64,000 nt of DNA from Liolophura sinensis (Eukaryota > Mollusca > Polyplacophora > Chitonida > Chitonidae), in the NCBI RefSeq assembly GCF_032854445.1, contig NC_088300.1, positions 82,065,084 through 82,129,083 on the forward strand, read 5' to 3'. The notes below the pieces were generated by a model that ran no database searches, was not told the DNA's origin, and saw nothing but the letters and a program-made list of their open reading frames with translations. A program made the position numbers and the translations under genes. Positions 1 through 64,000 of the stretch are shown here, one piece after another. Each line of letters starts with the position of its first letter. Position 1 is the first letter of the stretch.

Positions 1-815
1 AGTTTTCCTCCCTGATGTCCTCTCTCCCCAGGTTGTGCCCTCCAAACATTTCATACATCGGCTAGTTTTCCTCTCCGATGTCCTCTCTCTCCAGGTTGTG
101 CCCTCCAAACATTTCATACATCGGCTAGTTTTCCTCTCCGATGTCCTCTCTCCCTAGGTTGTGCCCTCCAAACATTTGATACATCGGCTAGTTTTCCTCT
201 CCGATGTTCTCTCTCCCCAGGTTGTGCCCTCCAAACATGTCATACATCGGCTAGTTTTCCTCTCCGATGTCCTCTTTCCCCAGGTTGTGCCCTCCAAACA
301 TTCCATGGATTGGCTAGTTTTCCTCTTCGATGTCCTCTCTCCCAAGGTTGTGCCCTCCAAACATTTCATGGATTGGCTAGTTTTCCTCTCCGATGTCCTC
401 TCTACCCAGGTTGTGCCCTCCAAACATTTCATACATCGCCTAGTTTTCCTCCCCCATGTCCTCTCTCCCTAGGCTGTGCCCTCCAAACATTTCATACATC
501 GGCTAGTTTTCCTCTCCGATGTCCTCTCTTCCCAGGTTGTGCCCTCCAAACATTCTGTAGATTGGCTAGTTTTCCTCTCCGATGTCCTCTCTCCCCAGGT
601 TGTGCCCCCCAAATATGTCATACATCGGCTAGTTTTCCTCTCCGATGTCCTCTCTCCCCAGGTTGTACCCTGTAAACATTTCATACATCGGTTAGTTTTC
701 CTCTCCGATGTTCTCTCTCCCTAGGTTGTGCCATTCAAACATTTCATACATCGGATAGTTTTCCTCACCGATGTCCTCTCTCCCTAGGTTCTGCCCTCCA
801 AACCCATGATTTTTC
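1..815. repeat. Minisatellite, 63-bp unit, about 13 copies
   Basis: The unit contains the plus-strand motif CTCTCTCCCCAGGTTGTGCC, followed by a segment reading CCAAACATTTCATACATCGG. The array runs off the left edge. Because 63 is divisible by 3, several frames stay open across it, but no copy shows coding-style conservation. It lies downstream of FLAD1-like exon 2, so probably inside that gene on its opposite strand. Confidence 0.93.
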
Positions 816-899
816 TAGTGATTCTAAGCAGAATAAAACTGTTAGGTGTTGATAAAGTGTACCACTTATTTCACGTATCAGAGTGAGAAATATGCCGTC

Positions 900-1425
900 T
901 TCTCTGTAGGGCAAGGGACCTTCTCTTCAGGTCAAGGTATGGTTACAGCGTGGAACATGACCCACCTCTCTGTAGGCCAAGGTAAGGTTACAGTGTATCA
1001 GATGACCCACCTTCTCTGTAGGCCAAGGTAAGGTTACAGTGTGGGACATGACCCACCTTCCCTGTAGGTCAAGGTATGGTTACAGTGTTTGGACAGGACC
1101 CACCTTCTCTGTAGGCTAAGATGTGGGACATGCCCCACCTTCTCTGTAGGTCAAGGTAAGGTTACAGTGTGGGACATGACCCACCTTCTCTGTAGGCCAA
1201 GGTATGGTTACAGTGTGGGACATGGCCCGCCTTCTCTGTAGGCTTACATGTGGGACATGCCCCACCTTCTCTGTACGCCAAGGTATGGTTACAGTGTGGG
1301 ACTTGACTCACCTTCTCTGTAGGTCAAGGTAGGGTTACAGTGTGGGACATGCCCCACCTTCTCTGCAGCCCAAGGTATGGTTACAGTGTGGGACATGACC
1401 CACCTTTTCTGTAGGTGAAACACCC
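900..1425. repeat. Minisatellite, about 46-bp unit, about 11 copies
   Basis: Each unit has CCTTCTCTGTAGG, then TCAAGGTAAGG or a variant, then TTACAGTGTGGGACATGACC. Some units are truncated. On the plus strand the unit resembles a 3' splice site, a few bases, then a 5' splice site. Between here and FLAD1-like exon 2 (1426-1607) there is only unremarkable sequence. Confidence 0.9.
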
Positions 1426-1607
1426 TCTTGTTTCACAGGTGACAATTTGGGAAAAGTTCATTTGAAGAGGAGTAAATAACGAGAACTGCCAACAGTTACC
1501 TTGAGTGAAAGGAGTTCAGGAATCCAAATGGCATGCAATTTTTAACTGCTGCCTGGTTCTAATGAAAAGCCACTGTTCCTGGTTACTATTGTAAGTGTAG
1601 TAATTAC

Positions 1608-1702
1608 CTTCTTCACTTTGACTCCCAGAGTGAACAGATGTCGGCAGAGGAAATGAGAGTTTGTATCCTGTGTCTGACCCTTCAGAATCTCATCTCCAAT
1701 CA
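1608..1702 (-). CDS. FLAD1-like coding exon 2 (MoaB/Mog-like domain)
   Basis: The exon is 95 bp. Its acceptor is CTGTTTTTCAG and its donor AAG|GTAATT; it ends in phase 0. It encodes [18 protein letters not shown] and then [14 protein letters not shown], the diagnostic start of the FAD synthase MoaB-like domain. Confidence 0.85.
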
Positions 1703-4700
1703 CTGAAAAACAGACATCAGACTGTGACAATGAGAAAGCAGAACACAAACGAGGGCATACAGTGGCAGTTAGGAGTGGCAAGACTGAGTCAACTTCACAA
1801 GACAAAATCAACAAATGCAAGGAAAAATTAGCCATTAAACAAATAGTGAGCTGAACTGTACAAATATCGCTCTGCCTGAACAGAAGCTTTTCTCAAACAC
1901 CTCAATGTTTAATCTGCACTCCAGCCAGGTTGGCAATTTATCCACAGATCAACGGTTAGGCCTGCATGTAAGATTTTCGTTAACATCTTATAGTCTTCCT
2001 TTCAGTTTAAACTTTCACAGAGATGGGCACTCAAATTTGCCCCTGCCCATGTTGAACTTTCACAGAGATGGGGACTCAAACATCCCTCTGCCCATGTTGA
2101 GCTTTCACAGAAATGGGGACTCAAACATGCCCCTGTCCATGTTGAGCTTTCACAGAGATGGGGACTCAAACATGCCTCTGCCCATGTTGAGCTTTCACAG
2201 AGATGGGGACTCGAACACACCCCTGCCCATGTTGAGCTTTCACAGAGATGGGGACTCGAACACGCCCCTGCCCATGTTGAGCTTTTTCACAGAGATGGGG
2301 ACCCAAACATCCCTCTGTCCATGTTGAGCTTCACAGAAATGGGGACTCAAACACGCCTCTGCCCATGTTGAGCTTCACAGAGATGGGGACTCGAACACGC
2401 CCCTGCCCATGTTGAGCTTTCACACAGATGGGGGACTCGAACACGCCTCTGCCCATGTTGAGCTTCACACAGATGGGGACTCGAACACGCCCCTGTCCAT
2501 GTTGAGCTTTCACACAGATGGGGACTCAAACATCTCTCTGCCCATGTTGAGCTTTTTCACAGAGATGGGCACTCAAATTTGCCCCTGCCCATGTTGAGCT
2601 TTCACAGAGATGGGGACTCAAACACGCCTCTCATGCTGGCTTCCTCTTGGATGGTATGTGGGAGGGGCTCTCAGCAACCTACGGATGGTCAAGGGTTTCC
2701 CCGGGCACTGCCCCATTTCCTCCCACCATAATGCTGGTGGCGTCATATAAGTGAAATATTCTTGAGTACGGCATAAAACACCAATCAAATAAATAAATCA
2801 GTCAAACGGCCCTGCCCATGTTGAGCTTTCACAGAGATGGGGACTCGAACATGCTCCTGCCCATGTCGAGCTTTCACACAGATGGGGACTCAAACACGAC
2901 CCTGCCCCTGTTGAGCTTTCACAGAGATGGGGACTCAAACATGCCCCTGCCCATGTTAAGCTTTCACAGAGATGGGGACTCAAACATGCCTCTATCCATG
3001 TTAAGATTTCACACAGATGGGGATTCAAACATGCCCCTGCCCATGTCGAGCTTTCACACAGATGGGGACTCAAACATGCCTCTGTCCATGTTGAGATTTC
3101 ACAAAGCATTAGACAATCACAGTGTTATTCTTGTCAGCTTAATTGACAGCTACCCCATCAGGTAATAGGGCCACAGTGAATTATCTCCTTTGAGGTCACT
3201 CTCCCATTTAAAAGGTGCGGTGTTAGGATTAAAATGGCATAAGCCAGTTGAGGTTCTTGGCTGGCTTAATATTCTTAATTTCTGTTGCCTCAAAAATATT
3301 TGTCCATAATCATACTGCATGTTTTGATAGGCAAGGTCACACTTGTCATAGTTTCAGGCCTCAAAATCTAATCTTGTGTTGCGTCACTGTCACAGTCATG
3401 TATCAAGGGGAGGTAATTCAAAGGAGGCCTATTGGATTTTACATTTAGAAGGCCTGTAGGCTATGAATAGTAGAATGGTTTCAAGAAAACACAGGATTGG
3501 TATATGCCCTACATGTTCAGTACGCAGACAATAATACGATTATGATCTACAACAGTACTATGATGTATGTACAACAGGACTGTGATATATGTACAACAGT
3601 ACAATGATGTATGTACAACAGGACTGTGATGTATGTACAACAGGATTATGATGTATGTACAACAGGATTATGATGTATGTACAACACGACTATGATGTAC
3701 ACACTACAGGACTATGATATATGTACAACAGGACTATGATGTATGCACAACAGGACTGTGATGTACCTACAACAGGACTGTGATGTGTGCACAACAGGAC
3801 TGTGACATATCTACAAATGGATTATGATGTGTATACAACAGGACTATGATGTATGGACTAATATGTATGTACAACAGGACTGTGATATATGTACAACAGG
3901 ATTATGATGTATGTACAACACGACTGTGATGTATGTACAACACGACTATGATGTACACACTACAGGACTATGATGTATGCACAACAGGACTATGATGTCT
4001 GTACAACAGGACTGTGATATATGTACAACAGGATTATGATGCTTGTACAACAGGACTGTGATGTACTATGATGTATTTACAACAGCCTTGCCGTGTGACC
4101 ATGTCACATGAAAACTTGAATCGTCACCAAGTCAAACTCAAGGACTACTCAGTGATGTATATGTACAACACGACTATGATGTACACACTACAGGACTATG
4201 AGGTATGTACAACTGGACTATGATGTATGTACAACAGGACTGTGATGTATGCACAACAGGACTATGATATATGTACAACAGGGCTGTAATGTATGCACAA
4301 CGGGACTAGTGCGAGTGAGTGAGTGCTTGGGGTTTAACGTCGTACTTAACAATTTTTCAGTCATATGACGACGAAGGAATCATTAGGGTGCATGTACGTG
4401 TAATGTGCCTCCTTGTTGCAGGACGGATTTCCACCGCTCTTTTATTTAGTGCTGCTTCACTGAGACGACTTACCGAAGACAAGCAAGCCTTCGCGAGCCA
4501 TTATACTGATACGGGTCAACCAGTCGTTGCACTATCCCCTTCATGCTGAACGCCAAGCGAGGAAGTTACAACTTCCTCTTTTAAAGTCTTAGGTGTGACT
4601 CGATCAAGGATTGATCCTGGATCTACCGGTCCCGAAGCGGACGCTCTACCAACTGTGCTATCCGGGCCGGTCACACACAACGGGACTATGATGTATGTAC

Positions 4701-5944
4701 AACAGTACTGTGATGTATCTACAACAGGGCTGTGATGTGTGCACAACAGGACTGTGAGATATCTACAACAGGATTATGATGTTATGTGCAACAGGACTGT
4801 AATGTATGCACAACAGGACTATGATGTATCTACAACAGGACTGTGATGTGTGCACAACGGGACTGTGACACATCTACAAAAGGATTATGATGTGTATACA
4901 ACAGGACTATGATGTATGCACAACAGGACTGTGATATATGCACAATAGGGCTCTGATGTATGCACAACAGGACTATAATGTATGCACAACAGGACTGTGA
5001 TATATGCACAACAGGACTCTGATGTATGCAAAACAGGACTATGATGTATGCACAACGGGTCTATGATGTATGTACAACAGGACTGTAATGCATGCACAAC
5101 CGGACTATGATGAACCTACAACAGGACTGTGATGTGTGCACAACAGGACTGTGACATATGTACAACAGGATTATGATGTATGTACAACTGGATTACGATG
5201 TATGTACAACAGGATTACGATGTCACCACGTCAAACTCCTGGACTACTCAGTTCGTTGTTGACTTAGGATAGTGCAACATTATTATACTATATATAACCC
5301 AGTTCGTAAAAATTAAGAATTGCATTAGCAAAAATAATGTTACAACATGACCAGCAAGAGGTAGATGACGTGGTCATTCGGGACACTACCTGTTCCATAC
5401 CATTAAGCCTAGTGCACTCTTCACTGACTGTACGATGAGCAGCCATGAATATGGCGTATCTAAATATTTCTCAACCAGCAGTCAGTGTACTGGGACTATA
5501 TAACTACCAGTGCAATACTGAATTAGAGTGAACAGGCCTAGAGGGTAAAACACCAATAAATAATAAAATTAATTACCCTACCGGTAAGAAAGAAAGAAAG
5601 GCAGATAGCAAGAAATACTGTACTGATAGTGTAGTATGACCAGTGCAAAAAATCCAACCAGCAGTACATGTCAAGTTCTATACAATCCGACGAAGTTTTC
5701 CCATTGCCAACAGGAACAAGGTTAATTCCCATAACCTGTGACGAAAAGGCTAGCGAATGAGATTGTCTCCCTGCGGTGATTTTGAGTTCTTCACGCTACC
5801 TATGATCCCTGCGCTGGGTTTTGTCGAAGTTGCGACTGTAGCGGCCATATTTGCCGTGGATTTTAACCTGCAGAGATGTCGAGAGGTAACTCTTAATCTA
5901 GCTACAGATCGGCCACATATCAACACTGCTGAATCCAGCCGCAT
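1608..5944 (-). CDS. FAD synthase-like gene (FLAD1 family), first two coding exons, 3' part off the window
   Basis: FAD synthase makes FAD from FMN and ATP. The animal enzyme has an N-terminal molybdopterin-binding-like (MoaB/Mog) domain and a C-terminal PAPS-reductase-like synthase domain. Exon 1 (5944-5800) and exon 2 (1702-1608) join in phase 1 and read through [19 protein letters not shown], the start of the MoaB-like domain with its GDEILKG motif, then [16 protein letters not shown]. The catalytic synthase domain is not in the window. I chose the ATG at 5944 because the next 40 residues are rich in Arg, Ser and hydrophobics, like a mitochondrial presequence, and because the other in-frame ATG (6043) overlaps a TATA-like sequence. 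The 4.1-kb intron is filled by two minisatellites and two SINEs. The family call is firm; which isoforms exist cannot be seen. Confidence 0.82.
1906..2630. repeat. Minisatellite, 45-bp unit, first block
   Basis: The unit is GTTGAGCTTTCACAGAGATG followed by GGGACTCAAACATGCCCCTGCCCAT, about 15 copies. It continues after a SINE insertion at 2807-3110. Because 45 is divisible by 3, a periodic 15-residue ORF results; I regard it as a by-product. It lies in FLAD1-like intron 1. Confidence 0.93.
2631..2806 (+). mobile_element. 5'-truncated tRNA-derived SINE (type B) inside the 45-bp array
   Basis: The sequence contains GGTTTCCCCGGGCACTGCC, CCCACCATAATGCTGG and the tail CTTGAGTACGGCATAAAACA, ending in AATAAATAAA. 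It matches the 3' two thirds of the SINEs at 24435, 25408 and 62960. The tRNA-like head is missing. It splits the surrounding minisatellite in two. Confidence 0.85.
2807..3110. repeat. Minisatellite, 45-bp unit, second block
   Basis: About seven more copies of the unit at 1906-2630, resuming directly after the SINE. From 3111 to 3530 I see no repeat, exon or element. Confidence 0.92.
3530..5235. repeat. Minisatellite, 22-bp unit, interrupted by a SINE at 4309-4675
   Basis: The unit is GTACAACAGGACTATGATGTAT with many variants (ACTGTG, ATTATG, TGCACAAC). About 60 copies lie in FLAD1-like intron 1. A short non-repeat patch at 4085-4155 has a related copy at 5220-5250 (TCACCACGTCAAACTCCTGG), which suggests a segmental duplication within the array. 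From 5236 to 5799 I see only unique intron. Confidence 0.93.
4309..4675 (-). mobile_element. tRNA-derived SINE (type A), full length, with target-site duplication
   Basis: Read on the minus strand, the element starts with a tRNA-like head. It has an A-box-like TAGCACAGTTGGTAGAG and a B-box-like GGATCAATCC. A central body contains AGGAAGTTGTAACTTCC, and the 3' end is ACGTTAAACCCC plus CTCAC repeats. The 13-bp duplication CACAACGGGACTA flanks it at 4296-4308 and 4676-4688. Confidence 0.92.
5800..5944 (-). CDS. FLAD1-like coding exon 1
   Basis: The exon is 145 bp and ends ATAG|GTAGCG, leaving one base of the next codon. It encodes 48 residues starting [18 protein letters not shown] and ending KPSAGII. 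The first ~30 residues have seven Arg or Lys and a single Asp, as expected for mitochondrial import. A second in-frame ATG (MAATVATST) could start a cytosolic form. Confidence 0.78.
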
Positions 5945-5989
5945 GGCAGTCGCTTCCCTGACCACAACTACACCCTCGTTCTCATACGG

Positions 5990-6056
5990 GGAATCCCGTG
6001 TGACGTCATCAGGAACTCCCCATCTCTCCCTGGTGCAGTACATTATATATTAATAC
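5990..6056 (-). promoter_or_regulatory. Candidate core promoter of the FLAD1-like gene
   Basis: A perfect palindromic CRE, TGACGTCA, lies at 6001-6008. A TATA-like run (read on the minus strand as TATATAAT) lies at about 6042-6050, some 100 bp upstream of the chosen ATG. Only motif matches support this; the start site is not observed. Confidence 0.4.
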
Positions 6057-6420
6057 ATATATTAATACAGGAGACCTCCATCGGTGTATGGGTGAAGTGG
6101 TTGTAGGGTAGGGGTGCATGGGAGGGGAGTTGGACCGGGCAAGAGGTGAGGCGTTGGGAAGAATTACGAAACATTTCTTTACCACCACAACACAGCTGAT
6201 AACATAAGAATACACCGGTAATTATGAAAGACGATCACGTTTCATGTGGTAAGGTGCCGGTAATGACATACACGTATCTCGATAATTACCTTTCGTGCCG
6301 TCACATCATCACTTTAAGATGGGAAAATCAATGCAATTTAATATGAACAGGTATAAACATTAACTAATATTTCAGGTATCCATAATTGAAATATTTTATT
6401 ACCGGAAGGGCTACCTGAAA

Positions 6421-7938
6421 TATACTATCCAAAAAAAGAAACGCATAACCCGGTTTTTTGCGGAGGTGATGCAGTCTTTTCAATTATGCATAACTAAATA
6501 AGAATTGCTATTCTGCAAATATTTTTTTACACAGATTAAGGAAGGGTCCATATCTAGACAACAAGGCCATCAACTTGAGGTAAGACACTCACAATGAGTC
6601 TCCCACTTGAGTGGAATGTCAGTATCTGTTGTGACCACCACGGGCACGAATAACAGTTCTGACACGCCTTGTCATGGACTGGATGAGACGCTGGATAGAG
6701 GCCTGGGGAATGTTCTGCCACTCCTCCTGCAAACATGCAACTTGCTCTTGAAGCGTTTGGGGTTGACGTTGACGTTGGCGTAGACGTCGATCAAGTTCAT
6801 CCCACAGATGCTCAATTGGGTTAAGATCCGGGGAACGGGACGGCCAGGGTAGCACATTTACATTGTTTTCGGCGAGGAAGTCCCTTGTGACACGTGCCGT
6901 GTGCGGTCTGGCGTTGTCCTGCTGGAACAACTCCCGCTGAACGTCAATGACAGGTAAGAGGTGTGGCTGCAGGATGGTGTCTCGGTAGCGTACGGCCGTA
7001 AGATTTCCCTGAACGTGGACAAGATTTGTACGACCAGTATACGATACTGCTGCCCACATCATCACACTCCCTCCACCAAATCTGTCCACTTGGCGTACGC
7101 AGTTAGGGGCATAACGTTGGTGAGCACGTCTGTAAACCCGGTTTCTACCATCACGTCTCTGCAATAGGAATCTGGACTCATCACTGAACCAAATGCGTTG
7201 CCAGTTGCGTAGATTCCATGCAGTCACGTTGTTACACCATCGGAGGCGATTGGCGCGATGGTGAGGACGCAGCACGATCCCAACATAGGGCCTCCTGGCT
7301 CTCAGTCCATGTTCCCTCAGCCTGCTCCGCACTGTCTGACCTGATATCCTCCTCAGTCCCGGTATGCTGGCTGCTGTGCTTTCAGCTGTAGCACAACGGT
7401 CACGCAAATGGAGGACCCTTATGTAGCGATCTTGGGCTGCTGTAGTGACACGTGGTCGACCTGAACGCCGACGGTCATTTGTTGTCCCAGTATTGTTGTA
7501 GCGGGCAGCAAGCCGTGAAATCGTGCTCTGGCTGACGTGTAGACGCCTAGAAATGGACGATTGGGATTCTCCAGCTTGAAGTCTTCCAATGGCAATATTT
7601 CTTGTGACAGTGTCAAGACGTGGCATGTTGAATCAGCTTGAAAACACCACTTGAAAGACGCCGATTTCCGGCCCGAAGTTGCGGTTTTATAGTCACACAC
7701 TGCATGCTTTCCATGTGTAAGTTCGGCGTGTAAGACTGCACGTGATGCAGTGTGGTGCTGTATTTTTTACTTAACTCAACATTTTCAACCAAGAGATGTT
7801 TTGAGGAATAAAATGTGTGCTAACTGTGACTATTAACAATATTAAAACACATTTTGCTCATGAAATGAAGACAAAATGTATTTATTTCATTTTAAAATAA
7901 AACAAAACACCTATGCGTTTCTTTTTTTGGATAGTATA
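6421..7938 (-). mobile_element. Complete Tc1-like DNA transposon
   Basis: The terminal inverted repeats are identical over 27 bp (6421-6447 and 7912-7938) and begin TATACTATCCAAAAAAAGAA. The terminal TA dinucleotides are the expected target duplication. Inside is one uninterrupted transposase gene on the minus strand. Perfect ends and an open reading frame suggest recent insertion. It sits about 0.4 kb upstream of the FLAD1-like promoter. Confidence 0.97.
6619..7626 (-). CDS. Tc1-like transposase, DD34E
   Basis: The gene encodes 335 residues from an ATG at 7626 to a TGA at 6619. This enzyme cuts and rejoins the transposon ends in the nucleus. Residues 1-55 form the N-terminal helix-turn-helix (RLHVSQSTISRLAARY), followed by the AT-hook-like GRPR at 56-59, which together bind the inverted repeats. 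The DDE catalytic residues are D149 (WFSDESRF), D237 (FQQDNARPHTA) and E272 (DLNPIEHLWDE). Exactly 34 residues separate the second and third, the Tc1 signature. Length is typical of the family and no frameshift or stop is seen. Flanking perfect inverted repeats suggest it could still be active, though activity cannot be judged from sequence. Confidence 0.97.
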   Translation of the reverse strand: MPRLDTVTRNIAIGRLQAGESQSSISRRLHVSQSTISRLAARYNNTGTTNDRRRSGRPRVTTAAQDRYIRVLHLRDRCATAESTAASIPGLRRISGQTVRSRLREHGLRARRPYVGIVLRPHHRANRLRWCNNVTAWNLRNWQRIWFSDESRFLLQRRDGRNRVYRRAHQRYAPNCVRQVDRFGGGSVMMWAAVSYTGRTNLVHVQGNLTAVRYRDTILQPHLLPVIDVQRELFQQDNARPHTARVTRDFLAENNVNVLPWPSRSPDLNPIEHLWDELDRRLRQRQRQPQTLQEQVACLQEEWQNIPQASIQRLIQSMTRRVRTVIRARGGHNRY

Positions 7939-8604
7939 TTTATTTTACAGGATTGTCTAAATTAAATAATTAAAGGGTACCGTAAGTCATGTGATCGACA
8001 TCGAATATGTTGGATCCATCCATTCCTGTCTTGTTTTTGTGTTCGTGAAACGCGTACAGGCTGCTGTGTTCGGCACCCTAGCTCATAGTAGAGTTACTCC
8101 CTGTAATGTACATCATTATTAATGGATTTTCGCTCTTTATGACACATTTTTTACACGTTTTTGATCTAATCTTAATGAATATTGGTCGGTCCCACAGGTA
8201 CAGATTCAAGCTTCAATTTCTACCACGTGCCTCTATATACCAAATATCAACCGACAAAGTTATAATTAATTTATTTACTCAGCTATTTATAACATAGTTG
8301 TTTTATGCCATACTCAAGATTTTTTCACGTATAGGTTTAGGAAGGCGATCAATTTCAAGGGTGCAGGAATAACGCAACAATAGACAGCTCTTTAGGCGAT
8401 ATGAACTATAAAATTCAAACTATAAAATACCCATGCAACGTACCGGTGTGCACAGGCTGCGCACATGTAGTATATATGTCAATCAATATTCGTAACCTTC
8501 TCTAATTTTACCACAAAATATTTTATCAAGGTGTTTTTGGCATGATAGCAAAGCAAATCCATCGAGGACGGTATTGGAGTTAGAGGTTATGTGTTTGAGA
8601 ACAA
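7939..8604. other. No gene seen; degenerate SINE B scrap
   Basis: Unique AT-rich sequence. Around 8296-8340 the string GTTTTATGCCATACTCAAGA resembles the 3' tail of SINE B in minus orientation, heavily decayed. Confidence 0.4.
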
Positions 8605-8785
8605 TCAGACAGGCGGATGAAATCGTGGCACCACTGCTCTGTTCGGCGGTAGAACCACGTTAGCTATCGTGTTCACTTGTGGCACCACGGCTCTGTTCGG
8701 CGGTAGAACCACGTTGGCTATCGTGTTCACTTGTGGAACCATGGCTCTGATCGACGGTAGAACCATGTTGGCTGTCGTGTTGCAC
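8605..8785. repeat. Short tandem repeat, about 60-bp unit, 3 copies
   Basis: The unit contains GCTCTGTTCGGCGGTAGAAC, then CACGTTGGCTATCGTGTTCA and CTTGTGGCACCAC. From 8790 to 9655 I see no exon or element. Confidence 0.85.
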
Positions 8786-9662
8786 ACGTATGCACACGTA
8801 TGGAGACATTTTTTTCAGATTGTGTATTGCACGCGCGGAGACAGTTTAGCGCGGTTGTAAACAGGGAGACGGTTGGCAGATTGTAGAGGTTTGCAGGTTG
8901 TAGAGAACAGTTTGTAAATCAGTCACAGTCGCTCACACCTAAATCCGGATAAGCTCTCCTTCATTATAGGAGATTTAGGAACTAGCAACCAGGACAGTCC
9001 ATTGCATGGTTGGCAGGGGAATTTTTCTTGCGGTTTTCATATTTTTGCTGTATATTGCCCTTTACCTATGTGATTAGGTGTATCATTGTTATCATGTATT
9101 GCTGAAATCATTCCGTCGCGCGCCAGATTTCAAGGAGTTGAGTGACCCTATTTACCTATGGACCCTTAAGCCTGCTACACAGTGGACCCTTCTATTCGTA
9201 GATGCCAATCTCCTTGTTTTAGTTACTCGAGTTTAACACTCTTATAAAGTCTTTATTTATAGAGTTAAGTCTGTTGGAAAGCTGCCGATTCCTGAGCAAG
9301 GCTCGTGTAGTGTAGGTCTCTCAACAGTACTAGAGCCGTTTTTGACACATTACAAAGAGAAAGATGTCCAGCCTATACCTGTCTCAAAGTCGACTCATGG
9401 AGAAAAACAGGTAGGTATAGCCAAATAGCATATGGTCATACTTTATTTGCCACAAACCTGGAGTGGTGGCATCCAACATGTCAGTTATAAATCGCTTCGA
9501 CATAAAGAACGGAAATTATCTCGTCAATTGTATGTGCGGTCTTTGAGATTTGAACCCAGCCTCATTATGTCTGTCGGACATCTCGAATGTCATGCATGCG
9601 GTACCTTTCCTGTCATTCTTCTGAAGTCAGGTGTAATCAAGGAAGTATATTTATTCATTTGC

Positions 9663-9800
9663 GACCATTGATTAAACAGTTCTGCCATTGATTAAGCAGT
9701 TACACGATTGATTAAGCAGTTTCTCCATTGATTAAACATTTGTACCACCGATTAAGCAGTTGTATCATTGAGCACGCAGTTGTGCCGCTCATTAACCAGT
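9663..9800. repeat. Short tandem repeat, 22-bp unit, 6 copies
   Basis: The unit is CATTGATTAAGCAGTTNTNC with decay toward the right. From 9801 to 11430 I see no convincing exon, repeat or element, although the missing 5' exons of the downstream plus-strand gene could lie here. Confidence 0.8.
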
Positions 9801-11429
9801 GGTATTCGCTTAGACCCGATAATAAAGGTATACTGAAAACACTCTAGACACCTATCTCAAAAATACGACAATATACATCCACACTACAATTCCTCATTAA
9901 GATTTAATTCTTAGCTGATTAGTTTGGTGTTTCAAACGATAGGCGATCACTTCATAAATGTCAGACCTCACTAGGCATTTTAGTTTTAAATTCATGTTTT
10001 CATTTATGGTATGTTACATGGTTAATATAACTACTTGAATTTCTGATAAATAACTTCTACTTGAAATTCGGCGGCGCGATACAAAGTCTATCAACAAAGT
10101 CTAGCGACCGGTTTGATATCTAGAATTGACTTAAGAGGAATCTATGCGAGAAAGCCGTTGATCGAGTACGAACCTGGGATTGTCTCCAGGCCGATTTGTG
10201 ACAGCTGTGGTTATAGACGTGTACTAGGGACTACATTGCATGAGAACTTCGTCATTATGTGACCGTGTTGCTGGTGCAGTGCCAATTACTCGTTCCTGTC
10301 CATACATATGAGGCCGTATAAACCCATTGGCCTTACACGGCACATTATCTTAGCAGGGGATAACCATTACTACCCAACACTTATTAATCCTCTGTTTGTA
10401 CCCACAACAACTGATCGATCCGATTGTCGCGGGGTGCTGCACTCGGTTAAGATACCCAGCTTTTAATCTACTTAACACCCTGGCAGCAACTGGCCTGTCT
10501 AGTTTAATGTTACCTTTTTGACTTTAGGCAGCACACAAGGTTAGCAGTCTCACTGCACAGGCCTGCATGTGGCAACTTACCTGTCTACCGCCTCACTCAG
10601 ATTACCTGTCATCACCCCAGTGCCGTGTTCTCAGTACTTACCCGCTCACCTGTGTGAACCATGAACTGTTGGCTGGTAGCATCTCCTTTCTGAGATGCTC
10701 TTGGCGTTCCAAATCTCTGCAGAACGTCAGAGATTTCCTCCAGCAAACCTTAAGCCTAGCGCTCTACCGGACATCTACACGGGGTAATTGTTACGACTAT
10801 AGAGAATTTATGGGATTGTCACTAGACTTATTTTATGCTATATCATAGATGTTGAGGGTATTGGGAACACAATTACAATGCTAAGGATTTCAGTCTTGCA
10901 CGGACGTCACCCTCTGATCATAGAAGTCTCAGTCCGACTAGGCTCGAGTTTGGTGGCTCAGCAATCAAATGCAGCTCTCTCTGGTTTCGCTGAGATTTTA
11001 ATTCAGAAGGTTTGATAGGTACCAAACTCTCGAGGCGGTACTTTACTCTGAACACTTTCCCACCCATAATTCCAACTCCGTCACAAACGTGAACAATTCT
11101 ACGTGTGTACTTATACACCAAATAATCAAATAGTCAAACCAAACCGTATATGTCCATCGATAAAGTAGCCCACATAAAGTAGCCAACATAAAGTCTAAAC
11201 AGCCTACCTTTTTGTTTTTCTAATGTTGCACCACCGAGATATCGCAGTCCAGAGTAAGCAAAAGTGAGAAAATCCAGAAACTCAAAGCGCCGCCAAGCAA
11301 TCTTAACTCATCAGGTGCGAGGTATTTCAATGACTCAAGGATGCAGGTGTTCCCGTTGATGTCAGCCGAACCCTGTTTAAGGTTTTACGTTATGTGCCAT
11401 GGGGTACGACTGACGGGACATCGTGTCAT

Positions 11430-13465
11430 TATACCACGCCCTGTGTTGGCAGTGGGTTTATGCCCGGTATCTAATTATACCACGGCCTGTGTTGGCAGTG
11501 GGTTTATGTCCGGTACCTAATTATACCACAGCCTGTGTTGGTAGTGGGTTTATGTCCGGTACCTGATTATACCACGGCCTGTGTTGGCAGTGGGTTTATG
11601 TCCTGTACCTGATTATACCACGGCCTGTGTTGGCAGTGGGTTTATGTCCAGTACCTAATTATACCACGGCCTGTGTTGGCAGTGGGTTTATGTCCGGTAC
11701 CTGATTATACCACGGCCTGTGTTGGCAGTGGGTTTATGTCCGGTACCTGATTATACCACGGCCTGTGTTGGCAGTGGGTTTATGTCCGGTACCTGATTAT
11801 ACCACAGCTTGTGTTGACAGTGGGTTTATGTCCGGTACCTGTCTATACCACAGCCTGTGTTGGCAGTGGGTTTATGTCCGGTACCTGATTATACCACAGC
11901 CTGTGTTGGCAGTGTGTTTATGTCCGGTACCTAATTATACCACAGCCTGTGTTGGCAGTGGGTTTATGTCCGGTACCGGATTATACCACGGCCTGTGTTG
12001 GCAGTGGGTTTATGTCCAGTACCTAATTATACCACGGCCTGTGTTGGCAGTGGGTTTATGTCCGGTACCTAATTATACCACAGCCTGTGTTGGCAGTGGG
12101 TTTATGTCCGGTACCGGATTATACCACGGCCTGTGTTGGCAGTGGGTTTATGTCCTGTACCTGATTATACCACGGCCTGTGTTGGCAGTGGGTTTATGTC
12201 CAGTACCTAATTATACCACGGCCTGTGTTGGCAGTGGGTTTATGTCCTGTACCCGATTATACCACAGCTTGTGTTGACAGTGGGTTTATGTCCGGTACCT
12301 GTCTATACCACAGCCTGTGTTGGCAGTGGGTTTATGTCCGGTACCTGATTATACCACAGCCTGTGTTGGCAGTGCGTTTATGTGCGGTACCTGATTATAC
12401 TTTGGCCTATGTTGGCGGTGGGTTTATGTCGGGTACCTGACTATACCGCGGCCTGCACTGGCAATGAGTTAATGCCTGGTACCTGATTATAACACACCTT
12501 GTGTTGGCAGTGGGTTTATGTCCGGTACCTGATTATACCACGGCCTGTGTTGGCAGTGGGTTTATGTCCGGTACCTAATTATACCACAGCCTGTGTTGGC
12601 AGTGGGTTTATGTCGGGTACCTGAGTATACCACGGCCTCTGTTGGCAGTATGTTTGTCTCCGGTACCTGACCATTCCATGGCCTGTGTTGGCATTGAGTT
12701 TATGTGCGGTACCTGGTTATGCCACAGCCTGTGTTAGTAATCTGTTTATGTTCGGTGGCCGATTATACGACAGGCTTTGTGCTGGCAGTGTGTTTATGTT
12801 CGGTACCTGATTATGACACATCCGGTGTTGGCAGTGGGTTTATGTGCGGTACCTGATTATACCCCGGCTTATGATGGCAGTGGGTTTATCTCCGGTACCT
12901 GATTATACCACTGCCTGATATGGCAATGGGTTTGCCCGGTACCTGATTATACCCTGGCCAGTTTTGGCAGTGGGTTTATCTCCGGTACCTGATTATACCA
13001 TGGCCTGTGTTGGCAGTGGGCTTATACCATGACCCGTGTTGGCAGTGGGTTATGTCCGGTACCCGGTTATACCACAGCCTGTGTTGCAAGTAGGTTTATG
13101 TCCGGTACCCGATTATACCACAGCTTGTGTTGACAGTGGGTTTATGTCCGGTACCTGTCTATACCACAGCCTGTGTTGGCAGTGGCTTTATGTCCGGTAC
13201 CTGATTATACCACAGCCTGTGTTGGCAGTGTGTTTATGTGCGGCACCTGATTATACTTTGGCCTATGTTGGCGGTGGGTTTATGTCGGGTACCTGACTAT
13301 ACCGCGGCCTGCACTGGCAATGAGTTAATGCCTGGTACCTGATTATAACACACCTTGTGTTGGCGGTGGGTTTATGTCCGGTACCTAATTATACCACGGC
13401 CTGTGTTGGCAGTGGGTTTGTTTCCGGTGGCTGATCATACCGCGGCCTGTGTTGGCAGTGGGTAT
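11430..13465. repeat. Minisatellite, 46-bp unit, about 44 copies
   Basis: The unit is CCTGTGTTGGCAGTGGGTTT followed by ATGTCCGGTACCTGATTATACCACGG. Copies at 11500-12350 are nearly identical and those at 12600-13050 are diverged. A block ending near 12440 recurs at 13100-13330, indicating duplication of several units at once. It lies in the intron ahead of the exon at 13741. Confidence 0.94.
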
Positions 13466-13740
13466 CAGATCAACTGTAGTCATCACTTTACAGTTTTGGG
13501 AGTATGTTGAAGCGACATGGCGCTAGCGCCAGCTTATGAACTCGGGCATTATTGCATTGTTAGAATAAAAGGCTGTCTGAAGTATAACTGCATGTGGACT
13601 GACCGGTGTATATATAAAATGGCCGTACCAGATCGGTTATGGTTAAGAAGAAGCTAAATACCACAGGATCGGTATTGCTTTGAGTTTCAACAAACCTACC
13701 CTTGTGGCCACATTCTGATTTCACAATTTTTTTGTCACAG

Positions 13741-13846
13741 GACAACGTACGGCCATATGAACCACTGGATGAATATGCCGGGACGGGCACTGCCCTCTAA
13801 CGCCCCAGTCACACTGTCGGACGGAACATGGCGCAGAATACCGACG
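13741..13846 (+). CDS. Plus-strand gene, coding exon a
   Basis: The acceptor is TTTTTTTGTCACAG and the donor ACCGACG|GTAAGT. It encodes TTYGHMNHWMNMPGRALPSN and then APVTLSDGTWRRIPT and ends in phase 0. Its last ~20 bases recur in every unit of the array that follows. Confidence 0.72.
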
Positions 13847-16800
13847 GTAAGTAACCTGTAATTACACTGCTTGGCGCAGAAGACCCAGTGTTAGTAAACT
13901 GTAATTACATAGCCTGGCCCAGAATACCCAGTGCAAGTCACCTGCAAGTACATTGATTGGTACAGAATACCCAGTCTTAGACACCCGTAGCTACAGTGCC
14001 TGGCGCAGGATATCCAGTGTTAGTCACCTGTAATTACACCGCCTGGCGCACAATACCCAGTGTTAATCAACTGTAATTGCACTGTCTGGCCCAGAATTCT
14101 CAGTGTTAGTCACCTGTGATTGCACTGCCTGGCGTATAATACGCAGTGTAAGTCACTTGCAATTACATTGCCTGGTACAGAATGCCCAGTGTTAGTCACC
14201 TGTGATTGCACTGCCTGGCATATAATACCCAGTGTCAGTCACCTGCAATCTCATTGCCTGGTACAGAATACCCAGTGCTAGACACCCATAATTACATTGT
14301 CTGAGGCAGAATACCCAGTGTTAGTCACTTGTAATTAAATTGCCTGGACCAGAATACCCAACGTTAGTCACCTGTAATTACACTGCCTGGCGCAGAATAC
14401 CCAGTGTAAGTCACCTGTAATTACAATGTCTGGTCCAGAATACCCACGGTACATGTAAGTTATGTGTAGTTACAGTCCCTGGCCTAAAATACCTACTGTT
14501 AGTCACCTGCAATTACACTGTCTGGAACAGAATACCCAGTGTAAGTCACCTGCAATTACACTGTCTGGAATAGAATACCAAGTGTCAGACACCTGTAATT
14601 ACATTCCCTGGAATATAATATCCAGTCTCAGGCACCTATAATTACACTGCCTGGCGCAAAATACCCAGTGTAAGTCACCTCTAATTACACTGCCTGGTTA
14701 AGAATATCGACAGTAAGTCATATGTAATTATAATATGAAACTGCCGGTTGTTTTTTCTAGTAGAATGCAGTACCCTCCATAACATTTATTAATTATCATT
14801 TACCAAATGAATGGATATCCAACATTGCCTACTTCTTATTCCAACTGACTAAATGAAGATGTATAAATTTCATATTTTGTAGCCCTATGTGGCGAAAATT
14901 TATCTAATTACTTATCATTTCTGGGAAATGCTGAATGTCCTGTTTTTTCCTTTCCTACCCAGATGGACCAAGCGAACAACTTCCGGTCTGTATACGACAG
15001 CACACCCGAGGAGAGGTTCAACAAGAACTACCAGGAGATGACACAGAGGATAGCATACCGACACCCCAACCCAGGCATGCCCAGGTACGCTACATTGGAT
15101 TATTGCGGGTAATTCTCTAATGTAAAAATTTACTTGGAATATAGACATGGCACAAATATTGCAAAGCCTTAGCATCAAATTCTATAGGTTAGAAATGGGG
15201 CAAATACATAAATGTCACAAAGCTGGTAATGTTACACTGTAGAACTGTGACAAAACCGATAATTTTACACTGTAGAACTGACACAAAGCCGATAACGTTA
15301 CATTGTAGAGCTGGCAGAAAACCGATAATGTTACATTGTTGAACTGACACAGAGCAGGTAATGTTACATTGTGGAATTGGCACAAAGCCGATAATGTAGA
15401 AGTGACACAAAGCAGGTAATGTTACATTGTACAACTGACATAAAGTCGATAATGTTACATTGTAGAAGCGACACAAAATCGATAATGTTATATTGTAGAA
15501 GCGGCACAAAGCCGATAATGTGACACTGTTGAAATGACACAGAGCAGGTAATGTTACACTGTAGAACTGGCACAAAGCCGATAATGTTACATTGTAGAGC
15601 TGACACAAAGCCCGTAATGTTATACTGTAGAAGTCACACAAAGTATCGTATGTTACATTGCAGAACTGGCACAAAGAAGCGTATGTCACATAGTAGAACT
15701 GGTACAAAGCAGCGTATGTTACATTGTAGAAGTGACACAAAGAAGCGTATGTTACATTGCAGAACTGGCACAAAGCAGCGTATGTCACATTGTAGAACTG
15801 GCACAAAGCAGCGCATATTACATTGTAGAACCGGCACAAAGCCGTATATGTCACATTGTAGAAGTGACACAAAGAAGTGTATGTTACATTGTAGAACTGG
15901 CAGAAAGCATCGTATGTTACATTGTAGAACTGGCACAAAGCAGCGTATGCTACATTGTAGAAGTGACACAAAGAAGCGTATGTTACATTGTAGAACTGAC
16001 AGAAAGCAGCGTATGCTACATTGTAGAACTGGCACAAAGCAGAGTATGTTACATCGTAGAACTGGCACAAAGCAGCGTATGCGACATTGTAGTATTGGCA
16101 CAAAGCGTATGTTACATTGTAGAACTGGCAGAAAGCAGCGTATGCTACCTTTTAGAAACTGACACAAAGCAGCGTATGTTACATTGTAGAACTGGCACAA
16201 AGCCGATAATGTTACATTGTAGAACTGACACAGATCAGCGTATGTTACATTGTAGAACTGGCACAAGGCCGTAGTGTTCCCCTAGATGCTAGAATCGGCC
16301 AAAAAATGATAATGTTCCCTGCATGATCGAATAGGCCAAAATCTGGTAATCCCACCTGCATGCTAGAATAGGCCAAACGTTTATAATGCCCCCTGAATGG
16401 TAGAATATGTCAAACTATGATAATAATCCCTGGAGGCTAGAATAGTCCAAAATCTGACAATGATCCCTGGATGCTAGAATAAACTAATAATTCTCACTGG
16501 ATGCTAGAATAAACTAAAAGCTGATAATGCCCTCTGGATGCTAGAATAGACTAAAATATGATAAAGGCTCCTTGGGGGCTACAACAGGCCAAAAGCTGAT
16601 AATGTTCCCTGGATGATAGAACAGGTCGAAAGCTTATGATGCTAGAATAGGCCAAAAGTTGATAATTCTAACGGAATGCTCGAATTGGTCAAAAGCCGTA
16701 ATGCTTCCCTGGATGCTAGAAAAGGCCAAAAGTTGATAATTCTCCCTGGATGCTCGAATCGGCCAAAAGCCGTAATGCTCCCCTGGATGCTAGAAAAGGC

Positions 16801-19260
16801 CAAAAATTGATAATTCTCCCTGGATGCTCGAATTGGCCAAAAGCTGATTATGCCCCCTCCAACCACACACCGGATGCTCGAACAGGCCAAAAACTGTTTT
16901 TTTTTTTTTTGTTGTTCGAATTTATAATATGTAGATCATGCTCCATGCCAATGAGAAATGGTGAAACGTTAAAAGTTTTGTGCAGTTGACGCTAGATTGA
17001 TAATGCTCATCGGATGTCCGAATTGGCGCGGCCACCACTGATGTCAGAGTTGGTATGACTTTGGTGTCCCAGTTTCAGACAATTTTTTCACAACTGCCAG
17101 AATTTGCAGAATGTTGATAAATGTTCCATGGCTGTCAGAATTAGCGGAGTTGATATTGTTCCATAGCTGTCAAAATTAGCAGAAGCCTGACAATGCTGCA
17201 TAGAATGCTGTTAGAATTAGCAGAAAGTTGGTATTGCTGCATAGCTGTCAGAATTAGCAGAAAGCTGGTATTGCTCCATAGTTGTCAGAATTAGCAGAAA
17301 GTTGGTATTGCTCCATAGTTGTCAGAATTAGCAGAAAGTTGGTATTGCTGCATAGCTGTCAGAATTAGCAGAAAGTTGGTATTACTCAATAGTTGTCAGA
17401 ATTAGCAGAAAGTTGGTATTGCTCCATAGTTGTCAGAATTAGCAGAAAGTTGGTATTGCTGCATAGCTGTCAGAATTAGCAGAAAGTTAGTATTACTCAA
17501 TAGTTGTCAGAATTAGCAGAAAGTTGGTATTGCTCCATAGTTGTCAGAATTAGCAGAAAGTTGGTATTGCTCCATAGTTGTCAGAATTAGCAGAAAGTTG
17601 GTATTGCTGCATAGTTGTCAGAATTAGCAGAAAGTTGGTATTGCTCCATAGTTGTCAGAATTAGCAGAAAGTTGGTATTGCTGCACAGTTGTCAGAATTA
17701 GCAGAAAGTTGGTATTGCTCCATAGTTGTCAGAATTAGCAGAAAGTTGGTATTGCTGCATAGCTGTCAGAATTAGCAGAAAGTTGGTATTGCTCCATAGT
17801 TGTCAGAATTAGCAGAAAGTTGGTATTGCTGCATAGCTGTCAGAATTAGCAGAAAGTTGGTATTACTCAATAGTTGTCAGAATTAGCAGAAAGTTGGTAT
17901 TGCTCCATAGTTGTCAGAATTAGCAGAAAGTTGGTATTGCTGCATAGCTGTCAGAATTAGCAGAAAGTTAGTATTACTCAATAGTTGTCAGAATTAGCAG
18001 AAAGTTGGTATTGCTCCATAGTTGTCAGAATTAGCAGAAAGTTGGTATTGCTCAATAGCTGTCAGAATTAGCAGAAAGTCAATAATGCTCCGTATCTGTC
18101 AGAATTAGCAGAAATTTGATGATGCTCATTGGACTTTAGCGAAATTTTAAAATGAATCTATGCAGAATGGAGGAGGCCGGAAGCCGTACATCATTCCAGG
18201 TTTAGGTAACACACTACTTTCAATGAAGATATGCTATATATCATATTTGTACATTGATTGGTTTAAATTTTGCATTATACAGATCACGGCAGGGACGTAT
18301 CGGAGGCAGTTGGCGGCACATCAAAGAGGTCCTGGGACATGGTGGAAGTCAGATTTGTTTTGTTGATGGTAAGCTGGATCATTTCCCTTCTACATGCCTA
18401 CACAGGGATATAATCGATATGCACCGGTATGCGCGACGTACGTGTGATGGTCACATGATGTACGCGTGATGGTCACATGATGTATGGGTGATGGTCTTAT
18501 GATGGTAAGCTGGATCATTTCTCCTCTACAGGTCTATATAGTGATTTACGAGTGATGTACACGTGATTTACACCTTGTGTAAATGCGACGTACACGTGAT
18601 TTACACTTGGTGTACATGCGCCATGAAATTATTTTTCAGCTGTTTTCAATCAATATTAAGATAAATTTACCTGAGTAAAACATGGACAGAAGACTGGTGT
18701 CTTTTAAAGTGGGACGCTTGAGTAACCCGCTTGTTCTATAAACATCTATACACAGGCCTAGTGCGGATGTACGATAGTACCAAGTTTAACCAGGCCTTGT
18801 CGGAAGAGGCCCCATCACGACCCCATATTACACCCATTGTGCCACCCAGGACCCCAAGATGTACCTACAACCGATACGACATCTCTGATCACCAGGGTCG
18901 AGTGCAGACCCACAGAGCCTACGAGTATGGTAAATATTCTACAGTTTTGTTTTACCATAATTCTGATACAGGGTGTAGACACACCGAGCTGTTGGGGTTT
19001 AGTAGGCAGTTAACAACAAAACCAGACCTAAATTCAGGTACTCTCAGTTCTCCATTTTCCACCTGTTGACTTGAGGATAACAGACTAGTATTTCATAGCT
19101 CAGAATGTTGTCCACTACCAATGGTAACACGAGACCGGTCCATAATTCGCTCACCGATGACGTTTTTTGTCCGACAGAGCACTGCCTGCCTCAGATCCCA
19201 CAGTCCGCCAGATATCCACAGAAGGGGGATAAATACCAAGGTTTCTTCAAACTGAAGTGA
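13741..19260 (+). CDS. Unrecognised protein gene, five 3' coding exons (5' end not found)
   Basis: Five exons join in compatible phases: 13742-13846, 14963-15084, 18283-18368, 18756-18929 and 19178-19260. They give about 189 residues ending KYQGFFKLK and a TGA. The base at 13741 completes a codon from an upstream exon that I could not find. All junctions are GT-AG with good acceptors. The protein has no membrane segment and is rich in Tyr, Pro, Arg and Asn, with stretches such as TLSDGTWRRIPT, VYDSTPEERFNKNYQEM, PHITPIVPPRTPRC and SARYPQKGDKYQGFF. That composition resembles small ciliary or sperm microtubule-associated proteins, but I do not recognise the family and this is only an impression. 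Introns 1, 2 and 3 of this set contain repeats of the adjacent donor region. Confidence 0.7.
13847..14735 (+). repeat. Minisatellite of a 5' splice site, 43-bp unit, about 20 copies
   Basis: The unit CTGGCGCAGAATACCCAGTG, TAAGTCACCTGTAATTACA matches the end of exon a and the start of its intron (GGCGCAGAATACCGACG|GTAAGTAACCTGTAATTACAC). About seven copies keep GTAAGT; most of the others have GTTAGT. The last copy (around 14700, TCGACAGTAAGTC) resembles the authentic site most. Confidence 0.93.
14963..15084 (+). CDS. Plus-strand gene, coding exon b
   Basis: The acceptor is TTTCCTACCCAG and the donor CCCAG|GTACGC. It encodes MDQANNFRSVYDSTPEERFN and then KNYQEMTQRIAYRHPNPGMP, plus two bases of the next codon. 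Confidence 0.72.
15190..16285. repeat. Minisatellite, 33-bp unit, about 33 copies
   Basis: The unit is AGCGTATGTTACATTGTAGA then ACTGGCACAAAGC. It begins about 100 bp after the donor of exon b, whose intron start GTACGCTACATTGGA resembles the unit's GTATGCTACATTGTA. ORFs in many frames cross it because 33 is divisible by 3. Confidence 0.93.
16286..16910. repeat. Minisatellite, about 38-bp unit, diverged
   Basis: The unit is roughly GGATGCTAGAATAGGCCAAA then AGCTGATAATGCTCCCT. It shares TAGAA..GGC.AAA.GC.GATAATG with the 33-bp array on its left and AAAG.TG.TA.TGCTCC with the 37-bp array on its right, so the three probably form one evolving array. 16911-17095 is transitional. Confidence 0.85.
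17096..18145. repeat. Minisatellite, 37-bp unit, about 27 copies
   Basis: The unit is TGTCAGAATTAGCAGAAAGT then TGGTATTGCTCCATAGT. Copies are almost identical. Variants GCTGCATAGC and ACTCAATAGT recur at regular intervals, which indicates multi-unit amplification. Confidence 0.95.
18283..18368 (+). CDS. Plus-strand gene, coding exon c
   Basis: The acceptor is TGCATTATACAG and the donor GTTGATG|GTAAGC. In phase it reads SRQGRIGGSWRHIKEVLGHG then GSQICFVD plus one base. The alternative frame reaches a stop before the donor, so phase and openness agree only for this reading. Confidence 0.6.
18501..18530 (+). repeat. Second copy of the exon c donor, 136 bp downstream
   Basis: GATGGTAAGCTGGATCATTT followed by CTCCTCTACA repeats the real junction at 18365-18394 with about 28 of 30 matches. 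Small GTGATGGTCACATGATGTAC repeats lie between the two copies. Confidence 0.85.
18756..18929 (+). CDS. Plus-strand gene, coding exon d
   Basis: The acceptor is CTATACACAG and the donor GAGTATG|GTAAAT. It encodes LVRMYDSTKFNQALSEEAPS, RPHITPIVPPRTPRCTYNRY and DISDHQGRVQTHRAYEY. This is the longest and most protein-like of the visible exons. Confidence 0.75.
19178..19260 (+). CDS. Plus-strand gene, terminal coding exon e
   Basis: The acceptor is TTTTTTGTCCGACAG. It encodes EHCLPQIPQSARYPQKGDKY then QGFFKLK and a TGA at 19258-19260. Confidence 0.73.
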
Positions 19261-19364
19261 TCATTCTCGTTCCCCACCGATACAGTATTATGTATGTGCC
19301 TGTATCTACACCGCAGGATGGACGCGGAGGGTTACAACTCGACCATCTGATTGTTTGCTGTATT

Positions 19365-19890
19365 ACCCAGCTTTGTGAGCCTTTCCTTGGCCTCTCGACG
19401 AGCCCGTCCTTGGCCTCTTCGTGAGTCTTTCCTTGTCCTCTCCGTGAGCCCCTTGCCCTCTCCGTGAGCACTTCCTTGCCCTCTCCGTGAGCCCTTCCTT
19501 GTCCTCTCCGTGAGCCCTTCCTTGTCCTTTCCATGAGCGCTTCTTTGTCCTCTCCGTGAGCCCTTCCTTGTCCTCTCTGTGAGCCCTTCCTTGCCCTCTC
19601 CGGAAACCCTTCCTTGACCTCTCGGTGAACCCTCCCGTCTTCTCTCCGTGAGCCCTCCCTTGTCCTCTCCATGAGCCCCTTGCCCTCTCCGTGAGCCCTT
19701 CCTTGTCCTCTCCGTGAGCCCTTCCTTGTCCTCTCCGTGAGCCCTTCCTTGTCGTATCCGTGAGCCCTTCCTTGTCCTCCCTCCATGCCCTCTCCGTGAG
19801 CTCTTCCTTGTCCTCTCCTGAACCCTTCCTTCCTCTCTCTGTGGGCCCTTCCTTGTCGTCTTGGTGAGCCCTTCCTTCTTTTCCCCGCCA
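19365..19890. repeat. Minisatellite, about 24-bp unit, about 22 copies
   Basis: The unit is CCCTTCCTTGTCCTCTCCGT then GAG. It starts about 100 bp after the stop codon of the plus-strand gene. The first canonical AATAAA I noticed downstream is at 20042-20047, so the array may be transcribed in its 3' UTR. Confidence 0.92.
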
Positions 19891-20124
19891 ACAAAGTCTG
19901 TGCATGAAGGGTAACAACGGTGTTTCCATATAACCCATCTGCCTTGACCCTGTTTCGGTATGCCAGCACTCTGGAAGTTATCCAGAATGCAGAATGTTTT
20001 CGTGGTTACACTCGTCTAAATGTACATATTATTCTCATGAAAATAAAATATTTGTCCAGAAACAAAAAAATTCTTTTGTTTTTTTATAATTACACCAGAT
20101 CTTTGGGGCGGAGAAACATCTACG

Positions 20125-20815
20125 GGAACTGTTACATCTGTACTGGCCGAAACATGTACTTCTATACCGGAACATCTGTATCTGTACGGACAAAAACATG
20201 TACTTCTGTACCGGAACATTTGTATCTGTACGGACAGAAACATGTACTTCTGTACCGGAACATTTTTATCTGTACGGACAGAAACATGTACTTCTATAGC
20301 GGAACATTTGTATCTGTACGGACAGAAACATGCACTTCTATACCGGAACATTTGTATCTGTACCGACAGAAACATGTACATCTGTATGGACAGAAACATG
20401 CACATCTGTACGGACAAAAACATGTACTTCTCTATAGGGGTCATTTGCATCTGTACGGACAGAAACGTACATCTGTGCGGGCAGAAACATGTACTTCTGC
20501 ACCGTATAAAGACAGAAACATGTACTTCTATACCGGAATATTTGTATCTGTGCGGACAAAAACATGTATTTCTGTACCGAAACATTTGCATCAGTGCCCG
20601 CAGAAACATGTACTTCTGTACTGGAAGATTTGTGTCTGTGCAGACAGAAACATGTACTTCTGTACCGCACACAGGCAGAAACATGTACTTCTGTACTGGA
20701 GCATTTGTATCTGTACGAACAGAAACATGTTCTTCTGCACCGGAACATTTGCATCTGTGCAGACAGAAACATGTACCTCTGTACCAGAACATTTACATCA
20801 GTATCGACGAAAACC
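20125..20815. repeat. Minisatellite, about 44-bp unit, about 16 copies with shortened units
   Basis: The unit is CGGACAGAAACATGTACTTC then TGTACCGGAACATTTGTATCTGTA. Several units lack the middle (ACATCTGTACGGACAGAAAC), so length varies. Confidence 0.93.
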
Positions 20816-20889
20816 TTTACGCGTATTTTAACTTTATTCGCCGTTTAGCTTGTCAAATATGGTTGAGAGTCACTGAAAGTGTGGCTCTA

Positions 20890-22450
20890 AATACGACCAT
20901 GGTTTTCTCAGGTCATCAATGGGCATACTCTGCAAGCCCATAACACGGCCATGGTTTCCTCGCGGTTATTATTTAGCATGCGCTGCAGTCCCTAAATATG
21001 ATGGACTGACTACAGCCATGGTTTCCTCACAACCATCACTAAGCATACATGTATATCGTGCAGCACTGACTACTGTCATGGTTTCTTCATGGCAACCACT
21101 AAGCATAAATATATATTGTGCAGGACTAACTGTGGCCATGGTTTCCCCATGGCAATCATAGAGCAAACATGCATACTGTGACGGAATGATTGCGGCCACG
21201 GTTTCCTCACGGCCATCACTAAGCATACATGTATACTGTGCAGGACTTACTTCGGCTATGGTTTCCTCACGGCCATCACTGAGCATATATGTATATCATA
21301 CAGCACTTACTACTGTCATGGTTTCCTCATGGCCACCACTGAGCATACACGTATATTGTGCAGGACTAACTGTGGCCATGGTTTCCTCATGGTCATCACT
21401 GAACATATATGTATATTGTGCAGAACTAACTACGGTCATGGGTTCCTCATGGCCATCACTGAGCATACATGTATATTGTGCAGGATTAAGTAGGGCCATA
21501 CTTTCTTCACGGCCATCATTGAGCACCCACGTATGTTATACAGGACTAGCCACAGCCGTGGTTTCCTCGCGACCACCATTGAGCATACATGTACATGTAT
21601 ATTGTGCAGGACTGACTACGGCCATGATTTCCTCACAACCATCACTGAGCATACATGTATATTGTACAGGATTAACTACGGTTGTGATTTCCTCATGGCC
21701 ACCCCTGAGCATACATGTCCATGGATATTGTGCAGGACTGACTACAGCCATGGTTTCCTCACAATCATCACTGAGCATACATGTATATTGTACAGAAGTA
21801 ACTACGGTCATGGTTTCCTCATGGCCATCACTGAGCAAACATGTATATTGTGCAGGACTAAGTACGGCCATGGTTTCCTCACAGCCATCACTGAGCATAT
21901 ATGTACATTGTGCAGGACGAACTATGGCCATGGTTTCTCCACGGCGATCACTGAGTAAAGATGCATACTGTGCAGGACTGACTACGGATATGGTTTCCTC
22001 ACGGTCATCACTGAACATACATGTATATTATGCAGGATTAAGTACGGCCATGGTTTCCTCACGGCCATCACTGCGCATACATGTATACTGTGCAGGACTC
22101 AATACGGCCATGGTTTCCTCGCGGCCATTACTGTGTATACATGTATATCGTACTGGATAAACTAAGACCATGTTTTTTTCACGGCCACCACTGAGCATAC
22201 ATGTTTATTGTGCAGGACTGACTACCGCCATGGTTTCCTCACGGTCATCACCGAGCAAACATGTTTATTGTGCAGGATTGACTATCGCCATGGTATCCTC
22301 GCGGCCATCACTGAGCATACCTGTATATAACGCAGGACAGGCTACGGCCATCACTGAGCATACATGTATATTGCGCGGGGCTAACTACGGCCATGGTTTT
22401 CTCCTGAGCATACATGTATAATGTGCAGGACTAACTACTGGTTTCTTTCT
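20890..22450. repeat. Minisatellite, 60-bp unit, about 26 copies
   Basis: The unit is GGACTAACTACGGCCATGGT, TTCCTCACGGCCATCACTGA and GCATACATGTATATTGTGCA. The unit is divisible by 3, which produces a 324-residue periodic ORF that I do not regard as a gene. Confidence 0.94.
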
Positions 22451-22518
22451 TGTAATTATTAGGCATACATGTATATAATGACCTGCTTTTAAAATGCTGC
22501 AACATGAATCCGTGAAAG

Positions 22519-22800
22519 TATAACGACTGACATCTGAGGAACGGAAACGCACCATTGCCTTGGTTGAAGTTGGCCTGATTACAAGGGTCGTAGCAAGGTT
22601 TGGATGTCACCAGAGTACCATCACAAGACTAAACAGACAATGGTTGCTTCGACGCTGGCATGGCGTTCTCGTCTCTGACGAATTTCACCTCATGAACGCC
22701 AACGGACGTGTACGTGTCTGGCGCCGCAGTGGAGAACGCTATCTTGATGATTGTGTTGTGCAGACTTGATCGATGAGGCGGCGCAATTGTGATAGTTTGG
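22519..22800 (+). pseudogene. Internally deleted Tc1-like transposase relic
   Basis: The reading frame starts LTSEERKRTIALVEVGLITR and continues VVARFGCHQSTITRLNRQW, a Tc1-type helix-turn-helix. It then jumps to WHGVLVSDEFHLMNANGRVR, the region of the first catalytic Asp, and VWRRSGERY. Most of the central part and the C-terminus are missing, so it cannot encode a transposase. Confidence 0.75.
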
Positions 22801-22826
22801 GGGTGGTATCAATTTTCATCACATTT

Positions 22827-23067
22827 GCGGAATGGAACTCTGAAATCGACCAACACGAAGTGTTAGGAGAATTATGGCGAATAACTGCTTCTGATGTTTC
22901 GGACCGACAGTAAGCCACATTTACCGCATCTTCACACGCGCATTAAATCTTCCCTAACGTAATTCGATGTCAACCCAGTGGTCCCCATAATTAACTAACA
23001 TGTACTGTGCCTCGCCGAACCAAAAACGATCCATGACACAACGAAAATTCATAAAATACATTTTCAG
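22827..23067. repeat. Left arm of a long inverted repeat
   Basis: It pairs with 23322-23553 across a ~250-bp spacer. Matched segments include GAACTCTGAAATCGACCAAC, GAATAACTGCTTCTGATGT and CGCCGAACCAAAAACGATCC. The arms have small indels and are roughly 80-85% alike by eye. Confidence 0.8.
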
Positions 23068-23321
23068 GCCCTACACCCACTGTGGCCTCCATCTCGTTCT
23101 TATAGTCCCGCATACAAGTCACGTGATCGATGTGACCCTAGAAAAAAATATGGTCATTCAAGGGAGATAATACCTATGACAATATTATAGTAACACTAGG
23201 CAAGTCTAGTCGTCCATTTGGTTTGTTCGCTCCCCCTGTCGTCTGATGGCGCTTCTTTCTCGTTCGTTCTCGCAAGTGATCTTAATGGATACAGACGGTT
23301 TCGACCACCGTGCGTGTTTGT

Positions 23322-23553
23322 GTTTGAAAATGTATTTATTTTGTGAATTTGTGCGGTTATCATGGATCGTTTTTGGTTCGGCGAGACTCAGAAAAGGTTA
23401 GTTGATGATGTGGATCACTCGGTTGACATCAATTTAAGCTAGGGAAGATTGAATGCGCGTGTGAATGTGGCTTACCGTCGATCCGACACATCAGAAGCAG
23501 TTATTCCCCGTAACTCTCTGTGTTGGTCGATTTCAGAGTTACATTCCGGAACT
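23322..23553. repeat. Right arm of the long inverted repeat
   Basis: Inverted copy of 22827-23067. It contains a short plus-strand ORF from 23362, MDRFWFGETQKRLVDDVDHS. The other arm carries the related MDRFWFGEAQYMLV on the minus strand. Neither ORF is recognised. Confidence 0.8.
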
Positions 23554-23559
23554 ATTTTC

Positions 23560-24394
23560 GTCACAGAACACAGCTCCGTGAATGCATTGGTTGCGTTACA
23601 ACAGTTTACTACAGGGACGCCATTTTAAGACGTCACGTTGTACCCTGTATTCGTCAACACTAGGCTACAACGGGAGTGACGTATGATACCACAAGCTGTT
23701 ATCCTGAGACTGATCCTGTCCACGAGAAGGCGTTGTGTGGCATTCAGTGCAAATACTGTACCGGTGGTCATGCCCGGTTCTAACGGTCTTTGGATCTCTT
23801 GTGTGTTCCACTTCCTCTACATTAAAATTGTGTACTTTCCAATGACACTTCGCACATTAATAATGACACTTCGCACATTAATAATGCGTTACCGACTCAC
23901 CTGAATGTGAATGCAATACACCACCAACACCGAATAAAATCGGGTTTAGCGTCAATTGCACTTTTTACCTCTGGTGTATTTTTGGTTGACGGCTGGTATA
24001 TGAGTGTCTGTTTCGACGCATAGATTTAATGTGTTTCAGTATATGTGAAAGACAATTCTTACATTCAAATTTTGCATTTTTTGTCAATGTGCTATTACGA
24101 CATGAAATAAATTGACGTGGTGTTAGTCTCTCCACCACAGACCATTCGAATTCGTCGATTCTATGCTTTACCGAGAAACATCCGGATTTCTGATAAGCGT
24201 GAAAAATGGTCAGTGTTAGCCAATGAAAATACCTTGGCAAACATGAACAATTTTTCAGTGGTTGAAGTGGAGGTGTGTCTTTATATATAATATTTATATA
24301 CCTTACACAGAAACAGGGTGTCGACTTGCAAGTCTTGCCTCCCCCCCCCCCCCCCCCAAACCCCAAAGAAACTACTTAAGCAAGACCTGCAGGA
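23560..24394. other. No gene seen; dispersed repeat fragment and C-run
   Basis: GGTTGACGGCTGGTAT and GTCTGTTTCGACGCATA at 23985-24025 recur at 62413-62465. An 18-bp duplication, ACACTTCGCACATTAATAAT, lies at 23845-23885. A run of about 17 C lies at 24341-24357. Confidence 0.5.
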
Positions 24395-24960
24395 TTTCGA
24401 TCTATTACTTGACTGGCAGACAATCTACGCACTGGGCCAATGGATTTATTTTTTTGTTTAATTGGTGTTTTACGCCGTACTCAAGAATGTTTCACTTATA
24501 TGACGGCGGTCAGCATTATGGTGGGAGCCCAGCGGGAAACCCAAGACTACCTGCAGGTTGGTGTAGGACCTTCCCACCTACGACTGGAGTGGAGGCCAGC
24601 ATGAGCTGGACTTGAACTCACAGGGACCACATTGGTGAAAGGCTCCTGTGTCATGTGCCACACTGGGGTGCTAACCACCATGGAGGCTCCCTAGGCCAGT
24701 GGAAGATCCATGTTTGTTTACCAGACAGACGGTATATTAAAGCACTACTGCCCGCTGGAAGACCCAGGTATCTTGCTTTCCAGGTGGATGGTCGAAGCAC
24801 TGGGACTCAAAACTCAAATGTAGTGCTTTCCAGGCTAAGCACTGGACCACTGGAAGACCCATGCTTACTGCTTACCAGGCAAACGGTCTAAGCATTGGGT
24901 AAAATGGAAGATCCAGTTGTATTACTGGCCAGGCAGATAGTATATGCACCAGGCCACTGA
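24395..24960. repeat. Diverged ~58-bp tandem repeat, split by a SINE
   Basis: Units share ACTGGAAGACCCA, TTACTGCTTACCAGGCA and GACGGTCTAAGCACTGGG. One unit lies at 24395-24434, left of the SINE, and about four lie at 24695-24960. From 24961 to 25395 I see nothing further. Confidence 0.65.
24435..24690 (-). mobile_element. tRNA-derived SINE (type B)
   Basis: On the minus strand it has a head with a B-box-like GTGAGTTCAAGTCCAG. It continues GGTTTCCCGCTGGGC, CCACCATAATGCTGAC and the tail CTTGAGTACGGCGTAAAACA. It is inserted within a tandem repeat. Confidence 0.85.
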
Positions 24961-25407
24961 AATTTGAGTGGTACAAATAAAAATAAAGCAGGGAGAAATA
25001 AGAATTCCACGTATGAAATGATATGCTTTTATCCTTTTTTATGAAATGATATGAAATATTGTAGTGTGTGATGTATACATTTGGTTACCTGACAAGTTTT
25101 ATAAACAGGTACATTTAACATTCTCAGTCAAGTACTGTTACAGTACATATCTCTGACATGTCTTTTCACAGGAACATCTGTTTTAACACTGTGTCTTTCA
25201 CAGTGATGTACAGCTCAGCCCACAGTTATGCAGACCATGCATATTCTAGCTCTCACTAGGGGCCAATATTTTTACCTTACTATATACAGCATGGGCCATT
25301 CCAATCCTAATATGCAAATGATTGTAAGAATACAAAAAGTCCTACACATTTGTTCATAGCAGTGACTCACTGCCCTGCATAAACTGCCCAGGAGGCTCAG
25401 CTTTGAT

Positions 25408-25621
25408 TTTTTTTATTTATTTATGATTGGTGTTGTACGCTGCACTCAAGAACATTTCACTTATACGACGGCAGCGAGCATTGAGGAAACCAAGCAGTGC
25501 CTCGGGGAAACCCACGACCATCTGCAGATTGCTGCCAGACCTTCCCACATATGACCAGAGAGGAAGCTAGAATGACTGTCAGTGCACCGCACTGGCAAGC
25601 TTACCACCTCGGCCATGGCTA
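25408..25621 (-). mobile_element. tRNA-derived SINE (type B) with target-site duplication
   Basis: Same family as at 24435, more diverged. The duplication AGCTTTGAT flanks it at 25399-25407 and 25622-25630. From 25631 to 26340 I see no further feature. Confidence 0.85.
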
Positions 25622-26349
25622 AGCTTTGATGAACTTTGTCAACAATATATGGTTTTATACAGATTAATACACAATATACAGTGGAGATGCCATTAATAAG
25701 AGTTTGTGTGCAATGCACAATGTAGCAATGCTGTTTAAAAATAAATTGGCTGTACAACTTTAAAATTCTGAACTTGAGCTTGGTAACATTTGCTGATACA
25801 TGAGAAATCCACTTCAATATATACAGACTTATGTACCTATCTGCACTTTCAACCACACATTTACAGGTGAACATATTGGATTCTGTCCATTACTTCCTAA
25901 TTTTACATCACTGTAAAATCATGTAAAGAATGTGTTAAAATAAGAACTCTGTTGACATGCATGAAAAGATGTGAATAGTGAGTGAACAAATGCAGTGGGA
26001 AAACCTGTGAGTGCAGTCATACCACAAGGTTAAGAATGCATCCAAAAAGTTTTGACTACTCCAAATTCCTTCTTTCATGGGTGGGGATGGATCAGGGCTA
26101 AACTATGAAACTATATACAACAACAGCTTAAGTAAGACATTCTATATATCTGTGTAAAATATCTCTCAAGAGGCAAAATGGGCATTCTTACCACACATGT
26201 ACATACCAGAATATATTAAATAAAACAGTGAATTGAACATTGTGGGAGTAGTATAATAAACTAGACAACAGTGTACAATCATACAAATTAAAAACAAAAG
26301 AGCTGATCCAGTACCTAGTGGTCACAGCTAACTGAATGATACACAGTTA

Positions 26350-26690
26350 CCAAGAATGTCTAATAAACTCCTGTGTAACTCATGGCACATAGTGCTGGTC
26401 ACTGTCCACATTAATGAGCCATGGAGTAACCAGAACTCATGTGTAACTCATGGTACATAGTGCTGGTCACTGTCCACATTAATGAGCCATGGAGTAACCA
26501 GAACTCATGTGTAACTCATGGCACATAGTGCTGGTCACTGTCCACATTAATGAGCCATGGAGTAACCAGAACTCTTGTGTAACTCATGGCACATAGTGCT
26601 GGTCACTGTCCACATTAATGAGCCATGGAGTAACCAGAACTCTTGTGTAACTCACAGCACACAGTGCTGGTCACTGCCCGCATTGAGCCA
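26350..26690. repeat. Tandem repeat, 67-bp unit, 5 copies
   Basis: The unit is TGTGTAACTCATGGCACATA, GTGCTGGTCACTGTCCACAT, TAATGAGCCATGGAGTAACC and AGAACTC. The inner copies are almost identical. It lies downstream of the zinc transporter stop codon and may fall in its 3' UTR; 26691-27065 is plain sequence. Confidence 0.93.
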
Positions 26691-27069
26691 TAGTGTTACC
26701 AAAAATCTCTTGTACATGTAACTCTTGACATTCACTGTTGGCCTTTGTGATATGAAGTCAAAAAGTCACCCATGGAAATAATCTTCCCCAACTCATACAT
26801 CCTTTATCAACTATTCACATCTATAGACAGAGTCTATCTCTCTATCACTTGTTGTTACATACCTGATATAGGAAACACTGAGGCAGACAATAACAGGAAC
26901 TACACATACACACAATCCCTACTGTAAAACAGTTTCGTTAAAAAAATGTTGCCTTGTATTTGATTCATTCTTTATGTCTTATTAAATCAACTTGGGTAAA
27001 CTTTGCCCAGAAGTTAATCTGACAGTCGGCATCACTTCAGTTATCTCCTCTGATAAGGCCTGCCCTGCT

Positions 27070-27860
27070 TGGTTGTGTGGTCTGTGACATGTTTTGTTGT
27101 GTGTGGGTTTGTGTTGTGTGTGGTCTGTGGGTTTGTGTTGTTTTGTTTGTGTTGTGTGATCTGTGTAGTCTGAAGGTTTCTGGTCTGTGTAGTCTGTGGG
27201 TATGTGTTGTGTGGTCTGTGGGTATATGTTGTGTGGTCTGTGGGTATGTGTTGTGTGGTCTGTGGGCTTGTGTTGTGTGGTCTGTGGGTATGTGTTGTGT
27301 GGTCTGTGTGTTTGTGCTGTTTTGTTTGTGTTGTGTGGTCTGTGGGTATATGTTGTGTGGTCTGTGGGTATGTGTTGTCTGGTCTGTGGGCTTGTGTTGT
27401 GTGGTCTGTGGGTATGTGTTGTGTGGTCTATGTGTTTGTGCTGTTTTGTTTGTGTTGTGTGGTCTGTGGGTATGTGTTGTGTGGTCTGTGGGTATGTGTT
27501 GTGTGGTCTGGGGGTTTGTGTGGTCTGGGGGTTTGTGTAGTCTGTGGGTTTGTGTTGTGTGGTATGTGGGTTTGTGTTGTGTGGTATGTGGGTTTGTGTT
27601 GTGTGGTCTGTGCTGTTTTGTTTGTGTTGTGTGGTCTGTGGGTATGTGTTGTGTGGTCTGTGCTGTTTTGTTTGTGTTGTGTGGTCTGTGGGTATGTGTT
27701 GTGTGGTCTGTGGGTATGTGTTGTGTGGTCTGGGGGTTTGTGTGGTCTGTGGGTTTGTGTTGTGTGGTATGTGGGTTTGTGTTGTGTGGTCTGTGGATGT
27801 ATGTTGTGTGGTCTGTGGGTTTATGGTGTGTTGTCTGTGGGCTTGTGTTGTGTAGTCAGT
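27070..27860. repeat. GT-rich minisatellite, about 24-bp unit
   Basis: The unit is TGTGTTGTGTGGTCTGTGGG then TATG, with a second variant GTGCTGTTTTGTTTGTG. The plus strand has almost no C or A. Long VCGYVLCGLW-type ORFs are by-products. It ends about 330 bp downstream of the transporter stop. Confidence 0.93.
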
Positions 27861-28187
27861 CCCTTCACATGTGTAATCAGCTCCATTGCTCCGTTAATAC
27901 ATGTATTAATACTCTACTGACATTTTCTCAAGTCACCATTATATGTGACCAAAAAAGAAATGCAAGCTAATGATGTCTGATCAATTGGACAACTTGAGGA
28001 GATACAGCTCCTCAATTAGACTTGGTCTGCTTACTTTACCACACAGGAATGATTTCAAAATATCACTATCCAGTGCACTGTTACACTGTACGTGAGAAAT
28101 GTGGATGTGCTATATGCAGGTCTGTTCCCTGGCGCCTTAAGTGAGACATGACACAAATCCTACCAGAATCTGACCCAGGCTGTGTCC

Positions 28188-28415
28188 TCACAGCTGCTTA
28201 AGCTCCACCTCATCCGACTCTTTCTTCACTGCTTCCTGAGACTCGGTTTGCTGCAGTGATTTCACAGATGTCTTCTGAGTGAGCACGGAGCTGTCAGATG
28301 GGGTCTTCCCATTCGATACCGAGGAAATCTTTTTCCCACAGCAGGTATTGGGGTAACACTGCCTGTCTGGTCCACATTCCAACATGCAGTCTCGTCCCAG
28401 CTGGGCCTCTTCAAC
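28188..28415 (-). CDS. Zinc transporter exon 8 (Cys-rich tail and stop)
   Basis: The acceptor is GTGTTCTGTCTCAG. It encodes VEEAQLGRDCMLECGPDRQC then YPNTCCGKK and an acidic, Ser-rich tail ending VELKQL and TGA. The Cys cluster resembles the ZnT1 tail. The acceptor lies inside the first unit of the 54-bp array. Confidence 0.9.
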   Translation of the reverse strand, partial: VEEAQLGRDCMLECGPDRQCYPNTCCGKKISSVSNGKTPSDSSVLTQKTSVKSLQQTESQEAVKKESDEVELKQL

Positions 28416-31400
28416 CTGAGACAGAACACACAAACACACGTCTTCACTCAGAATGTACTGTCGTACCTACAGCCTGTGACACAAACACACAATGTCTTCA
28501 CTCAGTACCTGCTGTCATACCTGCTACTAAAGACACAAACACACAATTTCTTCAATCAGTACGTACTGTCATACCTGCTACTAGAGACACAAACACACGT
28601 CTTCACTCAGTCTGTACTGTCATACCTGCCACGAGAGACACAAACACATAATGTCTTCACTCAGTACGTGCTGTCATACCTACAACCCCAGACACTAACA
28701 CACAATTTCTTCACTCAGTACCTGCTGTCATACCTGCCAGAAGTCTGTACTGTCATACCTACATGTACAACCTAAGACACCAACACACAATGTCTTCACT
28801 CAGTACATACTGTCATACCTGCCACGAGACACAAACACACAATGTCTTCACTCAGTCTGTACTGTCAAACTAAGACAAACACACAATGTCTTCACTCAGT
28901 CTGTACTGTCAAACTAAGACAAAAACACACAATGTCTTCACTCAGTAAATACTGTCATACCTGCTATGAGAGACACAAACACACAATGTCTGCACTCAGT
29001 ATGTGCTGTCATACCTGTCACTAGAGACACAAACACACAATGTCTTCACTCAGTACATACTGTCATACCTGCCACGAGACACAAACACACAATGTCTTCA
29101 CTCAGTACATGCTGTCATACCTACAACCTCAGACACAAACACACAATGTCTTCACTCAGTATGTACTGTCAAACTAAGACACAAACACACAATGTCTTCA
29201 CTCAGTACGTACTGTCATACCTGCCACTAGAGACACAAACACACAATGTCTTCACCCAGTACATGCTGTCATACTTGCCACGAGAGACACAAACACACAA
29301 TGTCTGCACTCAGTATGTACTGTCATACCTACAGCCTCAGACACAAACACACAATGTCTTCACTCAGTACATACTGTCATACCTGTCACTAGAGACACAA
29401 ACAAACAATGTCTTCACCCAGTACATGCTGTCATACTTGCCACGAGAGACACAAACACAGAATGTCTGCACTCAGTATGTACTGTCATACCTACAGCCTC
29501 AGACACAAACACACAATGTCTTCACTCAGTACATACTGCCATACCTGTCACTAGAGACACAAACAAACAATGTCTTCACCCAGTACATGCTGTCATACTT
29601 GCCACGAGAGACACAAACACACAATGTCTGCACTCAGTATGTACTGTCATACCTACAACCCCAGACACAAACACACAATGTCTTAACTCATTACTTCCTG
29701 TCATACCTACAACCCCAGACACTAACACACAATGTCTTCACTCAGTACGTGCTGTCATACCTACATGTACAAACTAAGACACAAACACACAATGTCTTCA
29801 CTCAGTACATACTGTCGTACCTGCTACGGCAGACACAAACACACAATGTCTTCACTAAGTCTGTACTGTCATACCTACAATCTGAGACACAAACACACAA
29901 TGTCTTTACTCAGTCTGTACTGTCAAACTAAGACACAAACACATAATGTCTTCACTCAGTAAATACTGTCATACCTGCTACGGCAGACACAAACACACAA
30001 TGTCTTTACTCAGTACATACTGTCATCCCTGCCACGAGAGACACAAACACACAATATCTTCACTCAGTACATACTGTCATACCTACAAACTGAGACACAA
30101 ACACACAATGTCTTCACTAAGTCTGTACTGTCATACCTACAATCTGAGACACAAACACACAATGTCTTTACTCAGTCTGTACTGTCAAACTAAGACACAA
30201 ACACATAATGTCTTCACTCAGTAAATACTGTCATACCTGCTACGGCAGACACAAACACACAATGTCTTTACTCAGTACATACTGTCATACCTGCCACTAG
30301 AGACACAAACACACAATGTCTTCACTCAGTCTGTACTGTCATACCTACAATCTGAGACACAAACACACAATGTCTTCACTCAGTACCTGCTGTCATACCT
30401 ACAACCTGTGACACAAACACACAATGTTTTCACTCAGTCTGTACTGTCAAACTAAGACACAAACACATAATGTCTTCACTCAGTAAATACCGTCACACCT
30501 GCTACAACAGACACAAACACACAATGTCTTCACTCAGTAGTGGCTGTCATACCTACAGCCTCAGACACAAACACACAATGTCTTCACTCAGTACATACTG
30601 TCATACCTACAGCCTCAGACACAAACACACAATGTCTTCACTCAGTAGTGGCTGTCATACCTACAACCTCAGACACAAACACACAATGTCTTCACTCAGT
30701 ATGTACTGTCAAACTAAGACACAAACACACAATGTCTTCACTCAGTACGTACTGTCATACCTGCCACTAGAGACACAAACAAACAATGTCTTCACCCAGT
30801 ACATGCTGTCATACTTGCCACGAGAGACACAAACACACAATGTCTGCACTCAGTATGTACTGTCATACCTACAGCCTCAGACACAAACACACAATGTCTT
30901 CACTCAGTACATACTGTCATACCTGTCACTAGAGACACAAACAAACAATGTCTTCACCCAGTACATGCTGTCATACTTGCCACGAAAGACACAAACACAC
31001 AATGTCTGCACTCAGTATGTACTGTCATACCTACAGCCTCAGACACAAACACACAATGTCTTCACTCAGTACATACTGTCATACCTGTCACTAGAGACAC
31101 AAACAAACAATGTCTTCACCCAGTACATGCTGTCATACTTGCCACGAGAGACACAAACACACAATGTCTGCACTCAGTATGTACTGTCATACCTACAACC
31201 CCAGACACAAACACACAATGTCTTCACTCAGTACATACTGTCATACCTGCCACTAGAGACACAAACAAACAATGTCTTCACCCAGTACATGCTGTCATAC
31301 TTGTCACTAGAGACACAAACACACAATGTCTTCACTCAGTACGTGCTGTCATACCTACAACCCCAGACACAAACACACAATGTCTTCACTCAGTACGTGC

Positions 31401-34400
31401 TGTCATACCTGTCACTAGAGACACAAACACACAATGTCTTCACTCAGTACATACTGTCATACTTGCCATGAGAGACACAAACACACAATGTCTGCACTCA
31501 GTATGTGCTGTCATACCTACAACCCCAGACACAAACACACAATGTCTTCACTCAGTACCTGCTGTCATACCTACAATCTGAGACACAAACACATAATGTC
31601 TTCACTCAGTACGTGCTGTCATACCTGTCACTAGAGACACAAACACACAATGTCTTCACTCAGTACATACTGTCATACCTGCCACGAGAGACACAAACAC
31701 ACAATGTCTGCACTCAGCATGTACTGTCATACCTACAACCCCAGACACTAACACACAATGTCTTCACTTAGTAGTGGCTGTCATACCTACAACCTCAGAC
31801 ACAAACACACAACATCTTCACTCAGTACGTGCTGTCATACCTACAACCCCAGACACAATCACACAATGTCTTCACTCAGTACCTGCTGTCATACCTACAA
31901 CCCCAGACACTAACACACAATGTCTTCACTCAGTACGTGCTGTCATACCTGCCACGAGAGACACAAACACACAATGTCTTCACTCAGTACATACTGTCAT
32001 ACCTGCTAGGAGAGACACAAACACACAATGTCTTCACTCAGTACATACTGTCATATCTGCTAGGAGAGACACAAACACACAATGTCTTCACTCAGTCTGT
32101 ACTGTCAAACTAAGACAAACACACACAATGTCTTCACTCAGTCTGTACTGTCAAACTAAGACAAAAACACACAATGTCTTCACTCAGTACATACTGTCAT
32201 ACCTGCTACAGCAGACACAAACACACAATGTCTTCACTCAGTACATACTGTCATACCTGCTACTAGAGACACAAACACACAATGTCTTCACTCAGTACGT
32301 GCTGTCATACCTACAACCCCAGACACAATCACACAATGTCTTCACTCAGTACCTGCTGTCATACCTACAACCCCAGACACTAACACACAATGTCTTCACT
32401 CAGTACGTGCTGTCATACCTGCCACAAGAGATACAAACACACACTGTCATACCTACATGTACAATCTGAGACACAAACACACAATGTCTTCACTCAGTAT
32501 GTACTGTCGTACCTACAACCTCAGACACAAACACACAATGTCTTCACTCAGTAAATACTGTCATACCTACAATCTGAGACACAAACACACAATGTCTTTA
32601 CTCAGTATGTACTGTCGTACCTACAACCTCAGACACAAACACACAATGTCTTCACTCAGTACATACTGTCATACCTACAATCTGAGACACAAATACACTA
32701 TGTCTTCACTCAGTCTGTACTGTCATACCTACAATCTGAGACAAGCACACAATGTCTTTACTCAGAACATACTGTCATACCTGCTACGACAGACACAAAC
32801 ACACAATTGCTTCATTCAGTCTGTACTGTCATACCTACAATCTGAGACACAAACACACAATGTCTTCACTCAGTATGTACTGTCATACCTACAATCTGAG
32901 ACACAAACACATAATGTCTTCACTCAGTAAATACTGTCATACATGCTACCACAGACAAAAACACACAATGTCTTTACTCAGTACATACTGTCATACCTGC
33001 CACTAGAGAGACAAACACACAATGTCTTCACTCAGTATGTGCTGTCATACCTACAATCTGAGACACAAACACACAATGTCTTCACTCAGTACGTACTGTC
33101 ATACCTGCTACGACAGACACAAACACACAATGTCTTCACTCAGTATGTACTGTCGTACCTACAACCTCAGACACAAACACACAATGTCTTCACTCAGTCT
33201 GTACTGTCATACCTACAATCTGAGACACAAACACACAATGTCTTCACTCAGTACATACTGTCATACCTGCTAGGAGAGACACAAACACACAATGTCTTCA
33301 CTCAGTAGTGGCTGTCATACCTACAAACTCAGACACAAACACCCAATGTCTTCACTCACGACGTACTGTCATACCTGCCACATCAGACACAAATACACAA
33401 TGTCTTCACTCAGTATGTACTGTCATACCATTAGTCTGCAGAGTTGTATGTGACTGAAAATCTACATGTACAGTACTAGTGGAAGGCAAGCAACATTGTG
33501 CAAGTCTCACCTCCACAAACTCAGGCTGGATGGTCGTGGAATGTATACCCTCATGGTGAAACATCTCCTTGATCTTGTCAGCCAGAATCATGTACTCATG
33601 TAAGTTCCGACAGCGTATATGAGCAGAGGCTATGATCCTATTGCCGGCTAATGCCCATATATGGAATTCATGAACAGCCAGGACACCTTCAATCTACAAT
33701 GGAAACCACAATTTGGTAGAAATCATACTCTATTACAAATGGAAGTCACATTAAAGTATAACCTCAATACAAAGGTTACATAGATCTAAATCTGGAAGAA
33801 ATCCATCTCTATTATAAATGGAAGACACACTGAAGTATAAACACAATACAAAGGTCAGACTAAACAGTGTTGATGACAGTGGTTCTAAGGGAAGATACAA
33901 TAAACTGTGCTAATGAACACAATGACTGGTGCTAATGAACACAACGGCCGGTGCCAATGACTGGTACCAATGAACACAACGACCTGCGCTAATGAACACA
34001 ATAAAGTCTGCCAATGAAGACAATAGCCTTTGCTAATGAACACAATGACCTGCGCTAATGAACACGATGACCCATCCCTCATGAACACAATGGCCAGTGC
34101 AATGGACACAACGGCCTGTGCCAATGGACACAATGACCCATCCCTCATGAACACAATGACCTGTGCGAATGAACACAATGACCCATCCCTCATGAACACA
34201 ATGGCCAGTGCAATGGACACAATGACCTGTGCCAATGTACACAATGGCCTGTGCCAATGAACACGATGACCTGTGCCAATGAACACCATGGCCCGCGCTA
34301 ATGAACACAATGGCCCGTCCCTCATGAACACAATGGCCCATCCCTCATGAACACAATGGCCCATCCCTAATGAACACAATGGCCCATCCCTCATGAACAC

Positions 34401-37400
34401 AATTACAATAGGCTATCCTAGTCACAAGGCAAGTATTACAATAGTCTGTCCTGGTCACAAGGCATCCATTACAATAGTCTGTCCTGGCCACAAGGCATCC
34501 ATGACAATAGTATGTCCAATAGTCTGTCCTGGCCACAAGGCATCCATTACAATAGTCTGTCCTGGTGACAAGGTATCCATTACAATAGTCTGTCCTGGTC
34601 ACAAGACATCCATTACAATAGGCTATCCTAGTCACAAGGCAAGTATTACAATAGTCTGTCCTGGTCACAAGGCATCCATTACAATAGTCTGTCCTGGTCA
34701 CAAGGCATCCATTACAATAGTCTGTCCTGGTCACAAGACATCCATTACAATAGTCTGTCCTGGTCACAAGGCATCCATTACAATAGTCTGTCCTGGTCAC
34801 AAGGCATCCATTACAACAGGGTCTCTGAGGCAAAGCCTACATATGCATCAGGAATAGTCTGGCAAGTCTTTGCACTCATCTAACCTTATTATCGTACTGC
34901 CTTGAATCCACTACCATTTGTAACACAGCAAGAGTTAGGTCCCTTATGATTATTCCTCAGTATAATTAATGTACAATGTATGTAATAACGTATGCTTGAG
35001 GGTTTATGTTTTTAAATTTTTCAGTCATGTGTCAATGAGGAGCCATTAGATGTGTGTACATATATACCATCAGGCCAACAAAGTAGTCCCTAATAACAGA
35101 AACCATAATCAATACAGGACTCTAGTCAGTTAATCACAACTGCAAAGCACAATAAAGACTTAATGATTCAACTTTAAATTGTAAATCCATGGAGGAGACA
35201 GTGCTCTGTAAAAACTGACCTTGTGTAGCTTGCCCTCCAGGTCCTGCACTTGGATGTGATTTGGCACAGCTTGTAGTAAAATGTAGGAGGATTCTTTTAC
35301 TGAAAACAAACAAGAATATTCAATAACGTTGAAGTGGCTGTTCTCGGATAAATGTAGAAAGCAACACATACACCAGCCTAATGCCCATACATGTATGGAT
35401 GCATACGGCCTTCTAACGGCTTTTGTAAAGATCACCAAGAGTGAAAACAATGAAAAAAAACAGTACAGAGATATAAAGTCAGCCAGAGGCCTAGGTAAAG
35501 AGACAGGAAGTCAGCCAAAGGCATAAATGCAGAGATACAAGATCAGTTAGAGGCCTAGGTACGGAGATATGAGGTCAGCCAGAGGCCTAGGTACAGAGAT
35601 ATGAGGTCAGCTGGAGGCCTAGGTACAGAGACATGATGTGAACCAGAGGCCTAAGTACAGAGATACAAGGTCAGCCAGAGGCCTAGGTACAGAGATATGA
35701 GGTCAGCCAGAGGCCTAGGTATAGAAATACGAGGTCAGCCAGAGGCCTTGGTACAGGGATAAGAGGTCAGCCATAGGCCATAGAACAGATATAAGGTCAG
35801 CTAGAGGCATAGGTACAGAGATACGAGGTCAGCCATAGGCCTAAATGCAGAGATACGGGGTCAGCCAGAGGCCTAAGTACAGAGATACAAGGTCAGCCAT
35901 AGGCCTAAATGCAGAGATATGGGGTCAGCCAGAGGCCTAGTTACAGAGATATGATGTCAGCCAGAGGCCTAGGTACAGGGATATGAGGTCAGCCAGAGGC
36001 CTAGGTACAGAGATATGATGTCAGCCAGAGGCCTAGGTACAGGGATATGGGGTCAGCCAAAGGCCTAGGTGCAGAGATATGAGGTCAGCCAGAGGCCTAG
36101 GTATAGAAATACGAGGTCAGCCAGAGGCCTTGGTACAGGGATAAGAGGTCAGCCATAGGCCATAGAACAGATATAAGGTCAGCGATAGGCCTTGGCATAG
36201 AGATATAAGGTGATATACAGAGTGAGTGAGGGTGCTTGGGGTTTAATGTCGTACTCAACAATTTTTCAGTCATATGATGACGAAGGAATCCTTAGGGTGC
36301 ATGTACGTGTAATATGCCTCCTTGTTGCAGGACGGATTTCCACCGCTCTTTTATTTAGTGCTGCTTCACTGAGACGACTTACCGGACGCAAGTAAGCCGC
36401 CTCACCCGAGCCATTATACTGATACGGGTCAACCAGTCGTTGCACTATCCCCTTAATGCTGAACACCAAGTGAGGAAGTTACAACTTCCCCTTTTAAAGT
36501 CTTAGGTGTGACTCGATCAAGGATTGATCCTGGATCTACCGGTCCCGAAGCGGACGCTCTACCAACTGTGCTATCTGGACCGGTCCCCTAGGTACAAAGA
36601 TACAAGATCAGTCAGCAGCCAACTTAAAGAGATACGAGGTCAGCCAGTGGCCTAAGTACAGTGATATGAAGTCAGCCAAAGGCCTAGGTAAAGAGATACA
36701 AGGTCAGCCAGAGGCCTTGGAACAGAGACACAAGGTCAGCCAAAGGCCTAGTTACAGAGATACGAGATCAGCCAGAGGCCTAGGTATAGAGAGGAGAGGT
36801 CAGCCAGACCTAGGTATGAAGAGAAGAGGTCAGCAAGTTGGCCTAGGTATAGAGAGAAGAGGTCAGCCAGGGGCCTACGTATGGAGAGAAGAGGTCAGCC
36901 AGAGGCCTAGGTATAAAGAGAAGAGGTCAGCCATAGGCCTAGGTATGGAGAGAAGAGGTCAGCCAGAGGCCTAGATATAAAGAGAAGTCAACTTCTCTTT
37001 CAACTTCTCAACAGCTAACATGCATGTATCAACAGAGTATACCACACAAATTTAAGTACATGTATGTATCGACAGAGGTATGGAGAGAGGTCAGACAAGG
37101 CCTAGGTATAGAGAGAAGAGATCAGCCAGAGGCCTAGGTATGGAGAGAAGAGGTCAGCAAGTTGGCCTAGGTATAGAGAGAAGAGATCAGCCAGAGGCCT
37201 AGCTATAGAGAGAAGAGATCAGCCAGACGCCTAGGTATGGAGAGAAGAGGTCAGCAAGTTGGCCTTGGCATTTTCAATCAGAGCTAACACAGTCCCTTGA
37301 TAAATGACCGGGGCTGGGAGCTAATAGTTTTTGGGCCAATAGAATTGGGGATAAGAAAGTTTGGACTGGGAGGGAGGATTAATAACAAACTCTGTCTGAC

Positions 37401-40400
37401 TGGCACTTACACTAACAAACAGTACACAATCAACAGACAGTTTACATACACATATACTGACACCATGTACATGTATGCAGTACACAGGATCATAGGTGTA
37501 AGGGTGAAAACTGCAGTGCTTATCTATCACACCCTCTCTCTAATCACACCTTCACACCCTCTACGTCATCTATCACATCCTAACACCCTCTTCCTCATAT
37601 GACACCCTCTCCCCAATCTATCACACCCTCTCTCTCCAATCTCACACCCTCTTCCCCATCTATCACACCCTCTTCCCCAACTATCACATCCTCACTCCAA
37701 TCTATCACACCATCTCCCCCATATATCACACTGTCTCCCCATCTATCACATCCTCACACCCTCTCCCCAATCTATCACACCCTCTCTCTCCAATCTATCT
37801 ATCACAACCTCTCTCTCCAATCTATCACACCCTCTTCCCCATCTATCACACCCTTTCCCCCATATATCACACCCTCTCTCCAATCTATCACACCCTCTTC
37901 CCCATCTATCACACCCTTTCCCCCATATATCACACCCTTTCCCCCATGTATCACACCCTCTCTCCAATCTATCACACCCTCTCTTCAATCTATCACACTC
38001 TCCCCCATATATCAAGCCCTGTCACATATATCATGCTCTCTCCCCATCACATCATCCTCACACCCTCTTCCCCACATGACACCCTCTCCCCAATCTATCA
38101 CACCCTCTCTCTCCAATCTATCACACCCTCTTCCCCATATATCACACCCTCTCCCCCATATATCACATCCTCTTGCCCATCTATTACACCCTCCCCCAAT
38201 CTATCACACCCTCTCTCTCCAATCTATCACATCTTTTCTCGAATCTATCACACCCTCGCTCTCATCCATCACACCATCGTTCTCATCCATCACACCCTCT
38301 CTCCCATCCATCACACCCTCTCCCAAATCTATCACACCCTCTCACACCCTCTCTCCAATCTGTAACACCCTCATTCTCATACATCAAACCCTCACCCCCA
38401 TCCATCACACCCTCTCCCCAATCTATCACACCCTCTCGCCAATCTATCACATCCTCTCACCAATCTATCACACCCTCTCTCTCCAATCTATCACACCCTC
38501 TCCCCCATATATCACACCCTCTCCCCAATCTATCACACCCTCTCCCCAATCAACCTTTCGTGTCCTTACTTCAGTTTGGATGTGGCTATACCCCTTAAAA
38601 GGGAAGACACTAGACCAAATGTATATATATACCAAGGATTCATACACATCCATTTTAGGCCCCAGTATTCGCTGGTAACATTCATTTGAAAACTGAAAAT
38701 TGGGGTGCAAAAAAAAAAAACTTGATCCTGTGTTTTTCTGGTACAAATACTCAAATTTTAGATAAAAACTGAATAGCATTCGAAAACATCACCTAGAATC
38801 GCCAACGACTGCATCCGTAACAAGACAAAGTGGTCATGTGTGCACTGGCTATAAATAAATTAAAATTAGGCTTTAAATATATCCAAACTATGATGATGAG
38901 GTTTAGTGGATATAAAACAAAGTGGGAGTCCATTCGTATTTAGTCTGATCAATCTTTGGTATGCCAGCAAAGTGAAAGAAAAGTAGAAACAACACATGCT
39001 GGCTTCAATCAGTGAATATCGCTTTGATACGCGCTCTCCCACTGGCTGTGTATCTCCTGTGGACCAATCAGTGAGCCTCTAACACATTATGAACTGTATA
39101 CAACAACGCAATGCGCATTTGACAACTACCCCATGTTAGTGGGTTTTGACCTGCTACAGAGGACGATTAAAACTGAAAACAATCCAAAACTAATTGTGTT
39201 GCTTGACTGCATACATGACTGGCTCCAATAATGGTGAATTTATATGTTTTACATTTGAACTTCTCAATAGGTAACATGTATGTATCAACAGAGTATACTA
39301 CACAAATGTAAGTACATGTATGTATGGACAGAGTATTCCGCACACATGTTTATACATGTATGTATGACAGAGTATCCCACACAAATGTATGTACATCTAT
39401 GTATCGACAGAGTACCCTACACAAATGTAAATACATGTATGTATCGACAGAGTATCTAGCACAAATGTATATACATGTATCTATCAACAGAGTATCCCAC
39501 ACAAATGTATATCTATGTATGCATCAACAGAGTATCCCACACAAATTTATGTACATGTATGTATCCATAGAGTATACCACACAAATGTATGTACATCTAT
39601 GTATCAACAGAGTATACCACACAAATGTATGTACATCTATGTATCGACAGAGTATCCCACACAAATGTACATACATGTTTGTATCAACAGAGTATCCCAC
39701 ACAAATGTATGTACATGTACACTGTATGTATCGACAGAGTATCCCACACAAATGTATGTACATGTACACTGTATGTATCGACAGAGTATCCCGCACAAAT
39801 GTATATACATGTACACTGTATGTATCGACAGAGTATCCCACACAAATGTATGTACATGTACACTGTATGTATCGACAGAGTATCCCACACAAATGTATGT
39901 ACATGTACACTGTATGTATCGACAGAGTATTCCACACAAATGTATGTACATGTACACTGTATGTATCGACAGAGTATCCCACACAAATGTATGTACATGT
40001 ACACTGTATGTATCGACAGAGTATCCCACACAAATGTATGTACATGTACACTGTATGTATCGACAGAGTATCCCGCACAAATGTATATACATGTACACTG
40101 TATGTATCGACAGAGTATTCCGCACAAATGTATATACATGTACACTGTATGTATCGACAGAGTATCCCATACAAATGTATGTACATGTATGTATCCATAG
40201 AGTATCCCACATAACTGTATCTATATGATGTTTTCTTGTCATACTAACTGAAGAAGTGGAGTGAAAATCATCTTCATTTTAACCGGTTCCCAATGTTCAA
40301 CATCATTTACCTTGATTAACTCAGCCATGTATTAATTTTTCAAACTTTCCTACATAAATATGCATGACTCATGGCCCAATCAGAAACCATGACAAAACTG

Positions 40401-43400
40401 GCATGGTAGAAATTAGTGGCAAACAACAATCAACTACACTGGCTGTTTGTTCGCTTTCCGCTATCACTGGTATTAAATTGCATGAAAGCACAATGACTTC
40501 CTGCTGCCTGTTTGTGTTGATAAAAGCACAATACTCTTCACAGCACTGCTTACTGCTGCTTTCCAGAGTTGTGTCGAGGAATGCACTGGGTCTGAACCTA
40601 CATGCATTTGTTTCAAGACAAGTAAATGCACTCATAGGGGACGATAAATGATTGGCTGAAAATCCCCTGGCGGAAGTATGCAGGGTGTAATTTTATTGGC
40701 TGTTCAAAGAGTAGGTTTATGAACACTTTCATATGTATATCCAGTAAAACAAGGAGATAATGAAACCTACAATGCAGTATGAGCTTTGATGGTCGGCAGA
40801 TAAGTCAAAATAGGGCAAGTTTCTTTCATAAGCCACAAACATAAGATGAGATTTGTTGAATCCTGCAATCGTATGAAATATGGTATGTTGTATTTTCATT
40901 TGACTAGTGACGGAGCAACTCCACAATCACATGATATGAATGCAGTTTAACAAAGATATTGCATTTCAAAATGAACTAAATGGAGCACTTCAAGAAAACC
41001 CAAAGTGCTGCCATGCAATCTACTTTAATCAGTTAGGAGTCATGCGAATCCCTTTTCGCTATTTTGCCAGACAGACTGAAAGTAAGGTACAAGTGACACA
41101 ACATAATGTTTCTGGTTTCTCTAATATGGCGTATCACATGGCCTCGTACAAGTTTCAGATTAAATATTGATATTGTTACCTAGCACTTCATTTGTGATTT
41201 ACACTTTCTGGGTTTAGCACTGCTTCTTGATATGAAGATTGGAGATAACTGGAGGCCACTCTGGTGCTATAGGAACTGTGTTATTTCCCATCATGTTCAC
41301 CATACAGTCTACATGTTGGTGAGTCTTAGGTCAAACCGTTCAAAACTCCCAAAAATGGTCCCATTCCGAGCACCTACAATCTGTGATATAGCCAGAAAAT
41401 GTAAATCGCATAATAATAACAACATTCTTACTTCAACAACTTTGTAAATGAGCAATCTGATTAGAGGCTAAGAGCATGAATACTTACACAGTGGAATCGT
41501 GGTGCAGAGAATGATGATAACCATGGCAATGCTGAAAATAAACATCAGAAAGACTTTTGGTGGAAGGCATGTTCAACACAATTCATAGAAGATCACCTAC
41601 AAATGCCATTAAGTCCTTCTTAACATGATCTGTCTGCCCAAAGTGGGGATTGAACCACCGGCTGACCAGCTGTCTTGCTACATGTTAGGTTTGAGAGCTG
41701 ATGTGACCAGCTGTCTTACCACATGTTTGGATTGAGAGCTGATGTGACCAACTGTCCCTTAAGCCAGGGTTGAGACTGAACCACCAGCTGATATGACCAG
41801 CTGTCTTACCTCATGCCATGGTTGGGATTGAACCACCAGCTGTCTTACCTCATGCCACGGTTGGGATTGAACCACTAGCTGTCTTACCTCATGCCACGGT
41901 TGGGATTGAACCACCAGCTGTCTTACCTCATGCCAGGGTTGGGATTAAACTACCAGCTTATGTGACCAACTGTCTTACCTCATGCAAGGGTTATGACTGA
42001 ACTACCGGCTGATGTAACCAGCTGTCTTACCTCAAGCCAGGGTTAGTAGCTGATGTGACCAGCTATCTTCCCTTACCCTGGAATTGGGATTGAATAACCA
42101 GCTGATGTGTCCAGCTATTTCACCTCATGCCAAGGTTGGGATTAAACTACCAGCTTATGTGACCAACTGTCTTACCTCATGCAAGGGTTGTGACTGAACT
42201 ACCGGCTGATGTAACCAGCTGTCTTACCTCAAGCCAGGGTTAGTAGCTGATGTGACCAGCTATCTTCCCTTACCCTGGAATTGGGATTGAATAACCAGCT
42301 GATGTGTCCAGCTATTTCACCTCATGCCAGGGTTGGGATTGAACCATCAGCTGATGCATCCAGCTGTCTTACCTCATGCCAGGGTTGAAATTGAACCACC
42401 AGCTGTCTTACCTCATGCCAGGGTTGAAAATGAACCACCAGCTGTCTTACCTCAAGCCAGGGTTGAGACTGAACCACCAGCTGATATGACCGGCTGTCTT
42501 ACCTCATGCCATGGTTGGGATTGAACCACCAGCTGTCTTACCTCATGCCACGGTTGGGATTGAACCACCAGCTGTCTTACCTCATGCCACGGTTGGGATT
42601 GAACCACCAGCTGTCTTACCTCATGCCAGGGTTGGGATTAAACTACCAGCTTATGTGACCAACTGTCTTACCTCATGCAAGGGTTATGACTGAACTACCG
42701 GCTGATGTAACCAGCTGTCTTACCTCAAGCCAGGGTTAGTAGCTGATGTGACCAGCTATCTTCCCTTACCCTGGAATTGGGATTGAATAACCAGCTGATG
42801 TGTCCAGCTATTTCACCTCATGCCAGCGTTGGGATTGAACCATCAGCTGATGCATCCAGCTGTCTTACCTCATGCCAGGGTTGAGATTGAATCACCAGCT
42901 GATTTCACCAACTGTCTTACCTCATGCCAGGGTCGACGTAATACTTCCAGTCTCCCTTAGCAAACCAGATGACTAAGGCACTGATGATGACGACCACAGA
43001 GCCCAGGGCGTCACCCAGGATGTGGAGGAATGCACCCCTCATGTTCAGCTGGGATCCAGATGCTGATAACATACAGTCACAACAATAACTACACAGACAA
43101 CATGGAATATTTTGTTTTTTTACTTGGACTGGTGAACAAAGAAAATGCCTACTCCACCAATGTACTATAAGTAAATCTTTCCTAAGGCATTATAAAATGG
43201 GTCAATGATTAGAAGGTCAAGTCAATATGTGTTACCTTTACAGAACAAACTTATCCCTACAATATGTAGAAATGCTAATGTGGTACATGCATATGTTTTC
43301 AGTGTATATCAGTTCTTGCAACCTAATACCTTTGTATACATGTGACATCAATTCATGAATTAACATCAACGTAAATATGGGAGTCACAAATACCTACAAA

Positions 43401-46400
43401 ACTCAACTTCAGTAAACTTTATTGAGACACTGGTCCCACAGAAATGAGTAGAGGAAGGCTTCACTCACCGGCCTTTCCCCCTTTGGTGTGAGAGTGGCCA
43501 TGATGCCCCTCCTCTATTTCCACGACAATGCTGCCCTCAGAGGTTCTATGCGGAGGAGGGTTCTCTGCAACTAGGGCCTCTGCCTCTGCCCCATGGGAAT
43601 GTGCCCCTCCCCCGTGGGAATGACCTATAACATACAAACGAGATAACTGGTAACATGTGTTGTACAACAGAAACAGAAGGTTGTACAACAGAAACAGAAG
43701 GTTGTACAACAGAAACAGAAGGTTGTACAACTGAAGCAGAAGGTTGTACAACTGAAGCAGCAGGTTTGCCAGATAATAGCCATCAGTTACAAACCAGCAT
43801 GATTACTCTGTGATGTGGTGAGCACATCTGATAGCTGTAGGAACTTCCCGTGGCTGTATTGTGGTGAGCACACCTGACAGCTAAAAAGGCGTCCTTGTGG
43901 CTGTGATGTGGTGAGGACACACATGACAGCTGTAAGAGCGTCCTTGTGGCTGTGATGTCGTGAGCACACACCTGACAGCTGTAAGAGTGTCCTTGTGGCT
44001 GTGATGTGGTGAGCACACACCTGACAGCTGTCAGAGCATCCTTGTGGCTGTGATGTGCTGAGCACACACCTGACAGCTGTAAGAGTGTCCTTGTGGCTGT
44101 GATGTGCTGAGCACACACCTGACAGCTTTACGAGCGTCCTTGTGGCTGTGATGTGCTGAGCACACACCTGACAGCTGTAAGAGTGTCCTTGTGGCTGTGA
44201 TGTGGTGAGCACACACCTGACAGCTGTAAGAGCATCCTTGTGGCTGTGATATGGTGAGCACATCTGACAGCTGTAAGAGCGTCCTTGTGGCTGTGATGTG
44301 GTGAGCACACACCTGACAGCTGTAAGAGCATCCTTGTGGCTGTGATGTGCTGAGCACACACCTGACAGCTGTAAGAGCGTCCTTGTGGCTGTGATATGGT
44401 GAGCACACCTGACAGCTGTAAGAGCATCCTTGTGGCTGTGATGTGGTCAGTACACCGCTGACAGCTTTAAGAGCGCCTTTGTGGCTGTGATGTGGTGAAC
44501 ACACACTGGACAGGTGTAAGAGCGTCCTTGTCACTGTGATGTGGTGAGCACACCTGACACTCTAAGAGCGTCCTTGTGGCTGTGATGTGGTGAGCACACA
44601 CCTGACAGCTGTAAGAGCTTCCCTCTGATGTGGCCCCTTGTAAGAGCATACTTACCGTGGCTTCCAAACAGAAAAAGCCCAAGAACATTCACTAGTAAAC
44701 CCACAGCTCCAACAATCAGTAACAGCTTAGGGTCTTCAATCTTCTCAGGCTCCACCAATCGTTTGAGAGATTCCACCAGAATAGAGAAGCACAGTGCTAA
44801 AAGAAAGACAGCATTGACCAGCGCTCCCAGTACCTCTGCACGTGCCCAGCCGAACGTGTTTTTAGAGGTGCTCCACTTGGCTATCTGTCAAGGTCAAAAA
44901 CAAATATATTGTCAGTAAGTTTATACAGGGGTTAGGGCAGATATGTTATGGCTCTTGCCTAAAATCCTTGGGCGGCAACCAAGCAAACACCCTTTCCAAA
45001 ATGAATATTGTTCAGCATAATTCCATGCTTAAGAATTTCTCAGTTATTCAATGGCTATCATGTTTGTGAGCATGGGGCCTCAATGGTTAAGGGCCTCATT
45101 GGTCAGGAGCTTCAGTAGTCTGGGGCATCATTTTGTCAGGGGATCATAAATGTGTTCATGACATTACAATGTGGTCCCTTACTGTGCATCCTACCGTATG
45201 TGTTGATGACATCACAATATGGTCCCTTGTAGTATGCCCTGTTGTATGGGATGATGACATCACAATGTGGTCCCTTACTGTGTGTCCTGCTGTATGTGTT
45301 GATGACATCACCATGTGGTCCCTTATAGTGTGTCCTGCTATATGTGTTGATGACATTACAATGTGGTCCCTTATAGTGTGTCCTGCTGTATGTGTTGATG
45401 ACATTACAATGTGGTCCCTTATAGTGTGTCCTGCTGTATGTGTTGATAACATTACAATGTGGCCCCTTATAGTGTGTCCTTCTGTATGTGTTGATGACAT
45501 TACAATGTGGTCCCTTATAGTGTGTCCTGCTGTATGTGTTGATGACATCACAGTGTGGTCCCTTATACTGTGTCCTGCTGTATGTGTTGATGACATCACA
45601 ATGTGGTCCCTTATAGTGTGTCCTGCTGTATGTGTTGATGACATTACAATGTGGTCCCTTATAGTGTGTCCTGCTGTATGTGTTGATAACATTACAATGT
45701 GGCCCCTTATAGTGTGTCCTTCTGTATGTGTTGATGACATTACAATGTGGTCCCTTATAGTGTGTCCTGCTGTATGTGTTGATGACATCACAGTGTGGTC
45801 CCTTATACTATGTCCTGCTGTATGTGTTGATGACATCACAATGTGGTCCCTTATAGTGTGTCCTGCTGTATGTGTTGATGACATTACAATGTGGTCCCTT
45901 ATAGTGTGTCCTGCTGTATGTGTTGATAACATTACAATGTGGCCCCTTATAGTGTGTCCTTCTGTATGTGTTGATGACATTACAATGTGGTCCCTTATAG
46001 TGTGTCCTGCTGTATGTGTTGATGACATCACAGTGTGGTCCCTTATACTGTGTCCTGCTGTATGTGTTGATGACATCACAATGTGGTCCCTTATAGTGTG
46101 TCCTACTGTATGTGTTGATGACATCACAAAGTGGTCCCTTATACTTCGCCCTGCTGTATGTGTTGATGACATCACAGTGTGGTCCCTTGTAGTGTGTCCT
46201 GCTGTATGTGTTGATGGCATTACAATGTGGTCCCTTATAGGGTGTCCTGCTGTATGTGTTGATGACATCACCATGTGGTCCCTTATAGTGTGTCCTGTTG
46301 TATGTGTTGATGACATTACAAACAATACATTATAATTTAATCCCTGGAGTCTTACCCGGACTGCAGCAAAGGCTACAATGAGTGAGACAACGTCAGATAA

Positions 46401-46565
46401 CATGTGGAAGGAGTCAGCTACCAAAGCAATGGAGTTGGTGATATAACCAACGATGATCTCCACCAGAAAGAAGGAGGCCGTCAGTGAGACCATGCACAGC
46501 AGGCGGCATGTCTTTCCAGAGTAACGTCTCCCATTTTGAGTCACAATGGCTGTTAGCACAACAAT
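28188..46565 (-). CDS. SLC30A1/ZnT1-like zinc exporter, eight coding exons
   Basis: This cation-diffusion-facilitator protein exports Zn2+ from the cytosol in exchange for protons, in vertebrates at the plasma membrane. Exons in transcript order: 46565-46356, 44884-44656, 43624-43469, 43062-42921, 41531-41488, 35299-35220, 33693-33511, 28415-28188; every junction is GT-AG and phases agree. Numbering from the ATG at 46534, zinc-site motifs are H44-D48 (HMLSD, TM2) and H202-D206 (HILGD, TM5). His in TM2 argues for a ZnT1-type zinc carrier over ZnT10, which has Asn there. A His-rich loop between TM4 and TM5 holds GHSHGGGAHSHG and GHHGHSH. The C-terminal domain has HHEGIHSTTIQPEFVE and the tail CMLEC..CYPNTCC. 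Length about 413 residues, within family range. The expected start ATG is one base out of frame. Confidence 0.93.
28410..33425 (-). repeat. Minisatellite carrying a 3' splice site, 54-bp unit, about 90 copies
   Basis: The plus-strand unit is AGACACAAACACACAATGTC, TTCACTCAGTACATACTGTC and ATACCTGCCACGAG. Read along the gene, many units give GTGTGTTTGTGTCTCAGGTTGTAGGTATGACAG. This matches the real exon 8 acceptor (GTGTTTGTGTGTTCTGTCTCAG|GTTG), which is the first unit. A three-unit (162-bp) higher-order block repeats at about 29215-29640 and 30750-31260. Confidence 0.95.
33511..33693 (-). CDS. Zinc transporter exon 7 (C-terminal domain)
   Basis: The exon is 183 bp, phase 0 at both ends. It encodes IEGVLAVHEFHIWALAGNRI, IASAHIRCRNLHEYMILADK and IKEMFHHEGIHSTTIQPEFV plus E. 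VHE.H.W.LAG and HSTTIQPEF are the conserved C-terminal-domain motifs. Confidence 0.95.
33885..34400. repeat. Minisatellite, 22-24-bp unit
   Basis: The unit is AATGAACACAATGACCTGTG with a longer form containing CCATCCCTCATG. It is in zinc transporter intron 7. Confidence 0.9.
34401..34825. repeat. Minisatellite, 33-bp unit, about 13 copies
   Basis: The unit is ATTACAATAGTCTGTCCTGG then TCACAAGGCATCC. It directly abuts the preceding array. From 34826 to 35219 I see no exon; 34995-35058 faintly resembles the 3' end of SINE A (TTTTTCAGTCATGTG, GCCATTAGATGTG). Confidence 0.92.
35220..35299 (-). CDS. Zinc transporter exon 6
   Basis: The acceptor is TTGTTTTCAG and the donor CACAAG|GTCAGT. It encodes LKESSYILLQAVPNHIQVQD then LEGKLHK, matching the LLKES..LLQ..P start of the C-terminal domain. 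Confidence 0.93.
35455..37265. repeat. Minisatellite, about 32-bp unit, interrupted
   Basis: The unit is GAGGTCAGCCAGAGGCCTAG then GTACAGAGATAT; the right part uses GTATAGAGAGAA. A SINE (36219-36585) and a segment copied from another array (37003-37083) interrupt it. It is in zinc transporter intron 5. Confidence 0.93.
36219..36585 (-). mobile_element. tRNA-derived SINE (type A), full length
   Basis: Same element as at 4309, in the same orientation, with head GATAGCACAGTTGGTAGAGC and tail GACATTAAACCCC plus CTCAC repeats. No clear target duplication is visible because both flanks are array units. Confidence 0.9.
37505..38560. repeat. Pyrimidine-rich minisatellite, about 21-bp unit
   Basis: The unit is TCTATCACACCCTCTCCCCA with length variants. 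The plus strand is almost free of G for 1 kb. It is in zinc transporter intron 5. 38561-39240 has no recognised feature except a short A-run. Confidence 0.92.
39245..40215. repeat. Minisatellite, 39- then 47-bp unit, about 22 copies
   Basis: The unit is TATGTATCGACAGAGTATCC then CACACAAATGTATGTACATG. Later units gain TACACTG, going from 39 to 47 bp. Three frames stay open on both strands. From 40216 to 41487 I see no exon or repeat. Confidence 0.93.
41488..41531 (-). CDS. Zinc transporter exon 5 (TM6 start, 44-bp exon)
   Basis: The acceptor is TTTATTTTCAG and the donor CCACTGT|GTAAGT. It encodes SIAMVIIILCTTIPL with split codons at both ends. It is a very small exon between two repeat-filled introns. 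Confidence 0.92.
41640..42935 (-). repeat. Minisatellite of the exon 4 donor site, 39-55-bp unit, about 24 units
   Basis: Read along the gene the unit is AACCCTGGCATGAGGTAAGA, CAGCTGGTGGTTCAATCC. The core CTGGCATGAG|GTAAGACAG equals the real junction at 42921. About 18 units keep it exactly or with one change; others are CAGGGTAAGGG or lack it. A ~690-bp higher-order repeat is visible (41814 and 42507). Confidence 0.94.
42921..43062 (-). CDS. Zinc transporter exon 4 (TM5)
   Basis: The exon is 142 bp. The acceptor is GTATGTTATCAG and the donor GGCATGAG|GTAAGACAG. It encodes GSQLNMRGAFLHILGDALGS, VVVIISALVIWFAKGDWKYY and VDPGM. The last ~11 exon bases and first ~9 intron bases are copied many times in the following intron. 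Confidence 0.94.
43469..43624 (-). CDS. Zinc transporter exon 3 (His-rich loop)
   Basis: The exon is 156 bp, phase 1 at both ends, so skipping it would keep the frame. It encodes GHSHGGGAHSHGAEAEALVA and later EEGHHGHSHTKGGKAG, the cytosolic metal-binding loop between TM4 and TM5. Confidence 0.93.
43660..43762. repeat. Short tandem repeat, 21-bp unit, 5 copies
   Basis: The unit is GGTTGTACAACAGAAACAGA. It lies 40 bp upstream of exon 3 of the zinc transporter. Confidence 0.88.
43795..44645. repeat. Minisatellite, 49-bp unit, about 17 copies
   Basis: The unit is CCTGACAGCTGTAAGAGCGT, CCTTGTGGCTGTGATGTGGT and GAGCACACA. It begins within about 15 bp of the exon 2 donor; the first intron bases (ATGCTCTTACAAGGGGCCAC) show partial similarity to the unit. 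Confidence 0.93.
44656..44884 (-). CDS. Zinc transporter exon 2 (TM3-TM4)
   Basis: The exon is 229 bp. The acceptor is TTTGACCTTGACAG and the donor CCACG|GTAAGT. It encodes IAKWSTSKNTFGWARAEVLG, ALVNAVFLLALCFSILVESL and, after a short loop, LLLIVGAVGLLVNVLGLFLF. The FGWARAEVLGALVNAVFL stretch is the family hallmark. Confidence 0.95.
45130..46330. repeat. Minisatellite, 48-bp unit, 25 copies with 240-bp higher-order repeat
   Basis: The unit is GATGACATTACAATGTGGTC, CCTTATAGTGTGTCCTGCTG and TATGTGTT. A five-unit block recurs almost unchanged at 45361, 45601 and 45841. It fills zinc transporter intron 1 and gives a 479-residue readthrough ORF fused to exon 1 that is not a gene product. Confidence 0.95.
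46356..46565 (-). CDS. Zinc transporter exon 1 (TM1-TM2)
   Basis: The acceptor is TTTTTTGTGCTTCAG and the donor GTCCGG|GTAAGA; it ends in phase 0. It reads GKTCRLLCMVSLTASFFLVE, then IIVGYITNSIALVADSFHML and SDVVSLIVAFAAVR. The family start lies just before GRRYSGKTC, where the DNA has ATGGGAGACG in the wrong frame by one base. Confidence 0.9.
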
Positions 46566-46839
46566 CTGAAGCACAAAAAAAAAAAACAAGGTCACACATT
46601 ATAGTGTGCCCTAACGACCATATCATTTCTTGGTATTTACTGCTATATATCTTACCAGTGCCTTTTCACCTGACTCTGGACTGGAGGCAAATGAACTTGA
46701 TGGATGGACACCACATGTGTACACCTGTGGCTTTTTGGCTGTGCAAAGCCTGTTCAAGCAGTAGGACCTGGATTAAATCCTGTGATTTCACAGGTCATGA
46801 TTTGATACAGCTGTTACCCCTATCAACATAGTGTTGTTG

Positions 46840-47065
46840 CTAGACGTGCGACACCTACATGTATAGACATGGGTCACACCTACATGTACAGACATACACT
46901 GTAGGTCACAGATGAACATAGATGTGCAAAACTTGCATGTACAGAGATGTGCGGCACCTACATGTACAGAGATATGAAACACTTACATGTACAGAGATGT
47001 GAGACACATACATAGATGTACAAGACTTGCATGTGGAATGATGTGTGACACATACATGTAAATGT
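46840..47065. repeat. Short irregular tandem repeat
   Basis: Units resemble ACACCTACATGTACAGAGAT with GTGCGACACC. From 47066 to 48085 I see no exon or element. Confidence 0.75.
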
Positions 47066-48087
47066 ACATCTATCCATCATAATTAATTCTATTATACTAT
47101 AGATTTTCCTACTGCACGCAACATTGAAAGTCAACAGGTCTAAATCAGAGACACTTCGGAACATACTTCACAACTCTTGTCACAACACTCTACCTCTGCC
47201 TTGGGAGGTCATTTTAATCTAGTGGGGTTTTCACACACGTTGATCCCACTTATCAATCAAATCCATGAACACAAGCAGCAATAAAGTCATGGGAATAAAT
47301 AAACAAGGCTGCATATACAGAGAAACTTGTGCGAAACCTTAGGCAACCTTATGCTTCACTCCCCTGCTTTGAGTGGGACATAGTTCATTCTCTAAGTCTC
47401 GCTCATTGGTGATAACTGATAAGTCAATGTAGCACAGGGGTAAAAGGTTGTTTCATTTGGGCTTTGTTTGCTCACTTTTCATGTCTTATAAATATGTAAA
47501 AATGTAAAGTAATTATAAGAGAATAGAAATAATGACACTATATCTAGTCATTCTTGTTTTAGACTGGTGAATGTGTCTGCAGCGCAGCATTTTAAAATTT
47601 TAACTCTTCCACATTTACCGGTGTAAAATGAACAGCAATGAACATGTTTTATCAGTGTAATAAAGGAAGTGAAGAGCACAGCTTTGATCAGAGAGTAAAC
47701 AAAGACAAAAAGTAGAGGTACATGTAGGCTCTCTGGTGTACTCTTGCTTGCTACAGCCTGGTCATAAACAAACAAGGTGTGTTCTAATTGAACAGGCAAA
47801 GGTTGGATGTGAAGAGTGGGACTGTAAGAGGCCTGACAAAATGTAAACCTGTCTGAGGACATGGGACTGGCCTCTTAAGCCTCCTAATGCTTTGTTTTGC
47901 ACTCTGGCCTGACACCCTGTTTGTTTTGCACATGTTCCTGTTCTGCAGACAAATCTGTGCCGTAAGTAATCCTGTCATTGCCACTACCTCATGTTATGTA
48001 AGAGAATGGATGGGCATAAGAGAATTAGCTTTCTCCAATAAAGACAGCAAGTTTACAGTTCTGACCGGGGTTTATAGTCTGGTTTAA

Positions 48088-48645
48088 ACACTTCATGAAC
48101 ACAATGTAACACAGCCTGAGGCACTAACATGAATACACTGCAACTCAGCCTGAGACAGATTACATTATAACAAAGCCTGAGACACTGGTATGAATACATT
48201 GTAACACAGCCTGAGACACTAACATGAATACATTGTAACACAGCCAGAGACACTTACATAAATACACTGTAACACAACCTGAGACACTGGCATAAAAACA
48301 TTGTAACAAAGTCTGAGACATTAGCATGAATACACTGTATCATAGCCTGAGACATGAACTTGAATACAATGTAACACAGCCTGAGACACTAGCATGAATA
48401 CATTGTAACACTGCCTGAGACACTAACATGAATACATTGTAAGACAGCCTGAGACATTGGCATGAAGATATTGTAACACAGCCTGAGACACTTGCATGAA
48501 TAGATTCTAACACAGCCTGAGACACTAGCATGAATCCATTGTAACACAGCCTGAGACACTTGCATGAAGACATTGTAACACAGCCTGAGACACTGGCATG
48601 AAGACATTGTAACACAGCCTGAGACACTAGCAATACAGCATGGAC
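48088..48645. repeat. Minisatellite, 34-bp unit, about 16 copies
   Basis: The unit is CATTGTAACACAGCCTGAGA then CACTAGCATGAATA. It lies upstream of zinc transporter exon 1, probably in its first intron. Confidence 0.92.
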
Positions 48646-48930
48646 ATGATGGAGTGGGTGGTTTACAAGGCTTTGCATATTAGCAGCCATTGTAGAGGTG
48701 GAGCATGTCAACATGGAGTGAGTAGATGTAAGAGCCATTCCAGGTCTGGTGCATGTCAACATGCATAAGTTGGTTTAAGAGCAATTGCAGATGTGGGGGC
48801 GTGGAGCATATCAACATGGGGTTAGTTGGTTTGAGAGTCACTGTTGATATGGTGGCGTGGAGCATATCAACATGGAGTTAGTTGGTTTAGGAGCCATTGC
48901 AGATATGGAGCATATCAACATGGATTGAGT
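48646..48930. repeat. Tandem repeat, about 49-bp unit, 5-6 copies
   Basis: The unit is GAGCCATTGCAGATATGGAG, CATATCAACATGGAGTTAGT and TGGTTTAG. From 48931 to 49684 I see only unique sequence. Confidence 0.88.
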
Positions 48931-49684
48931 TTAAAGACCCATTTCACCCTATAGTTTCTATCCTTTTACTGGTGCAATCCTCAGTTTAGCCTGATCATGA
49001 CTTGTGAATACAATACATATAAACTAGTCTTTCTTGGAATTTACTGTAAGATATCAATGGTGACCTTTTTGTAAACATAATGACATCAAAACCATTCACA
49101 ATTAAGATATGAAATTACTCTTTCAAAAAGCACAATTGCTAAGAATGCATGAATTTGTTAATGAACAACACTGTATTGTGTACAATGCCAATCATGCCAA
49201 TGGGGCTTTGGTCAGCTTCTCGTATATACATATATAACCTGCTCAGCTGTTCATCTCATTAACTTACACTCAGCATCTCTTAAACTTCAATTCTCCTTCA
49301 ACAGAATTCTTCAAAAAATCTCTTGCCCACCTTTATGCATTAAATTTGTCTGAATATTGCGCTACAACAAGCGATGTCTCCCCAAAAGGCTTCATCTCAC
49401 TGATATTATGGGGAAAATTGACATGATGAGATCAGTTCACATATTTCATGTACGTGTACAAAACCCTGTAAGATTTTTATAAAAGCTTTCATTACTATTT
49501 GATTATTATGTATATTAAATTAGTATAGTTTTCTAGGTGGCATTCATATAAAATTACATTACCATCGTGTATAAAAAAAACTACATTCCGTAAGATAGGT
49601 ACAAACACAACACAGAAAAAAATGACCCACTGATTGTATCATTGTTTAAAATATATAAGAAATCAAAATGTTTATTTATTAAAA

Positions 49685-49818
49685 CATTTGCTTTGATTTG
49701 ATTCTTGTTTAATGACATACTCAATGCACAAGATGCCAGTGTTCAAGACCAGGTTTGAACCCTCACTCATAAGGAAAGCACCTTTAACCAACCTTTAACC
49801 ACAAGACCATGGCCAGCT
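49685..49818 (-). mobile_element. tRNA-derived SINE-like element (type C)
   Basis: On the minus strand it has GGTCTTGTGGTTAAAGG (A-box-like), GGGTTCAAACCTGG (B-box-like) and a tail ATGTCATTAAACAAGAATCA similar in style to the SINE B tail. It is a single copy here, so the family assignment is tentative. Confidence 0.6.
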
Positions 49819-49989
49819 CGTCACCCCCATCAATGCATGGCTGGCTACATGTGGCAGCGATGTGTTGGTAACCGAAAATAGCAGTGTGATAATAAAAAAT
49901 CCAATGTTAATTTACACTATTTGGGAGCTAGCAATAACTTATCTGTAAACTTTTTTTTCCAGTCCATAAACCCTTAATGTTGTCTTTAT

Positions 49990-50957
49990 GTACTGAACAA
50001 AAATATAGATGCAACACTTAATATTTTGATAAAATTAACTGCATTATCAAATTCCTCTCAACACTGTTTTTCAGAGAGGCAAAAAATGGACTCTCAGCAA
50101 TACATTTCCATGGCTGATGGAAACGGACAACAGATGGTAACACGAGGCCAGTTAGGAAACAGGTGGGGTCAGTTTTGAAAGTTCCACACATCAGTACTGA
50201 GTATGTCCGACATTTGACTGCTGCACTGCTACTCACTGTCAAGGTATACACCTGATGAGATGGTCAATTGTGACTTGCGGAATGTTTTCCTACTCCTGTA
50301 TGTGGGCCAAACCTAACTGAACGATGTTACCTAGAACTAAAAGTCGCCAAGGAACATGCCAGTCGAGGACATCCCAAAGGTGTTTAGTTAGGGACAGATC
50401 AGGTGAATAGAAATTTAGAAATGCTCTGCATACAGCAGCAACATGGGACGGGCAATGTCGTGCTGAAATGTTACCCCATGGCCTGGGACAAATGGGCAAT
50501 TATTGGGTGCAGAATTTTTGAAGTTGAGTATGATGGTCATGACTTATCCCCGCCCTCACAAATTCTTCATGATGTCTTGTGACATGACTAACCATTAACA
50601 CATTAATATTAAGAGCTCTGGTGACAGCTCAAAATGTCACGCTAGCATCGAACATGTCAATGCCGCACTCTGGTTGGTTTTTTGGAATCAGTGGCATTAT
50701 GCCTTTAGGCAGAACCTGTACTCTACCAAAAAGCTTACAGATCCCCAAATACTACAGATAGGGCCACACCTGTCTGATGAGTCAAAATGGTAAATACGCT
50801 TGAAATCAACAACATTTAGGTTTTGGAGACTGGAATGTACACTGGTGTTGGGTTTTGCTCTTGGCCGTCCCTCAGTACTATATTGACAAAAATCAAAGCA
50901 TTATCCTGTGAAATATTGCAAAAACAAAAGTGTTGCGTTTATATTTTTCTTCACTAT
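49990..50957 (-). mobile_element. Degenerate Tc1-like element
   Basis: Imperfect inverted ends read GAACAAAAATATAGATGCAA at the left and, inverted, GAAGAAAAATATAAACGCAA at the right. Inside, the minus strand keeps the fragment PDLSLTKHLWDVLDWHVPWR, a decayed Tc1 C-terminus, with HCPSHVAAVCRAFL before it. The frame is broken and much is deleted. Confidence 0.8.
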
Positions 50958-51722
50958 ATATACATGTACTTATGTATTTGTATATATAAGGCAGACAAGG
51001 CTCACATACTGGACTAAAGCTCCTTTGATCACATACACGATAGTTGTACCCTACATCTTACATATATCCACACTAAGTAGCTTGTATAAGTTGTGACCAA
51101 AACAAGGCCCACAGTTAAAAATGATGGACTGAATATGTGGAATGGGGCATTTATCACATAGGTCATTGTTTATTTGACTCTAAATGTTCATTATTCTACC
51201 GGCCATAAATTAAAGCTACATGCAAGGTTTGCCTCATATCCTCTTTTCGTATTTAGCAGTTTCTTCAAAAGCAGATGAAATGAAAGTAAGACTTCCCAGT
51301 GCTATTTTCCTCGATGTGCATGTGTGAAAAATCTTAGGTGGAGCTTGGCTCCGCATGAATAAAAAGACCACAAAAACCCCTTTTTTTCACTGAGAAACTT
51401 TCTCATAATGCTGCCACCCTCAACAGAAGCAGCTGAAACTTACTGCAGGGTTTTGTCGGTGTTACTGGGCTAAATGAACTGGAGGTTGAGGGTTTTGACC
51501 TGTCTGTGACATAGGCAATCAGTAAGGCAAGTCGGCATTTCAGCAATCTCTTGAGTTCATGTAGGTTAAGACGAGACAGTGTAGGGGCTCTCGCGAGCTA
51601 ACACGGCTAACAGGTGCGATTTAATGGCATCTCCTAACGGCGTCATTGGAGTTGGAGACCCGGCTATGCGTGATATGTATAAAGTATACCAAGTACATGT
51701 ACTGTAAAATCTTGCCTTTCAG

Positions 51723-51898
51723 CTTCATTCATTTGCAAGTGTTCCCACCCTCTCTTATCCATCTGCGTGAACTTGCGGGATCATGAAATGCTGAATCAGC
51801 TTATTACAAAGGCAAAGGCCACATCAGATTTTTACCCAGCTGCCAGACAGAACTTCCACCTATCTACAGAATCAGGAGAGGTGTGCCCCAGACTCCAG
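51723..51898 (+). CDS. Possible isolated exon, unrecognised
   Basis: The acceptor-like CTTGCCTTTCAG and strong donor CTCCAG|GTGAGT bound a 176-bp open segment containing HEMLNQLITKAKATSDFYPA. No neighbouring exon was found and the family is unknown. It could equally be chance. Confidence 0.22.
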
Positions 51899-52267
51899 GT
51901 GAGTCGGTATACCTACACTAACTCAATCAAAAGGAGTACAACTGACAATAATAAACACCCTTTTCTCTTAAAAAATAGGCCTATAGCCTTTTCTGAAACA
52001 TATAAGCTTGATGCAGACAACCAAAGAAAAAAACGAAGACAGGTTCATGTATTTCGTGTTCAGGTTCAATTTCCAAACCATTACCAGGAACAGAATAAGA
52101 ATAATCGGGGGCTGTCAATAGGAACGCAACAACTAGTCACTAAGCCTAGTACAACTGAAAACGGCGCCAGCTACACGCAGTGCTGTAGGCCTCACATATA
52201 CAAATTCTACATACTATAGTTTATAGCACAATGAGTTTAAATTTAAATCAAGAAAAACCATACTTAC

Positions 52268-52450
52268 TGTCGAAGAAAATAATTCCAAGTGCTGTAGCGA
52301 GATGTTAGCCCAGTTTATGGTTAGATTTTGCACACAGAATTTAGCAGGAGTGAACAGGAATTTCTCTCATCTTAACAGGACTCCGCTCGACAAATTGCAC
52401 CCGACACCCAAACAGAAAGCGGACTGTGTGCAAAAATAAGAGAGCCGTGT
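52268..52450 (-). promoter_or_regulatory. Candidate 5' UTR exon and metal-responsive promoter of the zinc transporter
   Basis: On the minus strand a strong donor, TTCGACA|GTAAGTATGG, lies at 52268, with no minus-strand ATG in frame with exon 1 before it. Three metal-response-element cores (TGCRCNC) lie at 52329-52335 (TGCACAC, plus), 52396-52402 (TGCACCC, plus) and 52426-52432 (TGCACAC, minus). MTF-1 binds such sites in vertebrate ZnT1 promoters. The link to exon 1, 5.7 kb away, is inferred. Confidence 0.42.
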
Positions 52451-52831
52451 GTTGTCATCTTGGCGGTTAGTGGCCAGGTTACAATCAAGTGACACCCTCC
52501 TCCTACATCTCCAGGCTGCATAGACACCGTTTTCAAGGGTAAAACATTATCTTCGAACTAGTGAAACGCCGAAGCCATGAGAAAGAGACACAGTAGATGT
52601 TGTTGTTGTTTAGCTGTCGGAGAAGCGTTCTCACGAGGATTTGCGAGACTTTGCGTGAGTCACGCGAGAAATAACACAAGTAGTCTTGTCAAAACTTGCA
52701 GAATAAACTTTGACTAATCTAGCCAATTGAAAGCTACAGTCCCAAACTAGTTTTAATCTGTTGACAGCAAAATGTTAAGCCAAAGGAATTTTTCCTTCTT
52801 TTTGACCACCAACTTTCGTCAGCGAGCTCAG

Positions 52832-52948
52832 GGGCCGATTCGTCAAAGCCTGACCAACTGAGGTGGACACAAGTTTGATTTTTAAGGACGAAAAATAAGC
52901 TTTAAGGTTGTACTTCAATTTTTGACTTAAGTCAGATAGCTTTGCGGA
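52832..52948. mobile_element. Possible small MITE
   Basis: GATTCGTCAAAGC on the left and GCTTTGCGGAATC on the right form near-inverted ends around 52832-52948. There is no coding capacity. The evidence is slight. Confidence 0.3.
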
Positions 52949-53034
52949 ATCAAACACCAATCAGAATCAAATGCGAGCTGGGACATGTCCCTACTTTGGA
53001 CACAAGACGAATTAGGCCTTTTCAAAAATTAAGA

Positions 53035-53406
53035 CCGGCCCGGATAGCACAGTTGGTAGAGCGTCCGCTTCGGGACCGGTAGATCCAGGATCAATCCTTG
53101 ATCGAGTCACACCTAAGACTTTAAAAGAGGAAGTTGTAACTTCCTCGCTTGGCGTTCAGCATGAAGGGGATAGTGCAACGACTGGTTGACCCGTATCAGT
53201 ATAATGGCTCGGGCGGAGCGGCTTGCTTGCCTTCGGTAAGTCGTCTCAGTGAGGCAGCACTAAATAAAAGAGCGGTGGAAATCCGTCCTGCAACAAGGAG
53301 GCACATTACACGTACATGCACCCTAATGATTCCTTCGTCGTCATATGACTGAAAAATTGTTGAGAACGACGTTAAACCCCATGCACTCACTCACTCACTC
53401 ACTCAC
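53035..53406 (+). mobile_element. tRNA-derived SINE (type A), full length, with target-site duplication
   Basis: The head CCCGGATAGCACAGTTGGTA, body and tail GACGTTAAACCCCATG plus (CTCA)n are all present. The 13-bp duplication TCAAAAATTAAGA flanks it at 53022-53034 and 53407-53419. This copy defines the element's ends. Confidence 0.95.
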
Positions 53407-53419
53407 TCAAAAATTAAGA

Positions 53420-55360
53420 ACGTATTTAAACGATAGGTGAAACGTTCTTGACTAGACTACCGGTCGATCTGCAAGTCAGAGGTGTCAGCAGGGAATAAAA
53501 AGTACGTGTGGAAGGAGGGATCGGAGCCGGGTGTGCTCCGAGGATCCAGGTGCATCGAGTTTAAAAGCTAGGCACCTGACCTTAATATGACAGCCACAGA
53601 TGAGTCTCTTTGGCGCATTTTTTTCACAATGTCCCCTTAAAAAGCTTCGTAAAATAGCCTCAGCTGTTCTCGAGAAAATAATTAAAGAATTTCAAAATAT
53701 CTCATATAATTTTGAATACCGGTATAGACCTACTTTCAAATACGTTATTTGTGTGAAACCCAAAGATAATCTAGCTCTAAATTGTATGGTAGCCAAAGTT
53801 GTGTATTGCAATTTGATGCAGTTGGATAAATAAGGATCATTTATGTAGGCCTCGTCACTCAATCTGTGACGAAGAAGTTGGCCTACGGGTGATGACCTAA
53901 GTTATCTATAGTCTTCTTTCATTTTAGTACAGGAAATGTGGGAAAACTGAAATTTTAGAACAAGGCGATGCAATACATTCTTTTCATTTCCTGCCGGATT
54001 AAATTTTCCCTAGCACGTAAAAAGTGAGGGTAGAGCAAACATAATTGGGCTCCACCCTCTTACAAAGTGGTGGCCCCTGCAAGTGTCAACAATTAATGGC
54101 ATAAATATGTAAATAAATTAAGTGCCTTGCCGAAGTTAGATGCATGTCTGTGGGAGGAGGAGGTGGTCTACTGTTTATAGACCTAGGCCTATACAGGCTA
54201 ATTATCTTTCAATGATTATAGGTCTCACGAGGTGCCGGCTCAAACCCGGTCTTGGGCATAGGGAATATGTAGGCCTACATTTATTTACTTATAGGTATAT
54301 AGGCCTGCATCACACGCCAACCGGGGTAAGTCGATCAGAAACTTGTCAATAGTTTAATTAGTCCGAGCACTCCAGCTAATTTCCTTCACATATAAAACTG
54401 ACTGCCATCCTGAAAGTGAAAAAAATCTTGAGTGTGGCGTTAAACAATCAAATGGATACAAAATATATATTATAGGCCTGTAATATGTCTGGCGAAGGTA
54501 GTTATTTACTCCCATACTCCTTACAGCGCATTAGTCGCTTTCTGCCTTTCGCTTTACATCACTGCCACCACTAGTAAATTTTGTACATAAATCTTGAACC
54601 ACGCCCAGGTCACTGGGGTCACAGTGATAAGACAGGAAATGATGTCAGAAAACACAAGCAATCCGTCTCAACTTTTGTTTCTAACAATACTGTGTACATA
54701 TGCATTCTCTTTACTTGGAGTTGGGGAAAGTGGGGCAAAATGAAACGCTTAATTTTACGGGCCTCTATCTTGTACAATTGAACATGCTGTTCCACGGAAC
54801 CGAGCACGTGAGCTTTCACTTGTACCTACACTGTAAAACTGTTAGCTCCACGGACAGTTTCTCTTAGATGCCATCGAGGTGAATCAATTTTAAATTTTCT
54901 AGTTCATGATCCATTTTGCCCCATACATCGGGAATGAAACGGGCGTTTCGTGCCCCTGGAGCATAAATGAATGATGCTTTAGCATTCGCACTAATCTACA
55001 ACAATGCCAGATTTGTTTGAGTAATAAGTCTGGACTTGAGATATCAGACAAGGTCTGGAGAAAACTATAACTCCCCTTATGCTTATGATGGACTTTCCCA
55101 CAGAAGATAAGTGAAATAACAGCTCAAGACTGTTTCGACCTCACGACGCCATGGATACTATGATGTGGTCAAATCTAATACTAATGCTATAAACCGCCAT
55201 GCCAGCTGGTCTATAAATAAAAATGAGAACAAAGTTTTGCCGAACGCGACAAAATTTAGTTATTCTAATAGGAAAGCAATGACGAGTATTATTGATGTAA
55301 TGCTTTAACACCCACAGGACAGAACATGATTGTTTCACTCACTGAAACAATCCTTGTATT
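53420..55360. other. No gene seen; SINE B tail scrap
   Basis: Unique sequence apart from 54390-54460, where CTTGAGTGTGGCGTTAAACA and AATCAAAT resemble the SINE B tail in plus orientation. Confidence 0.45.
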
Positions 55361-55364
55361 TATG

Positions 55365-56240
55365 CAGATAAAGAAATCACCGACAGAGGTGACATACAAA
55401 GTCGAGTCCTTCATCGTCAGTGCCTGCACAAGCAGTGTGCGCCCACTCCATACAGTTGGTACACTGTATCATGCCATCATGAATGCTTCTGCTCCACATT
55501 TCAGAGCAACAGATGCATTCAACATCATTGGTATCTACTATATCAGAGTTGCTTGAACCGGTCCCTTTTTTTCAGGTAGACAGTTTGTGTTTTGCTGGTC
55601 TTTTTGCCTTTGACAGATCCTTTTCTACTGCTGCTTACTTTATCGGACCCCAGTAAGCCGGACTGCTTGTGAGAATTGCAGCCTTACTTCGCCTAGGTAA
55701 TTCTTTTTGGTCGAACTGTAGCCTTTGGAGGTGGTGAGAAGGTATACAGTGGCACATGTGCCGGAATGTTTTGGGGTTCAGAAGCTGTAACTGACGTAGC
55801 CGGGAAAATCGCATCGATGAATGAAGGTAGGGCTGGCCCACTAACATTTTCACTTGGAATCTTGACTGAAAGATGGTCTGCAGGCCATGTGCATGGAGTG
55901 ACCTGACTGATAGTAGTAACTGTAAGCATATCCTCAGGAGAAGGGCTTCTTCCAACCTGACGCCTACCTCTTCTAGCAAGGATTCTGGATGACTTTGTTT
56001 GTTTGTCAAGGTTGTAAATATAACTAGGGAGAAAAAATGTTTGTCTATCAAAGGCTCCAGAAGAGCAAAGAAGTTTGCCACATTCTCTCCGTTAAAAGCT
56101 CAGACTCGAGCCGCTGACGTGGCTTCGGGTTGTTGAAGAGACAACTCTGGATGCCGTCTGCGGAAGTGATTTCATCAATCCAGTCCAGCCATCCTCGTGT
56201 TTTGATTTAACGGTTAGGCATACCATTCCTTAGGGGCAGT
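55365..56240 (-). pseudogene. Pogo-like transposase relic with C-terminal PHD-type zinc finger
   Basis: From right to left on the minus strand: RRHPELSLQQPEATSAARV, an in-frame stop, then FNGENVANFFALLEPLIDKH, typical of pogo/Tigger-type DDE transposases. A broken C-terminus follows (SVKIPSENVSGPALPS). Last comes a Cys/His segment ECICCSEMWSR, MIQCTNCMEWAHTACAG, DFVCHLC with PHD-finger spacing. Frameshifts and at least two stops disable it. Most of the catalytic domain is missing. Confidence 0.75.
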
Positions 56241-57420
56241 CGATAGGCCACAGATCTCGCGTCAGAAGTTATCAGCCCAAACATTATGGTTTCCATTTTC
56301 AGTAAGTATTTCAGTATGTATATCTACTTCTGTGCCCACATGGAAGATTGTCTGTAAAAGACAGGAACGAAATAACCCATTAGCTGTACCTTTGATTCAA
56401 GCCGCCGACGTGTAAATAACACATAACACTTTATCTAGTATTTATAAAATCCTAGAACATGGTCTAGCTGTATAGCTTTTTCGGGGGTGAGGCGGGGGGG
56501 GGGGGGGGGGGGCATGTATATCAACCAACAAAGTGAGTAAACTTTCAAATCACTGGAAACTAACTTGACCTTGCCAAAAGTACAATCAAACCCTTCGCCA
56601 CAGGGAGCCCTGTAAACTCTGAAGTTAGGTACTGTGACTTTGGTACTGACCAAATGATCCGTTTTGCACCCAGATCTGAATATTGGTTTCCGTTCTTAGC
56701 ACTGGTAAGAGTTGAGTTATGAAGTGATGCTTATATTTAAATCAAAATTTATCATGTTAGGAAACTAAAAAAAAAACGTATACCGTTTGCATGTTAAAGT
56801 CTTATGTTTTTGTTTGCCCAGGTTTTAGGAGATGGCTTACGAGAGGTGGAAAACTTTCATCCACGTGGGGAATTTCGTGGATTTAACCGTTCGTAGCAAA
56901 AACAACGTGACTGGGCTTCTTGAGTGAAGTTCCATTTTGCCCCGCCGTTCCATTTTGCCAATACCGACATACAACATGATTCTAACCAAAACCTAAAAGA
57001 AGTTTATTGATGAATACTTATCAGATAGTTCAGAGGGAAGACATACGTGATGAGGCTAAGTCTAAAACAAGTCTACGTGCGCCTCACAGCCTCCAAAGGT
57101 AAAGATCGACTGATCGTGAAAGTGGTGTAAAGCGAAAGGTAGAGAGCGACGCAAACGCTGTAAGGAGTATACAGGTATGATTTACTCCGACTCACAGAAC
57201 ACCACTCATGGACTAGTTCTTCTTTACAATACTGGCATATCGTTACATTCCCCTTTTCATCACAACAGAGTTTGACTTTTGTCTGTCAATAAAATTAATC
57301 ACTCAAGGTCTTAGTAACTGGTAAACAAATGCAACTCAAAAGACAACTCGAAATTAAAAGACATTTGAGAATATCCATAAAGCATGCTTGAACTTTGAAA
57401 GTTCAACAGTTAACTTTAAA
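56241..57420. other. No gene seen; G-run
   Basis: Unique sequence. A run of about 18 G at 56495-56512 could form a quadruplex. Confidence 0.5.
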
Positions 57421-57421
57421 T

Positions 57422-57838
57422 GTTGTTTGAGATGCCCTTGTTTAACCAACACACAGTTCGGTTTCAACACAACATTAAGAAATAATCCCGTACTGTAATT
57501 TCTGTAAAAATCTGAACGGAAAATGAAATCATGTACGCACAAGATTAACATAGTCCTTTAGTTGTTTGAGATACCCTTGTTTAACCAACACACAGTTCGG
57601 TTTCAACACAACATTAAGAAATAATCCCGTACTGTAATTTCTGTAAAGATCTGAACGGAAAATGAAATCATGTACGCACAAGATTAACATAGTCCTTTAG
57701 TTGTTTGAGATGCCCTTGTTTAACCAACACACAGTTCGGTTTCAACACAACATTAAGAAAAAATCCTGTACTGTAATTTCTGTAAAGATCTGAACGGAAA
57801 ATGAAATCATGTACGCACAAGATTAACATAGTCCTCTA
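57422..57838. repeat. Tandem repeat, 140-bp unit, 3 copies
   Basis: The unit contains CCCTTGTTTAACCAACACAC, AGTTCGGTTTCAACACAACA and CATGTACGCACAAGATTAAC. The copies are about 98% identical by eye, so the duplication is recent. Confidence 0.95.
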
Positions 57839-57864
57839 GATGCACAGGTTTACAAACAAGTCGT

Positions 57865-58050
57865 CCACTGGAGGTTCTCAGGCACTGTGCTGGAGGTTCT
57901 CAGGCACTGTGCTGGAGGTTATCAGACACTGTGCTGGAGGTTCTCAGGCACTGTGCTGGAGGTTATCAGACGCTATGCTGGAGGTTCTCAGGCACTGTGC
58001 TGGCGGTTATCAGACACTGTGCTGGAGGTTCTCAGGCACTGTGCTCGAGT
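57865..58050. repeat. Tandem repeat, 22-bp unit in alternating pairs
   Basis: CTGGAGGTTCTCAGGCACTG and CTGGAGGTTATCAGACACTG alternate, giving a 44-bp higher-order unit, 8-9 copies in all. 58051-58925 has only plain sequence and a G-run at 58909-58922. Confidence 0.92.
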
Positions 58051-58929
58051 GTCTAGGTTTGCTACACCATGCAAAACAAATGGACTTTTAACCAGTGTTG
58101 AACGCTGAGGTGTTTACTGCAGATTCACGTCACTTACACAGCGCCACTCACTCTAAAGGCTGACTACTCTTTCTTTACAATACTGGCATATCGTTACATA
58201 TAGGCCTTCATCATAATGTGGTGAATTTAATACTCATCGGGTTGCTCTCGGGTCCCTCGATAGCCCTGGATGAAAATGATCAGCACTGTGATAGCGACCC
58301 ACGTCTGGAGACTTGAAGGGTAGAGTTGAAGAATCCGATCAAGGTGGACAACTCTGTGGGTCACATAGAGGTCGTCACCTCAGCCCTCCCTTTCCTGTAA
58401 AATATCTGGATGTAGTCTATAGGAACAACTGTGAAAGAAAGAACAATTATGCAAAAATGTTCAAACGTGTACAGCACGTTTCTAGTCTATCCCTTTCCTT
58501 TTGGGCGTCCTGTCGAACAGGGAGTAGACAAAAACAAATCACCACAAGAAGAAAAAAGAAAACAAACGCGCGCGCGGCCTAGAAATTTAAAGAAGAAAAT
58601 CATGAAAATTAAACCCCTAGGCAGCAAAGAACCTCCCGTGGGAAATATGTGAAATCTTATCGCTGCCACTGGCGCAGAATAGACAATGATAGGTGTAGGG
58701 CTAACACATCCTTAGAAAGGAATAGCAATCCACGACCAGTTAGAAAAGCGGCCATATATTACTTGATCGTAATGTTTCATGTTCACATCAGGCGCTCTAG
58801 CAGAGGTGCCTGAATCAGAGTCAGTGACAGCCTCTATAACCTTTTCTGATTGACCAAGTAAAGTGGACGGTGATGGTGGTTGGTGGGTTGGTGGGGGAGG
58901 TGGATGGGAGGGGGGGGGGGGGGTAGGGT

Positions 58930-59032
58930 TGGTGGAAATCCGCCCTGCAACAAGGAGGCACATCACATGCACCCTTAGGATTCCTTTTTCGTCATATGAC
59001 TGAAAAATTGTTGACCACTAACTCACTCATCT
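58930..59032 (+). mobile_element. SINE type A, 3' fragment
   Basis: GGTGGAAATCCGCCCTGCAA, CAAGGAGGCACATCAC and CGTCATATGACTGAAAAATT match the last third of the full copy at 53035. The head and body are missing. Confidence 0.85.
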
Positions 59033-59059
59033 AAATTATTTATCAGCATGAGAAAATCT

Positions 59060-59345
59060 CATTGCCAGATGTTTGACATGTCATTATGTAATGACGCAGT
59101 TTCCTTAACCACAATGGAAATACGCGATCGCTGCGAGGTTTGAGCTTGTCATGGTACATAACAAATGTTCCCTTCTGATTTCCTAATGTGTACAGCGGCG
59201 GCTTTCATTCAGGTACCATATAGGGGCCAATCCACATCGAACGGAATTTAGCGCTCTGATCAACGACAGCGCATGAGTCCCTTTCCAAGGCAATGTCACC
59301 AGTCGGATAGGCCTTTTGAACCACTTTCATGTAATTGTGAGGCCC
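59060..59345 (-). pseudogene. Gypsy-type LTR-retrotransposon pol 3'-end relic
   Basis: The minus strand reads GDIALERD..QSAKFRSMWIGPY and, after a frameshift, GTFVMYHDKLKPRSDR. This is the pattern of the integrase C-terminus in Ty3/gypsy elements (KF...W.GPY.V...HHDKLKP). It is short, broken, and has no flanking LTR I can confirm. Confidence 0.6.
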
Positions 59346-59527
59346 CATATACATATACAATGTCACCACAGCGAAGTAACCATCTTTTGTACCCTTTTTT
59401 TTTTGTTAACTATCATTGTGGCACAATTTTCTGTTAGTATTTTTCATAACCTGTAATGAATAACATAAGGAATGAGTGTTCGTGTGTTTGGGACAGCGTG
59501 ACTTCAGACGCAAAGGATTGTGGGATC

Positions 59528-59607
59528 GCGCACTCATTTACCATCCTCGAGACGATCGCCACGTTTTGATTATATCCTAACGAAATTCCCTTTTTATTCT
59601 TCTTCAG
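59528..59607. repeat. Dispersed direct repeat, first copy (80 bp)
   Basis: GCACTCATTTACCATCCTCG then AGACGATCGCCACGTTTTGA and TATCCTAACGAAATTCCCTT are repeated at 60325-60402 with about five differences. Confidence 0.9.
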
Positions 59608-60324
59608 GTATGTGATCATGCAGATTCCTTTAGCCATATGATAGTTGTTGAATGCATAGTTACTTGTATAGTTATGCCGAATGAGCACATCGTTGTATTA
59701 ATTAGTAGATTAGCTTACAAAGTAGTTGTCTATTGGTCACCTTCAGGCGTCGTTGTTGTTTCCATTTAATTAACATTACGTAATGTTACGCTTTGTATTC
59801 GCTAGATTTTTGATTGTAATAGCAGTAGTTTTAGTTCAGTATATTTAATGGTAGTTGTGTTTTTTAATAGTTTGCAACTCCAGTAAAGCTTGATACAAAG
59901 CCTGAGTGACTTAGAGGAATATTTCCTTACGTATTTCGTAGTAGAAATCCACGAATGTGTGCGATGTCAAAAGTATGTGAACAAGGGGGATAACTCCTGA
60001 ACATGCTCAACAGGAGCGACTACTTTTGTTGGAATAATGGAATTAAGGGGCTTAACTCTAAATCTCAAAAGACAGTATGTGTCTTTAAAGTGTAATATAT
60101 GGTATTACGTACGTATGTATATCTTTCTTTATTTTTGTTCCAAAACTGTATAGGGGTTTTGCAGAGTTAACAATTGTATAAGTATATATAGATTTATTTA
60201 ATTTAGTTCATATTTGTGTAAAGCAAACTCATGTCAATTCATTTAAATACAGTGTATTACTTTATTTCACTTTATTTACAGTATTCCATGAAAATTAATT
60301 ATGATTTGTTTTTATTTAAATTGT

Positions 60325-60402
60325 GCACTCATTTACCATCCTTGAGACGATCGCCACGTTTTGATTATGTCCTAATGAAATTCCCTTTTTATTCTTCTTC
60401 AG
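60325..60402. repeat. Dispersed direct repeat, second copy
   Basis: Second copy of 59528-59607, about 800 bp away. Both end TTTTTATTCTTCTTCAG. The sequence between and after them (to 60965) has no recognised gene. Confidence 0.9.
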
Positions 60403-60967
60403 AATAAAGCCATGTGATCGTTATACAGTGTGTCATCTGGGTCTTTTTCATAATCGCGCTTTTGACAAAGTGGCTATGCTTAATATGGTCACGCGCATAT
60501 TATTTATTTCCTGTAAGACTGTGAGATGCTTCACCCAAAATCGTATTGTTGTAGGTTGTTCTCTGCTGTACTTAAAAGTAGGTCAACAGGTTGGATGACT
60601 CCCCTGCCAAGCATGACTTGGTTGGACGTATTGTTACGTACGCGGTAACAAACTACTACTGTTGCACTGAAAACCGATAAACACCAAAGTTTTAACCTTT
60701 ATTCCAAAAGTCCAGAAAGATTGCGTGCGCTGGCACCAGCCATGCACAGTACAGCTCAGACAAGTGATTGTTGTCAAAACGCGTACACGCCAGAGCACGA
60801 ATTATAGAAGAAGCTCGACCACTCTACCTTCTTCATATTGAACTATATTATATATTTGATCCTGAACGTGTATGTATGTAATATATGCCGATTATGTACT
60901 GGTAAAGACTCACAAACTGGACTGCCCAATAAAGAGAAGAACTAACGGTCAACACGGTGTTTTCCCT

Positions 60968-61165
60968 TCAGATTATTTTACGGAACACAACAAATCCTAT
61001 GGGGCTCTCTTTCCATAGCAACTCGGCTGATATCTGATCAACAGTTGTCTTGTTTGACATGGCATGGACGTCTAGGGCCAATCGGTGTACCCATTGGGAG
61101 ATTTCTTGTAAAGATTCTTCCGCCCTCTGCCGCAAGTATTGCAACTGACCCCTGGCCAATGCCGC
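60968..61165 (-). pseudogene. LTR-retrotransposon gag-like fragment
   Basis: The minus strand reads ARGQLQYLRQRAEESLQEIS then QWVHRLALDVHAMSN. This resembles the ..R.Q..GES..E....LA.. core of gypsy-type gag capsids. It ends in TGA without the expected continuation, and no upstream frame is intact. The assignment rests on pattern only. Confidence 0.4.
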
Positions 61166-61649
61166 CCTTTCCTTGTGGCTGAATCATCCAGGAAGTTCTC
61201 TTTTCAGAGATCCAAATTGTCCTTAAGACCTAAACTATTGGCATATTCGATAACAATACGAGTCAAACAGTCAAGCCATCTGTCGACTTTCTTACGTTCT
61301 CCTCAGTTTCCGCGCTGTGCAATGTGATCAATCTGAAAGATTAAGGACTCTCCATTGCTTTATCAGCAGAGAAGGTGGAGTGGAGAAGTAGTGCTCACAT
61401 GAGGTCGCGCTTGATGGCGACGATCGATGAGCGAAGCCAGCGTCTGTGACGACGCCCATCTGGACGTGTTCAAGAGCGTAGGTAACCAACATCTCTAGAC
61501 GAGGACAATAGCTGTCGAGAATAGCGAGAGTGTCTAATGTTCAATGAACGGGAATATGGCCACCAGACGGGCTGTGACGCCACTTTGCGCGAGTAGATGG
61601 TAGGGAGGCTGCCATCGGAATGTCATATTCTAGAGGTGTCTCCAATGAC

Positions 61650-61894
61650 CAGGGCCCGGTTGTTCAAAACTGTTTCAAGACTTAACACCAGAATTAACAT
61701 TAAGCCAAGTCTTCAATTTTGTACTTCGCCCAAAAATAATTGTGTAACAGTATATTAAATATGAACTAAATCTACTTCTTTTATACTCTGACTTTGAACA
61801 ACTACATTGGCCGCAGAGTTGGGTTAAAATCTTAAATATAAAATATGACTTAATACCATTATTAGTTAATACGGTTTCGAACAACTGGGCCCTG
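61650..61894. mobile_element. MITE-like element with inverted ends
   Basis: The left end CAGGGCCCGGTTGTTCAAAA and the inverted right end CAGGGCCCAGTTGTTCGAAA match at about 18 of 20 bases. The 245-bp element is AT-rich with no ORF. No target duplication is clear. 61895-62955 has only the dispersed fragment at 62413-62465 noted with 23560. Confidence 0.75.
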
Positions 61895-62957
61895 TGCTGG
61901 CGGGTGGGTGCCGGAAGGGACCGATGAAATTTGTCCGAGTGGGACACCTAAATGGGACTTGCCTGATCGAGGCTGCCCATATCGAACATAGCGGCCATCA
62001 GCTGTTGTTGGGGTGGCTGAAAACACGATGATATGTGAACACGTTTTTCTGAAACCTGTAAGTCACGTTTGACTGAAGCATTTTCGGCTTGCAAGAAGGC
62101 CATTCAGCATGAAGGTGTTTATTTCGGACATGTTACTAGACTCAGTAGGGGATAGTTATATTCTACCCACCACTAGCCAGCATTACCAGGACTCATCTGA
62201 GATAACTGATAATCATATTTTGATTTTTGAAATATTTTGAAACATACTGATTTCACTCGCCTAGAATATACCTTGCGTCTTTCCAACATCATTGAAAACT
62301 GTTGACTGTTTCTCTTTGCACGATTCCGTCCTATTTTCGTACATTATACTATCTTAGTTCTTTGGTTGTTTGTTCGTTTTGGGAATGGCCTTGAGATTAT
62401 CTACCTGGAACGTCCTTATTGGTTGACGGCTGGTAGGGACCTAGAATGTCTGTTTCGACGCATAAATTCATATAGCACACCGGTTTCATGGACCAGATTA
62501 GTAATAGACAATGTATCTGTTGTTGAGCGTAGTCTAACACCACAATACAATCAATTTTGTTACCTATACTTTCCAGCTGAAGGAGCTCTTCCTTATCTAT
62601 AGCTCCCATAGCAAGGGAATATGGCATAAACTGAAAAGTATTTAAGGATTTTATACTAGTAAATGTAAAGGCGCTGTGTGCACTGTATTTATAGTTATGG
62701 CAATATGCGAAAGAAGACAGTACTGCTACAATGTATTCAGTGTGACAGGGGTATATGCTACCTGTAAGGATTTATTTCTACTGGAAAACAAACTCATTTT
62801 TTTTGTTAAGCTGGGGGGCAGTATCATGTATTGTGATTGTTATGTTCACGACTGCCAGTTGGCGCACATTCTGCAGCCCACACGTGTACAGGGTCTTACT
62901 ATCTTTTTTTTAAAACGCTGTATTGCGTAACGATCTTTCCGCTGATATAGGCCTATA

Positions 62958-63190
62958 TATTGCTTTTTTGATTGGTGTTTTACCCCATACTCCAGAATTT
63001 TTCATTTCTACGACGGCGGCCAAGCATGATGGGTGGAGGAAACCGGACAGAGTCCAGTGAAAGCCACAACCATCCGCAGCTGTCAGACCTTCCCACGTGG
63101 GGCCGGAAAAGAAGTCAAAATGAGCTGGACTTGAACTCACAGCGACCGCGTTGGTGACAGACTCCTGCATCATTACGCTGCGCTAGCCTG
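62958..63190 (-). mobile_element. tRNA-derived SINE (type B), near full length
   Basis: On the minus strand the head is GCGCAGCGTAATGATGCAGG with a B-box-like GTGAGTTCAAGTCCAG. It then reads CCCACGTGGGAAGGTCTGAC and ends GTATGGGGTAAAACACCAAT. This is the most complete B copy here. Confidence 0.88.
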
Positions 63191-63252
63191 TATTTGAAAC
63201 CCCACCTCCACTCACAGGTGGCAGAATAGTCCGAACGCTATTTACATCAGGT

Positions 63253-63367
63253 GCAACCTATCCCCTCAATCCTGAACGCCAAGCCAGGAAGTTACAACTT
63301 ACTCTTGAGGTCTTAAGGGTGACCCGACCTAGGATTGACCCTGGGTCTACCGCTCCCGAAGCGGTAC
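63253..63367 (-). mobile_element. SINE type A, 5' fragment beside the type B copy
   Basis: GCTTCGGGAGCGGTAGACCC, AGGATTGACC-like and AGTAAGTTGTAACTTCC on the minus strand match the head and body start of SINE A, with decay. 63368-64000 has no recognised feature. Confidence 0.75.
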
Positions 63368-64000
63368 ATGGTTCTGAAAACGCTTATGACAACTTCAGAA
63401 GCAACTTTGTAGTCTCCGCTTTCTGACATTCACATATGCACGTCTCGCAAATCTACTCCCAAAGTAAAAGAAGCGTGGTATGGCGCCAATGTGGGCAAAG
63501 ATCGAGTCATGTAGCGCGATATAAGAAATAAAGCCTACAACTGCAGGGAACCAGTTAGCATTTCCAAGTCAGTGGTGTTTTGTGCAAGTGGCACTTATAT
63601 GTACTATCAGAGTTTATTTCACTCTACGTAGAATGACCTCAGCCAGAAAATTTATCCGCTCCGAAATAGATGCCCAAAGGGCCATCTGTAACTTTTAGGC
63701 TGGCTCAAACTTTCTAGGTACCGAATAAATCCAATGATATGTGAACAAGTATATGCTGTAGAAAGAGACAATGATCCCTGCCAGGCATATTTTACCGTTA
63801 ACAAATACAAATGCGGACAGCATAATGGTTTGTCTGGCAGTTGGGCGACCGACGATTAGTGGGCTCAGTTAGTACTGGCACAAAATACACTTGAATCTAT
63901 AGAGCCTCCATGATAAAACTAAAGATGGATTGGAGCAGATAATAACAGGTGGAGAATCGTCTACAAACACACATTAATCTTGAAGGTGGGAGGTTTTCAT

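Follow-up and report, generated by a model that had tools for sequence, protein, structure and literature searches.

The window analysed here, a 64,000-nt stretch of the genome of a chiton (G000:C6:82065084-82129083), carries on its minus strand a gene that, judged by homology, is a zinc transporter of the SLC30/ZnT family. The assembly was first published as that of Liolophura japonica (available text of PMC11068029), and the same authors now call the animal L. sinensis (PMC12441733). Exon 4 (42921-43062, minus strand; 142 nt) has an open frame, SGSQLNMRG...YYVDPGM plus the bases AG, and is separated from exon 5 (41488-41531, minus strand; CATTGCCATGGTT...CCACTGT) by intron 4 (41532-42920, minus strand; 1389 nt), most of which is a tandem array. 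Both exons were assigned from Pfam and PDB matches. Translated together, they matched PF01545 in a single stretch (residues 5-61 of 61; E 1.5e-12), as well as the PDB entries for SLC30A1 (E 3.9e-13) and SLC30A10 (E 1.1e-12; residues 4-61, a single stretch). The exon 4/5 junction falls after residue 46, inside the stretches aligned to PF01545 and SLC30A10; the alignment to human SLC30A1 at the junction is a separate piece, YLDPTLCVVMVCILLYTTYPL versus YVDPGMSIAMVIIILCTTIPL, whose i-Evalue of 1.3 is weak taken alone. Because the homology runs through both exons, exon 4 ends at 42921, where the first-pass annotation had placed it, and the authentic 5' splice site is GAG/GTAAGA (42915-42923, minus strand; GT at 42920-42919). 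A genome-wide search for a spliced retrocopy of the gene (632 contigs, 609,464,459 bases) returned the gene's own exons 4 and 5 only.

Two further features were recorded along the way. A 337-aa open frame on the minus strand of the window (6619-7632) resembles, by its motifs, a Tc1-type transposase. Elsewhere in the assembly, COX1 is matched seven times on a single strand of contig G000:C99 (108,685 bases), at intervals of about 15.5 kb; the contig is a head-to-tail concatemer of the mitochondrial genome and probably an assembly product.

The array in intron 4 (41640-42933, minus strand; edge at 42933 as placed by TRF) appears from its unit list, junction copies and shuffle tests to be seeded by the donor. 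Beyond the first unit it holds 27 derived ones, most of them 39-52 nt in length, each made up of the end of the exon (up to about 16 nt), a donor or degenerate donor, and the start of the intron. Anchored on the donor, the count is 28 units including the first, with measured spacings of 39, 40, 41, 46, 47, 50 and 52 nt; looser donor spellings include three GGTGAAATAG and three CAGGGTAAGGG. The 19-base junction word CTGGCATGAGGTAAGACAG, searched with up to two mismatches allowed, gave 19 matches in the window, every one with 0 or 1 mismatch: the junction itself (42912-42930), 5 exact copies and 13 one-mismatch copies, all on the minus strand between 41801 and 42930. The chance expectation was 0.00 (100 shuffles). 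The initial observation that the junction CTGGCATGAG/GTAAGACAG recurs in about 18 units is thus borne out by 18 intron copies with at most one mismatch, 5 of them exact, against 0 expected.

It had also been proposed that the array was seeded across the exon boundary, with exon bases in the unit, and an exon-side match no better than chance had been named as evidence to the contrary. About 16 exon bases are copied, the best copy equalling TCGACCCTGGCATGAG at 15 of 16 bases, and the exon side exceeded chance in the shuffles. For exon bases -20 to -1 alone the array gave a score of 27, whereas 1000 dinucleotide shuffles did not exceed 22; for 30 exon bases, 1 of 1000 shuffles reached 27 (0 of 500 in a separate run), and the junction from -30 to +32 scored 65 (maximum 30 in 500 shuffles). 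A control exon segment off the junction (-60 to -31) gave no signal against the array (139 of 500 shuffles). Together with the homology across exons 4 and 5, these junction-copy and shuffle statistics led us to reject a chance match or a wrongly placed exon boundary. The copied exon bases encode DPGM/S within a conserved protein stretch that continues into exon 5, from which we infer that copying ran from exon to intron. A 581-base piece of the array found no other match in the whole assembly, in a search that scores the best candidates only and skips very common words.

The copied donors are close equivalents of the real one, as had been claimed: 18 of the 22 scored decoys have the true site's 9-base score and 4 are lower (donor-score weights were entered by hand), so local strength cannot pick out the true donor. 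The junction is in phase 2 (ATG AG/G TAA), and a transcript retaining the intron reaches the in-frame TAA (42917-42919, minus strand), its first stop, at +2; the open reading frame 42917-43189 ends there in DPGMR. In this frame any use of a decoy would end the protein at once, adding no repeat-encoded residues, and every decoy would yield one identical truncated protein (...DPGMR) with exon junctions still downstream. Such mRNAs would presumably undergo nonsense-mediated decay.

Other introns of the gene also contain arrays, and we asked of those in introns 1, 2 and 7 whether they span a splice junction in the same manner (a 'mirage', in the amphioxus term discussed below). The intron 2 array (43808-44622, minus strand; the exon ends at 44656) was characterized by junction test and unit list. 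It consists of units AGCCAC- - -AAGGACGCTCTTACA from which the donor motif has been lost except in the degenerate last unit. The intron 2 donor junction AGCCACGGTAAGTATGCTCTTACA aligns with the array unit AGCCAC- - -AAGGATGCTCTTACA, and the junction from -20 to +25 scored 28 against the array (0 of 1000 shuffles reached this, maximum 25); the exon side alone was not significant against it (348 of 1000 shuffles). It is likely that this array was also seeded by its donor and is related to the one in intron 4, but has since decayed. The array in intron 1 (45150-46321) was rejected as a mirage, with 205, 999 and 128 of 1000 shuffles reaching its scores. Most of intron 7 is taken up by a 54-nt repeat in about 94 copies (window positions 28428-33429) that stops 12 bases before exon 8 (28415). 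It matches the intron side of the acceptor (0 of 300 shuffles); no match was found to the exon side of the acceptor (205 of 300) or to the donor (45 and 8 of 300).

To look for similar arrays elsewhere, the genome was searched for three AGGTAAGT words 30-60 bases apart, which gave 672 matches. From among the matches listed, 20 distinct arrays were inspected, all on contig C1, some of the pieces falling short of the 5' edge of their array (loci L042 and L008 among them). In seven of the 20 the array sets in at a coding exon whose final bases recur in the units; three of these have homology support: an exon of a core-2/I-branching enzyme (L017; Pfam E 1.5e-6), a GH31 exon (L041; E 7e-13; G000:C1:26351900-26353700) and an exon of the RNA polymerase III subunit RPC1 (L039; PDB E 5.9e-8). 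At the RPC1 exon, the 31 copied bases (counted by eye) encode DKYMRAKIEP, aligned to DKYMRAQMEP of RPC1. At the other four (L007, L044, L046 and L048), an open frame and junction similarity point to a coding-exon start. The deoxyribose-phosphate aldolase match of L044 (E 0.006) is far below the family cut-off, and Pfam and PDB searches gave that identity no support; nor did they support the ARFGEF-type protein that we take L046 to resemble. The array at L045 may start at a 29-nt exon. At L018 (G000:C1:3804601-3807683) a polycystin-2 match (E 0.06) weakly supports the exon identity and junction; the exon may end in a GC donor (CACAG/GCGAGT), followed by arrays of stronger GTAAGT copies. The remaining 11 arrays are without exon assignment (L008, L009, L013, L015, L038, L040, L042, L043, L047, L049 and L050). 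In the GH31 gene, the 39-nt junction repeat is in frame and stop-free over the 264 bases available, so that decoy use there would add 13-residue protein repeats.

Tandem triples of AGGTAAGT numbered 672 against 26,582 single words (2.5%), compared with 509 against 29,090 (1.7%) for the reversed word, and those of AGGTGAGT numbered 1362 against 24,391 (5.6%), compared with 490 against 18,804 (2.6%) for its reverse; these counts are matches clustered in arrays rather than independent arrays, and the ratios are indicative only. An acceptor word gave 336 tandem triples versus 141 for its reversed control (not normalised). The counts do not support the idea that arrays grow on the donor word alone, AGGTAAGT being only moderately over-represented and the acceptor word exceeding its control too. 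As an indication, donor-bearing arrays show no sign of depletion. In one array (G000:C1:5645160-5646091), a candidate mirage of the acceptor side, TTTTCAGG recurs without mismatch about 22 times, once every 44 nt.

The reverse approach, blind to repeats, started from 52 donors, 34 of myosin-head exons and 18 of ABC-transporter exons (19 loci, one without a donor call). The myosin exons were 34 of 81 hits, chosen by short stop-free open frames, a choice that may miss arrays staying open. In the first exon-to-array test a 10-base overlap between query and target gave a trivial score of 20, so only scores above 20 were considered. Copies of the junction followed 3 of the 52 donors (5.8%, 95% interval 1.2-15.9%), a rough estimate since donors were assigned by score and a few were poor (lowest -1.3). 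One (L058) has a 66-nt unit with 7 further copies, in which 16 of 16 exon bases equal the consensus, and another (L063) a 32-nt unit with 8 exon bases in the alignment. In the third (L029; G000:C1:89874318-89877527), an ABC-transporter exon end and donor are duplicated once, 64 nt apart; the second donor outscores the first, and read-through reaches a TAA at +2. This duplication resembles a mirage at its earliest stage. Two significant loci, L067 and L069, were left out as partial, with 6 and 0 exon bases aligned and changed donors; counting them would give 5 of 52. At the myosin locus L084 (G000:C1:26642219-26643249), a similar copy of the exon end and donor lies 484 nt downstream. It was rejected as a mirage, although significant (0 of 300 shuffles), as the copy is probably an alternative exon, and was kept in the denominator.

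Across the ten arrays examined for donor strength, at least one decoy outscores the true donor in eight, a figure biased by the fact that seven of those eight were found through the strong-donor search. An in-frame stop lies ahead of the first decoy in 7 of 10 arrays, and the frame stays open past several decoys in L017 and L041 and past the first in the weakly supported L018. Nine arrays were scored for conservation, of which ZnT, L058 and L063 are independent of the donor-word search. The donor core is conserved at least as well as the rest of the unit in ZnT (0.932 versus 0.844), L058 (1.000 versus 0.901), L063, L039, L041, L046 and L048, and slightly less well in L017 (0.900 versus 0.939) and L007 (0.915 versus 0.918). 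GT is retained in 22 of 26 scored units of ZnT, 7 of 7 of L058, 8 of 18 of L063 and 37 of 40 of L017. Given these figures, the decoys are neither absent nor clearly purged.

We consider it fairly probable that the array is a by-product of an unstable repeat and does little harm, since it is position that selects the first donor. A minisatellite would have arisen at the exon-intron junction and expanded through unequal exchange or slippage, its units taking in the donor along with up to about 16 bases of the exon and so producing a mirage; this growth may be no different from ordinary minisatellite expansion in a minisatellite-rich genome. The spliceosome would then hold to copy 1 through position rather than local sequence, copy 1 being transcribed first and lying closest to the 3' splice site of exon 4 itself, 142 nt away. 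In exon definition, U1 bound at a donor promotes use of the 3' splice site at the other end of the exon, upstream of it (available text of PMC8724738). If this process decides donor choice in the zinc-transporter gene, it would commit copy 1 ahead of the copies that follow it, whether in time or by preference, and those copies would be tolerated because they are seldom used and because any leak would run into the immediate stop and, presumably, nonsense-mediated decay.

Several observations bear on a choice by position. As local strength is equal in most decoys and masking by RNA structure is not general (see below), position remains as an explanation, and it is favoured by the uneroded decoy cores of ZnT and L058 and by the like architecture at homology-supported exons (GH31, core-2/I-branching enzyme, RPC1 and myosin). 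Amphioxus mirages reportedly do not disturb splicing (available text of PMC3087553), which speaks for position as well. Against it, in mammalian systems the intron-proximal donor is often favoured among competing strong donors, the reverse of what is needed here; the GT count of L063, the slightly less conserved cores of L017 and L007 and the lost motif of intron 2 suggest that decoys may sometimes be selected away, and the accessibility of the true donor in the zinc-transporter gene suggests that structure could contribute there.

A different reading, which we regard as rather doubtful, is that a real fraction of transcripts uses the decoys and ends at the same stop and in decay, so that the output of the zinc transporter would be held back by the array, the more so or less so according to copy number. 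Most decoys do match the true site's local strength and were copied with exon bases, the stop at +2 makes each decoy transcript a candidate for decay, and an in-frame stop precedes the first decoy in the majority of arrays noted above. The open frames of L017, L041 and L018 argue that the stop is not a common design, and a phase-2 intron starting with GTAA yields a stop by the genetic code alone. In its widest form the argument would be that in this chiton about 1 intron in 20 is headed by copies of its own donor, a number of which outdo the true site, and that such ladders are in use: in ZnT and genes like it, splicing would be siphoned into decay in proportion to array length, with hypervariable minisatellites tuning output, and frame-keeping cases such as L041, with its 39-nt units, could add short protein repeats. 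We hold this to be distinctly improbable.

Alternatively, the units may fold together and hide the decoys, leaving copy 1, beside unique exon sequence, open. The modelled accessibility of the true donor in the zinc-transporter gene fits this, ranking 1 of 23 (1 of 26 in a wider list) at two window sizes and exceeding the value of the median decoy by about 6- to 7-fold. Over the ten arrays, the mean normalised ranks of 0.52 and 0.54 (0.5 expected) are on average no better than chance, and the true donor of L017 ranks 36 and 35 of 37. Masking was accordingly rejected as a general answer, and we judge it very unlikely as the explanation here.

There is also a slim chance that the array is retained because its many U1 sites keep the intron from being polyadenylated too early (telescripting) or because it serves as a splicing enhancer. 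U1-type sites are dense in ZnT intron 4 and in other introns, and the donor cores of ZnT and L058 are not eroded; the intron 1 array of the gene has no donor-like word scoring at least 8, which argues that array growth does not require them, though intron 2 has 9 such words and intron 7 has 32, none reaching 9.5. Finally, we give almost no credence to an unrelated minisatellite with a chance donor-like word, or an assembly error: although minisatellites abound in the window (113 TRF rows, many overlapping) and reversed control words occur in tandem too, the exon bases match in register, the units differ among themselves, HiFi reads underlie the assembly as published (available text of PMC11068029), and other exons behave alike, with up to about 38 exon bases copied (L017, by eye).

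The arrays may be of use beyond this gene. Constructed reporters are the usual means of studying how the spliceosome chooses among donors of equal quality. This genome appears to supply natural series in which near-identical donors were copied together with their exon context and differ in copy number, a subunit of RNA polymerase III being among the genes concerned. Exclusive use of copy 1, even beside stronger decoys, would show positional choice directly; a ladder of junctions would make minisatellite length a possible regulator. The value lies in scale, as the genome seems to hold many natural splice-site ladders.

Several known systems resemble the zinc-transporter array in part. Tandem alternative donors and cryptic 5' splice sites also present several usable donors following one exon, whereas the copies here are near-identical, number up to 27 and come from repeat expansion. 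A recursive splice site is a functional 3' splice site, with a pyrimidine tract and YAG, directly before a donor; AG/GT is likewise juxtaposed in the units of the array, but by eye these have no long pyrimidine tract and carry G before AG (GAG/GT), so that they do not seem to resemble 3' splice sites. Intron gain by tandem duplication of a segment with a proto-splice site has been described (the Rogers model as given in PMC3087553, a potato RdRp in PMC4974935, and Drosophila in PMC2891723, each in its available text). It shares with our case the tandem copy of exon sequence and splice site, of which L029, an ABC-transporter exon end in two copies, is one instance; it differs in that the zinc-transporter array sits inside an existing intron.

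The closest known relatives are the 'mirages' of amphioxus, minisatellite-like tandem duplications across an exon-intron boundary in Adh3, BflGb6, BflGb9 and TnC, with related repeats in PGBD5 (available text of PMC3087553 and PMC3902484). Both intron boundaries can be affected, and Adh3 and globin RT-PCR data suggested normal splicing despite the mirages (PMC3087553, available text). In the chiton gene, too, the tandem unit spans the authentic exon-intron boundary and adjoins it, the units hold exon bases and the splice site, and many carry AG/GT; their length lies within the 10-72 bp range given for Adh3 in the same text. The differences are the host, a mollusc rather than the cephalochordates of the published range; the number of units, 27 derived ones against 3 and 6 in the BflGb6 haplotypes described there; and the evidence, since other donors of the chiton genome were surveyed too and the chiton case is read from sequence. 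A search of the literature outside subscription papers found, among the matches listed, no report of mirages in molluscs. On these likenesses, the array in the predicted zinc transporter is a mirage and, within the literature searched, the first found in a mollusc, so that what was a peculiarity of amphioxus now reaches into the molluscs, and mirages may arise wherever introns are rich in minisatellites.
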